A stretch of 64,000 bases of DNA from Williamsia sp. CHRR-6 (GTDB lineage: Bacteria; Actinomycetota; Actinomycetes; Mycobacteriales; Mycobacteriaceae): NCBI RefSeq assembly GCF_018474015.1, contig NZ_JAHCSG010000004.1, positions 186,001 through 250,000 of the forward strand, given 5' to 3'. Position numbers and translations under genes: made by a program. Of the stretch, positions 1-64,000 are shown in pieces (position 1 is the first letter of the stretch; the number at the start of each line of letters is the position of its first letter). Under the pieces are notes generated by a model. It was not told the origin of the DNA, searched no databases, and was given only the letters and a program-made list of their open reading frames with translations.

Positions 1-1275
1 GAGCGGGTGCACTCGGCGCAGACCGCGGTGGCCGACACCGTGCGCGCGTACCGAATCGCGTTGCACGAGCGGCGGACGGTGGTGTTGCAGCTGCCCATCG
101 ACATCCAGGCCGAGCCTGCGGTGGCGGCCGTGGACACGGCGACGCTGGGGTCTCGTCCCGACCCCGTCCGACCGGCTGCAGACGCGGTGAACCGACTCGC
201 CGACCTGATCATCGCATCGCAGCGGCCGGTGTTCGTGGGTGGTCGCGGTGCGCGGGGTCATCGCGACATCCTGCGGGCGGTCGCTGCGCGGGCCGGTGCC
301 CTGCTCGCCACCTCCGCCGTCGCCAACGGGCTGTTCGGGGGAGACGAATGGTCGCTGGGGATCTCGGGCGGCTTCTCCTCCGACACCACCGCCTCGCTGA
401 TCGGTGACGCCGACCTCATCGTGTCGTGGGGCTGCGCGTTGAACATGTGGACGATGCGACACGGTCGGTTGATCGGCGCCCAGACCACCGTGGTGCAGGT
501 CGACGACGACCGCTCCGCGCTGGGGCGGCACCGGCCGGTGGACCTGGGCATCCACGGCGATGTGGCATCCACCGCAGCTGATCTGTTGCAGGAGTTGACG
601 TCTCGAGATGTCGATGCGCCCCGGTATCGCACCGGAGACGTCCGGGATCGGATCGCGGGGTCGTCACGGTGGCAGGACGTGCCGGTGACCGCCGCCCCGC
701 AGCCGGATCGAATCGACCCACGGACGTTGACCATCGCCCTCGACGAGTTGCTGCCCGCCGACCGGGTCCTCAGCATCGACTCGGGCAACTTCATGGGCTA
801 TCCCAGCACGCACCTGTCGGTGCCGGACGAAAACGGTTTCTGTTTCACCCAGGCCTTCCAGTCGATCGGCCTGGGACTGGCCACGGCGATCGGCGCGGCA
901 CTGGCTCAGCCGCACCGGTTGCCGGTGCTGGGCACCGGCGACGGCGGTCTGATGATGGCCGCGGCCGAACTGGAAACGGTGGTGCGGCTGGGCATTGCGA
1001 TGGTGGTGATCGTCTACAACGACAGCGCCTACGGGGCCGAGGTCCATCATTTCGGGTCGGATGTGAACCTGTCGACCGTCACCTTCCCCGAGACCGACAT
1101 CGCGGCACTGGCACGCGGAGCCGGCTTCGAAGCGGTGACCGTGCGGTCGGTGGCAGACCTCGATGCCGTGCACAAATGGTTGGTGGGCAGTCGAACCCAG
1201 CCGTTGCTGATCGACGCGAAGATCGCCGCCGACGGCGGCGCCTGGTGGCTGCACGAGGCCTTCGCCAAGCACTGA
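1..1275 (+). CDS. Thiamine pyrophosphate-dependent enzyme, acetolactate synthase-like (5' end outside window)
   Basis: The reading frame is open from base 1, so the start lies upstream and only the middle and C-terminal domains are visible. The central Rossmann-like domain (FVGGRGARGH, then DADLIVSWGCALN) is followed by the C-terminal TPP-binding domain, with FTQAFQSIGLGLATAIGAA and the cofactor motif GTGDGG ending at NDSAYGAE. The usual second Asn of that motif is replaced by Asp. The layout is that of acetohydroxyacid synthase, benzoylformate decarboxylase and oxalyl-CoA decarboxylase; I cannot assign a substrate. It converges on the aryl-CoA monooxygenase gene, and a repeat array begins two bases after its TGA. 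A role in breaking down a 2-keto or acyl-CoA product of the neighbouring pathway is inference from position only. Confidence 0.8.
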   Translation, partial: ERVHSAQTAVADTVRAYRIALHERRTVVLQLPIDIQAEPAVAAVDTATLGSRPDPVRPAADAVNRLADLIIASQRPVFVGGRGARGHRDILRAVAARAGALLATSAVANGLFGGDEWSLGISGGFSSDTTASLIGDADLIVSWGCALNMWTMRHGRLIGAQTTVVQVDDDRSALGRHRPVDLGIHGDVASTAADLLQELTSRDVDAPRYRTGDVRDRIAGSSRWQDVPVTAAPQPDRIDPRTLTIALDELLPADRVLSIDSGNFMGYPSTHLSVPDENGFCFTQAFQSIGLGLATAIGAALAQPHRLPVLGTGDGGLMMAAAELETVVRLGIAMVVIVYNDSAYGAEVHHFGSDVNLSTVTFPETDIAALARGAGFEAVTVRSVADLDAVHKWLVGSRTQPLLIDAKIAADGGAWWLHEAFAKH

Positions 1276-1277
1276 CT

Positions 1278-1489
1278 CGTCGGTTGGGCGGAAACCCGCG
1301 TCGAGTGGGCGGAAACCCGCGTCGAGTGGGCGGATAACCCCCGTCGAGTGGGCGCTAATCCCCGTCGAGTGGGCAGAAACCCCCGTCGAGTGGGCGGAAA
1401 ACCCCCGTTGAGTGGGCGCTAATCCCCGTCGAGTGGGCGGAAACCCCCGTCGAGTGGGCGCTAATCCCCGTCGAGTGGGCAGAAACCCT
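1278..1489 (+). repeat. Tandem array of about ten ~21-bp units after the TPP-enzyme gene
   Basis: About ten consecutive copies of a unit with consensus GTCGAGTGGGCGGAAACCCC. The spacer after GTCGAGTGGGC varies between GGAAACCCC, GCTAATCCCC and AGAAACCC. The first copy reads GTCGGTTGGG. The array starts two bases after the stop codon. Short reading frames through it give monotonous products and are not genes. I do not recognise the repeat as a named element. Confidence 0.9.
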
Positions 1490-1623
1490 GCGCAACTACC
1501 GATCTGAGAGCCCGAAGCATCGGTGGACATCCGTGAGGACCGAGCCACCCCCGCATCGACGGCGCATCACAGCTCACCGATTCACACGCCAGACGAGGGC
1601 GGCCGCCCAACAAAACGAGATCG

Positions 1624-1744
1624 CCGCCCACTCGACGGGGTGTTCCGCCCAACCGACGGGGATTAGCGCCCAACCGACGGGGTTTTCCGCCCAACCGACG
1701 GGGATTAGCGCCCAACCGACGGGGATTAGCGCCCAACCGACGGG
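1624..1744 (-). repeat. Second tandem array, inverted relative to the first
   Basis: Six copies of the same unit lie on the minus strand, directly abutting the TGA of the monooxygenase gene. Five carry the GTCGGTTGGGCG variant and the distal one carries GTCGAGTGGGCG. Spacers alternate between CTAATCCCC and GGAAAACCCC. The two convergent genes therefore each run into the same repeat in the same orientation relative to transcription. The 134 bp between the arrays (1490-1623) holds nothing I recognise. Confidence 0.9.
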
Positions 1745-4099
1745 TCAGGCGGGCAGCCAGCGGCGCCGCCGCTCGGTGCCCCGAGAACGCACCAGCTCCA
1801 GGCGAGGCGGTGGTCCGTCGGTCCGGCCGGTGGGCGGCTTGCGGTTACCCGCGGCGTACGGCAGCGGCCACACCGCACCCGGGCCGGTGTATCCCTGCTC
1901 GGCGGCGGCGTGCAGTGTCCACTGAGGGTCGTAGAGGTGGGCACGTCCGATGGCCACCAGGTCGGCGCGGCCGGCCAGCAGCACCGAGTTCACGTCGTCG
2001 TGCGAGGAGATGGCACCCACCGCGATCACCCCCACGTCGTGGGTGCGGCCCACCTCGTTGCGGATCCGGTCGGCGAACGGTGTCTGATAGCTGCGCCCGA
2101 ACGCCGGCTTCTCATGTTTGACCACCTGCCCGGACGACACGTGCACCAGATCCACCCCGTGCTCGGCGAACGCCCGCGCGATGACCACCGCATCGTCGAC
2201 AGTGGTACCGCCATCGGCCCAATCGGTGGCCGAGATACGTACCGACATCGGACGATCCGCCGGCCACACCGCCCGCACCGCGTCGAACACGCGCAGCGGG
2301 AACACCATTCGCTTCTCCAACGAGCCGCCGTAGGCGTCGGTGCGGGTATTGGCCAACGGAGACAGGAACGACGACAACAGATATCCATGGGCGCAGTGCA
2401 GTTCCAGCAGATCGAAACCGGCCCGCTCGGCGGCATGTGTGGCAGCCACGAACTCCTCGACGATGACCTCCAGGTCAGCCTCGGTCAGTTCACGCGGGGT
2501 CTGCGAGCCCGGACCGTAGGGCAGCGCTGAGGGCGCCACCACCTGCCAGTTGCCCTCGTCGAGCGGGTCGTCGATGCCCTCCCACATCAGCTTCGATGAC
2601 CCCTTGCGGCCCGAATGGCCCAGCTGTACACCGATCTTGGCCTGCGATCGGCTGTGAACGAAGTCGGTGATCGTCGCCCACGACCGCTCCTGCTCGGCGG
2701 TGTACAGCCCGGTGCAGCCTGGGGTGATGCGACCCGATTCCGAGACACACACCATCTCCGTCATCACCAGCCCGGCGCCGCCGAGCGCTTTTCCGCCGAG
2801 GTGAACCAGATGGAAATCACCGGGCACCCCGTCCACCGCGCTGTACATGTCCATGGGCGCCAGCATGATTCGGTTCACCAGCTCCAACCCCCGCACCCGA
2901 TACGGGTAGAACATCGGCGGGCGGGTCACCTCGCTGTCCTGGCGCGTCACGTACCAGCCGTCCACGTGATCGACGAACTCGGCGTCGCGTAGCCGAAGGT
3001 TGTCGTAGGTGATGCGCCGGCTCCGGGTGAGCAGGTTGAATGCGAACTGTTCGGGATCCTGCTCGGTGTAGTCGGCGATCGACTCGAACCACTCCAGACT
3101 CGCCTGGGCGGCACGCTGGATCGACTCGACCACCGGCCGACGCTCGGCCTCGTACGCCGCCAACGCCGCGGGCAGGTCATCGTGTTCGTGGATGCACGCC
3201 GCCAGGGCCAACGCGTCTTCCATCGCCAGCTTCGTTCCCGACCCGATGGAGAAGTGCGCGGTGTGGGCGGCGTCGCCGATGAGGACCAGGTTGTCGTGCA
3301 CCCAGTGCTGGTTGCGTACGGTGGTGAACGAGATCCACCGTGAGTTGTTGGCCAGGATCTCATGTCCGTCGAGTACGTCGGCGAACAGACTGCGCACCAG
3401 TGCGATCGACTTCTCGTCACTCTCGCCGGGCATGAAGTCGCGGTCGGCACAGTCACCGAAACCCGCCTTTTCCCATACTGACTCGTGCATCTCGACGATG
3501 AAGGTGCTGCCGGAGTCACTGAACGGGTAGCCGTGGATCTGCATCACGCCATACGGCGTGTGGGCGATGATGAACTCGAAGGCCTCGAAGACCTTGTCGG
3601 TGCCCAACCACATGTACTTGTTGTGGCGCACATCGAGGCTGGGGCCGAACTCGTCGGCGTGCTGGCGCCGGATGGCCGAGTTCACCCCGTCGGCGGCCAA
3701 CACCAGATCGTGGGTGGCACGTAGCTGTTCGACCGGCGGCGCCTCGGTGCAGAAGTGCAACTGAACACCGAGTTGCGCGCAGCGCTCCTGCAGGATGCGC
3801 AGCAGCTCCTTACGACTCATCGCCGCGAAGCCCTGGCCACCCGAGGTGAGCACGGTGTCGCGGTAGTGGATGTCGATGTCCTCCCAGCGGGCGAACTGCG
3901 CGGCCATCGCGGCGTAGACGGCCGGGTCGGCGTGCTCGATACCGCCGAGTGTCTCGTCGCTGAACACCACCCCGAACCCGAAGGTGTCATCGGCGGCGTT
4001 GCGCTCGTAGATGGTGATCTCGTGACCGGGATCAAGCGCCTTGGTGAGCGCGGAGAAGTAGAGACCGGCGGGACCACCGCCGACGATGGCAATCTTCAT
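1745..4099 (-). CDS. Bifunctional aryl-CoA (salicylyl-CoA / 2-aminobenzoyl-CoA) monooxygenase-oxidoreductase
   Basis: A 784-residue fusion. Residues 1-380 are a group A flavin monooxygenase: the FAD motif IVGGGPAGLYF is at the extreme N-terminus, the DG motif near 137 and the GD motif near 275 (GDAAHTAHFSIGSG). Residues 395-770 are an old-yellow-enzyme (NADH:flavin oxidoreductase) TIM barrel, with LAPMDMYS, QLGHSGRKGS and IGRAHLYDP. This architecture is known from 2-aminobenzoyl-CoA monooxygenase/reductase and from proteins annotated as salicylyl-CoA 5-hydroxylase/oxidoreductase, which hydroxylate and then reduce an aromatic CoA thioester. The start is placed at the ATG opening the FAD motif, preceded by GAGGAAG; a longer frame upstream has no homology signal. 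It sits 46 bp downstream of the CoA ligase on the same strand, a likely operon. Which substrate it uses is not decidable from sequence alone. Confidence 0.88.
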   Translation of the reverse strand: MKIAIVGGGPAGLYFSALTKALDPGHEITIYERNAADDTFGFGVVFSDETLGGIEHADPAVYAAMAAQFARWEDIDIHYRDTVLTSGGQGFAAMSRKELLRILQERCAQLGVQLHFCTEAPPVEQLRATHDLVLAADGVNSAIRRQHADEFGPSLDVRHNKYMWLGTDKVFEAFEFIIAHTPYGVMQIHGYPFSDSGSTFIVEMHESVWEKAGFGDCADRDFMPGESDEKSIALVRSLFADVLDGHEILANNSRWISFTTVRNQHWVHDNLVLIGDAAHTAHFSIGSGTKLAMEDALALAACIHEHDDLPAALAAYEAERRPVVESIQRAAQASLEWFESIADYTEQDPEQFAFNLLTRSRRITYDNLRLRDAEFVDHVDGWYVTRQDSEVTRPPMFYPYRVRGLELVNRIMLAPMDMYSAVDGVPGDFHLVHLGGKALGGAGLVMTEMVCVSESGRITPGCTGLYTAEQERSWATITDFVHSRSQAKIGVQLGHSGRKGSSKLMWEGIDDPLDEGNWQVVAPSALPYGPGSQTPRELTEADLEVIVEEFVAATHAAERAGFDLLELHCAHGYLLSSFLSPLANTRTDAYGGSLEKRMVFPLRVFDAVRAVWPADRPMSVRISATDWADGGTTVDDAVVIARAFAEHGVDLVHVSSGQVVKHEKPAFGRSYQTPFADRIRNEVGRTHDVGVIAVGAISSHDDVNSVLLAGRADLVAIGRAHLYDPQWTLHAAAEQGYTGPGAVWPLPYAAGNRKPPTGRTDGPPPRLELVRSRGTERRRRWLPA

Positions 4100-4145
4100 G
4101 AGACATCTTCCTCGAGAGACACGAAAGGTGAAGGGGGGAAACGGG

Positions 4146-5786
4146 CTAGGCGTCCCGGCGTAGCCGGAAACGCTGCAGCTTGCCGCTCTCGGTACGCGGA
4201 AGAGCATCGACGAAGGCGACGCTGCGCGGGTACTTGTACGGTGCCGCAGTCTCTTTGACGAACGACTGGATGCTGGCGACCATGGCGTCGTCACCGACCT
4301 GGCCGGGACCCAGCACCACCGCGGCGTGCACGATCATGCCGCGCTCGGCGTCGGGCACCCCGATCACCGCGGATTCGACCACCGCCGGGTGCTGATCGAT
4401 GACCGACTCCACCTCGGGTGCGGCGATGTTGTAGCCCGATGAGACGATCATGTCGTCGCTGCGGGCGTGGTACCAGAAGTACCCGTCGGCGTCGCGGGTG
4501 TAGGTGTCGCCGGTCAGGTTCCACCCATCGCGCACGTAGTCCCGTTGTCTGGTGTCGTTGAGGTAGCGGCAGCCCGTGGGTCCCTGCACCGCCAGCAATC
4601 CCGCTGTGCCATCAGCCAACTCGTTGCCGTGCACGTCCTGGATGCGGGCGCGGTAGCCGGGCACGACCCGCCCGGTCGAGCCGGGCCGGATGTCGTCGTC
4701 GGCGGCGGAGATGAAGATGTGCAGCAGCTCGGTACCGCCAATGCCGTTGATGATCGCCACCCCGGTGGCGTCGCGGAATGCCGTCCACACCTCGGCCGGC
4801 AGATGCTCGCCCGCCGACACCGCGCGCCGCAACGATCCGAGACGATGCGCCACCCCGGTGCGCAGCATCGCGCGGTAGGCGGTGGGCGCGGTGAACAGCA
4901 CGCTCACCCCGTGGCGTTCGATGGCCTCGGCCAGCTCGACCGGGGATGCCTTCTCCAGCAGCAGCGACGCCGCGCCCACCGCCAGCGGGAACACCACCAG
5001 CCCACCGAGTCCGAAGGTGAAGGCCAGCGGCGGGGTGCCGGTGAACAGGTCATCAGACACCGGGGCCACGATGTGGCGACTGAAGGTATCGGCGTTGGCC
5101 AACACATCGCGGTGAAAGTGCATGGTGGCCTTGGGAACTCCGGTGGTTCCCGAGGTGGGAGCCAACAGCACCACATCGTCGGCGGCGGTGTCGACGTCGT
5201 CGAAGGTGACCGGCTTGCCTGCCGCGCGCGTCACGAGGTCCTCGCCACCGGATCCGCCGAAACCGATGACCCGCATCCCGACGTCGGGGACCTCGACTGC
5301 GTCGATGGCCTCGCGGAATCGATGGTCACACAGCGCGACCACCGGCCGGGTGAGTGCGACGAGCTTGCTCAGCTCCGGCGTGCGCAGCAGCGGCATCGTG
5401 GTGACCACCACCGCACCGGCCTTGATCACCGCGAACCAGCACGCCACCAGCCACGGATTGTTGGGGCCGCGCAACAGAACCCGGTTTCCCGGCACCACAC
5501 CGAGGTCGTCGGTCAGCACGTGGGCGATCTGGTTGGCGCGGTCGCGCAGGTCGCCGTAGGTCCAGGTCTCGGTCGGGGTGAGCAGACATCGTCGGTCGCG
5601 GCCCAGGCGCGCCACGGTGTCGTCGAGCAGCACGGTGGCACAGTTCAGCCGCGCCGGGCGGTGCAGTTCGGGAAGGTCGAACACGAACTGAGGCCAGCTC
5701 TCGCGCGGCGGCAGGTTGTCGGCGCAGTAGGTGTCGACGTGAGCCGAGGAGGTGATCGTCTCGCCGATCGGTGCACTCGCGGTCAT
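4146..5786 (-). CDS. Aryl-CoA ligase, benzoate/2-aminobenzoate-CoA ligase family
   Basis: A 546-residue member of the ANL superfamily that should activate an aromatic acid to its acyl-adenylate and then its CoA thioester. The P-loop APTSGTTGVPKA is at about 210-220, and the catalytic Lys is in SGKLQRF near residue 536. The N-terminal sequence LPELHRPARLNCA is typical of benzoate and 2-aminobenzoate CoA ligases. The start is the ATG preceded by GGGAAGGGA; upstream in-frame residues look non-coding. The gene lies immediately upstream of the aryl-CoA monooxygenase and is divergent from the PaaX-type regulator, so it probably makes the thioester consumed next door and is repressed by that regulator. 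2-Aminobenzoate or salicylate are the best substrate guesses. Confidence 0.85.
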   Translation of the reverse strand: MTASAPIGETITSSAHVDTYCADNLPPRESWPQFVFDLPELHRPARLNCATVLLDDTVARLGRDRRCLLTPTETWTYGDLRDRANQIAHVLTDDLGVVPGNRVLLRGPNNPWLVACWFAVIKAGAVVVTTMPLLRTPELSKLVALTRPVVALCDHRFREAIDAVEVPDVGMRVIGFGGSGGEDLVTRAAGKPVTFDDVDTAADDVVLLAPTSGTTGVPKATMHFHRDVLANADTFSRHIVAPVSDDLFTGTPPLAFTFGLGGLVVFPLAVGAASLLLEKASPVELAEAIERHGVSVLFTAPTAYRAMLRTGVAHRLGSLRRAVSAGEHLPAEVWTAFRDATGVAIINGIGGTELLHIFISAADDDIRPGSTGRVVPGYRARIQDVHGNELADGTAGLLAVQGPTGCRYLNDTRQRDYVRDGWNLTGDTYTRDADGYFWYHARSDDMIVSSGYNIAAPEVESVIDQHPAVVESAVIGVPDAERGMIVHAAVVLGPGQVGDDAMVASIQSFVKETAAPYKYPRSVAFVDALPRTESGKLQRFRLRRDA

Positions 5787-5839
5787 CTCGGTCCCTTCCC
5801 GGTCCGGGCGACGGTTGTGAATCGAGTATGCACGATTTT

Positions 5840-5866
5840 TGACGCTCGCGATAGATCCGACATATG
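5840..5866 (-). promoter_or_regulatory. Candidate PaaX-type operator, site A
   Basis: In the 131-bp divergent region between the ligase and the PaaX-family gene, the minus strand reads CATAT, nine bases, then ATCGCGAGCGTCA. The same motif with identical spacing lies in the RidA/FAH divergent promoter (7208-7234). A further CTCGCGA/TCGCGAG inverted pair (5844-5850 and 5887-5893) surrounds the presumed start region. Assignment to PaaX is inferred from position. Confidence 0.5.
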
Positions 5867-5917
5867 AATGTAACGGGATGTGCCGTTCGCGAGGTCGGGT
5901 CACCTAGAGTTGGCTGC

Positions 5918-6769
5918 ATGACGACCGATCCGGTGCCGCTGGGCGAATCCGCTCCCCGCGACCTGATCGTGACGCTGTTCGGTCTCTACTCCCGCGGGGA
6001 GAACAACTGGCTGCCGGTGTCGGCGCTGGTGCGGCTGATGGAGGAACTCGGCATCGACGGACCGGCCGTGCGCTCGTCGGTGTCGCGGCTCAAGCGGCGC
6101 GGTGTCTTACTGGGTGTCCGACGTGAGGCGACCGCCGGTTACGAGCTGTCGCCGGCCACCCTGCAGGTGCTCACCGAGGGCGACACCCGCATCTTCCGTC
6201 GGGTGCGGTCCACTCTGGCCGACGGGTGGCTGCTACTCACCTTCTCCATCCCCGAAAGTGAGCGCGACAAGCGCCACGCCCTGCGAACTGCGTTGTCTGG
6301 TCTGGGGTTCGGCACCGTCTCGCCGGGGGTGTGGATCGCCCCGGCCGCCCTGGAGTCCGAGACCAAGACCATGTTGGACCGCAAGGGTTTACGCGACTAC
6401 GTCGAGTTGTTCGCCGGCCACCACCTGGGGTTCGAGGATCTGCGATCACGGGTGCAGCGCTGGTGGGACCTCGACCAGATCACGCTGTCCTACGCCGACT
6501 TTGTGCGCCGACACCGCCGACTCACCTCGGTCGACGTCGCCGACGCCGCGGCCGCCTTCGCCGCCTACGTGCCGATGCTCACCGCGTGGCGCGTGTTGCC
6601 CTACCTCGACCCGGGGCTACCGCTGGAGGTGCTGCCGGCCGGGTGGAACGGGCAGGTGGCTGAGGAGCTGTTCGGCGAGCTCAACGACCGCCTGAGCGCA
6701 CCGGCCCGCGAGTTCGCGCTCGACGTCCTGCACGGATCGGCCGCCTCGGGTCCGCTCACGACCCGCTGA
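5918..6769 (+). CDS. PaaX-family transcriptional repressor
   Basis: A 283-residue protein with the PaaX layout. It has an N-terminal winged helix (about 14-85; DLIVTLFGLYSRG, then VRSSVSRLKRRGVL), a central ferredoxin-like domain (about 105-185; WLLLTFSIPESERDKRH), and a C-terminal domain with the family's WWDL and conserved aromatic residues. PaaX proteins repress aromatic catabolism genes and release DNA on binding an aryl- or phenylacetyl-CoA thioester. The ATG at 5918 is chosen because the winged-helix homology begins just after it. The gene is divergent from the ligase, and its last 14 bases overlap the 3' end of the convergent RidA-like gene. No phenylacetyl-CoA epoxidase genes are nearby, so the inducer is more likely the CoA thioester made by the adjacent ligase. 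Confidence 0.88.
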   Translation: MTTDPVPLGESAPRDLIVTLFGLYSRGENNWLPVSALVRLMEELGIDGPAVRSSVSRLKRRGVLLGVRREATAGYELSPATLQVLTEGDTRIFRRVRSTLADGWLLLTFSIPESERDKRHALRTALSGLGFGTVSPGVWIAPAALESETKTMLDRKGLRDYVELFAGHHLGFEDLRSRVQRWWDLDQITLSYADFVRRHRRLTSVDVADAAAAFAAYVPMLTAWRVLPYLDPGLPLEVLPAGWNGQVAEELFGELNDRLSAPAREFALDVLHGSAASGPLTTR

Positions 6770-7175
6770 CCGCGACGGCTGCGCCGATGTGGGCGACGGC
6801 GGCGATCTCGATCATCGCCTCGGGCTGCCACAGCGCCGAGATCCCGATCCCCGCCATCGCCGGGTAGGTGTCACCGGCCAATTCCCGCCAGATGCGGCCG
6901 ATCTCGCGTCCGTTGCGCTGATAGTCGGGGATGTCGGTCAGGTAGATCGTCACCGACAGCAGATCAGCCGGGGTACCGCCGGCCGCGGCCAGCGCGGTGA
7001 GCATGTTGGCGAAGGACTGGCGGAACTGCGCGACGATGCCGCCGGAGACGATGGCGCCGTGCGCGTCCATGGCGGTCTGCCCGGCGAGATGGACGATGCC
7101 GTTCGACGAGCGGCTGGCGTGCGCGAAACCCGACGGGGCGGGCAGTGATTCGGGGTTGATATGGGTGACAGCCAT
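6756..7175 (-). CDS. RidA-like (YjgF/YER057c/UK114) protein lacking the canonical arginine
   Basis: A 139-residue protein with the Rid fold, seen in GIVHLAGQTAMDAHG, the central helix QFRQSFANMLTALAAAGG, and VTIYLTDIPDYQ. Canonical RidA enamine/imine deaminases carry an Arg in the FPARS motif; here the segment reads YPAMAGIGI, so that Arg is replaced by Met. The protein is therefore a divergent subfamily member, not housekeeping RidA. Rid paralogues within catabolic clusters are thought to act on pathway-specific imines or enamines, which would fit a 2-aminobenzoyl-CoA route. The gene converges on the PaaX gene (14-bp overlap) and is divergent from the FAH gene. Confidence 0.82.
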   Translation of the reverse strand: MAVTHINPESLPAPSGFAHASRSSNGIVHLAGQTAMDAHGAIVSGGIVAQFRQSFANMLTALAAAGGTPADLLSVTIYLTDIPDYQRNGREIGRIWRELAGDTYPAMAGIGISALWQPEAMIEIAAVAHIGAAVAVSGS

Positions 7176-7207
7176 CGGTTCCGCTTTCTCTCATTGCCAC
7201 GCGAAGG

Positions 7208-7234
7208 CATATTGTGCGACGATTGCGAGCGTCA
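7208..7234 (+). promoter_or_regulatory. Candidate PaaX-type operator, site B
   Basis: This site reads CATAT, nine bases, then ATTGCGAGCGTCA, and lies between the RidA-like gene and the FAH gene. It matches site A (5840-5866) at all five CATAT positions and 12 of 13 positions of the distal block, with identical spacing. This suggests one regulator controls both divergent promoters. Confidence 0.5.
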
Positions 7235-7298
7235 CCACTACGGTATATCACGACGGCGGAACATCACTGAGCGGAAACGGTACGGGTTGGAGGCGGAC

Positions 7299-7958
7299 AT
7301 GCGCATCGGGATCTCACGCACCCCGGCGAAGGTGATCTGTTGCGGCCACAACTACCGTGCCCACATCGCCGAGATGGGCCGCCCCACACCGCGATACCCC
7401 ACCCTGTTCACCAAGTTCGCCGACACCCTCACCGGCCCCCACGACGACATCGTGGTGCCACCTGAGGCCACCGGCCTGGACTGGGAGGCCGAGTTGGCGG
7501 TGATCGTGGGCGCTGAGGTCTGGCGCGCCGACCCGACCGAGGCCGCCGCGGCGATCGCGGGATACACCGTGGCCAACGACATCTCGGTGCGCAGCTGGCA
7601 GCACCACACCGGGCAGTGGCTGCCCGGCAAGGCTTTCGACGCCACCACTCCGCTCGGTGATGAGCTGGTGACCCCCGACGAGGTGGACCCACGCGCCGGC
7701 CTGGCCATCACGTGTCGGGTGAACGGGGAAACCGTCCAGGCCGCCCGTACCGACGACCTGGTGTTCGACGCACCGGCGTTGTTGGCCTACATCTCCGCCT
7801 TCACGCGATTGCGCGCGGGCGACGTGGTGTTGACCGGGACACCCGGCGGGGTGGGTGCCGCAGCCGACCCTGCGCGCGAGCTGGTCGACGGCGACGTGGT
7901 GGAGACCGAGATCGAATCGATCGGCAAGCTGTGCAACATGATCCGAATCCAGGAGTGA
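7299..7958 (+). CDS. Fumarylacetoacetate hydrolase-family protein
   Basis: A 219-residue single-domain FAH-family enzyme, a family that includes fumarylpyruvate hydrolase, 2-oxo-hepta-3-ene-1,7-dioate hydratase and oxaloacetate decarboxylase. The motif KVICCGHNYRAH at the start, the metal ligands in LDWEAELAVIVG (E-x-E) and VANDISVRSWQ, and the late GDVVLTGTPGGVG are all intact. The ATG at 7299 is preceded by GGAGGCGG and aligns with the family start. It begins a run of three tightly spaced genes (2-bp gap, then a 4-bp overlap). It probably cleaves or decarboxylates the ring-opened product of the pathway; the exact substrate is inference. Confidence 0.87.
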   Translation: MRIGISRTPAKVICCGHNYRAHIAEMGRPTPRYPTLFTKFADTLTGPHDDIVVPPEATGLDWEAELAVIVGAEVWRADPTEAAAAIAGYTVANDISVRSWQHHTGQWLPGKAFDATTPLGDELVTPDEVDPRAGLAITCRVNGETVQAARTDDLVFDAPALLAYISAFTRLRAGDVVLTGTPGGVGAAADPARELVDGDVVETEIESIGKLCNMIRIQE

Positions 7959-7960
7959 CG

Positions 7961-8401
7961 ATGAGCAGTGGTATCGAGACCCACCGGGTGGTTCCTCAGG
8001 TGACCCGGGCGGGTGAGTTGTACGGCGACACCGGCCAATCCGGTGGCGCGGTGCGCCTGTCCGGGGTGAGCCCACAGCACACACCGGCCACCAAGATCTG
8101 GTTCGGCCGGGTGTCCAACGAGCCCGGCTACCGGTCGCTGCCCCACCACCACGGTGAGGCTGAAACCGGCGGGTACGTGCTGACCGGACACGGACGCATC
8201 TACTTCGGCGAGAACTACGCCGAGTGGGTGGACATGACCGCAGGCGATTTCGTGTTCGTACCGCCGTACATGCCCCACGTCGAGGTGAACATGAGCGTCA
8301 CCGAGGAACTGGTGTGGTTGACCTGTCGTACCCCGGACAACATCGTGGTGAACCTCCCCGATGTGGACGATTCGATCCTGGAAGGATATCGCCGCGCATG
8401 A
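7961..8401 (+). CDS. Cupin-domain protein
   Basis: A 146-residue single-cupin protein. Cupin motif 1 is seen in LPHHHGEAETGGYVLTGHG (His and Glu metal ligands) and motif 2 in GDFVFVPPYMPHVEVN (metal His). Such small cupins include ring-cleavage dioxygenases, isomerases and non-catalytic sugar or acid binders. In this cluster a dioxygenase or isomerase role on an aromatic or ring-opened intermediate is plausible but not shown. It starts two bases after the FAH stop, and its TGA overlaps the next gene's start (ATGA). Confidence 0.8.
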   Translation: MSSGIETHRVVPQVTRAGELYGDTGQSGGAVRLSGVSPQHTPATKIWFGRVSNEPGYRSLPHHHGEAETGGYVLTGHGRIYFGENYAEWVDMTAGDFVFVPPYMPHVEVNMSVTEELVWLTCRTPDNIVVNLPDVDDSILEGYRRA

Positions 8402-9291
8402 GTTCCACCGCAGTGACCAAGCATCCCAACGATTTTCGTAGCGACGGCTTCCTGTCCTCGATCCAGCTCACCGATCTCGGCGACGACCGGTTCACCGCGC
8501 GCCACCAGGTGATCCCCTCGGGCCGAGCCTACGGCGGTGAGACCGTGGCCCAGGCCATCGCAGCCACCATGCGCAGCGTCGAACCCGATCGTCGGATCCA
8601 CTCGTTCCACGGCTACTTCCTGCGGGCCGCCGACGTCAACGCCGAGAGTTCTTATGCTGTGCAGCGTCTTCGAGACGGGCGCAACTTCTCGGCCCGCGCG
8701 GTGCAGGGTGAGCAGGTCGGCAAGACCACCTTCACCGGCCTGGCCTCGTTCCAGAGTCAGCCGGCCCACGGGGTGGCGCATGCCGATCCGATGCCCGCCG
8801 GGTTGCCTGACCCCGAGTCGCTACCCACCTCCGAGGATCGGGTGGCCGGTGCCCAGGTCCGCGACGGCAACTACTGGTCGCGGCAACGCAACTTCGACAT
8901 GCGCCACGTCCACGACCCGGTGTACACCACCCACGCCACCCAGCGTGAACCTCGACAGGTGGTGTGGGTCAAGGCTTTCCAACCTCTTCCCGAGGATCCG
9001 CTGGTGCACCAGCTGGCCCTGGCCTACGTGTGTGACTACACCCTGCTCGAGCCGGTGCTGCGTCACCACGACGCGGCCTGGTCGGACCCGGGCGTGGTGA
9101 CCGCCAGCCTCGATCACGCCATGTGGTGGCACCACCCCGGTCGAGCCGACGAATGGATTGCGTTGGTGCAGGATTCACCCGAAGCCGGCCACGGTCTGGC
9201 CATGACGCGGGCGTCGCTCTACGCCCAGGACGGCACCCTGTTGGCCACCACCGTGCAGCAGGGACTTCTCAGCCTGGGGCAGTCGGGGTAG
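8398..9291 (+). CDS. Acyl-CoA thioesterase II (TesB-like)
   Basis: A 297-residue double hot-dog thioesterase. The N-terminal repeat has GRAYGGETVAQAIAATM and HSFHGYFLRAADVN; the C-terminal repeat has LVHQLALAYVCDYTLL and ASLDHAMWWH, with the catalytic Asp in that last motif. It hydrolyses acyl-CoA esters. Its ATGA overlap with the cupin gene places it in the same transcript, suggesting it releases CoA from pathway intermediates or prevents CoA trapping. It converges on accD4 with a 9-bp gap. Confidence 0.87.
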   Translation: MSSTAVTKHPNDFRSDGFLSSIQLTDLGDDRFTARHQVIPSGRAYGGETVAQAIAATMRSVEPDRRIHSFHGYFLRAADVNAESSYAVQRLRDGRNFSARAVQGEQVGKTTFTGLASFQSQPAHGVAHADPMPAGLPDPESLPTSEDRVAGAQVRDGNYWSRQRNFDMRHVHDPVYTTHATQREPRQVVWVKAFQPLPEDPLVHQLALAYVCDYTLLEPVLRHHDAAWSDPGVVTASLDHAMWWHHPGRADEWIALVQDSPEAGHGLAMTRASLYAQDGTLLATTVQQGLLSLGQSG

Positions 9292-9300
9292 CACGAACGG

Positions 9301-10848
9301 TCACACCGGGATCAGCAGGTGCTTACGCGGGATGCGGTACATCTGCTTGTCACGCAACTGCGCCAACGCCTTCCGCAACTGCAGTCGGGTCTGCGACGGC
9401 TCGATGACGGCGTCGATGTAGCCGCGTTCGGCCGCCAGATACGGCGTGGCCATCATCGTGTTGTAGAAGTTGATGAAGTCGGTGCGGATCTTGTCCGCCT
9501 CCTGCGGGGTGGCGTTCTCGGTCTGCCGACGCGTGAGCACCGCCGCCGCCGACTCGGCACCCATCACCGCGATCTTGGCCGTCGGCCACGCGAAGTTGAT
9601 GTCGGCGCCGAGCTGCTTGCAGCCCATCACCGCGTACGCACCGCCGTAGGCCTTGCGCACCACCACCGTCACCTTCGGCACATCGGCCTCGACGTAGGCG
9701 AACAGGAACTTGCCCGAGCGACGGATGGTCCCCTTGGCCTCCTCCACCACGCCCGGCAGGATGCCGGGGGTGTCGACGACAAACACCAGCGGGATACGAA
9801 ATGCGTTGCAGATCCTGACGAATCGGGTGGCCTTCTCCGACGAGTCGGTGTCCAACACGCCGGCCATCACGCTGGGCTGGTTGGCCACCACACCCACGGC
9901 GCGACCGTCCACGCGGGCGTAACCGGTGAGGATGTTGGGGGCGAAGATCTCGGCCACCTCGTGGAAGTTGCCGTCGTCGAAGATGCGCAGCAGGATGTCG
10001 CGCATGTCGTAGCCGGCGTTGTCGTTGTCGGGCATGAACGAATCCAGCGACAGGTCGCTCGCGGTCACCTCGGGCTCGAGACCAGGGTTGATGATCGGCG
10101 GCTGCTCGTAGGCGGTCGAGGGCATGTACTGCAGGTACTCCCGCACCCACTCGAACGCGGCCTTCTCGTCGTCGGCCACATGGTGGATGTTGCCCCACCG
10201 CGCCTGGTTGTGGGCGCTGCCGAGGTCGTCGGCGTCGATCTCCTCGCCGGTGGTCTGCTTGATGACATCGGGCCCCGTGACGAACATGTAGCTCGAATCC
10301 TTCACCGCCACAAGCACATCGGTGTTGGCCGGGGTGTACACGGCGCCGCCTGCGCACTTGCCCAGGATCACCGAGACCTGTGGGGAGAGTCCGGAGAGCA
10401 GGTCGTTGCGACGACCCATCTCGGCGTACCAGGCCAGCGAGGTGACCGCGTCCTGGATGCGGGCACCGGCCGAGTCGTTGATACCCACCATCGGGCAGCC
10501 GATCTTGCTGGCCCACTCCATCAGCATCGACACCTTGCGGCCGAACACCTCGCCCACGGTGCCGCCGAAGACGGTCTGGTCGTGGCTGAACGCCGCCACC
10601 GGGCGACCGTGGACCAGACCATGTCCGGTGACCACGCCGTCGCCGTAGCCGGAGGAATCGGACCCGGGCAGCTTGGCCAGAGCGCCGAGTTCGACGAACG
10701 AACCCGGATCGAAGAGCATGTCCAGACGCTCACGCGGCGAGGGGATGCCCTTCTTGGCCCGCTTGGCGATCGCCTTCTCGCCGCCGGGTTCCTGGGCTGC
10801 GGCCAACCGCTCGCGCAGGTCGGCCAACTTCGCTGCCGTGGTGTCCAT
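9301..10848 (-). CDS. accD4: Acyl-CoA carboxylase beta subunit AccD4 (mycolate pathway)
   Basis: A 515-residue carboxyltransferase. It resembles M. tuberculosis AccD4 throughout, for example in [51 protein letters not shown], and in the C-terminal RKHLLIPV. Together with AccA3 and AccD5/AccE5 it carboxylates the C24-26 acyl-CoA used as extender unit by Pks13. The ATG at 10848 is preceded by GAGGAG at good spacing; a GTG at 10857 overlapping the pks13 stop as GTGA is an alternative, but that GTG would overlap the Shine-Dalgarno. It is the last gene of the fadD32-pks13-accD4 operon. Confidence 0.95.
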
Positions 10849-10853
10849 CTGAC

Positions 10854-13800
10854 TCACTCCTCGCTGTCTGCGGTAGCTGTCACGCTGCGGCGCTGCTGTG
10901 CCTGGGCCAACCGTCGGGTCAGGTCGGCACCGACCACGCCGATGTAGGGCTCGTCGATGATCGACAGGTGGTCGCCGCCGATGTAGACCACCTCGAGGTC
11001 ATCGACCACCTCGCCCCACCGTCCGTCCGGGGCGATGTCGGCGTACTTCGGTTCCAGTTCGATGGCGTCGTCGTGCATCTTGTCGGCGCGGTAGAGCACC
11101 ACCGAACCGTCGTAGCGGGAGGGCACCACCGTGGCCAGTGCGCGGTTGTCCAGGAACGAGGTGCGGGTGTGCTCGATGATCCCGGCCGGAATGGCGGCAT
11201 TGCTCATCGACAGGAACTCCATGATGATCCTGAACTGTCCGTCGTCGTCGGCGGCCACCAGCCGCTCGACCGGGATGGGCACATCCTCGAGGCCGTACCG
11301 AGTCTTGGCGTAGTTGAGGTAACGGGTCATGCGGTCACGTTTGCCCTCGATGGTCTCGGGCTCGTCATCGCTGGGACGGACCACGTCGATGAGAGCCACC
11401 AGGTCGACCTCCTCGCCGAGCTCACGCAGCCGTTGCGCACACCCGTAGGCCAACGCACCACCCAGCGACCATCCCGCCAAGACATACGGTCCGTGCGGCA
11501 CGTATTCGCGCAGCTTGGGCAGGTATTGCTCCACCCGCTCGGCCACTGTGCCCTCCACCCGCTCGAACCCGATGACCGGCTGGTCAGCGGGCAGCCGCTT
11601 GAGCAGGGGCTCGTAGGACGAACTCGATCCACCCGCGGGATGGAACACCAGCAGCGGCGCCTTGTCGGAACCCTCGACCCTGCGCAGCCACCGGACGAAC
11701 CCGTCGACGGTGCTGCTCTCGAGTTGCTCACGCACGTAGACCGCAAGCTCCTCGATGGTGTGCGAATCGAGGACGTCCTCGATGTCCACGGTGCCGCCGG
11801 TGCGCTCACACAGCCGCGCGGTGAGCTGCTCTGCGGTCTTCTGGTCGAGAACGGGCAGAGGATTGAAGATGCCGCCCGCGGACTGTCCGGTGACCACAGC
11901 CCACACCCCGAAGGTGAGCCGCTCGGCGGCATCGCGGGGAGGCAGATCCACTCCGGCGGCGGTGGCCATGGACGCTTGATCGGTCGGCTCCGCAGTAGTC
12001 GGCGTCGACTCGCCGCGAGCCGGTGCAGGCTGCGTCTCGGCCGGGGTGGGCGGGGCTGGGGTGGGTTCGGCTGGGGTAGGCGGGGCTGGGGGGGCCTCGT
12101 CGATCAGCTTGGCCAGTGCGGCGGTGTCGATCTCGGCGGCAGCGGGATCAGCGGCCAACGCGGCCACCTGATCGCGGTTCTCCACGGCGTAGGTGACGAA
12201 CCTGACCACATCGTGCAGCGCGGCCTCACGCATCGCCTGCAGCTGCAGCTGCGGGATGTCGAACTCGTACTCCACGCGGTTCTTGATCCGCATCGCCATC
12301 AGCGAGTCCAACCCCAACTCGATGAGCGGGATCTCCCGCGGCAGGTCCTCGGGGTCATACCCCATGGACTCGGCCACGATCAGCGCCACCCGCTCCTCGA
12401 CGGTCTGGCCGCTGTCGGGGTCCCAACGTGCACCGATCTCGTCGATGATCTCGGGGTCGGTGATGACGGTGGGGTCGACGAACGCCGACGGCTGCTCGGC
12501 GTCCCCGGCCCCCTCGCTCGCGGTGTCACCCGCAGCGGCCGGACCGCCCGACGTCGCCGCGGTGACCACAGCGGTGGCCAATACCGTGAACCCGCCGCCG
12601 GCGGCGTGGGCGTGTATCTGCACCGAGGCGCCACCGGGATGGGGGGTGAGGGTGGTGGTCAGCGTGCCCGACTCCGGCACCGGACCGCTGGTCTCCACCG
12701 CCCCGACGCGAACGTCGTCGAGCACCGAACCTGCCGCGGTGCGTGCGAGTTCACGCAGATCGGTGACCGCGGCCGCCGACACCTCCCAGGCGTGACGACC
12801 GTCGGGCAGGGCCACGTGTGAGCCGGGCACCCGGCCGGTCCCCGATCCGCCACCGATGGTGGCGCGCATCCAGAACCGTTTGCGTTCAAAGCGGGTTCGC
12901 GGGATGTCGGCGTAGTCGCCTGCGCCGAACAGCGACGCCACGTCCACCGCGTGGCCGCGGGTGTAGAGCTTCATCAACGCGGTGACCACGCCGACGCTCT
13001 CGTCTTCCTTGCGACGCAGCGTCTCGATCAGCTCAGCGTCGTGCAGGCCGGCACCGAAGGCGACCGCGGCCACCGAGATGAGCACCGCCGGGTTGGGCGA
13101 GAGCTCGATGAAGGTGCGGTGCCCGTTCTCCACCGCCTTGGCGATGGCCTGGGAGAACCACACGCTGTGGCGCAGCCCCTTGGTGAAGTAGTCGATGGTG
13201 TGGACCGGCTCGCCACCGGGACGGTAGAACGTCTCCCGGTCGATCGAGCTGTAGAACCCCACCTTCGGGCTCAACGGTTCGATGCCGGTCAGCTCGTAGG
13301 CCAGCTCGCCCAGCAGCGGATCCATTTGAGAGGTGTGGCTGGCGCCCTTGGTCGCCAATTTGCGACCCAACTTGCCCTCGGCCTCGGCGCGGGCGACGAT
13401 CGCGTCAACCTGCGCCTCCGGGCCGCCGATCACCGTGTGGGTGGGTGCGGCGTAGACGCAGATCTCCAGGTCGGGGTAGTCGGTCAGCACCTCGGTGATG
13501 TCGTCGGCGGAGTACTCCACCAGTGCCATCAGGCGGATGTCGTCGCCGGACAGACCTGCCTCACCCTCACCCATCAGCCGCGAGCGCTGACAGATGACCC
13601 GGGTGGCGTCCTCCAACGACAGGCCACCGCTGATGTAGGCGGCCGAGGCCTCCCCCATCGAATGTGGGACCAGCACACCGGGTTGCGCGCCGTGGAACCG
13701 CAGCAACTCATACAGCGCCACCTGGATGCTGTAGATGCCGACCTGTGCGGTCTCGATGCCGTAGGTCTGCTCGTCGTCTCCGAACATCTCCACGATCGAG

Positions 13801-16085
13801 TAGCCCAGCTCGTTCTGCACGTAGGAGTCCACCCGGTCCAGCGCCTGGGCGAACACCGCGTTCTCCGTGTAGAGCTGCTTGGCCATCTTGCGGTGCTGGG
13901 AACCGAAACCCGACAGCAACCACACCGCGGAGGCGGGATCGGGTGTGTCACAACTGAACACCAGCGGGCTCTTCTTGCCCTCGGCGACCGCACGCATCCC
14001 GGTCAGCGCCTCGTCATGGTCGTGGGCCATGACCACCGAGCGGGTACGTCCGTGGTTGCGGTGCGCCAACGCCCGACCGATGTCGACCAGCGGCGTGGCG
14101 CGGCCGGCGTCGCTGTCGAGCCACTCGACGAGGTCGGCGGCCGCCTTGCGGCGACGCGACGGCAGGAAACCTGAGATGACCAGTGGCACAACCATTCCCG
14201 GCGCGGCACAGGGTGCGTAGCCGGCCAGCGGATCAGGCTCGGGATCGGCATCGCTGCCGGCAGCCGCGGTCGCGGAGGTACCGAGCAACCCCATCGCGGC
14301 CTTCTCGGCCTCGGTCAGGAAGTCCTCGTCGTCGATGTCGGCGTCGAGATCGGCACGATCGGCCGACGAGTGCGTCAGATCGGCAGCATCGAGATCGGCA
14401 GCACCCGAAACAGCCGGAACATGCTGGGCCGCAGCAGGATCGAGGTCAGCCGGGGTCACCTCCCGCACCACCACGTGGGCATTGGTGCCACCGAACCCGT
14501 TGCCCGACACACCGGCCACGGCATGCCCGCTGTAGCGCGGCCAATCAGTGGCCTCGGGGATCACCTTCAGATTGGTGGCCTCGAACTGGATGTAGGGGTT
14601 GGGGGCGGAGTAGTTCAGCGATGGCGGCAACTTGTCGTTGCGCATCGACAGCACCAGCTTGATCAGCCCGGCCGCACCAGCGCCGGCCTCGAGGTGCCCG
14701 AAGTTGGTCTTCGCCGACCCCAGCAGGGCCGGCTTGTCGGCGTCGCGACCCTTGCCCACCACGCGGCCCAGCGCGTCGGCCTCGATCGGATCACCCAGGA
14801 TGGTGCCGGTGCCGTGCGCCTCGATGTAGTCCACGGTGCGCGGGTCGATCCCGGCGTCGCGGTAGGCGGTGCGCAGCACCTTCACCTGCGCCTCGGGATT
14901 GGGCGCGGGCAGCCCGTTGGAGCGACCGTCGGAGTTGACCGCAGACCCGGCGATGACAGCCAGCATGGTGTCGCCGTCGCGGCGGGCATCAGCCACCCGC
15001 TTGAGCACCACCAGGCCACCACCCTCGGCGCGGATCATGCCGTCGGCATCGGCCGAGAACGCTTTGATACGACCATCTTTGGACTGCACCCCGATGCGAT
15101 CGAAGCCCAGCGTGGCCACCGGGGTGAGCAGCATGTTCACGCCGCCGGCGATGGCGACGTCGCTCTCACCGGACCGCAGGCTGCGCACCGCCTGGTGCAC
15201 GGCCACCAGCGACGACGAACACGCGGTGTCCACCGCCACCGACGGACCGTGGAAGTCGAAGTAGTACGAGACGCGGTTGGCCACGATGGACGTGGAGGTG
15301 CCGGTCAACGCGTAGGCAGCGGTGTCGCCCATCGCCTCGGGGTCGGAGACGGCCAGCATCTGGTAGTCGTTGGTCGAGCTGCCGATGAACACCCCCACCT
15401 CGGCGCCCTTGAGATCGCTGGGCGGGATGTGCGCGTGTTCCAGTGCCTCCCAGGTCAACTCGAGGGCCAGACGCTGCTGCGGGTCGACCATCTCCACCTC
15501 GCGCGGCGACATCTGGAAGAAGTCGGCGTCGAAGGTGGTCACGTCGTCGAGGTAGCCGCCGTGCAGGTTCGACTCGGCCAGGACCTGCGCCATGCGCGGC
15601 TCGGCCTTGAACTCGGTCCACCGGTCCTCGGGCAGATCGGAGATGCCGTCGCGCCCGTTGATCAGCATGTCCCAGGTGGATTCGGGCGTGTAGCCGGCCT
15701 TGGGGAACCGGGTGGCCAGACCGACGATCGCGATGTCGTCGTCGGCGGAGCGATCACGGGCGTAGAACAGCGCGTCGTCGTCGGCGTCGGTACCGGCGTC
15801 CGGGTCGCCCTCGATGATGCGTTTGGCCAACGAGGCGATGGTCGGGTGCTGGTAGGCCACCGTGGCCGTGAGCACCACGCCGGTCTTGTCCTCGATGTCG
15901 GCGGCCATGGACACCGCATCGCGGGAAGCCAGGCCGAACTCCTCCATCGGGCGATCGTCGGAGATCTGCTCCACGGGCAGGCCGGTGGCGGCCGACACCC
16001 ACTCCCGCAACCAGTCGCGCAGCTCGGCGACGGTCAGCTCCCCGGCGGTCTCCCCGTCGGTTCCCGCGATATTCAGTTCAGACAT
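10854..16085 (-). CDS. pks13: Polyketide synthase Pks13, mycolic acid condensase
   Basis: A 1743-residue type I PKS that performs the final Claisen condensation of mycolic acid synthesis. Domains in order: N-terminal ACP (phosphopantetheine Ser about 54 in GLASRD), ketosynthase (about 115-540; Cys 289 in DTACSSS, His about 424 in EAHGTGT, His about 464 in NFGHLEAG), acyltransferase (about 725-1040; Ser 809 in VPHSMGE), C-terminal ACP (Ser 1261 in LGLDSLMAM), a Pro/Ala-rich linker near 1325-1370, and a thioesterase (Ser 1540 in AGWSLGG). This ACP-KS-AT-ACP-TE order is diagnostic for Pks13. Its start is 11 bp downstream of the fadD32 stop, and its stop overlaps the start region of accD4. Confidence 0.97.
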
Positions 16086-16096
16086 CTCAATCCAGA

Positions 16097-17992
16097 CTAT
16101 TGGTTGCCGTCGGGCGCATCAGGGAACGCCGTCTGGGTGTATCCGCCGCGCAGGGTGCCGTCGATGTAGGCGTTCTTGCAGGCGGAGTGGGCGATCTTGC
16201 CGCTGGAGGTCCGCGGGATGGACCCGGCGGGGACCAGCAGCACATCGCGAGCCATCACACCGTGGCGCGAAGCGATGCTGGCGCGCACCACGTCGACCAC
16301 CTCGGTCGGGTCGACCTTCTTGCCCGCGTTGCGTTCGGCCACGATGACCAGCTGCTCGGAGCTGTCGTCGGCGTCGTAGGTGAGGCCACTGGACGCGGCG
16401 AACACCTCAGCGGGCAACCGGTTGGCCGGCACCGAGAACGCGGCCACGAACCCCGGGCGCAGCGCCGTACTCGACTCCTGAGCACTGAACTCGAGGTCCT
16501 GCGGGTAGTGATTGCGGCCGTCGACGATGACGAGGTCCTTCACCCGACCGGTCACATACAGTTCCCCGTCCAGCCACACCCCGTAGTCGCCGGTACGCAG
16601 CCAACGATCGGGGAACAGCGCGCCCTCGGCGTGGCTGCCCTGAGGCAGCGGATGAGCCAGGGTGTTGAGGAACGTCGCGCGGGTCTCGGCCTCGCGGCCG
16701 AAGTAGCCGCGGCCCAGGTTGATCCCGTTGAGCCAGATCTCGCCGACGTGCCCGTCGGGCTGCTCGGTGGCGGTCTCGCTGTCGACGATGGCAGCCCACT
16801 GCGAGTTGGCCACCTGCCCGCACGACACCTGCGCCACCGCGCCGGGGGTGTCGGCGTCGACCAGGGTGAACTTGCCGGCGTTGAGGTCGGCCCGGTCGAC
16901 GTAGATGACCTTGGCCGCGCGGTCGCGTTTGGTCGACGACACGAACAGCGTTGCCTCGGCCATGCCGTAGGACGGCTTGATGGTCGTCGGCGACAGTCCG
17001 TAGGGCGCGAAGGCGGCGTTGAACTTGTTCATCGAGCTGACGGTGACCGGCTCGCTGCCGTTGATCAGACCGATGACGTTGCTGAGGTCGAGGTGCTCAC
17101 CCTCCTTGGGCAGACCTCGGGTGGCGGCGTGCTCGAACGCGAAGTTCGGGGCGGCGGCGAAGGTCCCCGCGCCGTCGGACTCCGCAGCCAGCTCGCTGAT
17201 CCAGCGACCGGGCCGCCGGACGAAGGCGGCCGGACTCATGATGGTGATGTAGGACCCGCCCAACGCCGGCAGGATCACCGTGAGCAGACCCATGTCGTGG
17301 AACAGCGGCAGCCAGGTGACGCCCCGCGAGTCCTCGTTGAGCTCGATCGCGTCGATCATCTGCAGCGCGTTGGCGCACACGCCGCCGTAGGTGATCTCCA
17401 CGCCGGCCGGGGTACGGGTGGACCCCGAGGTGTACTGCAGGTAGGCGGTGTCCTCGAGGGCCAGCTCGGGACGCACCCAGGTATCGCCCACCGAATCGGG
17501 CACGGCGTCGACGGCGATCACGCGCGGACGTTCCTTGGCGGGCAGCGGCTTGAAGAAGTCACGCACCGCCTCGGCCGACTTGGTGGCGGTGAGGATGACC
17601 GTCGGGGTGCAGTCTCCCAGCACCGCGTGCAACCGGTCGGTGTGACCGGGCTCGTCGGGGGAGAACAGCGGCACCGCGATGTTGCCCGCGAACAGGGCCC
17701 CGAAGAAGCCGATCACGTACTCCAGCGACTGCGGTGCCAAGATGGCCACCCGGTCGCCCTTGGTGGTCACCTGCTGCAGGCGGGCGGCGATGGCCCGCAG
17801 CCGTTTGCCGAACTCGGCCCAGGTCAGCTCGATGGGCTCGCCGTCACGCTCGCGGCTGTAGTCGAGATACCGATACGCCAGGGTGTCGGCGCGCTCGTGG
17901 ATGTTGCGCTCCACGTACGCGACCAGGGTGTCCTCCGGCGAGAGTTGCAGGTTCCCGAACTCGTCGAAGAAGTCCTCAATCGACCGCTTCAT
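16097..17992 (-). CDS. fadD32: Long-chain fatty-acyl-AMP ligase FadD32
   Basis: A 631-residue FAAL that adenylates the meromycolic chain and loads it onto the N-terminal ACP of Pks13. The adenylation motif [19 protein letters not shown] and the FAAL features [12 protein letters not shown] and [17 protein letters not shown] are present; the catalytic Lys is in [16 protein letters not shown] near the C-terminus. The start is the ATG preceded by ACAGGAG; upstream in-frame residues from 18190 down are probably 5' leader. The length matches the family (about 630-640). It is the first gene of the operon. The 294 bp between it and the next gene upstream (17993-18286) holds its promoter region, where I see no certain motif. 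Confidence 0.95.
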
Positions 17993-18286
17993 CAGCACTC
18001 CTGTAGGCATGTTGCACCCGCCTGTTCGCTCGCGACCCGTACGTAGGGTCCACATCGACATTTCTGGCCGCACCGAGGTCCTCACACCCGAGAGGGCAGC
18101 CCCTGGCTCCCGGTGAGTTCGACGAAGACAGTCGAAGGTGTCGCCCCCGACGAACCCCCGCGCCCGCGTGCACCGCAGACCACTGCTCACTCCAGCGGGG
18201 CCTGTCCCGACTCCCCACTGGCGGGTTCAGCTGCTCAGCACGCTGACGGTATCGTAACGGCCGCCCGAGCGGCGCCGCCGTGCACG

Positions 18287-19291
18287 TCACTCGGCCTCCC
18301 GCAGGATCGGGATCACCGGAGCGAAGGCGTCCATCTGGGTGGGAAACACCCCGACGTAGGACATGGTGGTGCGTTCGCGCACGGTCCGGACCTGCTCGGC
18401 GATCTCCTCGAACGTCCCGCACATGATGTAGGGCGACTCGAGGATGTCGTCGACGGTGATGTCGGTGTCCTTGGCCACGTTCGGCGGGAAGCCACTGTCG
18501 ATGGCCCCGATCACCATCTCTGCGGTGGAGATGCGGTCCTCGGTGATGAGGATGGTCGCGATGGTCCAGCCCAACTCGATGTCGTCGAACCGCTCACCGG
18601 CCGCCTGCCGGATACGGTCGACCCGCTCGATGGTCTTGTCCATCCGCATGTCCGAGAGCTTCAACTTGCCGTCCGGGGTGGACCCGGTGGCCACCGAGAT
18701 GATGTCGGCGTGCTTGGCCGCGAGCTCCAGCATCTTCGGACCCCCCGCCCCGATCTGGATCGGTGGCCGTGGACCCTGACGCGGCCGTGGCGTGCCGACG
18801 ACGCCTTTCACGTCGTAGAACTCGCCGGAGAAGGTGCACTCCTGGCCGCGCAGCAGCACGTCGAGGATGGTCACCGCCTCGTCGAGCTGACGCAACCGTT
18901 GCCCCGGGGTGCCGAACGGGATACCCGCGGCGGCGAAGTCCTCGGCCAGCCACGAGGCGCCGATGCCGAACTCCAGTCGCCCCTTGGACAACACGTCGAT
19001 GGTGGTGGCCTCCTTGGCCACCACGACCGGGTGACGTAGGCCGGCGGCCAGCGTTGTGGTGGCCAGCCGGATGGTCGAGGTGGCCTGGCTCAACGCACCC
19101 AGCGCGGCCAGCGGTCCCACCTGGTTCTCGATGTGGTCGGGGACGGCGAACGTGTCGTAGCCGTACTCCTGCGCACGCTGGGCCAACGCGACGAACTTAC
19201 GTGCGCCACCCTCGTCCCGATTGCCCTCGCCGCCCGCGGCGAAACGGAACGGGCGCAGGCCACCCGTCCGCGCGTCTGGGTCGGTTGTCAT
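18287..19291 (-). CDS. LLM-class F420-dependent oxidoreductase
   Basis: A 334-residue luciferase-like monooxygenase-fold protein, with FAVPDHIENQVGPLAALGAL, the TTTLAAGLRHPVVVAKEATT segment and LEFGIGASWLAEDF. Mycobacteriales use coenzyme F420 in most such enzymes, so an F420-dependent redox role is likely; the substrate is unknown. It sits between fadD32 and the cutinase. In M. tuberculosis the corresponding genes (Rv3801c and Rv3802c) are adjacent, so this gene looks like an insertion or a lineage-specific passenger. No upstream partner gene; the 227 bp before the cutinase gene shows no other feature. Confidence 0.85.
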   Translation of the reverse strand: MTTDPDARTGGLRPFRFAAGGEGNRDEGGARKFVALAQRAQEYGYDTFAVPDHIENQVGPLAALGALSQATSTIRLATTTLAAGLRHPVVVAKEATTIDVLSKGRLEFGIGASWLAEDFAAAGIPFGTPGQRLRQLDEAVTILDVLLRGQECTFSGEFYDVKGVVGTPRPRQGPRPPIQIGAGGPKMLELAAKHADIISVATGSTPDGKLKLSDMRMDKTIERVDRIRQAAGERFDDIELGWTIATILITEDRISTAEMVIGAIDSGFPPNVAKDTDITVDDILESPYIMCGTFEEIAEQVRTVRERTTMSYVGVFPTQMDAFAPVIPILREAE

Positions 19292-19518
19292 CGGCTCTTC
19301 TCCTCGGCCCCCGGGTGGAAGGCTATCGATCGTTCGGCCGACAAGAGACGTCTTGCCCGACCCGGCGCGCCGGACGGTGGAATCTGCGGTGGAACGCAGC
19401 TCCTACCAGCGCGACGTGCACACGATACTGGTGCTGCCAGTGACACCCAAACCCGACGATTCGCCGACCGAGTTGTCCGATTCGAACGAATTGGAGTGGG
19501 GCACAGCCACCCCTGCAC

Positions 19519-20496
19519 TCAGTTGTGAGGGGGTCGCGGAGCTCGATCGACCACCGACCGCGACCACCCGAACAACCATCGGGTGGCAGAAGCACCGTCG
19601 GACTGCCAGTAGCGGGTGGTGCCGTAGAGCGCATGGATCGGGTTGTTGATCGCCCCCAGCAGCTTGCCGACCGCATCGAACGGGTTGAGGATGGTCGGCG
19701 CGTCGCAGATCAGGTCGCCTGCCGCGCAGATGCTGACCGTGCGCGAGCGCAACGACCCGAACGCACCCGGCCGCGATCCGGTCATCGCGATCCCCGGCAC
19801 CAGCGTCCCCAGCCCGCCCAGGGACACCTCTGCCCCCACCCCGGGTGGGGACGGGGCCACGTCGATCGCCTCCCCGGGCTGGCGACGGCCGTCGGCGATC
19901 AGGCCCACCCCCAGGACCAGATCTGCGGCCACCGGACCTTTGTCGTTACCGATCGACGATGCGACGTCGCCGGCGATCACCGCTCCCTGCGAGAAGCCCA
20001 GCAGCACGAACCCGGTGAGCGGGCAGCGCTGGTTGACCTCGGTGATGCGTGCGCGTACGCGTGCGGTGCCCTCGGCGCGGGAGTCGTTGTAGTCGCGGGT
20101 CTTGTCGTCGAGGTTGGTGGGATTTCGGAAGGACGCGGCGTACGGCACCGTGTAGACGTCGGCGCGGGAGTTGTCGAAGGCCTGAGCCAGCGGACGAGAA
20201 ATCCTGAGCAGCAACGCATTCGGATTGGCACGCGGGTTGTAGGGGTCGTCGTCGGAGGCCGACTCGAACGAACCCGGGACCACCACCACCGACACGTCGG
20301 CGCAGTCGGCGGGTTGGGTGCGGGGGCGCTGGGCGCTGGACTGCCCCGGCGCGGCCGGACCCGGTCGCGGCGGGGTGGGTTGCAGCAGTGCGATCACCAG
20401 GATCACCACCAGGATGATGGCGATGATCGCCAGGGCCAGCACACCGAAAAGTCCCCACAGCACCACCTTGCGGCGGGGACGGCGGGATCGGGTCAT
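19519..20496 (-). CDS. Cutinase-like serine esterase, Rv3802c/Culp6 type
   Basis: A 325-residue protein anchored by an N-terminal transmembrane segment (about 12-37, very hydrophobic after a basic stretch), then a Pro-rich linker and a cutinase-fold domain. The nucleophile is in GFVLLGFSQGAVIAGD. Paired cysteines (ADCADV early, ICAAGDLICDAPT late) match cutinase disulfides, and the catalytic Asp and His would be in GDLICD and near NPIHALYG. Rv3802c is an essential esterase/phospholipase in the mycolate cluster of M. tuberculosis, active in the cell envelope. The conserved position beside Ag85 genes supports orthology. Confidence 0.9.
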   Translation of the reverse strand: MTRSRRPRRKVVLWGLFGVLALAIIAIILVVILVIALLQPTPPRPGPAAPGQSSAQRPRTQPADCADVSVVVVPGSFESASDDDPYNPRANPNALLLRISRPLAQAFDNSRADVYTVPYAASFRNPTNLDDKTRDYNDSRAEGTARVRARITEVNQRCPLTGFVLLGFSQGAVIAGDVASSIGNDKGPVAADLVLGVGLIADGRRQPGEAIDVAPSPPGVGAEVSLGGLGTLVPGIAMTGSRPGAFGSLRSRTVSICAAGDLICDAPTILNPFDAVGKLLGAINNPIHALYGTTRYWQSDGASATRWLFGWSRSVVDRAPRPPHN

Positions 20497-20506
20497 CAGG
20501 CGGCGA

Positions 20507-21070
20507 TCACTTGCAGTAGGTGGCGTTCGCGGCGGCGATCACTTTGTCGGCGGTGGCCGCAGCCGCGGCGGTGTCGGTGGTGCCCGAGCCGACGATCGCG
20601 GTGACGATGGTCTTCACCTGCGCCGGGTCGGGTGCCTGACCACCGGTGCCGCACACGATGTTGGCCGCTCCCAGGGCAATCGAGTTGTCCGGGTCGTTGG
20701 CGATGGTGACACCGGCCCTCTTCAACGCGGCCAAGAAGGCCTCGCCCTTGCTGCCCGGCGCGGGCGGCTTGGCGCCACCGGGGAAGTTCGACGGCGCGGT
20801 GGTCTTGGCGTTGGGCGCAGTGGCAGGTAACCCGCTGCCCGCATCGCCCTGATCGGCCGGCGCCTGCGGTGTGGCCGGTGCCGACCCGGTGGGCGCAGCT
20901 GAGGTTGCCCCCGACGTCGAGGGCCCGGCCGTCGCCGTCGTGGCGGTCGTCGTGGTGGACGAATCCGACGAGCTGGCGGTGGAATCACTGCTGCCGCAGG
21001 CCGTGGTCGCGCCGGCCAGCAGCGCCAGCCCGAGAACCGTGGTGGCGATCGCGATGCGGTGTCGACTCAT
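20507..21070 (-). CDS. DUF732-domain lipoprotein
   Basis: A 187-residue secreted lipoprotein. The signal peptide ends in a lipobox (GATTAC, Cys 25), then comes a low-complexity Ser/Thr/Ala/Pro linker (about 26-105) and a C-terminal DUF732 domain (about 108-187; GEAFLAALKRAGVT, then ALGAANIVCGTG and a final YCK). The two domain cysteines are typical of DUF732, a small actinobacterial secreted domain of unknown function. It is 10 bp upstream of the cutinase gene and likely cotranscribed with it. Confidence 0.85.
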   Translation of the reverse strand: MSRHRIAIATTVLGLALLAGATTACGSSDSTASSSDSSTTTTATTATAGPSTSGATSAAPTGSAPATPQAPADQGDAGSGLPATAPNAKTTAPSNFPGGAKPPAPGSKGEAFLAALKRAGVTIANDPDNSIALGAANIVCGTGGQAPDPAQVKTIVTAIVGSGTTDTAAAAATADKVIAAANATYCK

Positions 21071-21179
21071 GTCACTTCCTGGTGGGTGATCGCCCCGGGA
21101 CGGCTGCGGTGGCAGCGCACCCGGGGCTCGAACCCGGCCAGGCTACCGAAGCGACCTGAGCGGGAGCACAATCCGATGG

Positions 21180-23207
21180 TCAGTGGATCGTGACGGTCCC
21201 GTTGACCGCCTCGATGTAGCCGCGTTCGAAGTTGACCCGATTACCGCCGGTGACACCGAACTGATCGGTGATCGGATACCCGAGCTTGCCGCCTTCGAAC
21301 CCGACCGAGGCCCAGGCGTCGAAGATGGGACCGGCCGGAAGCGCCACCGCGCCTCGACTGGGCAGCCAGTAGATGTTGCCGCCCTCGAACCGCGTGTAGC
21401 GGCCGCCCCGCGCGGCTCCCGACTCGTTGGAGGTGGGGAACCCGAGAACCCCACCTTCGAACCCGGTCTTGCCGTACTTCTCGAAGATCTTGCCCTGCAC
21501 CGCATGTGCGCCGGTGGCGGGCGTGAAGTAGTACGCGCCGATGGCGAATCCCTGCACTCGACCCTTGCCGTTGGGGGTGTCCACCTCGTCGCCGGTGGGA
21601 TACCCCAGCGGTCCGCGCTCGTATCCGGATCGGGCCCAGTCGGCGAGGATGGCCCCGACGACCGCGTGGGCGCCGGTGGGCCGCGTCCAATAGATGTAGC
21701 CGCGCTGGAACTTGGTCAGCCGGCCGCGCCGGTCGGGAGCGCCGAGTTCGTCGCTGATGGGGAACCCGAGATAGCCGGCCGGCCCGTTGGCGGCCACGTA
21801 GGCACCGCCGATGGCCCCGGACACCGCGTGCGCACCGGTGGCGGTGGAGTAGAAGACCCGTCCGCCGCGGAAGTCCTGCGCGCGACCCCCACTGACCGGG
21901 TACTCCGGGGTGAGGCAGCCACCGAGGTCACGCCGCTTGGCCACCAGCGCCTTGATGGCGCCACCCACCCCGCACTTGGGTACGTCGGCGGCGATACCCA
22001 GAGCCCGTGCCAGCTGCGGCCACGACTGGTGCAGTTCGAACTGCCAGTACTCCCAGGTGTGGGTGCCCGAGGGCCGGTAGACCGCCTGCGCGGGCACCCC
22101 GAGCTGGCTGAGCTTGGAGGCGAACTGGGTGGAGGTGACCCGCGAGAGCACCTCGAGGCCCACCCCCGCGTAGTTGGTGGCCAGGTACGGGATGTCCGAG
22201 GGGGTGTCGTACTGGCCGGGCAGCCCGTTGCCCGAGGAGATGTAGAGGCTGACCCCACGCAGTCGGTCGGCCAACAGATACGGGTCGTGGTCCTTCCAGG
22301 CCGGGTCGGTGGGCGGACCGAACATCTTGGCCGAGTCGTAGCCACCGGCATCGTTGATCGCGAACTGCACCGCCTGCGGCATGCCGAACGAGCTGAGCTG
22401 CAGGATGCCCGAGTACGACGCCGCGAACCGGAAGAAGCCGGGGTTGCGAGCCGCCAGCATCATCGCCGCGCTGCCGCCCATCGACAGCCCCGCCACCCCG
22501 CGCACGTCGGTGGCCCGCCACTGGGCGGCCAGCACCGGCGGCAGCTCGCGGGTCAGGAAGGTCTCCCAGGCGTAGGTCTTACCGTTGTCGGGCTGCTTCC
22601 AGTCGGTGTAGAAGCTGGACTCCCCGCCCACCGGCAACACCATGGTGATGTTCTTGTCCTTGGCGAACGCCTCGATGTCGGTGTTGACCGTCCAACCGTT
22701 GGCGTCGTCGCGGGCCCGCAATCCGTCCAGCAGGTAGAGCTGGGCGAACCGTTCGCTCGGAGCCTGATTCCAGTCACGCGCCAGCAGCAGCTGCACCTGG
22801 ATGTTGCGACCCATGGCCGGCGAGTACACCCAGATGGCCACTCGGCGATCGGAGTACCAGAACGTGTTGGTCACGCGAACCCCGGCGACGGGGGCCAGGC
22901 CGACGGGCGCGGGGGCCACCGGCGGTGTCGCCGCCGAGGGCGTCGCGGCGGGGGGTTGGTCGGCGGCAGCTTGATCGGGCGCCGACGCGGCCGGTGCTGA
23001 CGCGGCTGGCGGTGCCGATGCGGCTGGCGGTGCCGATGCGGCTGGGGGTGCGGGGGGCCCGCTGGGCGCGGCCGGCTCGGCGCCGGCGCCGCTGGTGGTG
23101 AGAAGACCGATCGCGGCCACGGTGATCAGCACCGTCGCACCGACACCGGCCGTTCGCGCTCCGCGACCCGCTCGGCCACCCACTCGGCCACCTTGGCACC
23201 ACCGCAT
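21180..23207 (-). CDS. Secreted mycolyltransferase (antigen 85 family) with C-terminal LGFP repeats
   Basis: A 675-residue exported protein. After a hydrophobic signal (about 20-42) and an Ala/Pro-rich linker comes an Ag85 esterase domain (about 110-420), with LLDGLRARDDANGW, GGESSFYTDW, the nucleophile motif VAGLSMGGSAAM and the His motif GTHTWEYWQ. The C-terminal third holds four to five LGFP repeats (GYLGFPISDELG, GPLGYPTGDEV, GVLGFPTSNESG, GKLGYPITDQFG). Ag85 proteins transfer mycolate from trehalose monomycolate to arabinogalactan or to another trehalose; LGFP repeats occur on cell-wall proteins of corynebacteria and relatives, including mycolyltransferases. The start is the ATG at 23207, preceded by GAAGGGCAG; a GTG at 23240 is a weaker alternative. 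Confidence 0.92.
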   Translation of the reverse strand: MRWCQGGRVGGRAGRGARTAGVGATVLITVAAIGLLTTSGAGAEPAAPSGPPAPPAASAPPAASAPPAASAPAASAPDQAAADQPPAATPSAATPPVAPAPVGLAPVAGVRVTNTFWYSDRRVAIWVYSPAMGRNIQVQLLLARDWNQAPSERFAQLYLLDGLRARDDANGWTVNTDIEAFAKDKNITMVLPVGGESSFYTDWKQPDNGKTYAWETFLTRELPPVLAAQWRATDVRGVAGLSMGGSAAMMLAARNPGFFRFAASYSGILQLSSFGMPQAVQFAINDAGGYDSAKMFGPPTDPAWKDHDPYLLADRLRGVSLYISSGNGLPGQYDTPSDIPYLATNYAGVGLEVLSRVTSTQFASKLSQLGVPAQAVYRPSGTHTWEYWQFELHQSWPQLARALGIAADVPKCGVGGAIKALVAKRRDLGGCLTPEYPVSGGRAQDFRGGRVFYSTATGAHAVSGAIGGAYVAANGPAGYLGFPISDELGAPDRRGRLTKFQRGYIYWTRPTGAHAVVGAILADWARSGYERGPLGYPTGDEVDTPNGKGRVQGFAIGAYYFTPATGAHAVQGKIFEKYGKTGFEGGVLGFPTSNESGAARGGRYTRFEGGNIYWLPSRGAVALPAGPIFDAWASVGFEGGKLGYPITDQFGVTGGNRVNFERGYIEAVNGTVTIH

Positions 23208-23276
23208 CGACCGCTGCCCTTCGTCACGCCGGCGAACCACGCCGCCACCACCGGCGTCTCGCCCTGATGCGAAACA

Positions 23277-23304
23277 CCCTCCGCGTAGAGGTCTACACGG
23301 AGGG
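23277..23304. terminator. Strong hairpin between the two Ag85 genes
   Basis: Two 13-bp arms, CCCTCCGCGTAGA and TCTACACGGAGGG, with one mismatch and a 2-nt loop, lie 94 bp past the stop of the upstream Ag85 gene and 70 bp before the start of the LGFP-carrying gene. It may terminate or attenuate transcription between them. No clear U-tract follows. Confidence 0.55.
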
Positions 23305-23397
23305 CGTCGCGATGTGGCGGTGCCACACTGTTAACGGTGTGAAATTTTGTGACTCGTGAGGCGATTGTGACTCACGCGGTGGTCGCCCACCCGCAGA

Positions 23398-24405
23398 TCA
23401 GTCGCGGAACCAGCCCTGATCCTTCGCGCGCCACACCATGTCGCGCCAGTAGCCCCAGGCGTGCAGGCCGACCGCCGGGAAGTCCGAGGTGATCTGAACG
23501 TTGTTGACCAACGCCTGCACCTGGAAGGCCCGCGACTGGGCCAGCGACAACGCTTCGAGCGGCGCACCCTGGATGAAGCCGAGCGGGTCGGTCGGGTACG
23601 GACCGGGGATGCCGCTGCCCGAGGCCACGCGCACCTTCTTGCCGCGCATCTTGCCGATCTGCACGAAGGGATCGTTGTCCAGCCAGCGCACGCTGGTGGG
23701 CGGGCCCCACATCGAGTCGGAGTTGAACGGTCCGACACCGGCCTGGATACCCGCGTCGAGCAGCGCGATGCGGATGGCTTCACGCATACCGGGCGCCGAG
23801 AGGTTCAGGTAGCCCGACATGGAGAACATGTGCGAGATGCGCGGGTTATTGGCGCCGATGATCATCGCCGAGTTGCCGCCCATGGAGATGCCCATGATGG
23901 CGTACTTTCCGGCCGGCCCCACCGCGAGCCGCTTGCTGTCGAGGAACGGGATGAGCCGCTGGTTGATCGCGCAGCTCCACCGGTAGCGGTAGGGCTGGTT
24001 GTTGAAGTTGCTGGGTGCATTCCAGTCGCTGTAGAAGCTGGCCAGACCGCCGACCGGCTCGACGACGTTGACGCCGGAGTTGGCCATGTCCTGGATGCGG
24101 GTGTTGTGCTCCCACCCGCTGACGTCGTTGGTGGCACGCAGACCGTCCAGCGCGATGACGGTCTTGTAGTTGCCCGCCTTGACCCACATGCGCACCTTGA
24201 CCGGCGGCATGCCGCAGCCGTCGATGAACGACTGGGTGAACACGACACGCGCAGGTGCGGCCGATGCCGCACCCGAACCCATCACCAGGCCGAGCACACC
24301 GGCCACGGCGACCAGGAGTACGACCAGGCGAGCTGCCGGGGAGGTCGATCCCGAAACCGGGGGGTGCAGGGTTGTCGACCGGGTCTCCGGTGTCGTAACT
24401 CGCAT
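23398..24405 (-). CDS. Antigen 85-type mycolyltransferase
   Basis: A 335-residue secreted alpha/beta hydrolase. The signal peptide is about residues 25-50, ending near GAASAAPA. The catalytic domain shows ALDGLRATNDVSGWEHNT, GGLASFYSDWNAPS, nucleophile Ser 174 in IMGISMGGNSAM and His 315 in AVGLHAWGYW. The second position around the His differs from the HSWEYW of M. tuberculosis Ag85. It transfers mycolyl groups to trehalose and arabinogalactan outside the membrane. It corresponds in position to Rv3803c/Rv3804c and has its own 297-bp upstream region (24406-24702), lower in GC near 24590-24670, where no definite promoter motif is visible. Confidence 0.93.
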   Translation of the reverse strand: MRVTTPETRSTTLHPPVSGSTSPAARLVVLLVAVAGVLGLVMGSGAASAAPARVVFTQSFIDGCGMPPVKVRMWVKAGNYKTVIALDGLRATNDVSGWEHNTRIQDMANSGVNVVEPVGGLASFYSDWNAPSNFNNQPYRYRWSCAINQRLIPFLDSKRLAVGPAGKYAIMGISMGGNSAMIIGANNPRISHMFSMSGYLNLSAPGMREAIRIALLDAGIQAGVGPFNSDSMWGPPTSVRWLDNDPFVQIGKMRGKKVRVASGSGIPGPYPTDPLGFIQGAPLEALSLAQSRAFQVQALVNNVQITSDFPAVGLHAWGYWRDMVWRAKDQGWFRD

Positions 24406-24702
24406 CGAGTGTCGCTCTCTCTCTAGATGTCCATGCCGAACACTTGCGCATTCGGTCAGTCATGGTCGGCCAGTGGCGGCGTGGACACACCGACGTGGCA
24501 GACCCGGCTCGGCTCGAACCCCCGTGCTCGTCACAGACGGCTGTCGACCGTTGTGAGCGCCGAACGGAGCCTATGCGATGGGCCACGGTCTGACAATTCC
24601 TCGCGAACTGTCACACATTGCGTGCATCTGGCCAGATGACCTGCCCATTTCAAGGGTTTCGTGTATATCGGTGCCCGGGGCCAGAGCGTTACCGAACCTC
24701 GT

Positions 24703-26670
24703 TCAGGGGATGGGTGGGCCCAGCGGCAGACGACACCGCATCAACTCGTAGCGAGGCACCCGCTCGATGCGGTAGCTGGTGAAGTCGAACGACTGCCGCA
24801 GGTTGTTGCGGAAGCGCGTGAGGGTGAGCGGCGCCTTGTAGGAGGCGATGAGGTCACGGGTCTGCGGGCAGGTCAGGGCCTCCCCGGCGTCGCGCGCCCA
24901 CTCCGGGTCGAGGAACAGCGGCAGCAGCGGGCGGGTGGTGATGCCACCGGATTCTGCGACCACCCATTCCCCGGGGAGGTCCTTGTCGTGGCCGATCCGG
25001 GCGTCCTCGAGGCGCTCGGTGTGTGAGGCGATCGGATACGCCAGGCCCATCTGATCCACCACCCGAACGTTCAGCGGCGCGTTCATGCTGGTCATGCCGA
25101 GGTTGAGGAAGAAGACAGTCAACTCTGGGGGCGTACCGGGCACCCGGGGGCCGGCCAACTTGATGAAGTTCCACTTGTCGTAGTCGGCCGAGGGCAACAA
25201 CACCCCGCCGTCACGGCGCTGCTCGATCTCGTCGACCATCGCCCGCATCCGCGGATAGTTGAGGTAGTCCTGGGCGGTGATGGGGTGGGTGACGCCGAGG
25301 TTCTGTATGTAATAGCGACGCTCGTCGACGATCCCACTGCGGCCGATCTCGGTGCCGTCGCGCATACCCGCCGAGTGCGAGGTGCCGATGGCCCAGATGG
25401 CGGTGATCACGAAGAACGCCAATGCGCTTGCTGCGCCCAGCAATTGGGCCGGATCGGGGCGCCGGATCGACTCGGGGACCACCAGCGGGATGATCATCAC
25501 CGGCAGCAACAGAATGAACAGTGGGACCAGCAGCACCCGCGAGTGCATGAAGTCGCCGCCCTGGCGCAGCCAGTAGAGCACCTCGATCAGACCGCCGAGC
25601 AGCATCACCGTGGTGACCGCGGCCGGTGTCTGCAGACGGGCCCGCCCAGCCGCCCAACGTCCAACGCGAGCAGGCTGGGCGCCGCTGGTGTCAGGGGCGG
25701 ATCCTCGGCGGCGAAGCAACCAGATCGACAGTGCCGCAACGACCGCCACGATCAGCGGCAGCGCCAGCGTGTAGGGACTGAACATGTTGCCCAGATAGGT
25801 GAAGCCCTGTTGCCACTTGGATCCGGTGGCGTCCTTGGCCACCGCGGTGTTGGGCACCAGCAGCCCGTAGTAGCCCATCCGGAAGATCTGATAGCCCAGC
25901 GGCAGCACCGCGGCCGTCGCGACGAACGCGGTCCGCAGCCGCCACGACATCTCGGTCACCACCACCAGCGCCAACACCAGGGCACCGACGATGGCGAGTT
26001 CGGGGCGGACCAGCGGGGCCAGGCCACCGGTGAAGGCCAGCGCCAACAACGCGGCGACGTCGGCGCGGGTGCGCAGCGGTCCCCGCCGACTCCACCCCGC
26101 CACCTGCCACCACAGTGTCGCCACCCAAAAGATGCACAACGACACCTCCAGCCCGCTGGTGGCAAAGTCACGCGCGGGCGGCAGGGCGATGTAGACCAGC
26201 GCACCCAGCGGCAGCACCACGGTGGGGGTGGCCGCCGCAGATCGCAGCGAGACACCCAACATCCGCATCGTCCCCCACATGGCCAGCGGCACCGCCGTCA
26301 CCGAGAGCACCAGCGCGATCCACAGCACCACGTACTCCACCTGGCCGCCGGTCAACCAACTCCAGAACCAGATGAGGTAGGTCCAGGCGGTGGAGGTGTT
26401 GGCCTCCACCCGCTCACCCTCGTTGAACACCGGGCCGTTGCCGGCCAGCAGGTTGCGTACGGTCCGCAGCACGATCAGGCCGTCGTCGGCGATCCACCGC
26501 CGCTGCCAGGCGCCGTTGGCGAACAGCGCCGCCACGACCAGCGCCGACACCGAGAAGGTGACGGCCGGGACAGCCCGGGTCCACCGCGGCGGCCCCGACT
26601 CGGCGGTCGGCCGGGTCACGGGGATGCGATCGGTGAGGTCAGCTTCAGCTGACGATGTAGACCGCGACAC
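24703..26670 (-). CDS. aftB: Terminal beta-(1->2) arabinofuranosyltransferase AftB
   Basis: About 655 residues: a polytopic N-terminal half (roughly ten hydrophobic helices) and a soluble C-terminal half, the GT-C topology of AftB (Rv3805c). It adds terminal beta-(1->2)-linked arabinofuranose from decaprenyl-phosphoryl-arabinose to arabinan outside the membrane. WIADDGLIVLRTVRNLL in the first extracytoplasmic loop supplies the acidic pair expected of GT-C enzymes. The start is probably the GTG at 26670, with TTG at 26673 as alternative; both lie inside the 3' end of ubiA, so translation is probably coupled. Confidence 0.92.
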   Translation of the reverse strand: MSRSTSSAEADLTDRIPVTRPTAESGPPRWTRAVPAVTFSVSALVVAALFANGAWQRRWIADDGLIVLRTVRNLLAGNGPVFNEGERVEANTSTAWTYLIWFWSWLTGGQVEYVVLWIALVLSVTAVPLAMWGTMRMLGVSLRSAAATPTVVLPLGALVYIALPPARDFATSGLEVSLCIFWVATLWWQVAGWSRRGPLRTRADVAALLALAFTGGLAPLVRPELAIVGALVLALVVVTEMSWRLRTAFVATAAVLPLGYQIFRMGYYGLLVPNTAVAKDATGSKWQQGFTYLGNMFSPYTLALPLIVAVVAALSIWLLRRRGSAPDTSGAQPARVGRWAAGRARLQTPAAVTTVMLLGGLIEVLYWLRQGGDFMHSRVLLVPLFILLLPVMIIPLVVPESIRRPDPAQLLGAASALAFFVITAIWAIGTSHSAGMRDGTEIGRSGIVDERRYYIQNLGVTHPITAQDYLNYPRMRAMVDEIEQRRDGGVLLPSADYDKWNFIKLAGPRVPGTPPELTVFFLNLGMTSMNAPLNVRVVDQMGLAYPIASHTERLEDARIGHDKDLPGEWVVAESGGITTRPLLPLFLDPEWARDAGEALTCPQTRDLIASYKAPLTLTRFRNNLRQSFDFTSYRIERVPRYELMRCRLPLGPPIP

Positions 26671-27568
26671 CAACGCATACTAGCCAGGCGACAGCGAGGA
26701 CCTGCAGAACCCGGTCACCGAGGGCGATCTCTTCGGGTTCACCGGCCTGACCTCCGTCGACGTCGACGGCATAGCGCAAGATCGCGACAGTGAACGGCAC
26801 CATCGACACCGCATACCAGACGTTGTTGCTGTGCCCGGCGTCCTTGTCGAAGGCCCACAGCCCGTAACAGAGGACCACCGCGGTGGCCGACAACGTCCAC
26901 ACGAACCGCAGGTAGGTGGTCGTGTAGTACTCCAGCGACTTGCGGATCTTGGCGCCGGTGCGCTCGGCCAGCTGTAGTTCGGCATAACGCTTGCCTGCGG
27001 CCATGAACAGCGAACCGAACGCCATCACCAGCAGGAACCACTGCGACAGACCCTTGGGCAGTTCGGCGGCCACGCCACCGGCGATGGCGCGCAGCAGGAA
27101 TCCCGAGGACACGATGCAGATGTCGAGCACCGCTTGGTGCTTGAGGCCGAAGCAGTAGGCCAGCTGGATGGCCAGATAAATGGCGATGACCAGCGCGGTG
27201 TGCCAGTTGGCCACGAACGACACCCCGATGGAACCGGCGCCCAGCACCACGGCCAACCCGAACGCCAGGTTGCGCGGCACCACACCGGCGGCGATGGGAC
27301 GGAACCGTTTGGTGGGGTGGGCCCGGTCGGCCTCGACGTCGAGGGCGTCGTTGACCAGGTAAATGCAGGAGGCGGCCATGCAGAAGGCGAGGAACGCGAT
27401 GCCGGCGCGGCCGAGCACCTCGACGTCGTCGATCTTGCCTGCGGCCAGGGGTCCGGCGAGCACGAGGGCGTTCTTCACCCACTGTCGCGGACGTACCGCC
27501 TTGATCAGACCGGACACCAGATTCTTCGGCGGCCCTTTGACGGCCGTCTCGACCGGCTCCTCGCTCAT
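26645..27568 (-). CDS. ubiA: Decaprenyl-phosphate phosphoribosyltransferase UbiA (Rv3806c type)
   Basis: A 307-residue UbiA-superfamily integral membrane prenyltransferase. The first Asp-rich motif is NDALDVEADRAHPTKRFRPI, and the second conserved region follows DICIVSSGFLLRAIAGG. It transfers phosphoribose from PRPP to decaprenyl phosphate, the first committed step to decaprenyl-phosphoryl-arabinose, the arabinose donor for AftB next door. It overlaps the upstream PAP2 gene by 4 bp and the downstream aftB start by about 26 bp, a compact operon. Confidence 0.95.
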   Translation of the reverse strand: MSEEPVETAVKGPPKNLVSGLIKAVRPRQWVKNALVLAGPLAAGKIDDVEVLGRAGIAFLAFCMAASCIYLVNDALDVEADRAHPTKRFRPIAAGVVPRNLAFGLAVVLGAGSIGVSFVANWHTALVIAIYLAIQLAYCFGLKHQAVLDICIVSSGFLLRAIAGGVAAELPKGLSQWFLLVMAFGSLFMAAGKRYAELQLAERTGAKIRKSLEYYTTTYLRFVWTLSATAVVLCYGLWAFDKDAGHSNNVWYAVSMVPFTVAILRYAVDVDGGQAGEPEEIALGDRVLQVLAVAWLVCVGVAVYIVS

Positions 27569-28179
27569 CGCTCTCCCCTGCTCGCGCCGGTCACCCTCGA
27601 CACTCTCGAGGTGACCGGCGAGGTCAGTCTCTCACTGCGGGTGGTGACCGCTGCGGTGGCCGCACCCAAGATGGCGCCGGCCACCACGTCGGTCGGATAA
27701 TGCACGCCCAGGACCAGCCGCGACGCCGCCATCGGCGGCACCAGCAGCAGCGGCAACACCGCAGGCGGCAGTCCGGCGGCCCGCCCGAGCAGCACGGCCG
27801 CGGCGGTGGTGGAGGTGGCGTGGCTGGACGGGAAGCTCAGCTTGCTGGGGGTGCCCACCCCGATGGCGATGCGCTCGTCGTGGGGTCGCGGACGACGCAC
27901 CACGCGCTTGACGGCCACCGAGGCGGCGTGGGCGACGAAGATGCCCAACCCCGCCTGCACCCAGCGGGCCTGGGCGGCGGAGTCGCCGCGGATCGCGGCC
28001 ACCACGGTGCCTGCGGCGGCGGCGGCCAACCATCCGCCGGCGTGCTCACCGAGGTGTGAGAGTCCCCGTGCGCTGGGCAACACCCCGGCGCGGTGACCGA
28101 CCGCCCGCTGGATGGTCACCAACGCCTGGGCCTCGCGCGGGCTGCGTGCGGTGACCGCCTCAGTCGATTCCGAAGACAC
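27565..28179 (-). CDS. PAP2-family phosphatase (Rv3807c type)
   Basis: A 204-residue membrane phosphatase with the PAP2 triad: motif 1 in KRVVRRPRP, motif 2 in FPSSHATST and motif 3 in SRLVLGVHYPTDVVAG. In the mycobacterial locus the equivalent gene is placed after the UbiA product, as a candidate for dephosphorylating decaprenyl-phosphoryl-5-phosphoribose. It starts at GTG 28179 inside the end of glfT2 (20-bp overlap) and ends with a 4-bp overlap into ubiA. Confidence 0.92.
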   Translation of the reverse strand: MSSESTEAVTARSPREAQALVTIQRAVGHRAGVLPSARGLSHLGEHAGGWLAAAAAGTVVAAIRGDSAAQARWVQAGLGIFVAHAASVAVKRVVRRPRPHDERIAIGVGTPSKLSFPSSHATSTTAAAVLLGRAAGLPPAVLPLLLVPPMAASRLVLGVHYPTDVVAGAILGAATAAVTTRSERLTSPVTSRVSRVTGASRGER

Positions 28180-30091
28180 GGGCCCAACTCTCCTTGCTGG
28201 TCAGTTCGGGCGCGGCGGCACGGTATCGCTCACGCAGAGCGGGAAATTCGTCGTTGAGCCGCTTGTGCAGGGCCAGCGACTCCTTGAGCAGGGCGGCCGC
28301 CTTGTCGCGGTCGCGTTGCCGGTAGACCACCCCGCGACCGTCGGCGGTGGTGACGGTCACCCCGTCCACCCGGCCCAGGGAGAACCACCGCGCCTCGATG
28401 GGCGGGAAGTTGGCCTGGGGTACCTGGTGGTGGCGAGGGTCGGCCGGGCGCAGGTTGTTCACCGCCACCTGGGCCAGCACCTTGGCCTTGGTCAGCGGGT
28501 TCAGCGGAATCTTGCGGCCCAGATGTGTTGCCGCGCCAGTGGTCCGGGGCAGCTCGGTGGCCGAGGCCAGCACCACCGCGTCGGGGTACTGCTTGCGCAT
28601 CGCGATCACCTTCGGCAGCGCCGTCGGCAACAGCTCGGGCAGGTGCTCGGGGCCGGCCAGGAAGTCACGGATGGCCTCGATCTGGATGGCCACCGTCGAA
28701 TACTCCAGGCACAGCAGGTGTTTGACCAACGCCTTGATCGAGGACTGGACCATCCCCCGGTGCGAGCGGTCCTGGTGGATGGCGGCCACCACCAACCGGT
28801 TGCGCAGGTGGAAGTAGGCCTGCCAGTCGATGGCGTCGTCCTTGTCGCTCCACGCCATGTGCCAGATGGCCACCCCGGGCATGGTCACCGTGGGGTAGCC
28901 GGCCTTGCGTGCGCGCAACGCGAACTCCCAGTCGTCCCACTTGATGAACAGCGGCATGGGCAGACCGATCTCCTGCGCGCACTGCCGGGGGATCATGCAC
29001 ATCCACCAGCCGTTGCCGTCGACGTCGATGCGGCGGTGCAGGTCCTTGGAGTGCTTGGTGTCGCGCAGCGGATACTTGGAGAAGTCGTGGTCGTAGGTGA
29101 CGAACGGCGCCGAGGTCCACATGAAGGTGTCCCAGTTGATGGCCTCACCCATCGAGTGCAGGTGGCTGCGTTCCTGCAGGTTGAGCATCTGCCCGCCGAC
29201 CAGCATCGGGTCGCGGGCGAACCGGGACAGCGCCAGCGCACGCAGGATGGAGTCGGGTTCGATGGCGATGTCGTCGTCCATGAACAGGATGTAGGGGCTG
29301 TCGGTCAGCCGCAGCGCCTCGTACATGATGCGGCTGTAGCCGCCGGAGCCGCCGAGGTTGCCCTGGTCGAAGATGTGCAGACGCTCGCCCAGAGCAGCTG
29401 CGGCAGAATCGAATCCGGGCTCGTCACGCACCTTCTTGGTGCCCTGGTCGGGCATGATCACCGCATCGATCACGCTGTCCACCAACGGATCAGAGGCCAG
29501 GGCGGCCAACGCGGCCACCGCATCGCCGGGTCGGTTGAAGGTGGGGATGCCCACGGTGACCCGCTTGGTGTCGGGCCCGCTGGGCACCGCGATGGGGGCG
29601 TACCAGCCGGCGGCGACGATCTCGACGGCGGTATCGGTGGTGACGTCGAACCAGATCCACCCGCCGTCCTCGAAGGGACCCAGGTCCAGCTCGAATTCGA
29701 TTGCGCCCCGGTTGTTCTCGTCGGTGGCCACCAGGTCGCCGCCGATGGCGATACGCGAGCCGTCGATCTTGGAGCGGTACACGTCCACGCGGCAGGTACC
29801 CACCACCTCCACCCGCAGCACCACGCTGGTCAGGATCGACCAGCGCCGCCAGTACGAGGCGGCGAAGGCGTTGAAGTAGCTCTCGAAGCTCACCTCCGAC
29901 TCGGCACCCAGCAGCACCGAGGTGCGGGTGGGTGCGTGGGCGCGGCGGCTGTTGGTCTTCGACTCGACGAGGTAGAGGGCGCGCACGTCCAGCGGTTCGC
30001 CCAAGCGCGGGAAGATGACCCGCTGCAGCAGGGTCTGGGCGCTATCGGAGATGCCGTCGGCGGAGAGCTCACGCGCGGTCACAGAAGTCAT
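28160..30091 (-). CDS. glfT2: Galactofuranosyltransferase GlfT2
   Basis: A 643-residue GT2-family enzyme with the GlfT2 layout: an N-terminal beta-sandwich, a GT-A domain from about 160 (VTVGIPTFNRPGDAVAAL) and a C-terminal helical domain. The metal-binding acidic cluster is in LFMDDDIAIEPDS and the catalytic region in FIKWDDWEFALRARKAG. It polymerises the galactan with alternating beta-(1->5) and beta-(1->6) galactofuranose from UDP-Galf. The ATG at 30091 has GGAG at proper spacing; a GTG at 30097 overlapping the glf stop as GTGA is the alternative. Confidence 0.96.
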   Translation of the reverse strand: MTSVTARELSADGISDSAQTLLQRVIFPRLGEPLDVRALYLVESKTNSRRAHAPTRTSVLLGAESEVSFESYFNAFAASYWRRWSILTSVVLRVEVVGTCRVDVYRSKIDGSRIAIGGDLVATDENNRGAIEFELDLGPFEDGGWIWFDVTTDTAVEIVAAGWYAPIAVPSGPDTKRVTVGIPTFNRPGDAVAALAALASDPLVDSVIDAVIMPDQGTKKVRDEPGFDSAAAALGERLHIFDQGNLGGSGGYSRIMYEALRLTDSPYILFMDDDIAIEPDSILRALALSRFARDPMLVGGQMLNLQERSHLHSMGEAINWDTFMWTSAPFVTYDHDFSKYPLRDTKHSKDLHRRIDVDGNGWWMCMIPRQCAQEIGLPMPLFIKWDDWEFALRARKAGYPTVTMPGVAIWHMAWSDKDDAIDWQAYFHLRNRLVVAAIHQDRSHRGMVQSSIKALVKHLLCLEYSTVAIQIEAIRDFLAGPEHLPELLPTALPKVIAMRKQYPDAVVLASATELPRTTGAATHLGRKIPLNPLTKAKVLAQVAVNNLRPADPRHHQVPQANFPPIEARWFSLGRVDGVTVTTADGRGVVYRQRDRDKAAALLKESLALHKRLNDEFPALRERYRAAAPELTSKESWARVFGID

Positions 30092-30093
30092 CG

Positions 30094-31293
<1,200 letters not shown>

Positions 31294-32442
31294 TCAGCGT
31301 AACGGACTTGATAAGGCCCTCGGTCCGGCTCGTCTGCGAGTGGCCCGAGGCAGGTGGAGTGTGAAGGTTGCCCCGCAACCCGGACCGTCGGTGGTTGCGG
31401 TCAGTGAGCCACCGTGTGCGTGCGCAAGCGAGCGGGCGATGGTCAGACCGATGCCACTGCCTCCGGTGGTGCTGCTGCGGGCGGAGTCGCCACGATAGAA
31501 GCGGTCGAAGACGTGATGGAGGTCCTCAGCGGCAATCCCGTCACCGGTGTCGGAGACGACGATGTCGATACCCCCTCCTGCCGTGGTCGCGTCGATCCGG
31601 ACCGTTCCCCCCGACGGGGTGTGACGGATCGCGTTGTCGAGGAGGACGCAGAGGATCTGACCTATGCGGTCGACGTCCACGAAGACGTCGATGTCGACGA
31701 CGTCGTCGACAGCAAGCTCGACGTCCGCATCGGCGCCGTGCGGACACGCAAGCGCCACCGCGTCGTCGACGACCTTGCGCACAGACACCGGTTGGACCGT
31801 GAGCACAACCTGCTCGTCGGCCGTCGACACCGCCCCGAGGTCCGCAGCCAGCCGATGCAGACGGCCGGCCGCGGCCCGGATCGTCTGCAGCGTCTGGGCA
31901 TCGGGGTCCCGCACCCCGTCCTCGATCGCCTCGACTTGCGCGGTGATGGTCGCAACCGGGGTGCGCATCTCGTGGGCGAGGTCCGACATCAACCGTCGCC
32001 GCACACTGTCGGTCGCGGCGAGCCGCTCGCACAGCACGTTGATCGACTCACCGAGACGATCGAAGTCCGCGCCCAGTCCGGACGGTCCGACCCGGGTGTC
32101 GGGGCGCCCTTCGGCCATATCGGCGGTCGTCGACGCGACTGCGGCAATAGACCGCTGGATGCGGCGTGTGAACCACCACGCCACACCAAGGCTCAACACG
32201 ACGGCGACGAGTAATGCCACGCCCAGCGACACTGCCAGCGCTGACGTGAACGCCCGATCGGCGTGCTCCACGCCCATCGGAAGATTCGCGACGCCCGCCT
32301 CCAAAAGGTGCTGGTGGAACAGGCCCGGCGCGATCAGCGCTGCGATCACCGCCGCCGTGACGGCTCCGGCTATCACCACCGCACTCTGCGCGAGGAGTAG
32401 CCGACGGGCGAAACCGAGACCAGCGCCACGGTTTCTGCTCAT
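31294..32442 (-). CDS. Two-component sensor histidine kinase
   Basis: A 382-residue membrane kinase. Two transmembrane helices (about 13-35 and 63-90) flank a very short extracytoplasmic loop; then come HAMP, the phosphoacceptor motif SDLAHEMRTPVATI, the N box DNAIRHTPSGG, G1 DTGDGIA and G2 GGSGIGLTIARS. The tiny sensing loop suggests detection within or near the membrane. The start at 32442 overlaps the regulator's stop as ATGA. It ends only six bases before glf, so read-through into the galactan genes is possible. The pair and the divergent DUF305 gene look like one functional unit inserted beside glf. Confidence 0.9.
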   Translation of the reverse strand: MSRNRGAGLGFARRLLLAQSAVVIAGAVTAAVIAALIAPGLFHQHLLEAGVANLPMGVEHADRAFTSALAVSLGVALLVAVVLSLGVAWWFTRRIQRSIAAVASTTADMAEGRPDTRVGPSGLGADFDRLGESINVLCERLAATDSVRRRLMSDLAHEMRTPVATITAQVEAIEDGVRDPDAQTLQTIRAAAGRLHRLAADLGAVSTADEQVVLTVQPVSVRKVVDDAVALACPHGADADVELAVDDVVDIDVFVDVDRIGQILCVLLDNAIRHTPSGGTVRIDATTAGGGIDIVVSDTGDGIAAEDLHHVFDRFYRGDSARSSTTGGSGIGLTIARSLAHAHGGSLTATTDGPGCGATFTLHLPRATRRRAGPRALSSPLR

Positions 32443-33152
32443 CGACCCGCTCCCATCCGATACCCGACGCCGCGGGCGGTGCGAATGTAGCGGCCCACCG
32501 CGGCGTCGTCGCCGAGTTTGCGGCGCAGATGTCCGACGTGAGTGTCGATCAGGTGCGGGTCGCCAACCCATCCGAGGCCCCAGACGTCGTCGATCAGCTG
32601 CTGGCGACTGAGCACGGCACTCGGTCGGGCCGCGAGCGCGGCGAGCACGTCGAATTCAGTTCGCGTCAGATGGATCGCAGCCCCGGCGACATGAACCTCG
32701 CGCGCGTCGAGATCGATGAGCAGATCGCCGATCTGAAGGATGTTCTGGGGCCGACCCTCCTGTTCCACGCGAGGCCGTCGCAGCATCGCCTGCACGCGTG
32801 CGGTCAGTTCGCGGGGTGAGAAGGGCTTGGTGACATAGTCGTCCGCGCCGACCCCGAGTCCGACCAGGGTGTCGACCTCATCCGAGCGCGCGGTGAGCAT
32901 CACGACGTAAGCATCGGAGAAGGTTCGCAGCCGTCGGCACACCTCGATGCCGTCGAGACTGGGCAGGCCGAGATCCAGCACCACGACCCGAGGGTCAATC
33001 ACACGGGCTCGTTCAACCGCGACGAGACCATCGATGACGTGCTCTACGTCGAAGCCAGCTCTGTCGAGGTACGAGACGACGATCTGGGCGAGGTCCATCT
33101 CGTCCTCGACCACCAGGGCACGAAGGGCCGCGCCGGCCTCGTCGACAGCCAT
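32439..33152 (-). CDS. OmpR/PhoB-family response regulator
   Basis: A 237-residue regulator: receiver domain with acidic pocket VVEDE, phosphoacceptor Asp in VVLDLGLPSLDG and Lys in DYVTKPFS, then a winged-helix DNA-binding domain (LTRTEFDVLAALAARP, then DTHVGHLRRKLGDD). It is the partner of the adjacent kinase (4-bp overlap). A tandem 11-bp repeat in the divergent promoter (33210-33231) is a good candidate for its binding site. Confidence 0.93.
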   Translation of the reverse strand: MAVDEAGAALRALVVEDEMDLAQIVVSYLDRAGFDVEHVIDGLVAVERARVIDPRVVVLDLGLPSLDGIEVCRRLRTFSDAYVVMLTARSDEVDTLVGLGVGADDYVTKPFSPRELTARVQAMLRRPRVEQEGRPQNILQIGDLLIDLDAREVHVAGAAIHLTRTEFDVLAALAARPSAVLSRQQLIDDVWGLGWVGDPHLIDTHVGHLRRKLGDDAAVGRYIRTARGVGYRMGAGR

Positions 33153-33209
33153 GCCGACATCCTCGCCAAAGCGACGCCGGTCTGTCGAGCGGATCGCGTT
33201 GGTTCAAGG

Positions 33210-33231
33210 ATCTCCATCGAATCTCCATCAT
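33210..33231. promoter_or_regulatory. Tandem 11-bp repeat, candidate response-regulator site
   Basis: ATCTCCATCGA is followed immediately by ATCTCCATCAT, within the 121-bp region between the response-regulator start (33152) and the DUF305 gene start (33274). OmpR-type regulators usually bind two direct half-sites spaced 11 bp centre to centre, which this fits exactly. Which promoter it controls is not shown. Confidence 0.55.
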
Positions 33232-33273
33232 CTGTCGATCAGACCTCGACACCTAGTGCCGATCATCGGTGAC

Positions 33274-33930
33274 ATGAGTCAGAACCGTCGTCCACACCTT
33301 GTCCGACGCGCAGCGCTGTCGATGACCGCTCTCGCCGTCGGCGCGACCATCGCGGTCGGAGGCTGCGGGAGCTCGTCCAACGACGTGTCGACGCCCGCGA
33401 GCTCGTCATCGACCTCGACCGAGTCGCACAACGCCGCCGACACGATGTTTGTGCAGATGATGATCCCGCACCATGAGCAGGCTGTGGCGATGTCGAATGT
33501 GCTGCTCGCGAAGTCCGGCATCGACTCCCGGGTGGTGGTGCTGGCGCAGGAGATCACGGCTGCCCAGGCTCCGGAGATCGCGACCATGAAGCAGTGGGCG
33601 TCGTCATGGGGAGTCTCCACCGGCTCGGGCATGTCGATGGCTGACGGTTCCATGAGCCACGGATCGATGGACCATGGATTGGCCGCTGGGTCCTCGATGT
33701 CAGGGATGATGTCCGCCGACGACATGAAACGCCTTCAGTCTGCGCAGGGTGCCGATGCCGCGAAGCTGTTCTTGAACCAGATGATCGAGCACCACGCCGG
33801 TGCAATACCCATGGCACAGAACGAGATCCGCAACGGCAAAGACGCCGCCGCGAAGGGGTTGGCAGAAGCGATCGTGGCCACACAGCAGCGCGAGATCGAG
33901 ACGATGAAGCAGTTGCTCACCCAGGTGTAG
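33274..33930 (+). CDS. DUF305 lipoprotein, His/Met-rich, probable metal-binding
   Basis: A 218-residue secreted protein. The signal peptide ends in a lipobox (AVGGC, Cys near 31) and a Ser/Thr linker follows. Two halves of the ferritin-like DUF305 fold then appear: MMIPHHEQAVAMSNVLL and NQMIEHHAGAIPMAQNEI. Between them is a Met/His-rich segment (GSGMSMADGSMSHGSMDHG). DUF305 proteins often accompany copper-responsive genes, and Met/His-rich linkers bind copper or silver. Divergence from a two-component system suggests the pair controls it in response to envelope metal or redox stress; that is inference. Confidence 0.88.
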   Translation: MSQNRRPHLVRRAALSMTALAVGATIAVGGCGSSSNDVSTPASSSSTSTESHNAADTMFVQMMIPHHEQAVAMSNVLLAKSGIDSRVVVLAQEITAAQAPEIATMKQWASSWGVSTGSGMSMADGSMSHGSMDHGLAAGSSMSGMMSADDMKRLQSAQGADAAKLFLNQMIEHHAGAIPMAQNEIRNGKDAAAKGLAEAIVATQQREIETMKQLLTQV

Positions 33931-34175
33931 ACCTGGCAGTGGTGTTCGTCGAAGCGGACTCGCCGGGCCACTACGCGTCCCGTCCGTCCCGCCAGAACAG
34001 AGCATGTATTCGATACGGCCAAGTGGAGTGGCACCACCGGCCATCAGTCGATGAGGCACCATGACGGAGTGTCGGAATGCCGACCGCCGTAACGCGTCGG
34101 CTAATGTGAAAAAGTGAGCACCTAGTCGATACTGAGACGAAGACTGCGTAGGTCCATGGTTGCGCAGAACGTGCG

Positions 34176-34526
34176 GTGCGCTCGGCTCTGATGCGCGATT
34201 TGGCTATACTTCGAAACGACTACGCCCACAACGGCGGTATCGCTAGCTCGAAGCAGAAGAAGTGTCAGCGACTCAAGTGGTTCGAGCCGGGCCAGCGAAT
34301 GCAACCATTGCAGCATCATTACCAAGAGCTGTTCGAAGAGTGCGAAATAGAACGAGTGGCGTTGGCCTCTGCGCCTAATGCCTATAAGACGAACAAGGTC
34401 GAGCTCAGAGGAAACGTGCCGCTCGATATAGTGGATAGCTTCAGGAGCACAACGGCCGCTCTGGGTGTCGGTACAGATGAGGCGCTGGCCGCCGCCGTGG
34501 CGGGCTGGTGCGAATCCAACGAGTAG
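34176..34526 (+). CDS. Small protein with HEPN-like RNDYAH motif
   Basis: A frame of up to 116 residues from GTG 34176; ATG 34191 is an alternative, and an in-frame stop (34149) lies just upstream. Its N-terminus contains LAILRNDYAHNGG. The R-x4-H pattern with Asn after Arg is the signature of HEPN-domain RNases and related abortive-infection or toxin proteins. The rest (KWFEPGQRMQPLQHHYQELF, then VPLDIVDSFRSTTAALG) is not recognised. It is short for a complete HEPN domain, with the motif unusually near the start, so it may be a remnant of a longer gene. GC and codon use are unlike the neighbours. Confidence 0.45.
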   Translation: MRSALMRDLAILRNDYAHNGGIASSKQKKCQRLKWFEPGQRMQPLQHHYQELFEECEIERVALASAPNAYKTNKVELRGNVPLDIVDSFRSTTAALGVGTDEALAAAVAGWCESNE

Positions 34527-34718
34527 AACGAACAGGGGACACCACGCCCGTGACGACCTCACGCACCAACCTCTGATTCCACCAGCTCCTGAGTCCGACC
34601 TGAGCGTTTTGTGCTGGCAGGTGCGCTTCTATGGCATCGGTTAACAGATGCAGGGACGCGAAGCCCAGGGGTGTGCGAGGTGGGCAATTCAATGGGAATA
34701 CCTATGTTATCGGACGCC

Positions 34719-35096
34719 CTATTGTAGTGACGATAACCATTGTTCAACGCTGTCCGCCTCTACTTCAAAATCTGACGGATCCAAATCTGCCAGGTCAGAG
34801 CTATACACTGAACTGTCGCCCTCATCTTGGTTCAGAAGGAAACCGCGTCCACCACTATCATCCCCGATCAAGATGTACCCAGGACTGTATATGTGCAGTT
34901 CAAAGGTAGTGTTTCTCTCTATGATGTCGGATACGCCATACACATTGACTCCAGATGGCATCATGAAGCCATCTGTTTGACCATACAGGGCTAGCAAGGA
35001 GTCAGGAACCGTTACCTTGCGCTCTAAGTTGCTTATTTCTTCCTGCGAGGATGGCTGCCTGCTGGCCCCGATATTTAGGATCGAATCTATGTTCAT
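34719..35096 (-). CDS. SUKH (SMI1/KNR4) family protein, orphan immunity-like
   Basis: A 125-residue protein with the SUKH order of conserved segments: VTVPDSLLALYGQTDG near residue 28, YGVSDIIERN, then PGYILIGDDSGGRGFLLN and the closing DFEVEADSVEQWL. SUKH proteins are common immunity partners of secreted polymorphic toxins. No toxin is encoded next to it, so it is an orphan or protects against toxins of other strains. The ATG at 35096 is chosen; a TTG precedes it. Its low GC marks it as acquired. Confidence 0.78.
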   Translation of the reverse strand: MNIDSILNIGASRQPSSQEEISNLERKVTVPDSLLALYGQTDGFMMPSGVNVYGVSDIIERNTTFELHIYSPGYILIGDDSGGRGFLLNQDEGDSSVYSSDLADLDPSDFEVEADSVEQWLSSLQ

Positions 35097-35157
35097 CAAA
35101 ATCTACACCCATGTGAGTGAGGTAAAGAAGCAGCTGGCTACGGCAGGCTTGCGCCGT

Positions 35158-36849
35158 TCACCGCGCTGGCAGCCCGGCATCCGCGGTCGGGAATCCCAGC
35201 GTGCCCTCGGCGCCCTGAGCGATGAAGTCCGACAACGCTTTTCCAGCCAGCACGTGGGCACCGGTGCCGGGGCTGTAATAGAGGTTGGCGCCGGCGAACT
35301 TCTGCACCACTCCCCCATTGAGGGCCAACACCGGGCCCAGCGCCGATCCCAGCAATCCCGTAGGTCCGCCGAACTCGGCGATCTTGGCGTCGATGGCGGC
35401 GATGGCGTTCTTGATCAACTCCGCGATGGGCCCAGACAGATCCAGCGGGTTGGCTGCGGTGGCCGGCGTGGCAGGCGCACCCGAAGCCGGCGGGGCTGCG
35501 TTCGGCGGGGACGTGGGCGCCGCACCGGGAACCGCGCCGCCGACCGCGGCCAACAACGCGTCGATCAGGGTGGGCAGCAGTCCGGCTGCGTTCACGCCGC
35601 CGAAGGTCGACGGGCCGGTACCGCTGGGCAGCCCGGGCAGACCCGGCGCGGCCGGACCCACCCCGGCGGGCGGGGCCACGATGCGTGGCTTGGGTTGTCC
35701 GGACACGGTGAACCAGGCCGATTTCAGTTGCAGCTTGGTGCGCACCTCGTCGCCGGTGGTCTCCACCGTGCGCGAGGTGCCGCTGATGCGGACCTTGGTG
35801 GCCCGACCGTTCTCCGCACCCAACCCGTTGGCCTCGATCACCTCGATGCTGCGCAGCGAGCCCACCCCGAACGCCGAGGCGATACTGCCTGCACCCACGG
35901 TGGCGGTCCAGTCGTGATTGGGCGACTCGATGTCGCCGTCGTCGATGACCGCCGGGAAGTTGATGCCCGCGGTGTACCCGCCGGTGGACGAGGAGAACTC
36001 GGTGAACGCGGGAGCACCGTTGACGGTGCGGATGACACCCGCGGTCGCATCGGCGGCGGCGTTGGTGCGCGGATCCTCACCGGCGGCGCCACCGTAGACC
36101 TGCGACATCATCGTGTCGTCGACCTTCTTGCCCTTGGCGGTGGCAGACAACACATAGGTTCGGGCGGCCACGGCCTGCGCCTTCAACGCCTCGGCGCCGC
36201 CCGAGTCGGCCCAGCGGGCCGGGCTCTCCTTGGGTGTCACACCCTTGACGTAGTCGTCGAGCGCCACCACGTTGACCACCCGGTTGCCGTCGAAGCCCAG
36301 CGAACCCCGGTAGGACGTGCCCGAACCGCAGAACGTCAACCATTCGGCCGCCGGACGATTGGGCCCCGCCGTGATGGGGTCGACGAACGGTTTGGGCAGG
36401 GCGACGGTCCGCACCACCGCACCACCGCAACCGGCAGTGACGGTGGCCGTGCCCCCGGAGATCGAGACCGCCTGTCCCGGATCGACCCGCTGCCCGGCCA
36501 CCGACAGCCCCGCGGTCGCGCGCACCGACACCGACGACTGCCCGGTGAGCGCGACGGTCACCGTCGCGTTCGGATCGGCCTTCGCCGACGCCGTGCCGCC
36601 GTAGTAGTGCGCCAGGATCTGATCGGCGGTCCAGCCCTTCTTCGCGTACCCGTACGCGCCGTACTGGCCCATGCCCCGTCCGTGGCCGAGTCCATGTCCG
36701 ATCAGGGTGATCTCGCTGCCCGCCGACAGCGACACCTGCGCGCGGTGGGTGGTCAGCGCGCCCAGCCCGAGGCCGGCGGCGATCAGCGCGGGGGTGAGTC
36801 CGATGCCGACAAAGGTGAGCGTGCGGCGGTTGGCGGCCCGTCGTGGCAT
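35158..36849 (-). CDS. SpoIID/LytB-domain cell-wall protein with LGFP-like C-terminus
   Basis: A 563-residue exported protein. A transmembrane/signal segment (about 10-32) follows MPRRAANRR. Next comes a SpoIID/LytB domain (about 40-370), seen in LIGHGLGHGRGMGQYGAYGYA, VVALDDYVKGVTPKESPARW, EALKAQAVAARTYVLS and STGGYTAG. A long Pro/Ala-rich linker leads to a final LGFP-type module (NLYYSPGTGAHVLAG, TLGFPTADAG). SpoIID domains cut or trigger cutting of peptidoglycan glycan strands. ATG 36849 is used, with AGGA upstream. It is divergent from the PGRP amidase gene, another LGFP protein, suggesting a shared wall-remodelling role. Confidence 0.87.
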   Translation of the reverse strand: MPRRAANRRTLTFVGIGLTPALIAAGLGLGALTTHRAQVSLSAGSEITLIGHGLGHGRGMGQYGAYGYAKKGWTADQILAHYYGGTASAKADPNATVTVALTGQSSVSVRATAGLSVAGQRVDPGQAVSISGGTATVTAGCGGAVVRTVALPKPFVDPITAGPNRPAAEWLTFCGSGTSYRGSLGFDGNRVVNVVALDDYVKGVTPKESPARWADSGGAEALKAQAVAARTYVLSATAKGKKVDDTMMSQVYGGAAGEDPRTNAAADATAGVIRTVNGAPAFTEFSSSTGGYTAGINFPAVIDDGDIESPNHDWTATVGAGSIASAFGVGSLRSIEVIEANGLGAENGRATKVRISGTSRTVETTGDEVRTKLQLKSAWFTVSGQPKPRIVAPPAGVGPAAPGLPGLPSGTGPSTFGGVNAAGLLPTLIDALLAAVGGAVPGAAPTSPPNAAPPASGAPATPATAANPLDLSGPIAELIKNAIAAIDAKIAEFGGPTGLLGSALGPVLALNGGVVQKFAGANLYYSPGTGAHVLAGKALSDFIAQGAEGTLGFPTADAGLPAR

Positions 36850-37194
36850 CGCGGTGGTTCCTAACGTCTGGGGTCTGGGGCCGACCCGGTCAACAGCAGG
36901 CCGACCCGGGGTGACAGCAGACTCATCGACATCGACAGGTCGGCTGTTACGCATGGGACCAAAGTGACTCTAGGTGCTGATCCCCATTCTCAAAAGACGA
37001 CTTGAGTCACAACAGCATCACGAGTTACACGCCACGCCGGGCGCGGTCGTGGACTTACCGCGCGGACGCAGACACGATGTGGCGGTTCTCCCCGGTACCT
37101 GCGGAGACCCTTGTTCGGGGGAATCGGCGCTGCTCACACCGGGGTGAGGCTCGGACATCCCGGGTCCCTGACGCTCACAGCAAGGGAGAACGCG
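36850..37194. other. 345-bp divergent intergenic region
   Basis: This lies between the SpoIID/LytB gene (-) and the PGRP amidase gene (+) and must hold both promoters. The stretch 36955-37030 is AT-richer. I see no operator palindrome that I can assign. Confidence 0.5.
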
Positions 37195-39321
37195 GTGCGC
37201 TACCGCCCCTCGAAGCCATCGGCTGTACTGGCCACCGTCGCCGCGGTGGCCGTCACCAGTCCGCTCGCCGTCCACGTCCTCGGCACCTCGCCGGACAACA
37301 CCGTCGAGCATCGGTCCCCGGCGGCCACCGCCGGCATCCCCACCAGCATCGATCAGATCCGCCTCGACAGCGTCCCGTCGATGGTGCTCGACGTGGTGCG
37401 CTCCGGGTTGGCCGCCGTCGGTGTCACGCTGCCCCCGATCGACCTGACCACGTTCAACCTCGACGACGTCGGCCGCCTGCTGCCGCCGGGGGTGCTACCC
37501 GACGGGATACTGCCTGCTCGCGCACCCGACACGCAGGGTCCGCAGCCCGCCCCCACCGACCCGCGTCGACCCGTCTCCGCCCAGATCCCCGCCGGCGCGG
37601 TGGTCAAGGAGATCACCCGCCCCGACCCGTTCTCGATGATCGCGCTGACCTGGAAAGACATCTCCGACTCCGCGGCCCGCGGCGTGTCCGGCACCAGCGC
37701 CGTGGTGCGCGCCCGCAAGGCCGACGGCTCGTGGGGCCCGTGGATCAACGCCGATCCCTCCGACGGGGGCGACCCGGCCCGCACCTCAGGCCGTCCGAAT
37801 GAGCAGACCGGAACCGAGCCGGTGTGGGTGGGCGACACTCGCGCGGTGCAGGTGGTGGTCACCAAGAAGGGTGTGGCTGCAGCGGCACCGGTGGGCAGCA
37901 CGCCTGCGCCCACCGTCGGTGCCACCACCACCGTTCCTGCGCCGCCCGCCCCGAAGCCCCCCGTCGACCGGGCACCGGCCAACAACGCACCCGAGCGCGG
38001 TGACCCGGTGGCCCCGCGCGATTACCGGTTGCCGCTGGAGCCGCCACCGGTACCCGCAGGCCCGTCCGCGGCTCCGGCACCGTCGCCCAACCCGCTCGAG
38101 CAGGTGTTGACCACCCTGTCGGCTGCGCTGATCAACCCCGGCACCGCCTCACCCATCGCCCCGCCACCGGCGGGGGCGGCACCGGTGTTGCCCGGTCAGC
38201 AGCCACCGATCATCACCCGCGCGCAGTGGGGGGCCGACGAGTCCAAGCGCTGCGACCAGCCCACCTACGACCCGGTGCTCAAGGGCGCGGTCGTGCACCA
38301 CACCGCAGGCAACAACGACTACACGCCCGAGCAGTCGGCGGAGATCGTGCGCGGCATCTACGCCTATCACGCCCAGACATTGGGGTGGTGCGACATCGGC
38401 TACAACGCCATCGTCGACAAGTACGGGCAGATCTTCGAAGGCGCGTTCGGCGGCCTGGACAAGAACGTCCAAGGCACCCACACCGGTGGCTTCAACCGGG
38501 AGACCGTCGGGGTGGCCATGCTGGGCAACTACAACGACATCGCGCCCACACCTGAGTTGATCCGCTCGGTGGGCAGCTTCCTGGGGTGGCGGCTGCGGCT
38601 GGCCGGCCTCGACCCCAAGGGCACCGCGCAGCTGGTGTCGCAAGGATTCGACACCGCCAAGTTCGGGGCCGGTGAGACATCCAACCTGCCCATGATCAGC
38701 GGCCACCGTGACTACGACAACACCGAGTGCCCCGGCGAATTGGGTTACGCAGCCTTGCCGCAGATCCGGGAGGTGGCCGCGGGCAACGTCACCGCAGCCC
38801 AACCCGCGCCACCTGCCGCCGGTCCCGCGAGCCCGGCACCCGCGCCCGGCACCGCCAACGCCGGTCAGGTGTTGACCATCGGCGACCTCGGCGCCATCGC
38901 CCAGAAGTGGCTGTCGCTGGGTGGGCCCGGCGGAATCCTGGGCAACGCCCTGAGCACCGAGAAGACCGTCGCGGGCAGCGAGGTGAAGTCGGTGGACTTC
39001 CAGAACGGGCAGATCGTGTGGTCTCCGACCACCGGCGCGCAGCCCCTGCTGGGCGCGATCGGCAAGGCGTGGACCTCCGCAGGCGCCGAGACCAGCTCGC
39101 TGGGTCTACCCGTCTCGGGTGAGAACACCGCAGTCGACGGCGTCATCACCCAGGCGTTCCAGTTCGGCACCCTGGTGTTCAACCGCGCGACCGGCGTGGT
39201 GGTTCAGGTCGTCAAGGCGTTCATCGACGAGTTCATCCGCAGCATGCGCGGACAGAGCGCACCGGGAGCCGCGCCTGCGGGTGCGCCGACGACTGCCGTA
39301 CCGGTACCACCGGCCGGCTGA
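37195..39321 (+). CDS. N-acetylmuramoyl-L-alanine amidase, PGRP type, with LGFP-like repeats
   Basis: A 708-residue secreted protein, counterpart of M. tuberculosis Rv3811. It has a signal peptide (about 8-30), a PGRP-associated beta domain (about 130-225; SMIALTWKDISDSAARGVS), a Pro-rich linker and a PGRP/amidase_2 domain (about 340-520). That domain opens with ITRAQWGADESKRC; zinc ligands are expected in AVVHHTAGNNDY and SGHRDYDNTECPGE. LGFP-like modules follow at about 560-680 (QIVWSPTTGAQPLLGAIGKA). It would cleave the stem peptide from muramic acid. GTG 37195 is preceded by AAGGGAG and the signal peptide starts there; the longer frame upstream is rejected. Confidence 0.9.
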   Translation: MRYRPSKPSAVLATVAAVAVTSPLAVHVLGTSPDNTVEHRSPAATAGIPTSIDQIRLDSVPSMVLDVVRSGLAAVGVTLPPIDLTTFNLDDVGRLLPPGVLPDGILPARAPDTQGPQPAPTDPRRPVSAQIPAGAVVKEITRPDPFSMIALTWKDISDSAARGVSGTSAVVRARKADGSWGPWINADPSDGGDPARTSGRPNEQTGTEPVWVGDTRAVQVVVTKKGVAAAAPVGSTPAPTVGATTTVPAPPAPKPPVDRAPANNAPERGDPVAPRDYRLPLEPPPVPAGPSAAPAPSPNPLEQVLTTLSAALINPGTASPIAPPPAGAAPVLPGQQPPIITRAQWGADESKRCDQPTYDPVLKGAVVHHTAGNNDYTPEQSAEIVRGIYAYHAQTLGWCDIGYNAIVDKYGQIFEGAFGGLDKNVQGTHTGGFNRETVGVAMLGNYNDIAPTPELIRSVGSFLGWRLRLAGLDPKGTAQLVSQGFDTAKFGAGETSNLPMISGHRDYDNTECPGELGYAALPQIREVAAGNVTAAQPAPPAAGPASPAPAPGTANAGQVLTIGDLGAIAQKWLSLGGPGGILGNALSTEKTVAGSEVKSVDFQNGQIVWSPTTGAQPLLGAIGKAWTSAGAETSSLGLPVSGENTAVDGVITQAFQFGTLVFNRATGVVVQVVKAFIDEFIRSMRGQSAPGAAPAGAPTTAVPVPPAG

Positions 39322-39327
39322 CCGATG

Positions 39328-39366
39328 CAGCAGGGCCCGCCCCGGCGTCCGGGGCGGGCCCTGCTG
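39328..39366. terminator. Bidirectional terminator hairpin
   Basis: A perfect 18-bp stem (CAGCAGGGCCCGCCCCGG and its complement) with a 3-nt loop sits seven bases after the amidase stop and about 20 bases after the stop of the convergent small secreted-protein gene. There is no long U-tract, as is usual in high-GC actinobacteria. Confidence 0.8.
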
Positions 39367-39386
39367 TCGTCGAGGGGGCGTGCAGC

Positions 39387-39773
39387 CTACTTCTGCTCGA
39401 TCGGGTCGTCGGACGACGCGGTGCCCGCGTCGCCGGTACAGGTGGCCTTGAGGGTGGCCTTCCAGCCGACGGTGTCGGGCTTGACGACCGGCTTGGGCTG
39501 CGGCACGCACGCCTGATCACCGTTGATGCGCACGGAGTTGAACAGGTAGAGGTTCACCTGCGCCACGATGACAGCGATGTCGGGGGTCGGGGCGTAGCGG
39601 CCCACGAACTCCTTGGTGTAGGTGCCCGGCGTGGGCGCGGTGGCCGTGGTGTCGGGCGTTTTCGGTGCGTCGGGCGCGGCGATGGCCACACCGGCTCCAC
39701 CGGCCACCGTGGCAGCCACGGCGAGTCCGACGACTGCGGTACGGAGAGTGCGGGTACGTGCTGTGGTGGTCAT
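39387..39773 (-). CDS. Small secreted protein of unknown function
   Basis: A 128-residue exported protein. The signal peptide (about 8-33, ending GVAIAAPDA) precedes a mature domain with TYTKEFVGRYAPTPDIAVIV, NLYLFNSVRINGDQACV and KATLKATCTGDAG. The two Cys probably form a disulfide. I do not recognise the family. The ATG at 39773 starts the signal peptide; the longer frame is rejected. It is convergent with the PGRP amidase, across a shared terminator. Confidence 0.7.
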   Translation of the reverse strand: MTTTARTRTLRTAVVGLAVAATVAGGAGVAIAAPDAPKTPDTTATAPTPGTYTKEFVGRYAPTPDIAVIVAQVNLYLFNSVRINGDQACVPQPKPVVKPDTVGWKATLKATCTGDAGTASSDDPIEQK

Positions 39774-39911
39774 GGCGCCCAGTGTTCCAAATAGCAGGCG
39801 CAAGTGCCACCGGCTGCACACGAACTGTGACAGTGACAGCCCCGAAGCTGAACAAGTTGTGATCCAACAAAATTCACCCATAGCGGACAACGCGCCCAGG
39901 TGAGGGGGTGC

Positions 39912-40742
39912 TCAGCCGAACCAGCGCGCCAACACCCGACCCACGCCGTCGTTGTTGTTGTGGGTGGCGATCTCGTCGGCGGCAGCCTTGGCGGCGGGGT
40001 GGGCATTGGCCATCGCCACCCCGCGGCCCGCCCATCGCAACATCTCGATGTCGTTGGGCATGTCGCCGAACGCGATCACCGACGCCGTCGACAGCGACGC
40101 GATCTGCGCCAGCGTCTGTAGTCCAGTCGCCTTCGTCACCCCCGGTGTGGCCAGTTCGACCAGACCGTTGTCGGTGGAGAAAGTGACCTCCACCAGGTGA
40201 CCCAGCTCGCCACGCAACCGCGCGGCCATCTCGGTGCTGGTCATGCCGGGCTTACGGATCAGCAGCTTCACCGCAGGTTCGGCCACCACCTCGTGGTCAC
40301 CCACTTCGATGTGGTCGGGGTTGAGCCAGGCGTGCTCGTAGTCGGCGCTGGAGATGAACGGGCTGACCGCGTCGTGCGCGCCCTCGCCCACCCGTTCGGC
40401 GGCCAGGCCGCACCCGGGGATCAGTTCCTTGGCCCGCTCGGCCAGGACGCTGAGCACGTCAGGTGCCAAGGTGGAGCTGTAGAGGACCCGGTCGGCCACG
40501 ATGTCGAGGATGATCGCACCGTTGGCGCACACCGCGTACTCGGCCACCCCGTCCAGCTGGGCGGCCACCTGCGAGATCCACCGCGGTGGGCGGCCGGTGG
40601 CCAACACGAACGGGGTACCCGCGGCCCGGGCATTTGCCAACGCACGCAAGGTGATCGGTCGAACGGTGTCGTCGTCGTCGATGAGGGTGCCGTCCACGTC
40701 GCTGGCGATGAGGGTGGGCGGGCCGAACCTGTGGCGGCGCAT
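39912..40742 (-). CDS. HAD-superfamily (Cof-type) phosphatase, Rv3813c-like
   Basis: A 276-residue HAD hydrolase with a C2B-type cap. Motif I is IASDVDGTLIDDDD, motif II is VLATGRP, and motif IV is in FGDMPNDIEML followed by GVAMANAHPAAKAAAD. Such enzymes dephosphorylate small phosphorylated metabolites. It corresponds in order to Rv3813c beside the acyltransferase cluster and starts three bases past the first acyltransferase stop. Confidence 0.92.
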   Translation of the reverse strand: MRRHRFGPPTLIASDVDGTLIDDDDTVRPITLRALANARAAGTPFVLATGRPPRWISQVAAQLDGVAEYAVCANGAIILDIVADRVLYSSTLAPDVLSVLAERAKELIPGCGLAAERVGEGAHDAVSPFISSADYEHAWLNPDHIEVGDHEVVAEPAVKLLIRKPGMTSTEMAARLRGELGHLVEVTFSTDNGLVELATPGVTKATGLQTLAQIASLSTASVIAFGDMPNDIEMLRWAGRGVAMANAHPAAKAAADEIATHNNNDGVGRVLARWFG

Positions 40743-40745
40743 GGG

Positions 40746-41564
40746 TCAACGATCTCGTTTCTTCGGGGACAGTCTCTTCCACCATGGTCGGGCGGAATTC
40801 GCTTGCGCTGCTCTACGTTCGGCGCGCAGCTCCGCTTTCAGCTGCGCCTCTTGTGCCTCGATCTCATGGGCTCGCTCCGGCGTGGGCGCGCTGCCCCCCA
40901 TCGCCGCGGGCACCCACGGTGCACCGGCTGGATGCGGTCCGTAATCGGCGCGCACCGCATCCAACATCGCACCCATCACCGACTTCAACTCGGCGGTCTG
41001 TCTCACCGGGTCGGCATCGGGCGGCACCGTCATCAGATCACCGAAGCGCACCAGGACCGGGATCTTGGCTCGACCCATGGCACGCGGCATCCCCTTCGTC
41101 CACTGTCGGTGCGCACCCCAGACGATGGTGGGAAGGATGGGGACGCGAGCCTCCTGTGCCATCCGCACCGCGCCGGTCTTGAACTCCTTGAGTTCGAAAC
41201 TGCGACTGATGGTGGCCTCGGGGTACACGCCGAGGGCGTATCCGGCCCGAAGCTCGGCCACCGCGGCGGCATACGCCTGGGACCCCGCCGACCGATCCAC
41301 CGGGACGGTGTGGGTGTGGTTGATCAGGAACCGCACCGGTGGCACATCCATCATCTCGGACTTGATCAGGTAGCGGATGCGGCGACCGGCGCGGTAGGCG
41401 CCCAGGGCGGCCGGGATGAAGTCGACGTAGCCGGTGTGGTTGATGGCGACCACCAACCCGCCGGTCGACGGGATCTTCTCCACGCCCTCGATCGTCAACC
41501 GGGTGCCCTGGACGGCGACCAGCGCGTGCGCGGCGATCTCCAAGCTCCGATAGACCGGTTCCAT
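40746..41564 (-). CDS. PlsC-family 1-acylglycerol-3-phosphate acyltransferase (Rv3814c-Rv3816c type), copy 1
   Basis: A 272-residue acyltransferase with the LPLAT motifs NHTGYVDF (NHX4D), VPVDRSAGSQAY and GVYPEATISRSF. It is expected to acylate a lysophospholipid or glycolipid precursor at the membrane. The start is the ATG of MEPVYRSLEI. It is a paralogue of the next gene, sharing MEPVY and most motifs, and its C-terminus is charged (RAERRAAQANSAR). It is in operon with the HAD phosphatase, as in M. tuberculosis Rv3813c-Rv3816c, which has three such genes rather than two. Confidence 0.9.
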   Translation of the reverse strand: MEPVYRSLEIAAHALVAVQGTRLTIEGVEKIPSTGGLVVAINHTGYVDFIPAALGAYRAGRRIRYLIKSEMMDVPPVRFLINHTHTVPVDRSAGSQAYAAAVAELRAGYALGVYPEATISRSFELKEFKTGAVRMAQEARVPILPTIVWGAHRQWTKGMPRAMGRAKIPVLVRFGDLMTVPPDADPVRQTAELKSVMGAMLDAVRADYGPHPAGAPWVPAAMGGSAPTPERAHEIEAQEAQLKAELRAERRAAQANSARPWWKRLSPKKRDR

Positions 41565-41599
41565 GGTGTAGAGCGTAAGGGGATCCGAGCCTACGGGGC

Positions 41600-42364
41600 T
41601 CAGTCCCCGGGATTGTCGCGGTTCGCCCGGCGCGCCGCCTTCTCGGCCGCTTCGGCGGCGTCGAGCGCGTTGGCCTCGTCCAGCGTCGGGGCACCACCGC
41701 CGAGCCGGGCGGGCACCCAGAACTCGCCCGCCGGATGCGGACCGTAGCGCTCCTGCACCGCGTGCAGGGTCTCGGTCATCACGTCGTGCAGGCGCGTGGT
41801 CAGCTCGTCGGGGGTGCCGGTGGGCTGCAACGCCGGGGCCACCCCGATGTGGATGGGCACCTTGGTGCGACCCAACCGCTTGGGATGGCCTTTGGTCCAC
41901 ACCCGCTGGGCGCCCCAGATGACCGTAGGCACGATGGGCACGCCCGCCTCCAACGCCATGCGCGCGGCACCGGACTTGAACTCCTTGATCTCGAAGCTGC
42001 GGCTGATGGTGGCCTCGGGATAGACGCCCACCAACTCGCCGCGCGTGAGATAGTCGACCGCCGCCCGGTAGCTCTGCGCGCCCGCCGCGCGGTCCACCGG
42101 GATGTGCTTGAGGGCCCGCATGATGGGGCCGGTGCTCTTGGAGTCGAACACCTCCTTCTTGGCCATGAACCGCACCTTGCGGCGCCCATTCATGAACGCC
42201 GGCAGCCCCGCGTAGGTGAAGTCGAGGTAGCCGGTGTGGTTGATGGCGATCACCGCGCCGCCGGAGCGGGGCACGTTCTCCTCGCCGGTCACGGTGAACT
42301 TCAGGCCTTGGGCGGCCCACATCGTTCGCGCGATGGCGATCACGGTGTCGTAGACGGGTTCCAT
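41600..42364 (-). CDS. PlsC-family acyltransferase, copy 2
   Basis: A 254-residue tandem paralogue of the preceding enzyme. It has NHTGYLDFTYAG, IPVDRAAGAQSYRAA and VGVYPEATISRSFEIKEF, and ends in a short charged tail. The start ATG (MEPVYDTVIA) mirrors the other copy. A 35-bp gap separates the two. The acceptor specificity is unknown. The 142-bp region upstream is divergent with the MBL-Rieske gene. Confidence 0.9.
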   Translation of the reverse strand: MEPVYDTVIAIARTMWAAQGLKFTVTGEENVPRSGGAVIAINHTGYLDFTYAGLPAFMNGRRKVRFMAKKEVFDSKSTGPIMRALKHIPVDRAAGAQSYRAAVDYLTRGELVGVYPEATISRSFEIKEFKSGAARMALEAGVPIVPTVIWGAQRVWTKGHPKRLGRTKVPIHIGVAPALQPTGTPDELTTRLHDVMTETLHAVQERYGPHPAGEFWVPARLGGGAPTLDEANALDAAEAAEKAARRANRDNPGD

Positions 42365-42506
42365 GCGCGACAGCGTAGTGCGGCGCACGCGACCGACGAT
42401 CAGGGATCGACTGCGGTGCTCACCTGATGCCGACGCTGCGCGCCGCGGCGATACCCTGAACCGCAGACCCGACACGACCACATCTCGGGTGGGAGGAGCA
42501 GTTTCC

Positions 42507-44081
42507 ATGCAGATCACCAGCGTCGGACACGCCGGCTTCCACATTCAGACCGCCGCCGGATCCATCCTGTGCGACCCGTGGGTGAACCCGGCCTACTTCG
42601 CCTCGTGGTTCCCGTTTCCCGACAACACCGAGCTCGACTGGACAGCGCTCGGCGACTGCGACTACCTCTACGTCTCGCATCTGCACCGCGACCACTTCGA
42701 CGCACGCAACCTCACCGAGAACGTCAACAAGGACGCTGCGGTGCTGCTGCCCGACTTCCCGGTCCCCGACCTGAAACGCGAACTCGAGGCACTCGGGTTC
42801 CACCGGTTCATCGAGACCACCGACTCGCAGAAGATCACCGTCTCGAGCGACAAGGGCAGCCTCGAGGTGATGATCGTGGCGCTGCGGGCTCCGGCCGACG
42901 GGCCGATCGGCGACAGCGGGCTCATCGTCTCCGACGGCGAGACCACCTGTTTCAACATGAACGACGCCCGCCCAGTGGACCTCGACGCCATCTCAGATGC
43001 GTTCGGCCACATCGACATTCATCTCCTGCAGTACTCCGGCGCCATCTGGTACCCGATGGTCTACGACATCCCCCGCAAGTCGAAGGCCAACTTCGCCGCA
43101 CAGAAGCGGCAACGCGGCATGGACCGGGCCCGGTCCTACATCGAGCAGGTCGGCGCCACCTGGGTGGTGCCCTCGGCCGGTCCGCCGATGTTCCTCGACG
43201 ACGAACTGCGCGCCCTCAACGACACCGGCGAGGTGGACGACAAAGGCCGCCCCACCAGCATCTTCCCCGACCAGGCCACCTTCTTGGACCAGATGCTCAC
43301 CCACGGCACCGACGACGGCACCAAGCATCGGGGCCTGATGATGGTCTCGGGTTCGACCGTCGAGCTGCGTGGCAGCGAGTTGGTGGAGCTGGCCCACCCC
43401 TACCCACCCGAGCAGGTGTTCGGCGAGAACAAGGCCGCCTACCTGGAGCGGATGGCCGACAAGTTCGCCCCGGTCATCGCGGCCGAAAAGGCAACGTGGG
43501 CAACCGATGACGGCGAACCACTGCTACCGCCGCTACGCGAACTGTTCGAACCGATCATGGCCGCCAGCGACCTGATCTGCGACGGCATCGGTTACCCGGT
43601 GGGACTGGAGATCGGTGAGCAACGCGTGGTCCTCGACTTCCCCAACCGCACCGTGCGCGAACCGAAAGAGGGAGAAGGCAAGTACCGCTACGGTTTCCGT
43701 ATCGCGCCAGAACTGGTGCGCACAGTGCTGCGCGACAACGAGCCGGACTGGGTGAACACCATCTTCCTGTCCACCCGCTTCTCCACCTGGCGCATCGGCG
43801 GCTACAACGAATTCCTCTACACCTTCTTCAAATGCCTCACCCCCGAACGAATCGCTTACGCCGACGGCTGGTTTGCCGAGGCGCACGATGACACGGCGTC
43901 AATCATCAAGGACGGCTGGGAAATTCAGCGTCGGTGCCCACACCTCAAGGCCGACCTGTCGAAGTTCGGCGTCATCGAGGGCGAGAAGTTGACCTGTAAT
44001 CTGCACGGCTGGTCGTGGGATCTGGCCACTGGCCGATGCCTCACCTCCAACGGTCACGAACTGCGTTCGTCGAAGGCGTGA
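42507..44081 (+). CDS. MBL-fold protein fused to a Rieske [2Fe-2S] domain (Rv3818 type)
   Basis: A 524-residue protein. The metallo-beta-lactamase fold occupies about 1-300: GHAGFHI near the start, then SHLHRDHFD for metal binding. A middle segment follows, then a C-terminal Rieske domain with CPHLKADL and CNLHGWSWD as the two iron-sulfur ligand pairs. M. tuberculosis Rv3818 has this layout and a similar neighbourhood. It may be a redox or hydroxylase-type enzyme; the substrate is unknown. ATG 42507 has GGAGGAG upstream. GC content is slightly lower near the 3' end. Confidence 0.88.
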   Translation: MQITSVGHAGFHIQTAAGSILCDPWVNPAYFASWFPFPDNTELDWTALGDCDYLYVSHLHRDHFDARNLTENVNKDAAVLLPDFPVPDLKRELEALGFHRFIETTDSQKITVSSDKGSLEVMIVALRAPADGPIGDSGLIVSDGETTCFNMNDARPVDLDAISDAFGHIDIHLLQYSGAIWYPMVYDIPRKSKANFAAQKRQRGMDRARSYIEQVGATWVVPSAGPPMFLDDELRALNDTGEVDDKGRPTSIFPDQATFLDQMLTHGTDDGTKHRGLMMVSGSTVELRGSELVELAHPYPPEQVFGENKAAYLERMADKFAPVIAAEKATWATDDGEPLLPPLRELFEPIMAASDLICDGIGYPVGLEIGEQRVVLDFPNRTVREPKEGEGKYRYGFRIAPELVRTVLRDNEPDWVNTIFLSTRFSTWRIGGYNEFLYTFFKCLTPERIAYADGWFAEAHDDTASIIKDGWEIQRRCPHLKADLSKFGVIEGEKLTCNLHGWSWDLATGRCLTSNGHELRSSKA

Positions 44082-44144
44082 TGGGCGCAGACTGGCCTTT
44101 CGTTCGAACACGAAAACAGCTGGCTCGCAACACGATTTCTTAAA

Positions 44145-44165
44145 CCCAATAACTAACGTATTGGG
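44145..44165. terminator. Hairpin downstream of the MBL-Rieske gene
   Basis: CCCAATA and TATTGGG form a perfect 7-bp stem with a 7-nt loop inside an AT-rich stretch, 64 bp after the stop. It could be a weak terminator or a protein-binding palindrome in the upstream region of the glycine-rich gene; no U-tract follows. Confidence 0.4.
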
Positions 44166-44323
44166 CCAGTAAACAATTCGGTCGAAACCCTGGCTACATG
44201 TCCGTTTTGTGTGTTATCTACCTCTGTGGAGGATTTGCCCAGAGAACCCGCGACCACTCGCGAGTCCCGTGAAGTCTGCGCGCTGCGGTGAATCGAAGGC
44301 TTCGTCGGAGGGGGAATCCGGAC

Positions 44324-46858
44324 ATGAGCGGAACACGTCGATCTGCACGAGTCGCGGCACGCAAGAAGGCCGCACGGGCCCGCAACACCGCCGTGGCCCG
44401 GCGCTCGGCCGCCGGGGCAGCGATCGCAGCCAGCGTCATCGCCGGCGGCGGTGTGGTCTCCACCGATCTGGCCGACGCGGCACCGGAGTCGACGACAGAC
44501 ATCACCCTCGCCGGTTGGACCGGTGGCGGCGTGTTCTGGTCGCTGCCCACCCCGTGGGGCGGATCGGTGACGGCGAACCTGCGCACCGGCACCACCCCAC
44601 CGTCGGTGTCGGGGCAGTCCTCGGTTGCAGCCCAGGCGACCGGGCCCGTCCAGTCGGTGACCACCACCCAGGCCGTCACGCCGCGCGCCGGCAAACACCG
44701 CCGGGTCGATCGCACCGCCCCGCCGGCCGGTGGTCCGGCGTCCTCGCCGATCGCCGGGCTGGCCGCGTTGATGAGCTCCACCCCGTCGCCCGGGACCGGA
44801 ACCGCTTCGGTGCCCACCGACCCGACGAGCCCCACCTCGACCGTGTTGTCCAGCGTGCGAACCACTTTCGCGACCCCCATCACCCCGCTGGGGGTCAGCC
44901 TGGCCGCACCGACGGCCACACCGCCCGGGCTGATCACCACCTCGGGCCCGCTGCTCAACCCGCTGGCCCAGTTGATCGCCGCACTCATCGGTGACGGCGC
45001 CGATGCCGCAGCCGACTGCGTGGCGCAGGCGTGCAACGGCGGTAACGGCGGCATCCTGTTCGGCAACGGCGGCAAGGGTGCCAACGGCGGTCGTGGCGGC
45101 AACGCGGGACTGTTCGGCAACGGTGGTGCCGGCGGCAACGGCAACGCCGCCGGGGTGGCCGGCGGTGCGGGCGGCAACGGCGGATTCTTCTCCGGCAACG
45201 GCGGCGCCGGTGGCAACGGCGGGATCGGCGCCGACGGTGGCGCGGGCGGCAACGGCGGCTTCCTCTCGGGCAACGGTGGTGCTGGCGGCAACGGCGGCGC
45301 CGGTGTCGCCGGTGTCGCGGGCACGGCCGGTGTCGTGGGTGTCGTCGGCGCGACCGGCGCCGACGGCGACGCGGGTGCAGTCGGTTCGGCGGGCGCGGCT
45401 GGTCAGGCTGGCGCCACCGGCACCGCAGGTGCCGCGGGTGTCAACGGCGCCAACGGTGTGGACGGCGTGAACAGCACCAGCAACACCAGCCAGGCCGCAC
45501 CGGGACCCGCGGGAGGGGACCTGACCGGACAGAGCGGGATCACGACGGCCGGCGCCGGCGGCGCTGGAGCGAATGGCACCGTGCCCGGACAGCGCGGCGG
45601 CGACGGCGGGACCGGTGGAACCAACTCCGCGCCCGCGGGGATCAACTCGGGAGGCAGCGGCGGTGCCGGCGGCAACGGCGGTCCCGGAGCAACCGGTGGC
45701 AACGGCGGCGCAGGTGGCTTCGCGGTGAACGACAACGGCATCGCCATCGGCGGTGCCGGTGGCGCCGGCGGTACCGGTGGCGCGGGCGGTGGCGCAGGCG
45801 GCAACGGCGGGGTGGGCGGCACTGCTCGCGATCCGGGGCTGTCGCTGGCCAACGGTGGCACCGGCGGCACCGGGGGCAAGGGTGGAACCGGTGCCGCCGG
45901 TACTGCCGGTGCCAACGGCTCGGCCGGGGGCGCAGGCGGTCAGGGCGGCGACGGCACGGCCGGTGGCGTCGGTGGAACCGGTGGCAATGGCACCGCAGGC
46001 GCCGCCGGCGGGACCGGAGGCGTCGGCGGGATCGGCGGTGCGGGGACCGCGGGGACTGCCGCCGGAGCCGGCGGAGCCGGCGGGCGCGGCGGACTCTTCG
46101 GTAACGGCGGCGCCGGGGGCAGCGGCGGTGACGGCGGTGACGGTGGAACCGGAGGCGTCGGCGGGACCGGCGGGACCGGGGGCACCGGTGGGACCGGCGG
46201 CGCGGCAGGCAACGGTGGCGTCGGCGGGACCGGCGGAGCCGCGGGCGACGGCGGTGTGGGCGGCACCGGCGGTAGCGGCGGCAACGGCGGCAACGGTGCG
46301 ACGGGCGGCCCCGGCGGCAACGGCGGCAACGGCGGCAATTCGGCCGGCGACGGTCGCGTCGGCGCGGGTGGAGGCGCGGGTGCCGGCGGCGACGGCGGGG
46401 CTGGTGGTGCCGCGGGCACGGGCGGCGCCGGTGGCATCGGAGGTGCAGCCGGACAGGCCGGTGCTGGCGGAACCGGCGGCGCGGCAGGGAATCCGGGTGC
46501 AGGCGGAGCCGGCGGCCCAGGCGGCGCAGGCGGGGCCGGCGGGGTCGGTGGGGCCGGCGGCTCCGGTGGTGCGGCAGGCGCGGCTGGTGCGGGCGGAGTC
46601 TTCGGACGCACGGGCACCGCAGGGACGGCCGGAGCCAACGGCTCCGCCGGGGCAACCGGCGCGGCCGGGAACACAGGTGCAACCGGCCAATCCGGTGCGA
46701 CCGGGGCGACCGGTTCCGCAGGTGCGACCGGCGCCTCGGGTGCAGCGGGCCAGGCTGGTGCCACGGGGAACGCCGGTGCCAACGGCACCGCCGGGGCTGC
46801 CGGGGCGACCGGCGCGTCGGGTCAACCGGGGGGCTCGGGATCGAAGATCCCTCGTTGA
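44324..46858 (+). CDS. Secreted glycine-rich protein with PGRS-type repeats, no PE domain
   Basis: An 844-residue protein. A basic N-terminus ([20 protein letters not shown]) leads into a hydrophobic signal segment (about 30-52, ending DLADAAPES). A Thr/Pro/Ser-rich region (about 55-215) follows, then [12 protein letters not shown] at 221-232 with cysteines 232 and 237. From 239 it is almost entirely GGX repeats such as GGAGGNGG, with LFGNGG and FSGNGG blocks, passing near 700-840 into collagen-like GAT/GAS triplets. PGRS domains of mycobacterial PE_PGRS proteins carry LIGDGA and LFGNGGAGG blocks of the same kind, but here no PE domain precedes them. It is likely exported and surface-exposed; function unknown. 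GGAGGGGGA precedes ATG 44324. Its last residues (SKIPR) come from a downstream 23-bp repeat. Confidence 0.85.
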
Positions 46859-46920
46859 CCGGATCGAAGATCCCTCGTTGACCGGATCGAAGATCCCTCG
46901 TTGACCGGATCGACGATCCC
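46838..46920 (+). repeat. 23-bp tandem repeat overlapping the 3' end of the glycine-rich gene
   Basis: Three perfect copies (46838, 46861, 46884) and a degenerate fourth (46907). Each unit is GGATCGAAGATCC followed by CTCGTTGACC; its first 13 bases form a GGATC/GATCC hairpin with a GAA loop. The first copy encodes the final SKIPR of the protein and supplies its TGA stop. It differs in sequence from the GTCGAGTGGGCGG repeat family. Confidence 0.9.
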
Positions 46921-46994
46921 CGGCTGACACCGGGCCTGTGGTCGAGCGCGATCAGCCCGGCGTGATCGGCATCACACGTAGCAACATCCGTTGT

Positions 46995-47013
46995 CCAGGT
47001 TATGCTTGCCTTA
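46995..47013. promoter_or_regulatory. Candidate DtxR/IdeR iron box upstream of feoA
   Basis: The sequence CCAGGTTATGCTTGCCTTA shares the AGGTTA, GCT and CCT-A core with the IdeR/DtxR consensus (TTAGGTTAGGCTAACCTAA), about 13 of 19 positions. It lies 49-67 bp upstream of feoA. A 7-bp hairpin (GTGAGCC and GGCTCAC, 47019-47042) sits between it and the gene. Weaker match than the feoB box. Confidence 0.5.
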
Positions 47014-47061
47014 CCGAGGTGAGCCTTTCTTTCCCGGCTCACTCCCAAGGAAGTGGTGGAC

Positions 47062-47367
47062 ATGTCGTTGATGACCGAGCAGCTGGGTAACCGCACGATG
47101 GTCGAGCCGGCCGAGCTCGACCGCGACGTGATGTCGGTTGCCGACCTACGGCCGGGCCAGCGCGCGCGGGTCACCCGCTTGTGCGCCGACGCCGACGCCG
47201 CCACCGCGCGTCGCTACTTCGACCTGGGATTCACCCCCGGCGCTCTCATCATCGCTCAGCGTCGGGCGCTGTTGCGCGGCCCGGTGGTCCTACGGGTGGC
47301 CGGTTACGACGTGGCGCTGCGCCGAGCACAGGCCAGCTGCATCAAGGTCGAAGTCCTGGACCACTAG
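47062..47367 (+). CDS. feoA: FeoA-domain protein
   Basis: A 101-residue small SH3-like protein with the FeoA core: VADLRPGQRARVTRLC, ATARRYFDLGFTPGALI, RGPVVLRVAGYDVALRRAQA. FeoA assists the ferrous iron channel FeoB. Normally feoA is immediately upstream of feoB; here feoB is about 4 kb away on the other strand. The N-terminal extension of about 25 residues (MSLMTEQLGNRTM and following) is unusual. ATG 47062 is preceded by AAGGAAG; GTG 47053 is an in-frame alternative. Confidence 0.88.
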   Translation: MSLMTEQLGNRTMVEPAELDRDVMSVADLRPGQRARVTRLCADADAATARRYFDLGFTPGALIIAQRRALLRGPVVLRVAGYDVALRRAQASCIKVEVLDH

Positions 47368-47540
47368 CCACGCATCACAGCTCGGTAACGGGGGCGCCAA
47401 CCCGCCGGGTGTCCGAATCGATGTCATCACAATTCGCGGGTCCGACTGCCCCACAAAATAGCCTCTGAACTGCACAAACAGCCTTTTTCTCGGCATTTCG
47501 TCATGCTGCAGGATTCCAGCTTGGATGTTGTTCTTGTCTC

Positions 47541-48488
47541 ATGGCTCCCGATCGCACCGTACTGGTCGCGGCTCCGCGCGCGTTCTGCGCCGGCGTGGAG
47601 CGCGCCATCGACATCGTCGAGCGTGTTCTGGCCACCCATCCGCACCCGGTCTACGTGCGCAAGCAGATCGTCCACAATGCACACGTGGTGGCCGACCTGT
47701 CGGCCCGCGGCGCGATCTTCGTCGAGGATCTCGACGAGGTTCCCGCCGGCGCCACCGTGGTGTTCTCCGCTCATGGGGTCTCCCCCGCCGTGCGTGCCGA
47801 GGCCGACCGCCGCGACATGACCGTCTTCGACGCCACCTGTCCCCTCGTGGCCAAAGTGCATACCGAGGTGCAGCGGTTCGCCGCACGCGGCGACACCATC
47901 CTGTTCATCGGTGAAGCAGGCCATGACGAGACCGAGGCCACCCTCGGCGAGGCGCCCGAGCAGACCATGCTGGTGCAGACTGTCGACGATGCGCGCACCG
48001 TGCAGGTCCCCGACCCCACGCGCGTTGCTTACCTCACCCAGACCACGTTGGCGCACGACGAGACCGCCGAGATCATCGCGGCGCTCTCCCGACGGTTCCC
48101 AGCGCTGCGAGGCCCGGGCTCCGACGACATCTGTTACGCCTCCACCAATCGGCAGGCCGCGTTGCGTGAGATCGCCGAGACCTCAGATCTCGTCCTGGTG
48201 GTCGGTTCGATCAACTCGGCCAACACCGCCCGCCTGGTCGACATCGCTCGCCGCATGGGCACCACCGCTCACCTCATCGAGGATGTCGGTGCCATCGACG
48301 AGCGGTGGTTGATCGGCGCGATGACCATCGGGGTCACCGCAGGGGCATCGGCGCCGCCTGCACTGGTGGACGAGGTGATCGACAACCTGCGCCGTCGTGG
48401 CAACGTCGTCGTGCGCGAGGTGGTGGTGGCGCGCGAGACTCTCACCTTCGACGTGCCCGCCGGCCTGCGTCGGCTGTCGGTCAGCTGA
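47541..48488 (+). CDS. ispH: 4-Hydroxy-3-methylbut-2-enyl diphosphate reductase IspH
   Basis: A 315-residue [4Fe-4S] enzyme that makes IPP and DMAPP in the last step of the MEP pathway. Cluster ligands Cys 16 (FCAGVERAI), Cys 100 (DATCPLV) and Cys 198 ([11 protein letters not shown]) are present, with substrate-binding His in VHNAHVV and SAHGVSP. The product pool feeds decaprenyl phosphate, used by the wall enzymes of this window. ATG 47541. Many actinobacteria carry two ispH paralogues; I cannot tell here whether another exists. Convergent with the metallophosphoesterase (18-bp gap). Confidence 0.95.
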
Positions 48489-48506
48489 CGCAGGCGGCGA
48501 AACGCA

Positions 48507-49574
48507 TCAGCCTGCGGCCTGCTGGGTGTAGGGCACGCGGGTCCAGCTCAGCACGTCCGTGGCGCCGATCGGGTTGACCGTCACCCGCAGGTAATCCTTG
48601 TTGTTGGACGATCCGTCGACGGTGACACGGGTGAGGTTGTCCACGCCGGCCGAGAGCCCGTAGAACGAGAGCCATTTGGATCCGGGAGCCAGTGGGTTGT
48701 CGGAGTTGTAGACGTGGCTGTCACCGTTGAACAGGTACACCGGCTTGCCGAATGCTTTCGACTCCGTCGCCAGCGCCTGCACCAGCGGCGCGAACGCACC
48801 CGCGTCGTTCTGGGTGACGTTGACGGTGGGGTCGAACATGTCGGCCTGCAGGTAGAACGCCACCGCACGCTGACCGGTCTTGCTCGCCACAGCAAAGGTG
48901 TTGCGCACCTGGGTGATCGCCGCGTCGATCCGTTGCTTCTCGTCGGCGATCTGCTCGGGGGTCGCAGCGGTCTTCCCGATCCCGGTCCAGGGCTGCAGGT
49001 CGTCGTTGCTGCCCACCACGTGCAGCGTTGCCATCCCGACCCGCGCGCGCGTCAGGGACACGTTCTCGGGTACCCCGATCGCCGCCTGACTGGCCACACG
49101 GATCGATTGCCGGCCCAACGTGCGTCCGGGCCGGTCAAAAAACACCGAGCGGACCTTCGCCAACCGTTCCAACGGGTTGAACGCACCGTTGTTCGCGCGG
49201 TGGCAGTCGGTCCACTCGTTGTCGCCGGGGGTGTAGATCAGTGGCTTGGTGAAGGTGTCGAACCCTGTGCGGATGAAGGAGAAGTAGTCGTCGGAGCACT
49301 GCGACGAGCCGTTCTTGATGTCGCCGAGGTGGAAGGTGAGCGACACCGCAGGATCGGCGTTGATCTGGGCGATCCACTTGTCGAACACGTCGATCTGCGC
49401 CTGGCCGTAGGGCACGTCGCCGATAACGGCGTAGGTGTAGCTGCTGCCGGCACCGGAGCTGCCGAAGTCGATGCCGCCGAGGATCGGATCGGCAGAAGCA
49501 GGCGCGGCCGCCACCCCCAATCCGACCAGCGCGCAGGAGGTGATCACCGAGAGTCGTCTGAACACAGATGTCAT
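48507..49574 (-). CDS. Secreted metallophosphoesterase
   Basis: A 355-residue exported calcineurin-like phosphoesterase. The signal peptide is about 1-28 (cleaved near PASADPIL). Motifs: YAVIGDVPYGQ (a variant of GDxH), FHLGDIKNG, TPGDNEWTDC (GDNE), and the C-terminal VYLFNGDSHVYN supplying the last metal His. The GDxH motif reads GDVP, so the first His is missing. The substrate is unknown. ATG 49574 opens the signal peptide; a longer frame is rejected. The upstream region carries repeat units (49611-49700). Confidence 0.85.
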   Translation of the reverse strand: MTSVFRRLSVITSCALVGLGVAAAPASADPILGGIDFGSSGAGSSYTYAVIGDVPYGQAQIDVFDKWIAQINADPAVSLTFHLGDIKNGSSQCSDDYFSFIRTGFDTFTKPLIYTPGDNEWTDCHRANNGAFNPLERLAKVRSVFFDRPGRTLGRQSIRVASQAAIGVPENVSLTRARVGMATLHVVGSNDDLQPWTGIGKTAATPEQIADEKQRIDAAITQVRNTFAVASKTGQRAVAFYLQADMFDPTVNVTQNDAGAFAPLVQALATESKAFGKPVYLFNGDSHVYNSDNPLAPGSKWLSFYGLSAGVDNLTRVTVDGSSNNKDYLRVTVNPIGATDVLSWTRVPYTQQAAG

Positions 49575-49610
49575 CGGACCACCGTGTCCAGGCCAGGTGA
49601 ACAGCATCTT

Positions 49611-49700
49611 CTCGACGGGTTACCACCCGGTGGCGCACTCCTGTCGGGTCACCCTGCAACCCGTCGAGTGGGCGGTAAACCCCGTCGAGTGGGCGGTAAC
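49611..49700. repeat. GTCGAGTGGGCGG repeat units with an inverted partner
   Basis: Two units GTCGAGTGGGCGGTAA lie at 49663-49700, abutting the stop of the DUF1801 gene. A further inverted half-unit, CTCGACGGGTT (49611-49621), is an exact inverted repeat of AACCCGTCGAG (49658-49668). The units match the 1.3-kb array but run opposite to the gene that ends here. Confidence 0.85.
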
Positions 49701-50062
49701 TACCGACCGCCGCTCTCGATCTCTGCCATCCGAGTACGCACCAACTGCGCGATCACATCAGTGTCCACGGGTTCGTCCAGCGGCAGATGTACTGCGCCAG
49801 AGGTGGTTCGGAATCGTTGCAGCACCTGCGGCAGGGTAGCGATCACCCCGCCACTGCACGGATAGAACCCATCATGCTTCTTGGCCGCGGCGTATGCGGC
49901 CAGATGCTTTGTATGCCAACGGAACCCGGGCATCGCATAGAGCATGTCCTCGACAGCGTCCGGGGCGGTGGCGACGATGGCGGCCCGGATCGTCTCCATT
50001 CGCTCACGGCGGGACGGGTCCAGAGCCGCCAGATACGTCTCGATACGTTCGGCTGTACTCAT
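49700..50062 (-). CDS. DUF1801-family protein
   Basis: A 120-residue protein like the YdhG/DUF1801 family. Its sequence includes IETYLAALDPSRRERMETIRA, EDMLYAMPGFRW, LAAYAAAKKHDGFYPCS and RFRTTSGAVHLPLDEPVDTDV. This fold is structurally related to the frataxin/CyaY-like YdhG group; the role is unknown. It is the last gene of the feoB-led operon: its ATG overlaps the stop of the preceding gene (ATGA). Its TAG stop falls at the edge of a repeat unit. Confidence 0.82.
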   Translation of the reverse strand: MSTAERIETYLAALDPSRRERMETIRAAIVATAPDAVEDMLYAMPGFRWHTKHLAAYAAAKKHDGFYPCSGGVIATLPQVLQRFRTTSGAVHLPLDEPVDTDVIAQLVRTRMAEIESGGR

Positions 50063-50814
50063 GAGCCACGGTGTTCGATCAGCCACCGCGTCCCCTCATC
50101 TGCGGCCTGTCGCAACGCTTTTCGCTCACCGACGTAGTCGGCGGCCGCACCCACCACGGGCAGTTTGCTGAACACCTTCGACACCCGGCCCGGACTGGGT
50201 CGCTGTGCCAGTTCGCTGCTGATGCTGCGCAACACCTTGGCGGCCTTCCACATTCGTCGGGCCACCTCTCGCGCCGAGCGCGGCACGCGACGGTCCTCGT
50301 CGGTGATCGGTTCCTCATCCCGATCGGGCTTGACAGCCACCACGATCGGTGAATCGCCCGGTTTCACCAGCGAGACCTCGGGCTCTGATTCGGCCAAAAG
50401 CGTTGCTGAATGCAGATTCCGATTGCACAACACTGCGGCCAGCAGGTCGGTCTGGGTGTGGCGGTCATCGACGCCATAGGCCTGGGCCACCGCACACAAC
50501 ACGAACGCCTGCTGGGTGAACCCCAGCAGGTCTTGGACCGGCAGCCGGTCGGCCACGGCACCGAACACGCCGGGATAGGCCACGATCACCGTGGTCACCG
50601 CGCCCATACGGTCCACCCACCAGTCGGCTCTGGCGGCCTCATCGGCGCTCTGCCACGCCGGTGAACCCGGCGCACCGATCGCGCTGCCCACGATGGCCAG
50701 CCGGCCGGCCGCCAGCGGGCCGTCGTCGTGGGCCAATGCGGCCAGCACCGGGGCCGCCAATCCGGTCACCCGATGCAGCGCGCGGGCTACCCGCAGGTCG
50801 TCGAGACGGGGCAT
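50059..50814 (-). CDS. Uncharacterised protein in the feoB operon (possibly EcsC-like)
   Basis: A 251-residue protein, mostly helical, Ala-rich, without signal peptide. It starts MPRLDDLRVARALHRVTGLAAPVL. A mid-region has DRLPVQDLLGFTQQAFVLCAVAQAYGVDDRHTQTDLLAAVL, a charged segment follows (DRDEEPITDEDRRVPRS), and a C-terminal SKLPVVGAAADYVGERKALR resembles the glycine-containing end of EcsC-family proteins. That likeness is weak and the function is unknown. It lies 10 bp after the NifU-like gene and overlaps the DUF1801 gene. Confidence 0.7.
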   Translation of the reverse strand: MPRLDDLRVARALHRVTGLAAPVLAALAHDDGPLAAGRLAIVGSAIGAPGSPAWQSADEAARADWWVDRMGAVTTVIVAYPGVFGAVADRLPVQDLLGFTQQAFVLCAVAQAYGVDDRHTQTDLLAAVLCNRNLHSATLLAESEPEVSLVKPGDSPIVVAVKPDRDEEPITDEDRRVPRSAREVARRMWKAAKVLRSISSELAQRPSPGRVSKVFSKLPVVGAAADYVGERKALRQAADEGTRWLIEHRGS

Positions 50815-50824
50815 AGATGGGTCC

Positions 50825-51406
50825 TCAATGGTTGACCGGCATGATGCCCAACAGCTTACGTCCCGCGCCCATCGCCGGCGGCGCAGCAGTGCGCACCGCG
50901 CGCAAAGCCGGAAAGCGTTCGCGGACAGCACTTTCAAACCTGTCGGTCAAGGTCACCTCGGACGCCGGGCAGTGCGCACAGGCGCCCTGCAGTTCCAGGG
51001 TGATCACCCGATCGGCGATGTCGAGCACCCTCAGACCACCGCCATGCGAGGCGATGAACCGACCGACGTCACCGGCCAGCACCTCGTCCACCGCGGCGCG
51101 CAACACGTCGTCTGGGGTGCCGACGGTCACCGGCGACCACTCGTCGGGCTGGGCCAACGCGTGCTGCAAGACAGTACGTACCCGAGCGCCCTCGATGCGC
51201 CATGACCTGTTGGGACCCAACGTGGTTCGTAACGCCACCGGCTCCATCACCAGCGCCGCCAGCACCCCCTCGTCGAGGAGCTGCTGCACTGCCGCTGGAG
51301 CCGACCCGACCGGGCCGACAAAACCCACGGTGCCCGCGGGCATCACCCAGCGCAGGTCGGTGGAGTCGTCCACGGCCTCTGGATGAATGGCCACGATGTC
51401 GGTCAT
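50825..51406 (-). CDS. NifU-like (C-terminal domain) protein
   Basis: A 193-residue protein. The N-terminal part (about 1-110) is a Nfu-N-like or scaffold segment (DLRWVMPAGTVGFVGPVGS, EGVLAALVMEPVALRTTL). The C-terminal NifU domain (about 115-185) shows VDEVLAGDVGRFIASHGGGLRVLDI and the cluster-binding GACAHCPAS (CxxC). NifU/NfuA proteins carry Fe-S clusters to target enzymes. It begins two bases after the feoB stop, coupling iron uptake with Fe-S cluster handling. Confidence 0.85.
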   Translation of the reverse strand: MTDIVAIHPEAVDDSTDLRWVMPAGTVGFVGPVGSAPAAVQQLLDEGVLAALVMEPVALRTTLGPNRSWRIEGARVRTVLQHALAQPDEWSPVTVGTPDDVLRAAVDEVLAGDVGRFIASHGGGLRVLDIADRVITLELQGACAHCPASEVTLTDRFESAVRERFPALRAVRTAAPPAMGAGRKLLGIMPVNH

Positions 51407-51408
51407 GG

Positions 51409-53352
51409 TCAGGTGACCGCCGAGACCACGGTGTAGGCCAGAAACGACATGATCCAGGCGAGGGCGAACATGTAGCCGAAGGCGATCACCGGCCACCGCC
51501 AGGTGCCCGACTCGCGGCGCATCACGCCGATGGTCGACATGCATTGCAGGGCGTAGAGGAAGAACACCATCAGTGCAGCCACCACCGGAGCGCTGAACAG
51601 CTTCTCGCCCTTACGATCTCCGCTGGAGACCGTCATCTTCTCCAGTGCGTTCTTGGGGTCGTCGGGGTTCTCGGCCGCAGCCACCTGACCCAGTGTGGCC
51701 ACAAACGTCTCGCGCGCCGACAACGATGCCAACACCCCGATGTTGATGCGCCAGTCGAAACCCTGCGGCTCGAAGACCGGCGAGATGAACTTGCCCACCG
51801 AGGCGGCGAAGCTGTGGTCGATGACGTAGGCAGAGGTGGCTGCGTCGTCAGCGGGATCGATGCCTGCCTTCGCGAAGTCGGCATCGGAGCGGAACGGGAC
51901 GTTGAGCAGCACCCACAGGATGGCGGTGGTGGCCATGATGATGACCGCCACCTTGCGCACGAACCCGCGGCAGGCGTCCCACACCGACAGCGCCATCGAC
52001 CGCATCGAGGGCAACCGGTACGGCGGCATCTCCATGTAGAAGGGCAGCAGAGGGCCGGTGCCACGTCCCAATCGCGAGAACAGTGCCGCGGTCAGCATGG
52101 CCGACACCGCGCCACCGATGTACAGACAGAACATCACCAGACCCTGAGCCCCAACGGGTCCCACGCGACTCGACGAGTCGACCAGCAGGCCCGTGAGCAG
52201 GATGTACACCGGCAACCGTGCCGAGCAGGTCATCAGCGGAGCGGCCATCATGGTGGCCAACCGGTCGCGAGTGGACGGCAGCGTTCGCGTGGCCATGATG
52301 CCGGGGATGGCGCACGCCAGCGACGACAGCAACGCCACGAACGCGCGACCCTCCAGACCGACGGTCGACATCAACTTGTCCATCAGGAACGCCGCGCGCG
52401 CCATGTAGCCCACGCCCTCGAGCAGCGCGATGAGGATGAACAGCAGCGCGATCTGGGGCAGGAACACCAGCACCCCGCCGACACCGCCGATGAGTGCGTC
52501 GGCGATGAAGCTGGCCAGCCATGGCGGGCCGACATGATCGTTGACCAGTCCGGACAGGTAGGCGAAGAACTCTTCGACGTATCCCTGCAGCGGGGCGGCG
52601 ACGGTGAAGATCACCTGGAAGAACGCAAACATGGTGGCGAAGAAGAACAGCGACCCCCACACCGGGTGCAGCAGCACCGCGTCGATTCGCCTCGTGCGCG
52701 AATCCATTTGTGGCAGAACATACTTCGATGCGCGCAGTACCGATTCGATCCAGGTGGTCACCTCCTCGGCTGCGGTCGGCGGGGCCACCGGTGGGGCCGG
52801 CCACTCGTCGGGCCGAGCCATCAGCTCACGCAGCTCGGCGAGTTGTTGGCGTCGGCCGCTGGTGACGGTGACCACCGGGGCGCCCACCGCTCGCGCAAAC
52901 GCCTCGACGTCGATCGATCCCTGTCGTCGGGTCAGTTCGTCGGAGAACGTGAGCACCACGCACACCGGCACACCGGTGCCCTGAACCTGGGCCAGCATGC
53001 CCAGCGAACGCCGCAATGTGGTGGCGTCGAGGGTGACCAACAATCCATCGGGGGTGTCGATGTCGGTATGGGCGGGGTCGAGGACGTCGGCGACGATCTG
53101 CTCATCGGGACTGATGGCGTCGAGGCTGTAGGTGCCCGGGAGGTCTTCGACGATGATCTCGGAGTCGCCCACACGGGTGCGGCCCTCGTAGCGCGCCACG
53201 GTGACGCCGGGATAGTTGCCAGTTTTGGCTCGCAGCCCTGTCAGCGCGTTGAACAGGGTCGTCTTGCCCGAGTTGGGGCTGCCGACCAGGGCCAGCCGAA
53301 TGTCGGCAGCGAGGGTGGCGGTGCCCCCGTCGCCGTGCGGTCCACAACTCAT
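51409..53352 (-). CDS. feoB: Ferrous iron transporter FeoB
   Basis: A 647-residue iron transporter. The N-terminal GTPase (1-170) has P-loop GSPNSGKTTLFNAL (24-37), G2 GNYPGVTV and G3 DLPGTYSLD (70-78). A helical GDI-like spacer follows, then two Gate domains with polytopic helices (YMARAAFLMDKLMS, MEMPPYRLPSM, and LSARETFVATLGQ). It imports Fe(II). ATG 53352 is preceded by AGGAGCA; the 64 in-frame residues upstream are leader. It is first in an operon with the NifU-like, EcsC-like and DUF1801 genes. feoA is on the other strand at 47 kb. Confidence 0.95.
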   Translation of the reverse strand: MSCGPHGDGGTATLAADIRLALVGSPNSGKTTLFNALTGLRAKTGNYPGVTVARYEGRTRVGDSEIIVEDLPGTYSLDAISPDEQIVADVLDPAHTDIDTPDGLLVTLDATTLRRSLGMLAQVQGTGVPVCVVLTFSDELTRRQGSIDVEAFARAVGAPVVTVTSGRRQQLAELRELMARPDEWPAPPVAPPTAAEEVTTWIESVLRASKYVLPQMDSRTRRIDAVLLHPVWGSLFFFATMFAFFQVIFTVAAPLQGYVEEFFAYLSGLVNDHVGPPWLASFIADALIGGVGGVLVFLPQIALLFILIALLEGVGYMARAAFLMDKLMSTVGLEGRAFVALLSSLACAIPGIMATRTLPSTRDRLATMMAAPLMTCSARLPVYILLTGLLVDSSSRVGPVGAQGLVMFCLYIGGAVSAMLTAALFSRLGRGTGPLLPFYMEMPPYRLPSMRSMALSVWDACRGFVRKVAVIIMATTAILWVLLNVPFRSDADFAKAGIDPADDAATSAYVIDHSFAASVGKFISPVFEPQGFDWRINIGVLASLSARETFVATLGQVAAAENPDDPKNALEKMTVSSGDRKGEKLFSAPVVAALMVFFLYALQCMSTIGVMRRESGTWRWPVIAFGYMFALAWIMSFLAYTVVSAVT

Positions 53353-53399
53353 CGAGTGCTGCTCCTGGTCGGGTGTCGGACACGGACGTTTGTCCGTGG

Positions 53400-53418
53400 T
53401 CAGGTAAGGCTGCCCTGA
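53400..53418. promoter_or_regulatory. DtxR/IdeR-type iron box upstream of feoB
   Basis: TCAGGTAAGGCTGCCCTGA matches the 19-bp consensus (TTAGGTTAGGCTAACCTAA) at about 14 positions, including AGGT, AGGCT and CCT. It lies 48-66 bp upstream of the feoB start. Repression by an iron-loaded DtxR/IdeR-type regulator when iron is sufficient is expected. Confidence 0.7.
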
Positions 53419-53806
53419 CCACATCGAGAGTAGACCCAACCGAGCCCACGGTGTCAATCGCGATGGCTGAGCCCTCGAGTGGGTGGAACAGCGACGTCGA
53501 GAGGGTGCGCAGTGCAGTAGACCCGCCCCGGATGCTTTCGCCACTTGGCTTCAGGTGCGCACACGCGTCCTTTTTGCACTTTGCCATCCGTGAATGTCAT
53601 TGTTTATCTCTATTCATGCAGCTGAGAACCTCTACTAGGGCCTCCTAGCAACACTGCCACTTGACAATGGCACTTTGGCTGATGCAGCCTCCTCTGCACC
53701 AACGCACAGACCTACCGGCGAGTAACTGTGACATCTCACATGTCGGCTGCGTTGTCATCGAGGCGCCTGGTCCACGTCGCCTCCGTCCCTCGACAGTTGG
53801 AGAATC
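53419..53806. other. Intergenic region between feoB and the CocE hydrolase
   Basis: 388 bp without a convincing gene. A degenerate member of the GTCGAGTGGG repeat family is at 53473-53507. A lower-GC segment (53560-53660) contains CTAGG/CCTAG inverted arms around 53635-53650, with an AT-rich stretch near 53605 that could hold the hydrolase promoter. Confidence 0.5.
53473..53507 (+). repeat. Degenerate repeat-family member
   Basis: CCTCGAGTGGGTGGAACAGC is followed by GACGTCGAGAGGGTG. It closely matches the two leading units at 56461-56495 (TCGAGTGGGTGGACCAGCG, then CCGTCGAGTGGGAGG), so both sites derive from one ancestral sequence. Confidence 0.6.
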
Positions 53807-55870
53807 ATGGCCTGGAAACGGCTACAACGAGCAACTGCGATCGCGGTCAGCGCTACGTGCCTGTCCGTCGCAGCGATGTCATCGAGCCCAAGTGGCCCCG
53901 CCTCTGCCGCGCCATGGACTCCGGGTCCTGGTGTCTCCGGCATGATCAACCCCGCCTGGACAGCCGCCCACGACGGACCCGCAAAGTATCCGCGCATCGC
54001 CACCCAATGGGACGTCCCGATCCGAATGTCGGACGGTGTGGTCCTGCGTGCGAACGTTTATCGGCCTGCCGATGCTGCTGGGCGGCCGATCAACACCCCG
54101 ATGCCCGCATTGCTGAACCTGACCCCCTACACGAAACTCGCCAGCGCACTGTTGGACCTCGCTCTCAACGTTCCAGTGTTGTCACAGGCAGTCATCAACC
54201 TTCTCAATGCGATCAACTTCGCCGGCACTCCCATCTCCGGAATCGACGATCTTCGCAACGTGATCACCAACGGTGCGGCCTCTGTGTTCACCACCGACCA
54301 GAAGCTCATCCGCAACGGCTACACGCAGATCGTCGTCGATGTCCGCGGCACCGGCTATTCCCAAGGAACGTGGGACGTCCTCGCCGACCGCGAACAACAG
54401 GACACGATCGAAGTCCTCGATTGGATTCGTGGACAGAAGTGGGCGAACGGGCGGATGGGCATGTTCGGCGCCTCCTACTCTGCAATCAATCAGCTGCAGG
54501 CCGCATCCCGGAATCCGCGGGGCCTACAGGCTTTGTTTCCCGTGGTGCCAGGCGGCGACATCGCCCGCGACATCGTCATCCCGGGCGGTGGTATCGGGCT
54601 GGGCTTCCTGACGCCATGGCTGGCGGGCGTGAACGCTGCAAAATTCGTCCCCGACCTTCGATCGCTCCTGACCGGCACCTTTGACTGGAAGTGGTTGAAG
54701 AGTCGAATCGAGAACCCGGCAGTGTTCGTACCGGAGCTCGTCAGCGCCCTGCTGGCGCCAAACCTGTCCCAGATGACACCGACAACCCGACGACTCTTCG
54801 ACGACACATCGCGGCTGCGGGCCGCATACCGCACCCCGCTGGATCGCATCACGGCCGCAACCTTCGCGATCGGTGGCTGGCACGATCTGTTCACGAACAC
54901 CGAATGGCGACTGCCCGGGGCCCTCACCAGCCTTCCCAGCACCAAGAAGAAGCTGATCATGGGCGACATCCACCACGCCACGGTGACCAGCGACATGGGC
55001 CGCAAGAAGGGGCAGCCGACTCGTCCGGATGTCCTGCAGATGGCTTGGTTCGACAAGTGGCTCAAGGATGTGGACAACGGGATCGAGAAGTACTCACCGG
55101 TGACGGTTCACCGAACGGGTGGCGGCTGGGCCCTCAGCCCGACCTTCCCAGAACCCGGGCAGCGCTATCAGCGTCTCTATCTTTCCGGGCGCCGGTCGGG
55201 CACTGCACCGAAAGCACTCAGCGACAACACTCTTCAGCTGACTCCGCCCACCGCTCCGGCCAGACGAACCATCGCACCAGGTCTCACCACCCTGTGCACC
55301 GACGACACCGGGCAAGCTGCGGCGGGCATCCTCATCTTCCCTGGCTGTACCGATGACAACCGCGTTGGAGAACTCAACGCGCTGACATTCACCTCGGCAC
55401 CGGTGACAACGACCACCGTCGTGTCAGGTCCGATGAATGTTCATCTGAACACCACTCAGGACGCGCGTGATGCGTACTGGAGTGTCACCGTGACCGATGT
55501 TGCCCCGGACGGCCGATCTGATCTCATCAGCTCGGGTCAGCTCACCACCTCGCTCAGACAGATCGATCCGTCACTGAGCACGCGCGCTCCCAATGGCGAT
55601 TACACCGACCCGCAGTACCGACTCAATCTCTTCGAGCGGCAACTCGTTCGGCCGGGCCAAGCCGTGCAGCTCGACATCGGTACGCACGCGGTCAGTGCGT
55701 TGCTCAAGCCGGGGCATCGCCTGCGGGTCAACGTCTACGCCCTCAACCTGATCAAGGCCATGACGGTAGGACCTGTCACTGCCACCACGTTGCTACGCCC
55801 CCAGCATGTCTTGATCGACCCGCGGCAGCCCAGCTATCTCGTGGTGCCCTCGAACACGGCGCTGCGCTGA
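53807..55870 (+). CDS. Secreted CocE/NonD-family serine hydrolase (X-Pro dipeptidyl peptidase-like)
   Basis: A 687-residue exported alpha/beta hydrolase. Signal peptide about 1-35, cleaved near PASAAPW. The catalytic domain has IRMSDGVVLRANVYRPAD, the oxyanion-region VVDVRGTGYSQGTWD and nucleophile Ser 223 in MGMFGASYSAINQL. The acid and His are expected near GGWHDLFTNTEW and GDIHHATVTS. A C-terminal jelly-roll domain (about 430-687) matches X-Pro dipeptidyl peptidase/cocaine esterase (ISSGQLTTSLRQ, HRLRVNVYALN). It probably cleaves esters or peptides outside the cell. ATG 53807. Confidence 0.88.
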   Translation: MAWKRLQRATAIAVSATCLSVAAMSSSPSGPASAAPWTPGPGVSGMINPAWTAAHDGPAKYPRIATQWDVPIRMSDGVVLRANVYRPADAAGRPINTPMPALLNLTPYTKLASALLDLALNVPVLSQAVINLLNAINFAGTPISGIDDLRNVITNGAASVFTTDQKLIRNGYTQIVVDVRGTGYSQGTWDVLADREQQDTIEVLDWIRGQKWANGRMGMFGASYSAINQLQAASRNPRGLQALFPVVPGGDIARDIVIPGGGIGLGFLTPWLAGVNAAKFVPDLRSLLTGTFDWKWLKSRIENPAVFVPELVSALLAPNLSQMTPTTRRLFDDTSRLRAAYRTPLDRITAATFAIGGWHDLFTNTEWRLPGALTSLPSTKKKLIMGDIHHATVTSDMGRKKGQPTRPDVLQMAWFDKWLKDVDNGIEKYSPVTVHRTGGGWALSPTFPEPGQRYQRLYLSGRRSGTAPKALSDNTLQLTPPTAPARRTIAPGLTTLCTDDTGQAAAGILIFPGCTDDNRVGELNALTFTSAPVTTTTVVSGPMNVHLNTTQDARDAYWSVTVTDVAPDGRSDLISSGQLTTSLRQIDPSLSTRAPNGDYTDPQYRLNLFERQLVRPGQAVQLDIGTHAVSALLKPGHRLRVNVYALNLIKAMTVGPVTATTLLRPQHVLIDPRQPSYLVVPSNTALR

Positions 55871-55900
55871 GGACACCGACGCGGCGAAAGGGATGGACCG

Positions 55901-56071
55901 ATGAACCTGTATTGGATGCTCGCGACAATCGTCTTGCACTGGCTGGCAGCGGGGTGGGTGACGGCGTTGTTCATCGGGCGCACAGTGGATCTGGCTGAGA
56001 CAGAGGAGCCCGACCCAGATTCCGAAGACACGGTCAGGTGCTTCTTCTGCGGTTCCGGAGACGCGGGGTGA
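55901..56071 (+). CDS. 56-residue membrane protein with a CFFC motif
   Basis: A small ORF 30 bp after the hydrolase, preceded by AAAGGGA. It encodes MNLYWMLATIVLHWLAAGWV, one transmembrane helix, then an acidic tail (ETEEPDPDSED) and CFFCGSG. Its TGA overlaps the next start as GTGA, the spacing of a real translated pair. I do not recognise the family. The CxxC could bind metal or be redox-active. Confidence 0.6.
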   Translation: MNLYWMLATIVLHWLAAGWVTALFIGRTVDLAETEEPDPDSEDTVRCFFCGSGDAG

Positions 56072-56334
56072 CCCACCCCTGGGCACTGACGGTGGTTCCC
56101 GACGACGATCATGCAGATCCGGTGATCGTCACAGGAACTGCGACTGCGGTGGCCGTGGCGACTGCCACGGCCGCCGCAACCATCCTCGAGGTCCTCGACC
56201 AGCGAAAGATCGGCACCCGTTGGGCGCTCGTCTCTTTGACGATCGGGGCTCGCAATGCCCTACTGGCCCTCGAGTTGCAGCAAGGCCCAACCCTTACGAC
56301 GCTCACGACGGTGTTGACGAGCGCCATTCGGTGA
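56068..56334 (+). CDS. 88-residue protein coupled to the small membrane protein
   Basis: It starts at GTG 56068, overlapping the previous TGA. The sequence has VVPDDDHADPVIVTGTATAV, then an Ala/Thr/Val-rich stretch (AVATATAAATILEVLDQRKIG) and a C-terminal TRWALVSLTIGARNALLALE. The Ala/Thr stretch may be a short helix. Function unknown. Coding status rests on the GTGA overlap and the good upstream gene. Confidence 0.5.
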   Translation: MTHPWALTVVPDDDHADPVIVTGTATAVAVATATAAATILEVLDQRKIGTRWALVSLTIGARNALLALELQQGPTLTTLTTVLTSAIR

Positions 56335-56458
56335 CCGATCTACGACCGGCGTCACCCTCTCCGACGGAGTCGGCGTCCAACTCGTAGCCTGCCGTGCGCG
56401 CAGATTCAGGGCTGACGATCAGCTCGATGCGTGTTTGAGAACTGAACAATGCAGCGTC

Positions 56459-56562
56459 ATGTCGAGTGGGTGGACCAGCGCCGTCGAGTGGGAGGCGCTT
56501 TTTCCGCCCACTCGACGGGGTTTTCCGCCCACTCGACGGGGTTTTCCGCCCACTCGACGGGG
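56459..56562. repeat. Mixed-orientation GTCGAGTGGGCGG repeat cluster forming a large hairpin
   Basis: Two plus-strand units (56461 and 56483) are followed by three minus-orientation units (CCGCCCACTCGACGGGG spaced by TTTT). GTCGAGTGGGAGG (56483-56495) and CCGCCCACTCGAC (56504-56516) form a 13-bp stem with one mismatch and an 8-nt loop. It lies upstream of the glyoxalase-fold gene; a frame through it is not coding. Confidence 0.85.
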
Positions 56563-56599
56563 TACACGCACCCGGCGCGATCTCGGCTGTTTTCACGAG

Positions 56600-56965
56600 A
56601 TGACTGCGCGAGCCGTGATCTATGTCGGTGACCTCGAGAAGATGGTCAGCTTCTACTCCCGCATGTTCGGGCTCACCCGTGTCGATGCCGAAACAGGTTT
56701 CGCCACACTGTGTTCAGCCGAGTGGGAGCTGAGCCTGGTGCAGACGCCCGAGGCCGCACCCACCACGGCGCCCGCGCCCAGGCGTTCGGACACCGCTGTG
56801 AAGGTGGGGTTCTCGGTGGTCGACCTCGACGCCACGGCAGCGCTGGCCACGGCCTTGAACGCGACGATGGACCCACCGGAAAACCGATGGGTCCATCGCG
56901 GGCGTGTGCTCTGCGACCTGGTCGATCCCGAGGGCAACGTCCTGAGTCTCAGTGCACCGGAATGA
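56600..56965 (+). CDS. Glyoxalase/bleomycin-resistance-fold (VOC) protein
   Basis: A 121-residue VOC-superfamily protein: ARAVIYVGDLEKMVSFYSRM, VKVGFSVVDLDATAALA and WVHRGRVLCDLVDPEGNVLSLS. The VOC fold binds divalent metal or small ligands; here the family's first metal His is not evident, so it may bind or sequester a ligand. ATG 56600 opens the fold; the longer upstream frame runs through repeat DNA. It converges on the SnoaL-like gene. Confidence 0.8.
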   Translation: MTARAVIYVGDLEKMVSFYSRMFGLTRVDAETGFATLCSAEWELSLVQTPEAAPTTAPAPRRSDTAVKVGFSVVDLDATAALATALNATMDPPENRWVHRGRVLCDLVDPEGNVLSLSAPE

Positions 56966-56980
56966 GATCCGGCGCAGCGA

Positions 56981-57517
56981 TCACTTGGTCTCGGGCTCGG
57001 GCAGCTTCGAGGAGTGCTGGGTCTCGATCAGCCACTTGCCGTTGATCTTCTCGTAGAAGAAGCTGAAGCGTGCGCGCACCACCGACTTCGAGCCGTCCTT
57101 GTTGGTCAGAGTGAAGTCGTAGATGCCGCTGTTGCCGGCCGAGTTGGAGTCGTAGACATCGATGTACTCCGACACGATCTTGCCCTGGGGCTTGCTGGGC
57201 AGGAACTCGTTGGCGAAGTAGGCGCGGATGCCGGCGCGGTCGATCCGCGGAGTGTTGCTGACCGTGGGCAGCAGGATGGCACCGGGGGCGTACTCGTCGG
57301 CCACGCGGTCCGGGTTGAGGGTGGCCAGCGCAGCGTTCCAGCGATCGAACAGGGCCGCGATCTCTGCCTTGCTGGCCAGCGGACCCTGCTTGTAGCCACC
57401 CGGCTTGCCCGGCGCGTGGTGCGGGGCGGCGCTTGCGGGGGCGGCAACTCCGGCCATGCCGGCGAGCACCGCTCCGGTGGCGAGGGCTGCGGCGACGGCG
57501 CGCTTGAGCGAGTTCAT
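56981..57517 (-). CDS. Secreted SnoaL/DUF4440-type (NTF2-like) protein
   Basis: A 178-residue exported protein. The signal peptide (about 5-31, AAPASAAPHH) is followed by a NTF2-like cone fold: EIAALFDRWNAALATLNPDRVADEYAPGA, TPRIDRAGIRAYFANEF, then RARFSFFYEKINGKWLIETQHSS. The last His-Ser-Ser is typical of this group, related to SgcJ/EcaC and the CaMKII association domain. GGGAG precedes ATG 57517. Function unknown; it lies beside a two-component system that may control it. Confidence 0.82.
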   Translation of the reverse strand: MNSLKRAVAAALATGAVLAGMAGVAAPASAAPHHAPGKPGGYKQGPLASKAEIAALFDRWNAALATLNPDRVADEYAPGAILLPTVSNTPRIDRAGIRAYFANEFLPSKPQGKIVSEYIDVYDSNSAGNSGIYDFTLTNKDGSKSVVRARFSFFYEKINGKWLIETQHSSKLPEPETK

Positions 57518-57674
57518 GAAGTCTCCCGAATCGTTGTCGTTGACCGCAGACCCGCGGTCGACACCCATGCTGCCGAAGCGTGCGTCAACAGATGATCAAG
57601 AAAGCGACAACTTCTCGCTCGGTATCGTCACGAATCACCCTTGGAATCTTTACGTTTCGCCGAGAATCGGGCAA

Positions 57675-58997
57675 TCAGGAGAATCTGCGAAGTCGGATCG
57701 TGACTTTCAGTCCGCCATCATCGGGAGATTGCAAATCAACTGTGCCACCATCACGTTCGGACAAGTTACGCACAATGGACAACCCGAGTCCACTGCCTGC
57801 ACCCGATGTACGTGCCCGCCAGAACCGATCGAAGGCGCGACTACGTTGCTCCTCGTTCAGTCCCGGTCCGTGGTCGCGGACCGACAGCAGCACCGAGTCG
57901 CCGTCATCGTGTACTCCCACCTCGATACGGGTACCCGCCTCGACCACCTTCAACGCATTGTCGACCAGATTGTCCAAGATCTGTTCCAGCGCACCGGGTG
58001 TGGCCAGCACCATGCCGTAACCATGCACCGTGGTCACCCATTCGACGTTCGCCTCGGTCAGCACGGGCAGCCAGACCTCACGCCGATCCTCGACCAGCTG
58101 GGCCAGGTCGATCCGAGTGGGTGGCGCCGCAGGCACCTCGGCCCGTGCCAACGCCAACAGTCCTTCGACCATCTTGTGCATCCGCACCACCTCGCCCTCC
58201 ACCCGTGCGACCTGCCGAACGATGGCGGGGTCTTCGGACGCATCCGAGATGTTGTCCAGGGACAACCGCATCGACGTCAGCGGAGTGCGCAGCTGGTGTG
58301 AGGCGTCAGCGACGAAGGAGCGTTGCGACGCGAGCAGTGCCTCGGTGGTGGCGGCACTGTTGTTCAGTGTGCGGGCCAATTCCGCTATCTCCGCAGGGCC
58401 GTCTTCGGGTGCGCGCGCCGACCACTCACCGTCGCCGAGCCGACGGGCCACCGTCTTCACACGCTCCAGCGGCCGAACGAGACTGCCCGCCAACAGGAAT
58501 GCGAGGGCACCCGAGGCGATCAGGACGATCACACCGACACTGATCCGGAACTGCCAGATTCCGGCGATCTGATCGTCGACTTCATCAGATGGCGCGACGA
58601 TCTGCACCGCGGCCACCGTGCGGCCGTCTTGGCGCACCGGGATGACCACGCTGACACCCTCGGCACGTAGCAGTGCGTTCCTGCCCCAAACAGCCTTGGG
58701 CTCTTTGCCTTCCAGCGCCTGGGCGACCTGCCCGTCCGGCACCTCATCGCCCACACGGACCAGTCGCACCTTCGCCCCGGTCGCCCCCTCGAAGTCCCGG
58801 GTGCGGTCGGCGATGGAGGTGGCGGCGGCGCTGTCGGAACGCAAGACCAGCGGAACAAACAGCTGCGCTTCACGTTTGACGTTCGTCTCCAAGGTGCTGC
58901 GCAACAGGTTCGACGAACTGATGGCCACCGGAACGGTGAACAAGGTCAGGGCGACGGCGACCAACAACAGGTAGCTGACGACCAGGCGCCGTCTCAC
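57675..58997 (-). CDS. Two-component sensor histidine kinase
   Basis: A 440-residue kinase. An N-terminal TM helix (about 5-28), a periplasmic sensor domain (about 30-155; VRLVRVGDEVPDGQVAQAL), a second TM helix (about 158-180) and HAMP lead to the phosphoacceptor motif ADASHQLRTPLTSM, the N box DNLVDNALK, G1 DHGPGL and G2 GSGLGLSIVRNL. Starts at GTG 58997, overlapping its regulator's stop as GTGA. The input signal is not evident. Confidence 0.9.
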   Translation of the reverse strand: MRRRLVVSYLLLVAVALTLFTVPVAISSSNLLRSTLETNVKREAQLFVPLVLRSDSAAATSIADRTRDFEGATGAKVRLVRVGDEVPDGQVAQALEGKEPKAVWGRNALLRAEGVSVVIPVRQDGRTVAAVQIVAPSDEVDDQIAGIWQFRISVGVIVLIASGALAFLLAGSLVRPLERVKTVARRLGDGEWSARAPEDGPAEIAELARTLNNSAATTEALLASQRSFVADASHQLRTPLTSMRLSLDNISDASEDPAIVRQVARVEGEVVRMHKMVEGLLALARAEVPAAPPTRIDLAQLVEDRREVWLPVLTEANVEWVTTVHGYGMVLATPGALEQILDNLVDNALKVVEAGTRIEVGVHDDGDSVLLSVRDHGPGLNEEQRSRAFDRFWRARTSGAGSGLGLSIVRNLSERDGGTVDLQSPDDGGLKVTIRLRRFS

Positions 58998-59728
58998 GGC
59001 TGCTCCACCCGAAAGCCCACCCCGCGCACCGTGGTGATCTCCAGGGCACCGGTGAGCTTGCGCCGCAGCGCCCCGACGTGGACATCGAGGGTGCGGGTGG
59101 AGCCGAACCAGTGTTCATCCCACACCTCGTTCATCAGGTCCTCGCGCCCCAACACCACGCCTGGGCGGCTGGCCAGGGTGGCCAGCAGGTCGAATTCCTT
59201 CGGGGTGAGGCTCACCTCGTCGTCATCGACGAAGGCCCGCCGGGCGTCCCGGTCGATACGCAGACGACCGATGGTCTGCACCTGTGTTCCGCCGGCCGCT
59301 GGGATCGGACCGGTGGTCGCCGCCGGTGAACCCGATGGCCCAGCGTCCGAACCATCGGCGTCCGGCGTCGCCACCGCGGTGGTTCGCCGTAGCACAGCCC
59401 GGATGCGAGCCACCAACTCCCGCAAACCGAATGGCTTGGTCAGGTAGTCGTCGGCACCGAGTTCCAGGCCCACCACGCGTTCCACCTCATCCGACCGCGC
59501 GGTGATGATGAGCAGCGGCACATCGCTGGTCGCGCGAATGGTCCGACACACCTCGATTCCGTCTGCATCAGGCAGGCCCAGATCGAGCAGCACCACCTCG
59601 GCGTCGTCGAACCCGGCCAACGCCTCTGCGGCCGTGGTCACATGCGTCACCTCAAACCCGTAGCGCGGCAACCCATCCACCAACGCCTCAGCGATCGCCG
59701 GGTCGTCCTCCACCAGCAGCACACGCAT
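58994..59728 (-). CDS. OmpR/PhoB-family response regulator
   Basis: A 244-residue regulator with receiver pocket VEDD, phosphoacceptor Asp in VVLLDLGLPDADG and Lys in DYLTKPFG, a Pro/Ala/Thr-rich linker (about 118-145) and a winged helix (LTPKEFDLLATLASRP, then DVHVGALRRKL). It is the partner of the adjacent kinase (GTGA overlap). The linker is longer than usual. Target genes are unknown; the neighbouring SnoaL-like gene is a candidate. Confidence 0.92.
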   Translation of the reverse strand: MRVLLVEDDPAIAEALVDGLPRYGFEVTHVTTAAEALAGFDDAEVVLLDLGLPDADGIEVCRTIRATSDVPLLIITARSDEVERVVGLELGADDYLTKPFGLRELVARIRAVLRRTTAVATPDADGSDAGPSGSPAATTGPIPAAGGTQVQTIGRLRIDRDARRAFVDDDEVSLTPKEFDLLATLASRPGVVLGREDLMNEVWDEHWFGSTRTLDVHVGALRRKLTGALEITTVRGVGFRVEQP

Positions 59729-59803
59729 GTCCGAACTCCTTTGTCCAGGCCAGAATACTGATCGGGGGCTTGCGACCGGGTGCGCGGCAGCATTGCGGCC
59801 GAA

Positions 59804-59983
<180 letters not shown>

Positions 59984-60030
59984 TCAGCTGCCCAGGACTG
60001 ACGCCGACCGAGAATGTCATACCTCGCTTT

Positions 60031-60036
60031 TATAAT
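60031..60036 (+). promoter_or_regulatory. Perfect -10 box of the HNH gene, probable leaderless start
   Basis: TATAAT ends seven bases before the A of the start ATG (60043). A transcript begun at the usual distance would start at or next to that ATG, so the mRNA is probably leaderless. No Shine-Dalgarno is present. A clear -35 is not visible. Confidence 0.55.
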
Positions 60037-60042
60037 GTCAGC

Positions 60043-61716
60043 ATGAGCTCGGGGGCAGCCAATCCGCTATCGGTGCAGGTCACAGACCTGTCCGTCGATG
60101 ATTTGCTGGCCCTGCGCGACGCGATCGCCGACCGGCTGCTGCAACCGGGTGCGTTGCTGTCGTTGACCGACGCTCAGGTAGTCACCACCGCGCAACGAGT
60201 CGAACGGCAGGCCCGGCGCGATGAGGCGCTCACCCTCGACCTCACTGCCGCGATGCGGGAACGATCGATGGCAGCCAAGATCGGTCTGCGGCCGTCAGCA
60301 CATCTGAGTCAGGTTCTGCGACTGTCGAAGTCGGAAGCATCGGCGCGCGTCAAGGATGCTGAACTGGTCGCGCACTGGCACGACATGACCGGCGAACTCG
60401 CACCCGCCTCGCTGCCCGCCACGGCAGCTGCCCTGCGCGACGGCGACATCTCGCGACGTCATCTGCGCGTCATCCACTCGACCCTGCAGTTGCTGCCCGC
60501 CTCGGTTCGCAGCGACGAACGGTGGCACGCAGCCGAGAAGCAACTCGGCACCCTGGCTCGCACCCTCGACATCGACGAACTGACCGCGGTCGGCAAACGT
60601 CTGGTCGCCTATCTCAACCCGGACGGCGAATTGACCGCCGACCGTGACCGCCACCGTCGCCGCGGGTTGTCGGTGTCCCGACAGGATGTCGACCACATGT
60701 CCGCTCTGACCGGCCAACTCGACCCGGCCACCCGTGCCCTGTGGGATGTCGTAGCCGAAAAGTGGGCACGCCCGGGCGTCAACAACCCTGACGATCCCGA
60801 TTCGCCCACCGGTTCTGGAGATGGCGTGGACCCGGCCATCCTGGCCGACGCCGCCGCCCGAGACACCCGCACCCCACAACAGCGCCAACACGATGCGTTC
60901 CGCCGCCTCCTCGAAACCACGGTGGCAGCACAGACATTGGGCTCACACCGCGGGATGCCCGCCCAGATCGTTGTCACCATGACCCTGACCGAACTCGAGC
61001 AGGCGACCGGCGTGGCCACCACCGCATCGGGCGGCACGCTGCCCGTCCGCGACGCGCTGACCCTCGCCGGTGACAGCCGGCCGTTCCTGGCCCTGCTCGA
61101 TCACGCCGACCGACCGCTGTTCCTCGGCCGCACCCAGCGGCTGGCCACGATCAACCAGCGGCTGGCCCTGTTCGCCGCCGAGCGCGGCTGCGGACGACCC
61201 GAGTGTGACTCACCTTTCAGCCGCGTCGCCGTGCACCACATGGTCGAGTGGCGCAATGGTGGTCGCACCGACATCACCACTCTCACGGGCGCGTGCGATG
61301 CCTGCCATGCCTTAGTCCACGACGGACCCGACGGCTGGATCACCGAGGTCATCGGACCCGACACCGGCCCACCCCAGTGGTGGGGCCGAGTCGGCTGGCG
61401 CCAACGCAGCAGCGGAGAGCCGTTGCGCCCCAACGATCGACATGTCCTCGACCGCACCTTCCACGCCGAGCTCGAACGACTGCGCGACGAGATGCTCGGC
61501 GTGCCCCCGAAACCGGGACCACCACCACCGGCGGAACCACCACCCACGTCACCACCACCGGCGCCTGAGCGACCAGACCTGGTCGACGATCACACCCGCC
61601 TCCGTGAGCGCATCCTGTGGGAGGTCATCCGATCGACCCCATGTACCGATCCGCACTCACCGGCCCAGCCGGCGCGCACCATCGACCTGCGGTGGAACAC
61701 AACATCAGTCAGCTGA
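60043..61716 (+). CDS. DUF222 / HNH endonuclease (13E12-repeat family) protein
   Basis: A 557-residue protein. An N-terminal DUF222 region (about 10-330; RLSKSEASARVKDAE, then ISRRHLRVIHSTLQLLP, ALWDVVAEKWARP) is followed by an HNH nuclease motif: CGRPECDSPFSRVAVHHMV, then WRNGGRTD, and ACDACHALVH. Zinc-binding Cys pairs and the HH of the HNH motif are present. A Pro-rich tail ends the protein. The 13E12/DUF222 family is multicopy in actinobacteria and often lies at rearrangement sites, possibly acting as mobile nuclease elements. It overlaps the convergent EamA gene by 8 bp and adjoins a truncated hydrolase. Confidence 0.88.
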   Translation: MSSGAANPLSVQVTDLSVDDLLALRDAIADRLLQPGALLSLTDAQVVTTAQRVERQARRDEALTLDLTAAMRERSMAAKIGLRPSAHLSQVLRLSKSEASARVKDAELVAHWHDMTGELAPASLPATAAALRDGDISRRHLRVIHSTLQLLPASVRSDERWHAAEKQLGTLARTLDIDELTAVGKRLVAYLNPDGELTADRDRHRRRGLSVSRQDVDHMSALTGQLDPATRALWDVVAEKWARPGVNNPDDPDSPTGSGDGVDPAILADAAARDTRTPQQRQHDAFRRLLETTVAAQTLGSHRGMPAQIVVTMTLTELEQATGVATTASGGTLPVRDALTLAGDSRPFLALLDHADRPLFLGRTQRLATINQRLALFAAERGCGRPECDSPFSRVAVHHMVEWRNGGRTDITTLTGACDACHALVHDGPDGWITEVIGPDTGPPQWWGRVGWRQRSSGEPLRPNDRHVLDRTFHAELERLRDEMLGVPPKPGPPPPAEPPPTSPPPAPERPDLVDDHTRLRERILWEVIRSTPCTDPHSPAQPARTIDLRWNTTSVS

Positions 61717-62626
61717 GAGTGGCGCCGAGCTGGACTCCGGTCTCGCTCTGCGAAGCTGCCTCCACCGCACCCGACCACGCCACGGCCACCGCACCGATCA
61801 CCGCGGCAACAAACCCGAGTACGGCCAGCCAACCGAGGCCCGGCAGAGTGCGGTCACCGAGCATCAACACTCCGATCACGCCGGGCACCACCGTCTCACC
61901 GACGACCAGCGCGGCGGTGGCACCGTTGACCGAACCCAGTTGCAGCGCAACGGTGTGCAGGTAGAAGCCGCCTGCGCCGGCCAACGCCAACGCGTACGCA
62001 GCCGGATCACTCAGCAACACAACGAGATCGAACGGCGACACCCCGTCGAGCACCCGCACCGAGATGGCCACTGCGCCGAACAGAGCGCCTGCACTCAAAC
62101 CGGCTGCGATCGCCGCACGAGAACCCAAGTAGCGCACCAGGATCACCGAGACCACCAACACCACCGCGGTGATCACCAACAGCGCCCAGTGGAACGCACC
62201 GCCCTCAGACTCGCGCGGGTTCTCCTCCGCCGAAAACCCCAGCGCGCACAACGCCGCGATCACCACCCCGATGGCCAGCCAGTCCCGCGGGTGCAGCCGG
62301 ATACCCAACACCACCGTCCCCAGCAACGCCGTGACTATCAGGTTGGCACTGACGATGGTCTGCGACAGGAACAGCGGCGCCAACCGTGCCGACACCGCGC
62401 TGCCGGCGAACCCGACCACGTCCAACACGGTTCCCACGATGAAGTACACCGTCAGCATGGCCAGCAGGGTGGCCCGCAATGTCGGTGCGCCCGTGCGGGT
62501 TTCCAGACGAACATCGCCGCGTGCAGCCGCCGCGGCGTGCGAGCGCCGCGCGCCGTAGGCCTGCAGCACCGAGGAGACGCCGTAGGCCAGGCTGGCGAAC
62601 AGAGCGAACACCACTCCGACGATCAT
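61709..62626 (-). CDS. EamA/DMT-type membrane transporter
   Basis: A 305-residue polytopic protein with about nine to ten hydrophobic helices and two EamA halves. Typical segments are ALFASLAYGVSSVLQAYGA at the N-terminus, LAPLFLSQTIVSANLIVTAL in the middle and VVGETVVPGVIGVLMLGDR near the end. The DMT superfamily exports or imports small metabolites; substrate unknown. AGGTGAGG upstream of ATG 62626. The gene is between the HNH gene and serS. Confidence 0.85.
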   Translation of the reverse strand: MIVGVVFALFASLAYGVSSVLQAYGARRSHAAAAARGDVRLETRTGAPTLRATLLAMLTVYFIVGTVLDVVGFAGSAVSARLAPLFLSQTIVSANLIVTALLGTVVLGIRLHPRDWLAIGVVIAALCALGFSAEENPRESEGGAFHWALLVITAVVLVVSVILVRYLGSRAAIAAGLSAGALFGAVAISVRVLDGVSPFDLVVLLSDPAAYALALAGAGGFYLHTVALQLGSVNGATAALVVGETVVPGVIGVLMLGDRTLPGLGWLAVLGFVAAVIGAVAVAWSGAVEAASQSETGVQLGATLS

Positions 62627-62667
62627 CGGTTCACCTCACCTCCTCCGCGAGCCGCACCCCAGGCGGC

Positions 62668-63918
62668 TCACTGCAACAGATCGGTACCCATCTGCACGGC
62701 CAGCGCCTCAGGCAGCTTCACAGTGCCGTCGGTCTGCTGGTGGTTCTCCAGGATGGCCACGATCCAGCGAGTGGTGGCCAGGGTGCCGTTGAGGGTGGCT
62801 GCGGTCTGCGGTTTGCCGTTCTCGTCGCGGTATCGCACCGACAGTCGGCGGGCCTGGAAGGTGGTGCAGTTCGACGTGGAGGTGAGCTCGCGATATGTCT
62901 GTTGCGTGGGAACCCAAGCCTCACAGTCGAACTTGCGCGCAGCAGACGACCCGAGGTCCCCGGCTGCAGTCTCGATCACTCGGTAGGGAACATCGATGGC
63001 AGCCAGCATCTCCTTCTCCCAGTTGAGGAGTCGCTGGTGCTCGGCGGCAGCGTCGGCGGGCGTGCAGTAGACGAACGCCTCCACCTTGTCGAACTGGTGG
63101 ACGCGGATGATCCCCCGGGTGTCCTTGCCGTAGCTGCCCGCCTCACGCCGAAAGCAGCTCGACCAGCCCGCGTACCGCTTGGGACCGTCACTCAGGTCGA
63201 GGATCTCGTCCATGTGGTAGCCCGCCATCGGAACCTCCGATGTGCCGACGAGGTACAGGTCGTCGGCGGGCAGGTGGTACACCTCGTCGCGATGCGCACC
63301 GAGGAACCCGGTGCCCTCCATCACCTCTGGGCGCACCAACACCGGCGGGATCATCAGGGTGAACCCGTTGGCCACGGCCAGACGAGTGGCCAACTGCAGC
63401 AATGCCAACTGCAGCAACGCACCGTGACCGGTGAGGAAGTAGAACCGCGACCCCGACACCTTGGCGCCACGCTCCATGTCGAGCAGCCCCAGCGACTCAC
63501 CGATCTCGAGGTGATCCTTCGGCGCGGCGATCGCCCGCGGCTCCCCGACGTGTTCGAGCACGATGAAGTCGTCCTCACCACCGGCGGGCACCTCGTCGGC
63601 GACGATGTTGCCGATCGAACGGTGCGCGGTGGTGAATGCGGCATCGGCCTCGTTCGCCGACGCCACTGCGGCCTTGACCCGCTCGGCCAACTCCTTGCCG
63701 CGGGCCAGCAGCGCCGGCTTCTCGTCGGGGTCGGCCTTGCCGACCAGCTTGCCCAGCGACTTCTGCTCGGCCCGCAACGCGTCGGCCTCGGCAACTGCAG
63801 ACCGACGTGCTTGGTCGGCGGCCAGCAACGCATCCACCAGCGCAGGATCATCGCCCCGCTTGCGCTGCGAGGTACGGACGAGTTCGGGATCATCGCGGAC
63901 GATCTTGAGGTCGATCAC
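62668..63918 (-). CDS. serS: Seryl-tRNA synthetase
   Basis: A 416-residue class II synthetase charging tRNA-Ser. An N-terminal coiled-coil arm (about 1-105; [20 protein letters not shown]), motif 2 [14 protein letters not shown] and motif 3 [19 protein letters not shown] are intact, with [14 protein letters not shown] and [12 protein letters not shown] typical of SerRS. GTG 63918 aligns with the start of other actinobacterial SerRS proteins ([11 protein letters not shown]). The upstream in-frame extension to 63984 is leader. In M. tuberculosis serS (Rv3834c) lies in this same broader region. Confidence 0.95.
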
Positions 63919-64000
63919 GAGATAGGACCCTACTGGTGCCTGCGTCCACCAGGCATCATGGTTTCCGATGTCCTCACCCACCACGCCTCCCGAGCCGGAT

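Follow-up and report, generated by a model that had tools for sequence, protein, structure and literature searches.

The window analyzed here is a stretch of 64,000 nucleotides from a Williamsia genome of 4.0 Mb. The gene under study occupies 44324-46858 on the plus strand, as do all the features of it given below, and forms one open frame from an ATG encoding 844 amino acids plus a stop codon. It is separated by 242 bp from the preceding gene and by 194 bp from the next, and a candidate ribosome-binding site (GGAGG, 44307-44311), read from the sequence, ends 12 nt before the ATG. Upstream, profile tests recognized three genes: one for an LGFP-repeat amidase (37111-39321), one for a HAD-type hydrolase (39912-40742) and one for an Rv3818-like protein that combines SCP2_Rv3818 with a Rieske domain (42501-44081). 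We take the amidase/LGFP and HAD genes to be Rv3811-like and Rv3813c-like, respectively, with presumed acyltransferase-like genes between these neighbors and presumed FeoA, IspH and FeoB genes after the gene under study. In its best segment the neighboring Rieske protein shows 87-89% identity to the proteins of W. deligens, W. serinedens, W. herbipolensis and a Williamsia MAG, against 83-85% for other Williamsia and 77-84% for Gordonia; the genus was assigned as Williamsia on this basis. The minus strand is also open (44153-46930, 925 aa), because GC-rich Gly codons permit such frames; the plus strand was preferred because it has a start site and a signal peptide, matches a Pfam model and has relatives.

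The protein matched the Pfam PGRS model (PF21526) with 39.4 bits against a curated cut-off of 27, single stretches reaching 29.8 and 28.9 bits. It begins with a putative signal peptide (residues 1-52, 44324-44479), recognized by sequence inspection and a crude hydropathy/AxA rule, which has a long Arg/Lys-rich n-region, a hydrophobic core and an ADA/A cleavage site near residue 52. A linker follows (residues 53-205, 44480-44938; 32% Ser plus Thr and 13% Pro over residues 55-205) and leads to a PGRS head module, placed by profile alignment at about residues 215-299 (44966-45220), in which LIGDGAD at residues 221-227 is the equivalent of the GRPLI start of PGRS heads. The only cysteines of the protein, C232-VAQA-C237 (45017-45034), are a candidate disulfide, and the pair is conserved in Williamsia, with CxxxxC in six of the eight heads read and C-x5-C in the remaining two. 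Four hydrophobic GxGG-loop motifs at 45053-45280 (ILFGNGG at residue 244, LFGNGG at 263, FFSGNGG at 288 and FLSGNGG at 313) make up a candidate "sail foot", a function suggested by the PE_PGRS literature (PMC9436101, PMC10216338); past residue 335 there are two LF/VF-type loop motifs, at 591 and 759. The first-pass annotation had described a secreted protein with a signal segment, LIGDGAD, a pair of cysteines and a repeat of about 600 residues that passes into collagen-like triplets, and all of these were found. The signal segment shows the basic start, hydrophobic core and small-x-small cleavage site of an exported protein.

Residues 221-844 contain 290 Gly, 124 Ala and 11 Pro, and W, Y, H, M and E are absent. 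The Gly register is strict, with unbroken G-x-x runs at residues 318-383 (45275-45472), 511-579, 581-658 and 677-841, among others. The GGX/GXX repeat block (residues 511-841, 45854-46846) has short breaks at 580 and 659-676 and includes a collagen-like part (residues 759-835, 46598-46828) with a single Gly per triplet and no GG. A 23-bp tandem repeat of 3.6 copies (46838-46920) overlaps the end of the gene and carries its stop codon. The idea that it is a dispersed element was discarded, the three matches found among eight Williamsia genomes with at most 2 mismatches being all at this site.

Long unbroken G-x-x runs toward the C-terminal end (677-841 and others) are shared with BclA-type collagen-like surface proteins, from which the window protein differs in its PGRS head, in the two Gly that most of its triplets contain and in its low Pro content. 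The repeat could accordingly be read as a collagen-like or extended surface stalk rather than a membrane-embedded sail, the PGRS head being merely a cap. The perfect runs and the GG-free stretch at 759-835 agree with a stalk, as do the few hydrophobic loops past residue 335, which leave most of the repeat without a regular foot, and a phmmer search of solved structures, which returned collagens (E values down to 4.6e-60), BclA and other Gly-repeat chains. However, collagen matches are expected from composition, Pro is scarce, and the GGX repeat, in which two of three residues are Gly, follows the PGRS pattern. We consider the stalk unlikely, though it keeps some weight. Among the solved structures the head profile matched two engineered proteins at E 0.008, and AlphaFold run on the single sequence gave pLDDT values of 39.4 and 27.1, which lend the sail fold no support.

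The sail reading draws on PE_PGRS proteins of Mycobacterium, in which PF21526 follows PF00934. The window protein has in common with these the head of about 85 residues, the GG-x repeats, the LFGNGG-type loops and an export signal before the head, but it has neither PE nor a literal GRPLI and carries instead a head cysteine pair, a signal peptide, a Ser/Thr/Pro linker and a collagen-like end. The lack of PE, noted in the first-pass annotation, was confirmed with a PE profile built from three proteins, which was also applied to the relatives. For this census g1 was identified as Williamsia and g9 as Gordonia through named members, and g29 was assumed to be Mycobacterium from its wealth of PE_PGRS. 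PE was absent from all 17 PGRS proteins examined from outside g29, namely those of Williamsia (window, G107, G079, G120 and three from G018), Gordonia (G008, G140 and two from G171) and four genomes of three further genera (three from G001 and one each from G032, G050 and G167). Within g29, PE was absent from 63 of 63 PGRS proteins from eight genomes, G156 and G186 giving 18 and 19, and present in 18 of 18 examined from G069, G085 and G124, where the six, five and seven genes read as sequence are part of each genome's set. By coordinates and by eye, all 27 listed PGRS matches of G085 share a frame with a PE match. The census excluded duplicates, heads scoring below 20 bits and heads whose match began late in the profile; this left out G045 (L054) and G018 L043, whose N-termini look PE-free. 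The earlier statement that PGRS domains are normally attached to PE thus holds for three of the 11 PGRS-bearing g29 genomes and fails for the eight that are PE-free.

Export through an ESX (type VII) system despite the missing PE was weighed in the light of these data. In one locus from another genus of the family (L046) only 113 bp separate the PGRS gene from a preceding EccE gene, and EccD lies further upstream; the window genome, too, encodes an ESX cluster, which includes EccE and a PE-PPE pair. On the other hand, this cluster lies on another contig, the protein has no PE, and a signal-peptide-like start was found by the crude rule in 72 of 80 PE-free relatives (8 failed), making ESX export improbable. 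The putative signal peptide is the preferred route for the window protein.

Several observations were made on the surroundings of these genes. The EccE gene of L046 is at 5908-7449. The ESX cluster of the window genome, on contig C8, contains a PE-PPE pair (L149 12182-12484, PF00934 with 45.7 bits, and 12554-13528, PF00823 with 86.5 bits), together with WXG100, EccE and EspC-like genes (EspC-like at L149 10502-10819); the single PE match of the genome is on this contig and not on C4. PE/PPE genes and such ESX clusters outside Mycobacterium are already in print (PMC4791881); a 2025 review states that no PE/PPE has been reported outside Mycobacterium. In L042 and L054 the PGRS head is part of a much larger protein that, judged by eye, also contains VCBS/cadherin-like stretches; these are C-terminal in L042 and precede the head in L054. 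In L051 and L055, from two genera, PGRS genes are found near homologous genes (clusters C25-C27), among them a PucR-type regulator, which was tested by profile in L051, as well as a symporter and a dehydrogenase judged by eye. A large ATPase regulator of BTAD or LuxR type lies directly beside a PE-free PGRS gene in L040, L043, L049 and L057; these came from ten hand-picked neighbor proteins, which give no rate, and they hint at dedicated regulation of PE-free PGRS genes.

A small membrane protein with two conserved cysteines and no Pfam match, here named C9, is encoded next to the PGRS gene in Williamsia (L038 13384-13896, L039 12831-13337, L040 7109-7552, L044 5145-5591) and in another genus (L047 6913-7389). 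In g29 it was found about 0.5 kb (L225) and 1.7 kb (L235) from a PGRS gene and, by coordinates, next to a weak PGRS match (G112:C10); in most C9-bearing g29 genomes it is not near a listed PGRS match. C9 is present in 17 of the 201 family genomes. Five of these 17 were without PGRS in the Pfam family survey, of which G018 and G120 yielded one by further search and G135, G146 and G196 none. Since C9 was not found in the window genome, it was rejected as a required partner of the window protein. Its position near PE-free PGRS genes in three genera makes it a possible escort or anchor of such proteins.

The first-pass annotation had allowed that the link to PGRS might be only compositional. On that reading any Ala/Gly-rich high-GC repeat would resemble PGRS. 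Both the window protein and PGRS are indeed GG-rich, the tail has no specific motif, and phmmer reaches collagens by composition, as described above. A profile of 18 PE-type heads matched the window protein with 36.7 bits at residues 219-299, in the GRPLI-equivalent place, and none of 3000 shuffles of the protein reached this score (maximum 12.7). The same profile gave 15.3 to 47.0 bits with the other 16 non-g29 proteins, the lowest value being that of G018 L042. In the reverse test, a profile of 15 non-g29 heads (window head included) scored a median of 38.5 bits over 44 g29 PGRS frames, mostly at the head, and the match was lost in residue, triplet-block and nonapeptide-block shuffles (440 each, maxima for the three kinds 6.3, 8.2 and 17.6 bits). 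Four of the 44 frames scored below 20 bits, two of them being headless and one a PE protein with 11.5; the best match in L183 was at 498-580, away from its first head. These results reveal a kinship specific to PE_PGRS heads and well beyond composition, so that the refuting condition set in the first-pass annotation did not hold.

The head profile also proved taxonomically restricted. In the order sample it matched 34 of 397 genomes, all 34 from the same family (4 of 85 genera), and in the phylum sample 10 of 396 (4 of 237 genera), nine of them in that family; the sole match outside it, G828, is weak (30.1 bits). Both samples overlap with the family sample, only G828 being new among the ten phylum matches. 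With the Pfam model at E 0.001, at least 21 of 201 genomes of the family sample matched, in 7 of 31 genera, a lower bound, as this survey missed the PGRS genes of G000, G018 and G120. Among named genomes, three of 39 were above the Pfam cut-off, W. herbipolensis ARP1 (G079), Gordonia soli (G140) and Gordonia hydrophobica (G171), and two more had weak matches below it. The family concerned is presumably the mycolic-acid family by GTDB usage, and the near confinement of PGRS heads to it fits a role tied to the mycomembrane. Within Williamsia the gene is patchy, the head not being found in three of eight genomes. Given this confinement and the shuffles, a purely compositional likeness is very improbable. 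Judged from its sequence, the window protein is a homologous PGRS protein of new architecture in a new genus.

The match keeps only part of the GRPLI motif, AALI at 219-222 aligning with it such that LI is retained and GRP is not. According to PMC7550000, GRPLI is highly conserved where PGRS begins, and in a published model of PE_PGRS33 its L and I contact a Leu and an Ile 21 residues further on (PMC10216338). In our reading, LI (221-222) and IL (244-245) of the window protein are 23 residues apart, with two extra residues probably in the cysteine loop. No match to the window protein was obtained in NCBIfam or in phage and plasmid collections, and a search for relatives with the N-terminal 259 residues found none.

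PE_PGRS62 of M. tuberculosis sits between Rv3811 and Rv3813c, and the first-pass annotation had placed the block near the genes flanking it. Only the broad neighborhood, taken loosely, is the same. No PGRS was found in the window between the amidase/LGFP and HAD genes (39322-39911), and the PGRS gene is located beyond the Rv3818-like Rieske gene. In G124 a 521-aa PE frame between the amidase-like and HAD genes (L261 1754-3316, G124:C71) takes the place of PE_PGRS62, but PGRS head profiles did not match it and GGxGG occurs in it fewer than three times. The stretches around the Rieske gene in G069 and G085 contained no PE frame, the contig of G069 ending just past the HAD gene and the G085 stretch 2.8 kb past it. 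Among 24 genomes, 23 of them with the Rieske gene, a PGRS match within 10 kb of that gene was seen by eye only in the window genome and G107, contig breaks limiting the comparison in G079 and G120. A motif scan of 80 named loci around the Rieske gene, on contigs some of which end early, detected no other PGRS frame and one Gly-rich frame without PGRS motifs (L116). A PGRS gene is 2.5 kb from the Rieske gene and inverted in G107, and lies beyond FeoB, across a contig break, in W. herbipolensis; the PGRS locus is not conserved among relatives. From the 51 functional PE_PGRS genes of M. tuberculosis (PMC7550000) and a genome size of about 4.4 Mb for its relatives (PMC1660551), the chance of a PE_PGRS gene in a random 10-kb stretch is about 0.12. 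In view of this chance and of the headless PE frame in G124, synteny with PE_PGRS62 was rejected as a sign of common origin.

A tree was built from 61 of 98 heads (those of at least 40 bits, with a maximum of six PE-free heads per g29 genome); it is unrooted and based on 89 columns, and 20 of its 58 inner branches are open. The window head grouped with four other Williamsia heads (98/91), apart from the PE heads. Thirteen of the 17 PE heads clustered with good support (100/97), and with them one PE-free g29 head that begins GRPLV (L167). Another seven PE-free heads of g29, of which some start with GRPI, formed a group on that side of the tree, which is itself weakly supported. Mapped on the tree, the label "PE" requires three changes. 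Recent transfer of a mycobacterial PE_PGRS gene with loss of the PE part, which the patchy distribution might suggest, is hardly credible given this grouping, the PE-free heads common in other genera and the relative in the same Williamsia neighborhood in G107 and probably G079.

The PE-free form is favored as the older one because its spread is wider, and PGRS is thus likely to be older than PE_PGRS; since the tree is unrooted, this ancestry is inferred. Of the two origins offered in the first-pass annotation, an ancestral module is plausible, PE-free PGRS being present in several genera and in eight of the 11 PGRS-bearing g29 genomes, although the tree rests on 89 columns and is unrooted; independent evolution found no support. 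We incline slightly to the view that an old PGRS module of mycolic-acid bacteria began as a mycomembrane protein exported by a signal peptide, and that some mycobacteria then joined it to PE, rerouting it to ESX export and giving rise to PE_PGRS. Many Mycobacterium species would keep only the old form, with 18 and 19 genes read in two genomes, sometimes near the gene of a small membrane protein, a possible escort.

For the window protein itself, we hold it fairly probable that it is a PE-independent PGRS protein exported by its signal peptide, with a sail in the mycomembrane and an outward tail, and that its module predates the fusion to PE. The protein would leave the cell by the general secretory route through its N-terminal signal peptide, after whose cleavage the Ser/Thr/Pro-rich linker would lead to the PGRS head, with LIGDGAD in the place of GRPLI. 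In this lineage the loop between C232 and C237 probably staples the head, provided that the predicted disulfide forms. The head may start a polyglycine-II sandwich, the sail, whose LFGNGG-type hydrophobic loops would be seated in the mycomembrane's outer leaflet. The tail of GGX and Gly-x-x repeats may reach outward as a coat, stalk or adhesin. The fold and the mycomembrane location are carried over by analogy from the published PE_PGRS models (PMC9436101, PMC10216338). Such a module with a signal peptide probably came before some mycobacteria fused PE to it and hence acquired ESX export.

Within the open-licence text covered, no published PGRS from outside Mycobacterium came to light. PE/PPE/PGRS or PE_PGRS are stated to be restricted to mycobacteria or to pathogenic mycobacteria in PMC6016250, PMC8430768 and PMC10216338. 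The nearest precedent is a 2025 review (PMC11939664), which in its available part describes PGRS domains in M. smegmatis and related Mycolicibacterium species, calls the annotation of the N-terminus questionable and supposes an ancestral household protein. These proteins share with the window protein a PGRS outside the PE_PGRS-rich group; the N-terminus and PE are left open there, and in contrast to the present case the same text reports no PGRS outside Mycobacterium and contains nothing on "signal peptide". By analogy, the PE-free findings suggest that a signal peptide may stand in place of PE in such M. smegmatis-type genes.

The Williamsia protein moves the range of PGRS outside the genus Mycobacterium, and PGRS proteins from other genera with a signal peptide instead of PE offer material for structural work. 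If PE-free PGRS is common to Williamsia, Gordonia and many mycobacteria, domain capture becomes a testable origin for PE_PGRS, and the basic role of PGRS would be one in the mycolic-acid envelope rather than in interaction with a host.
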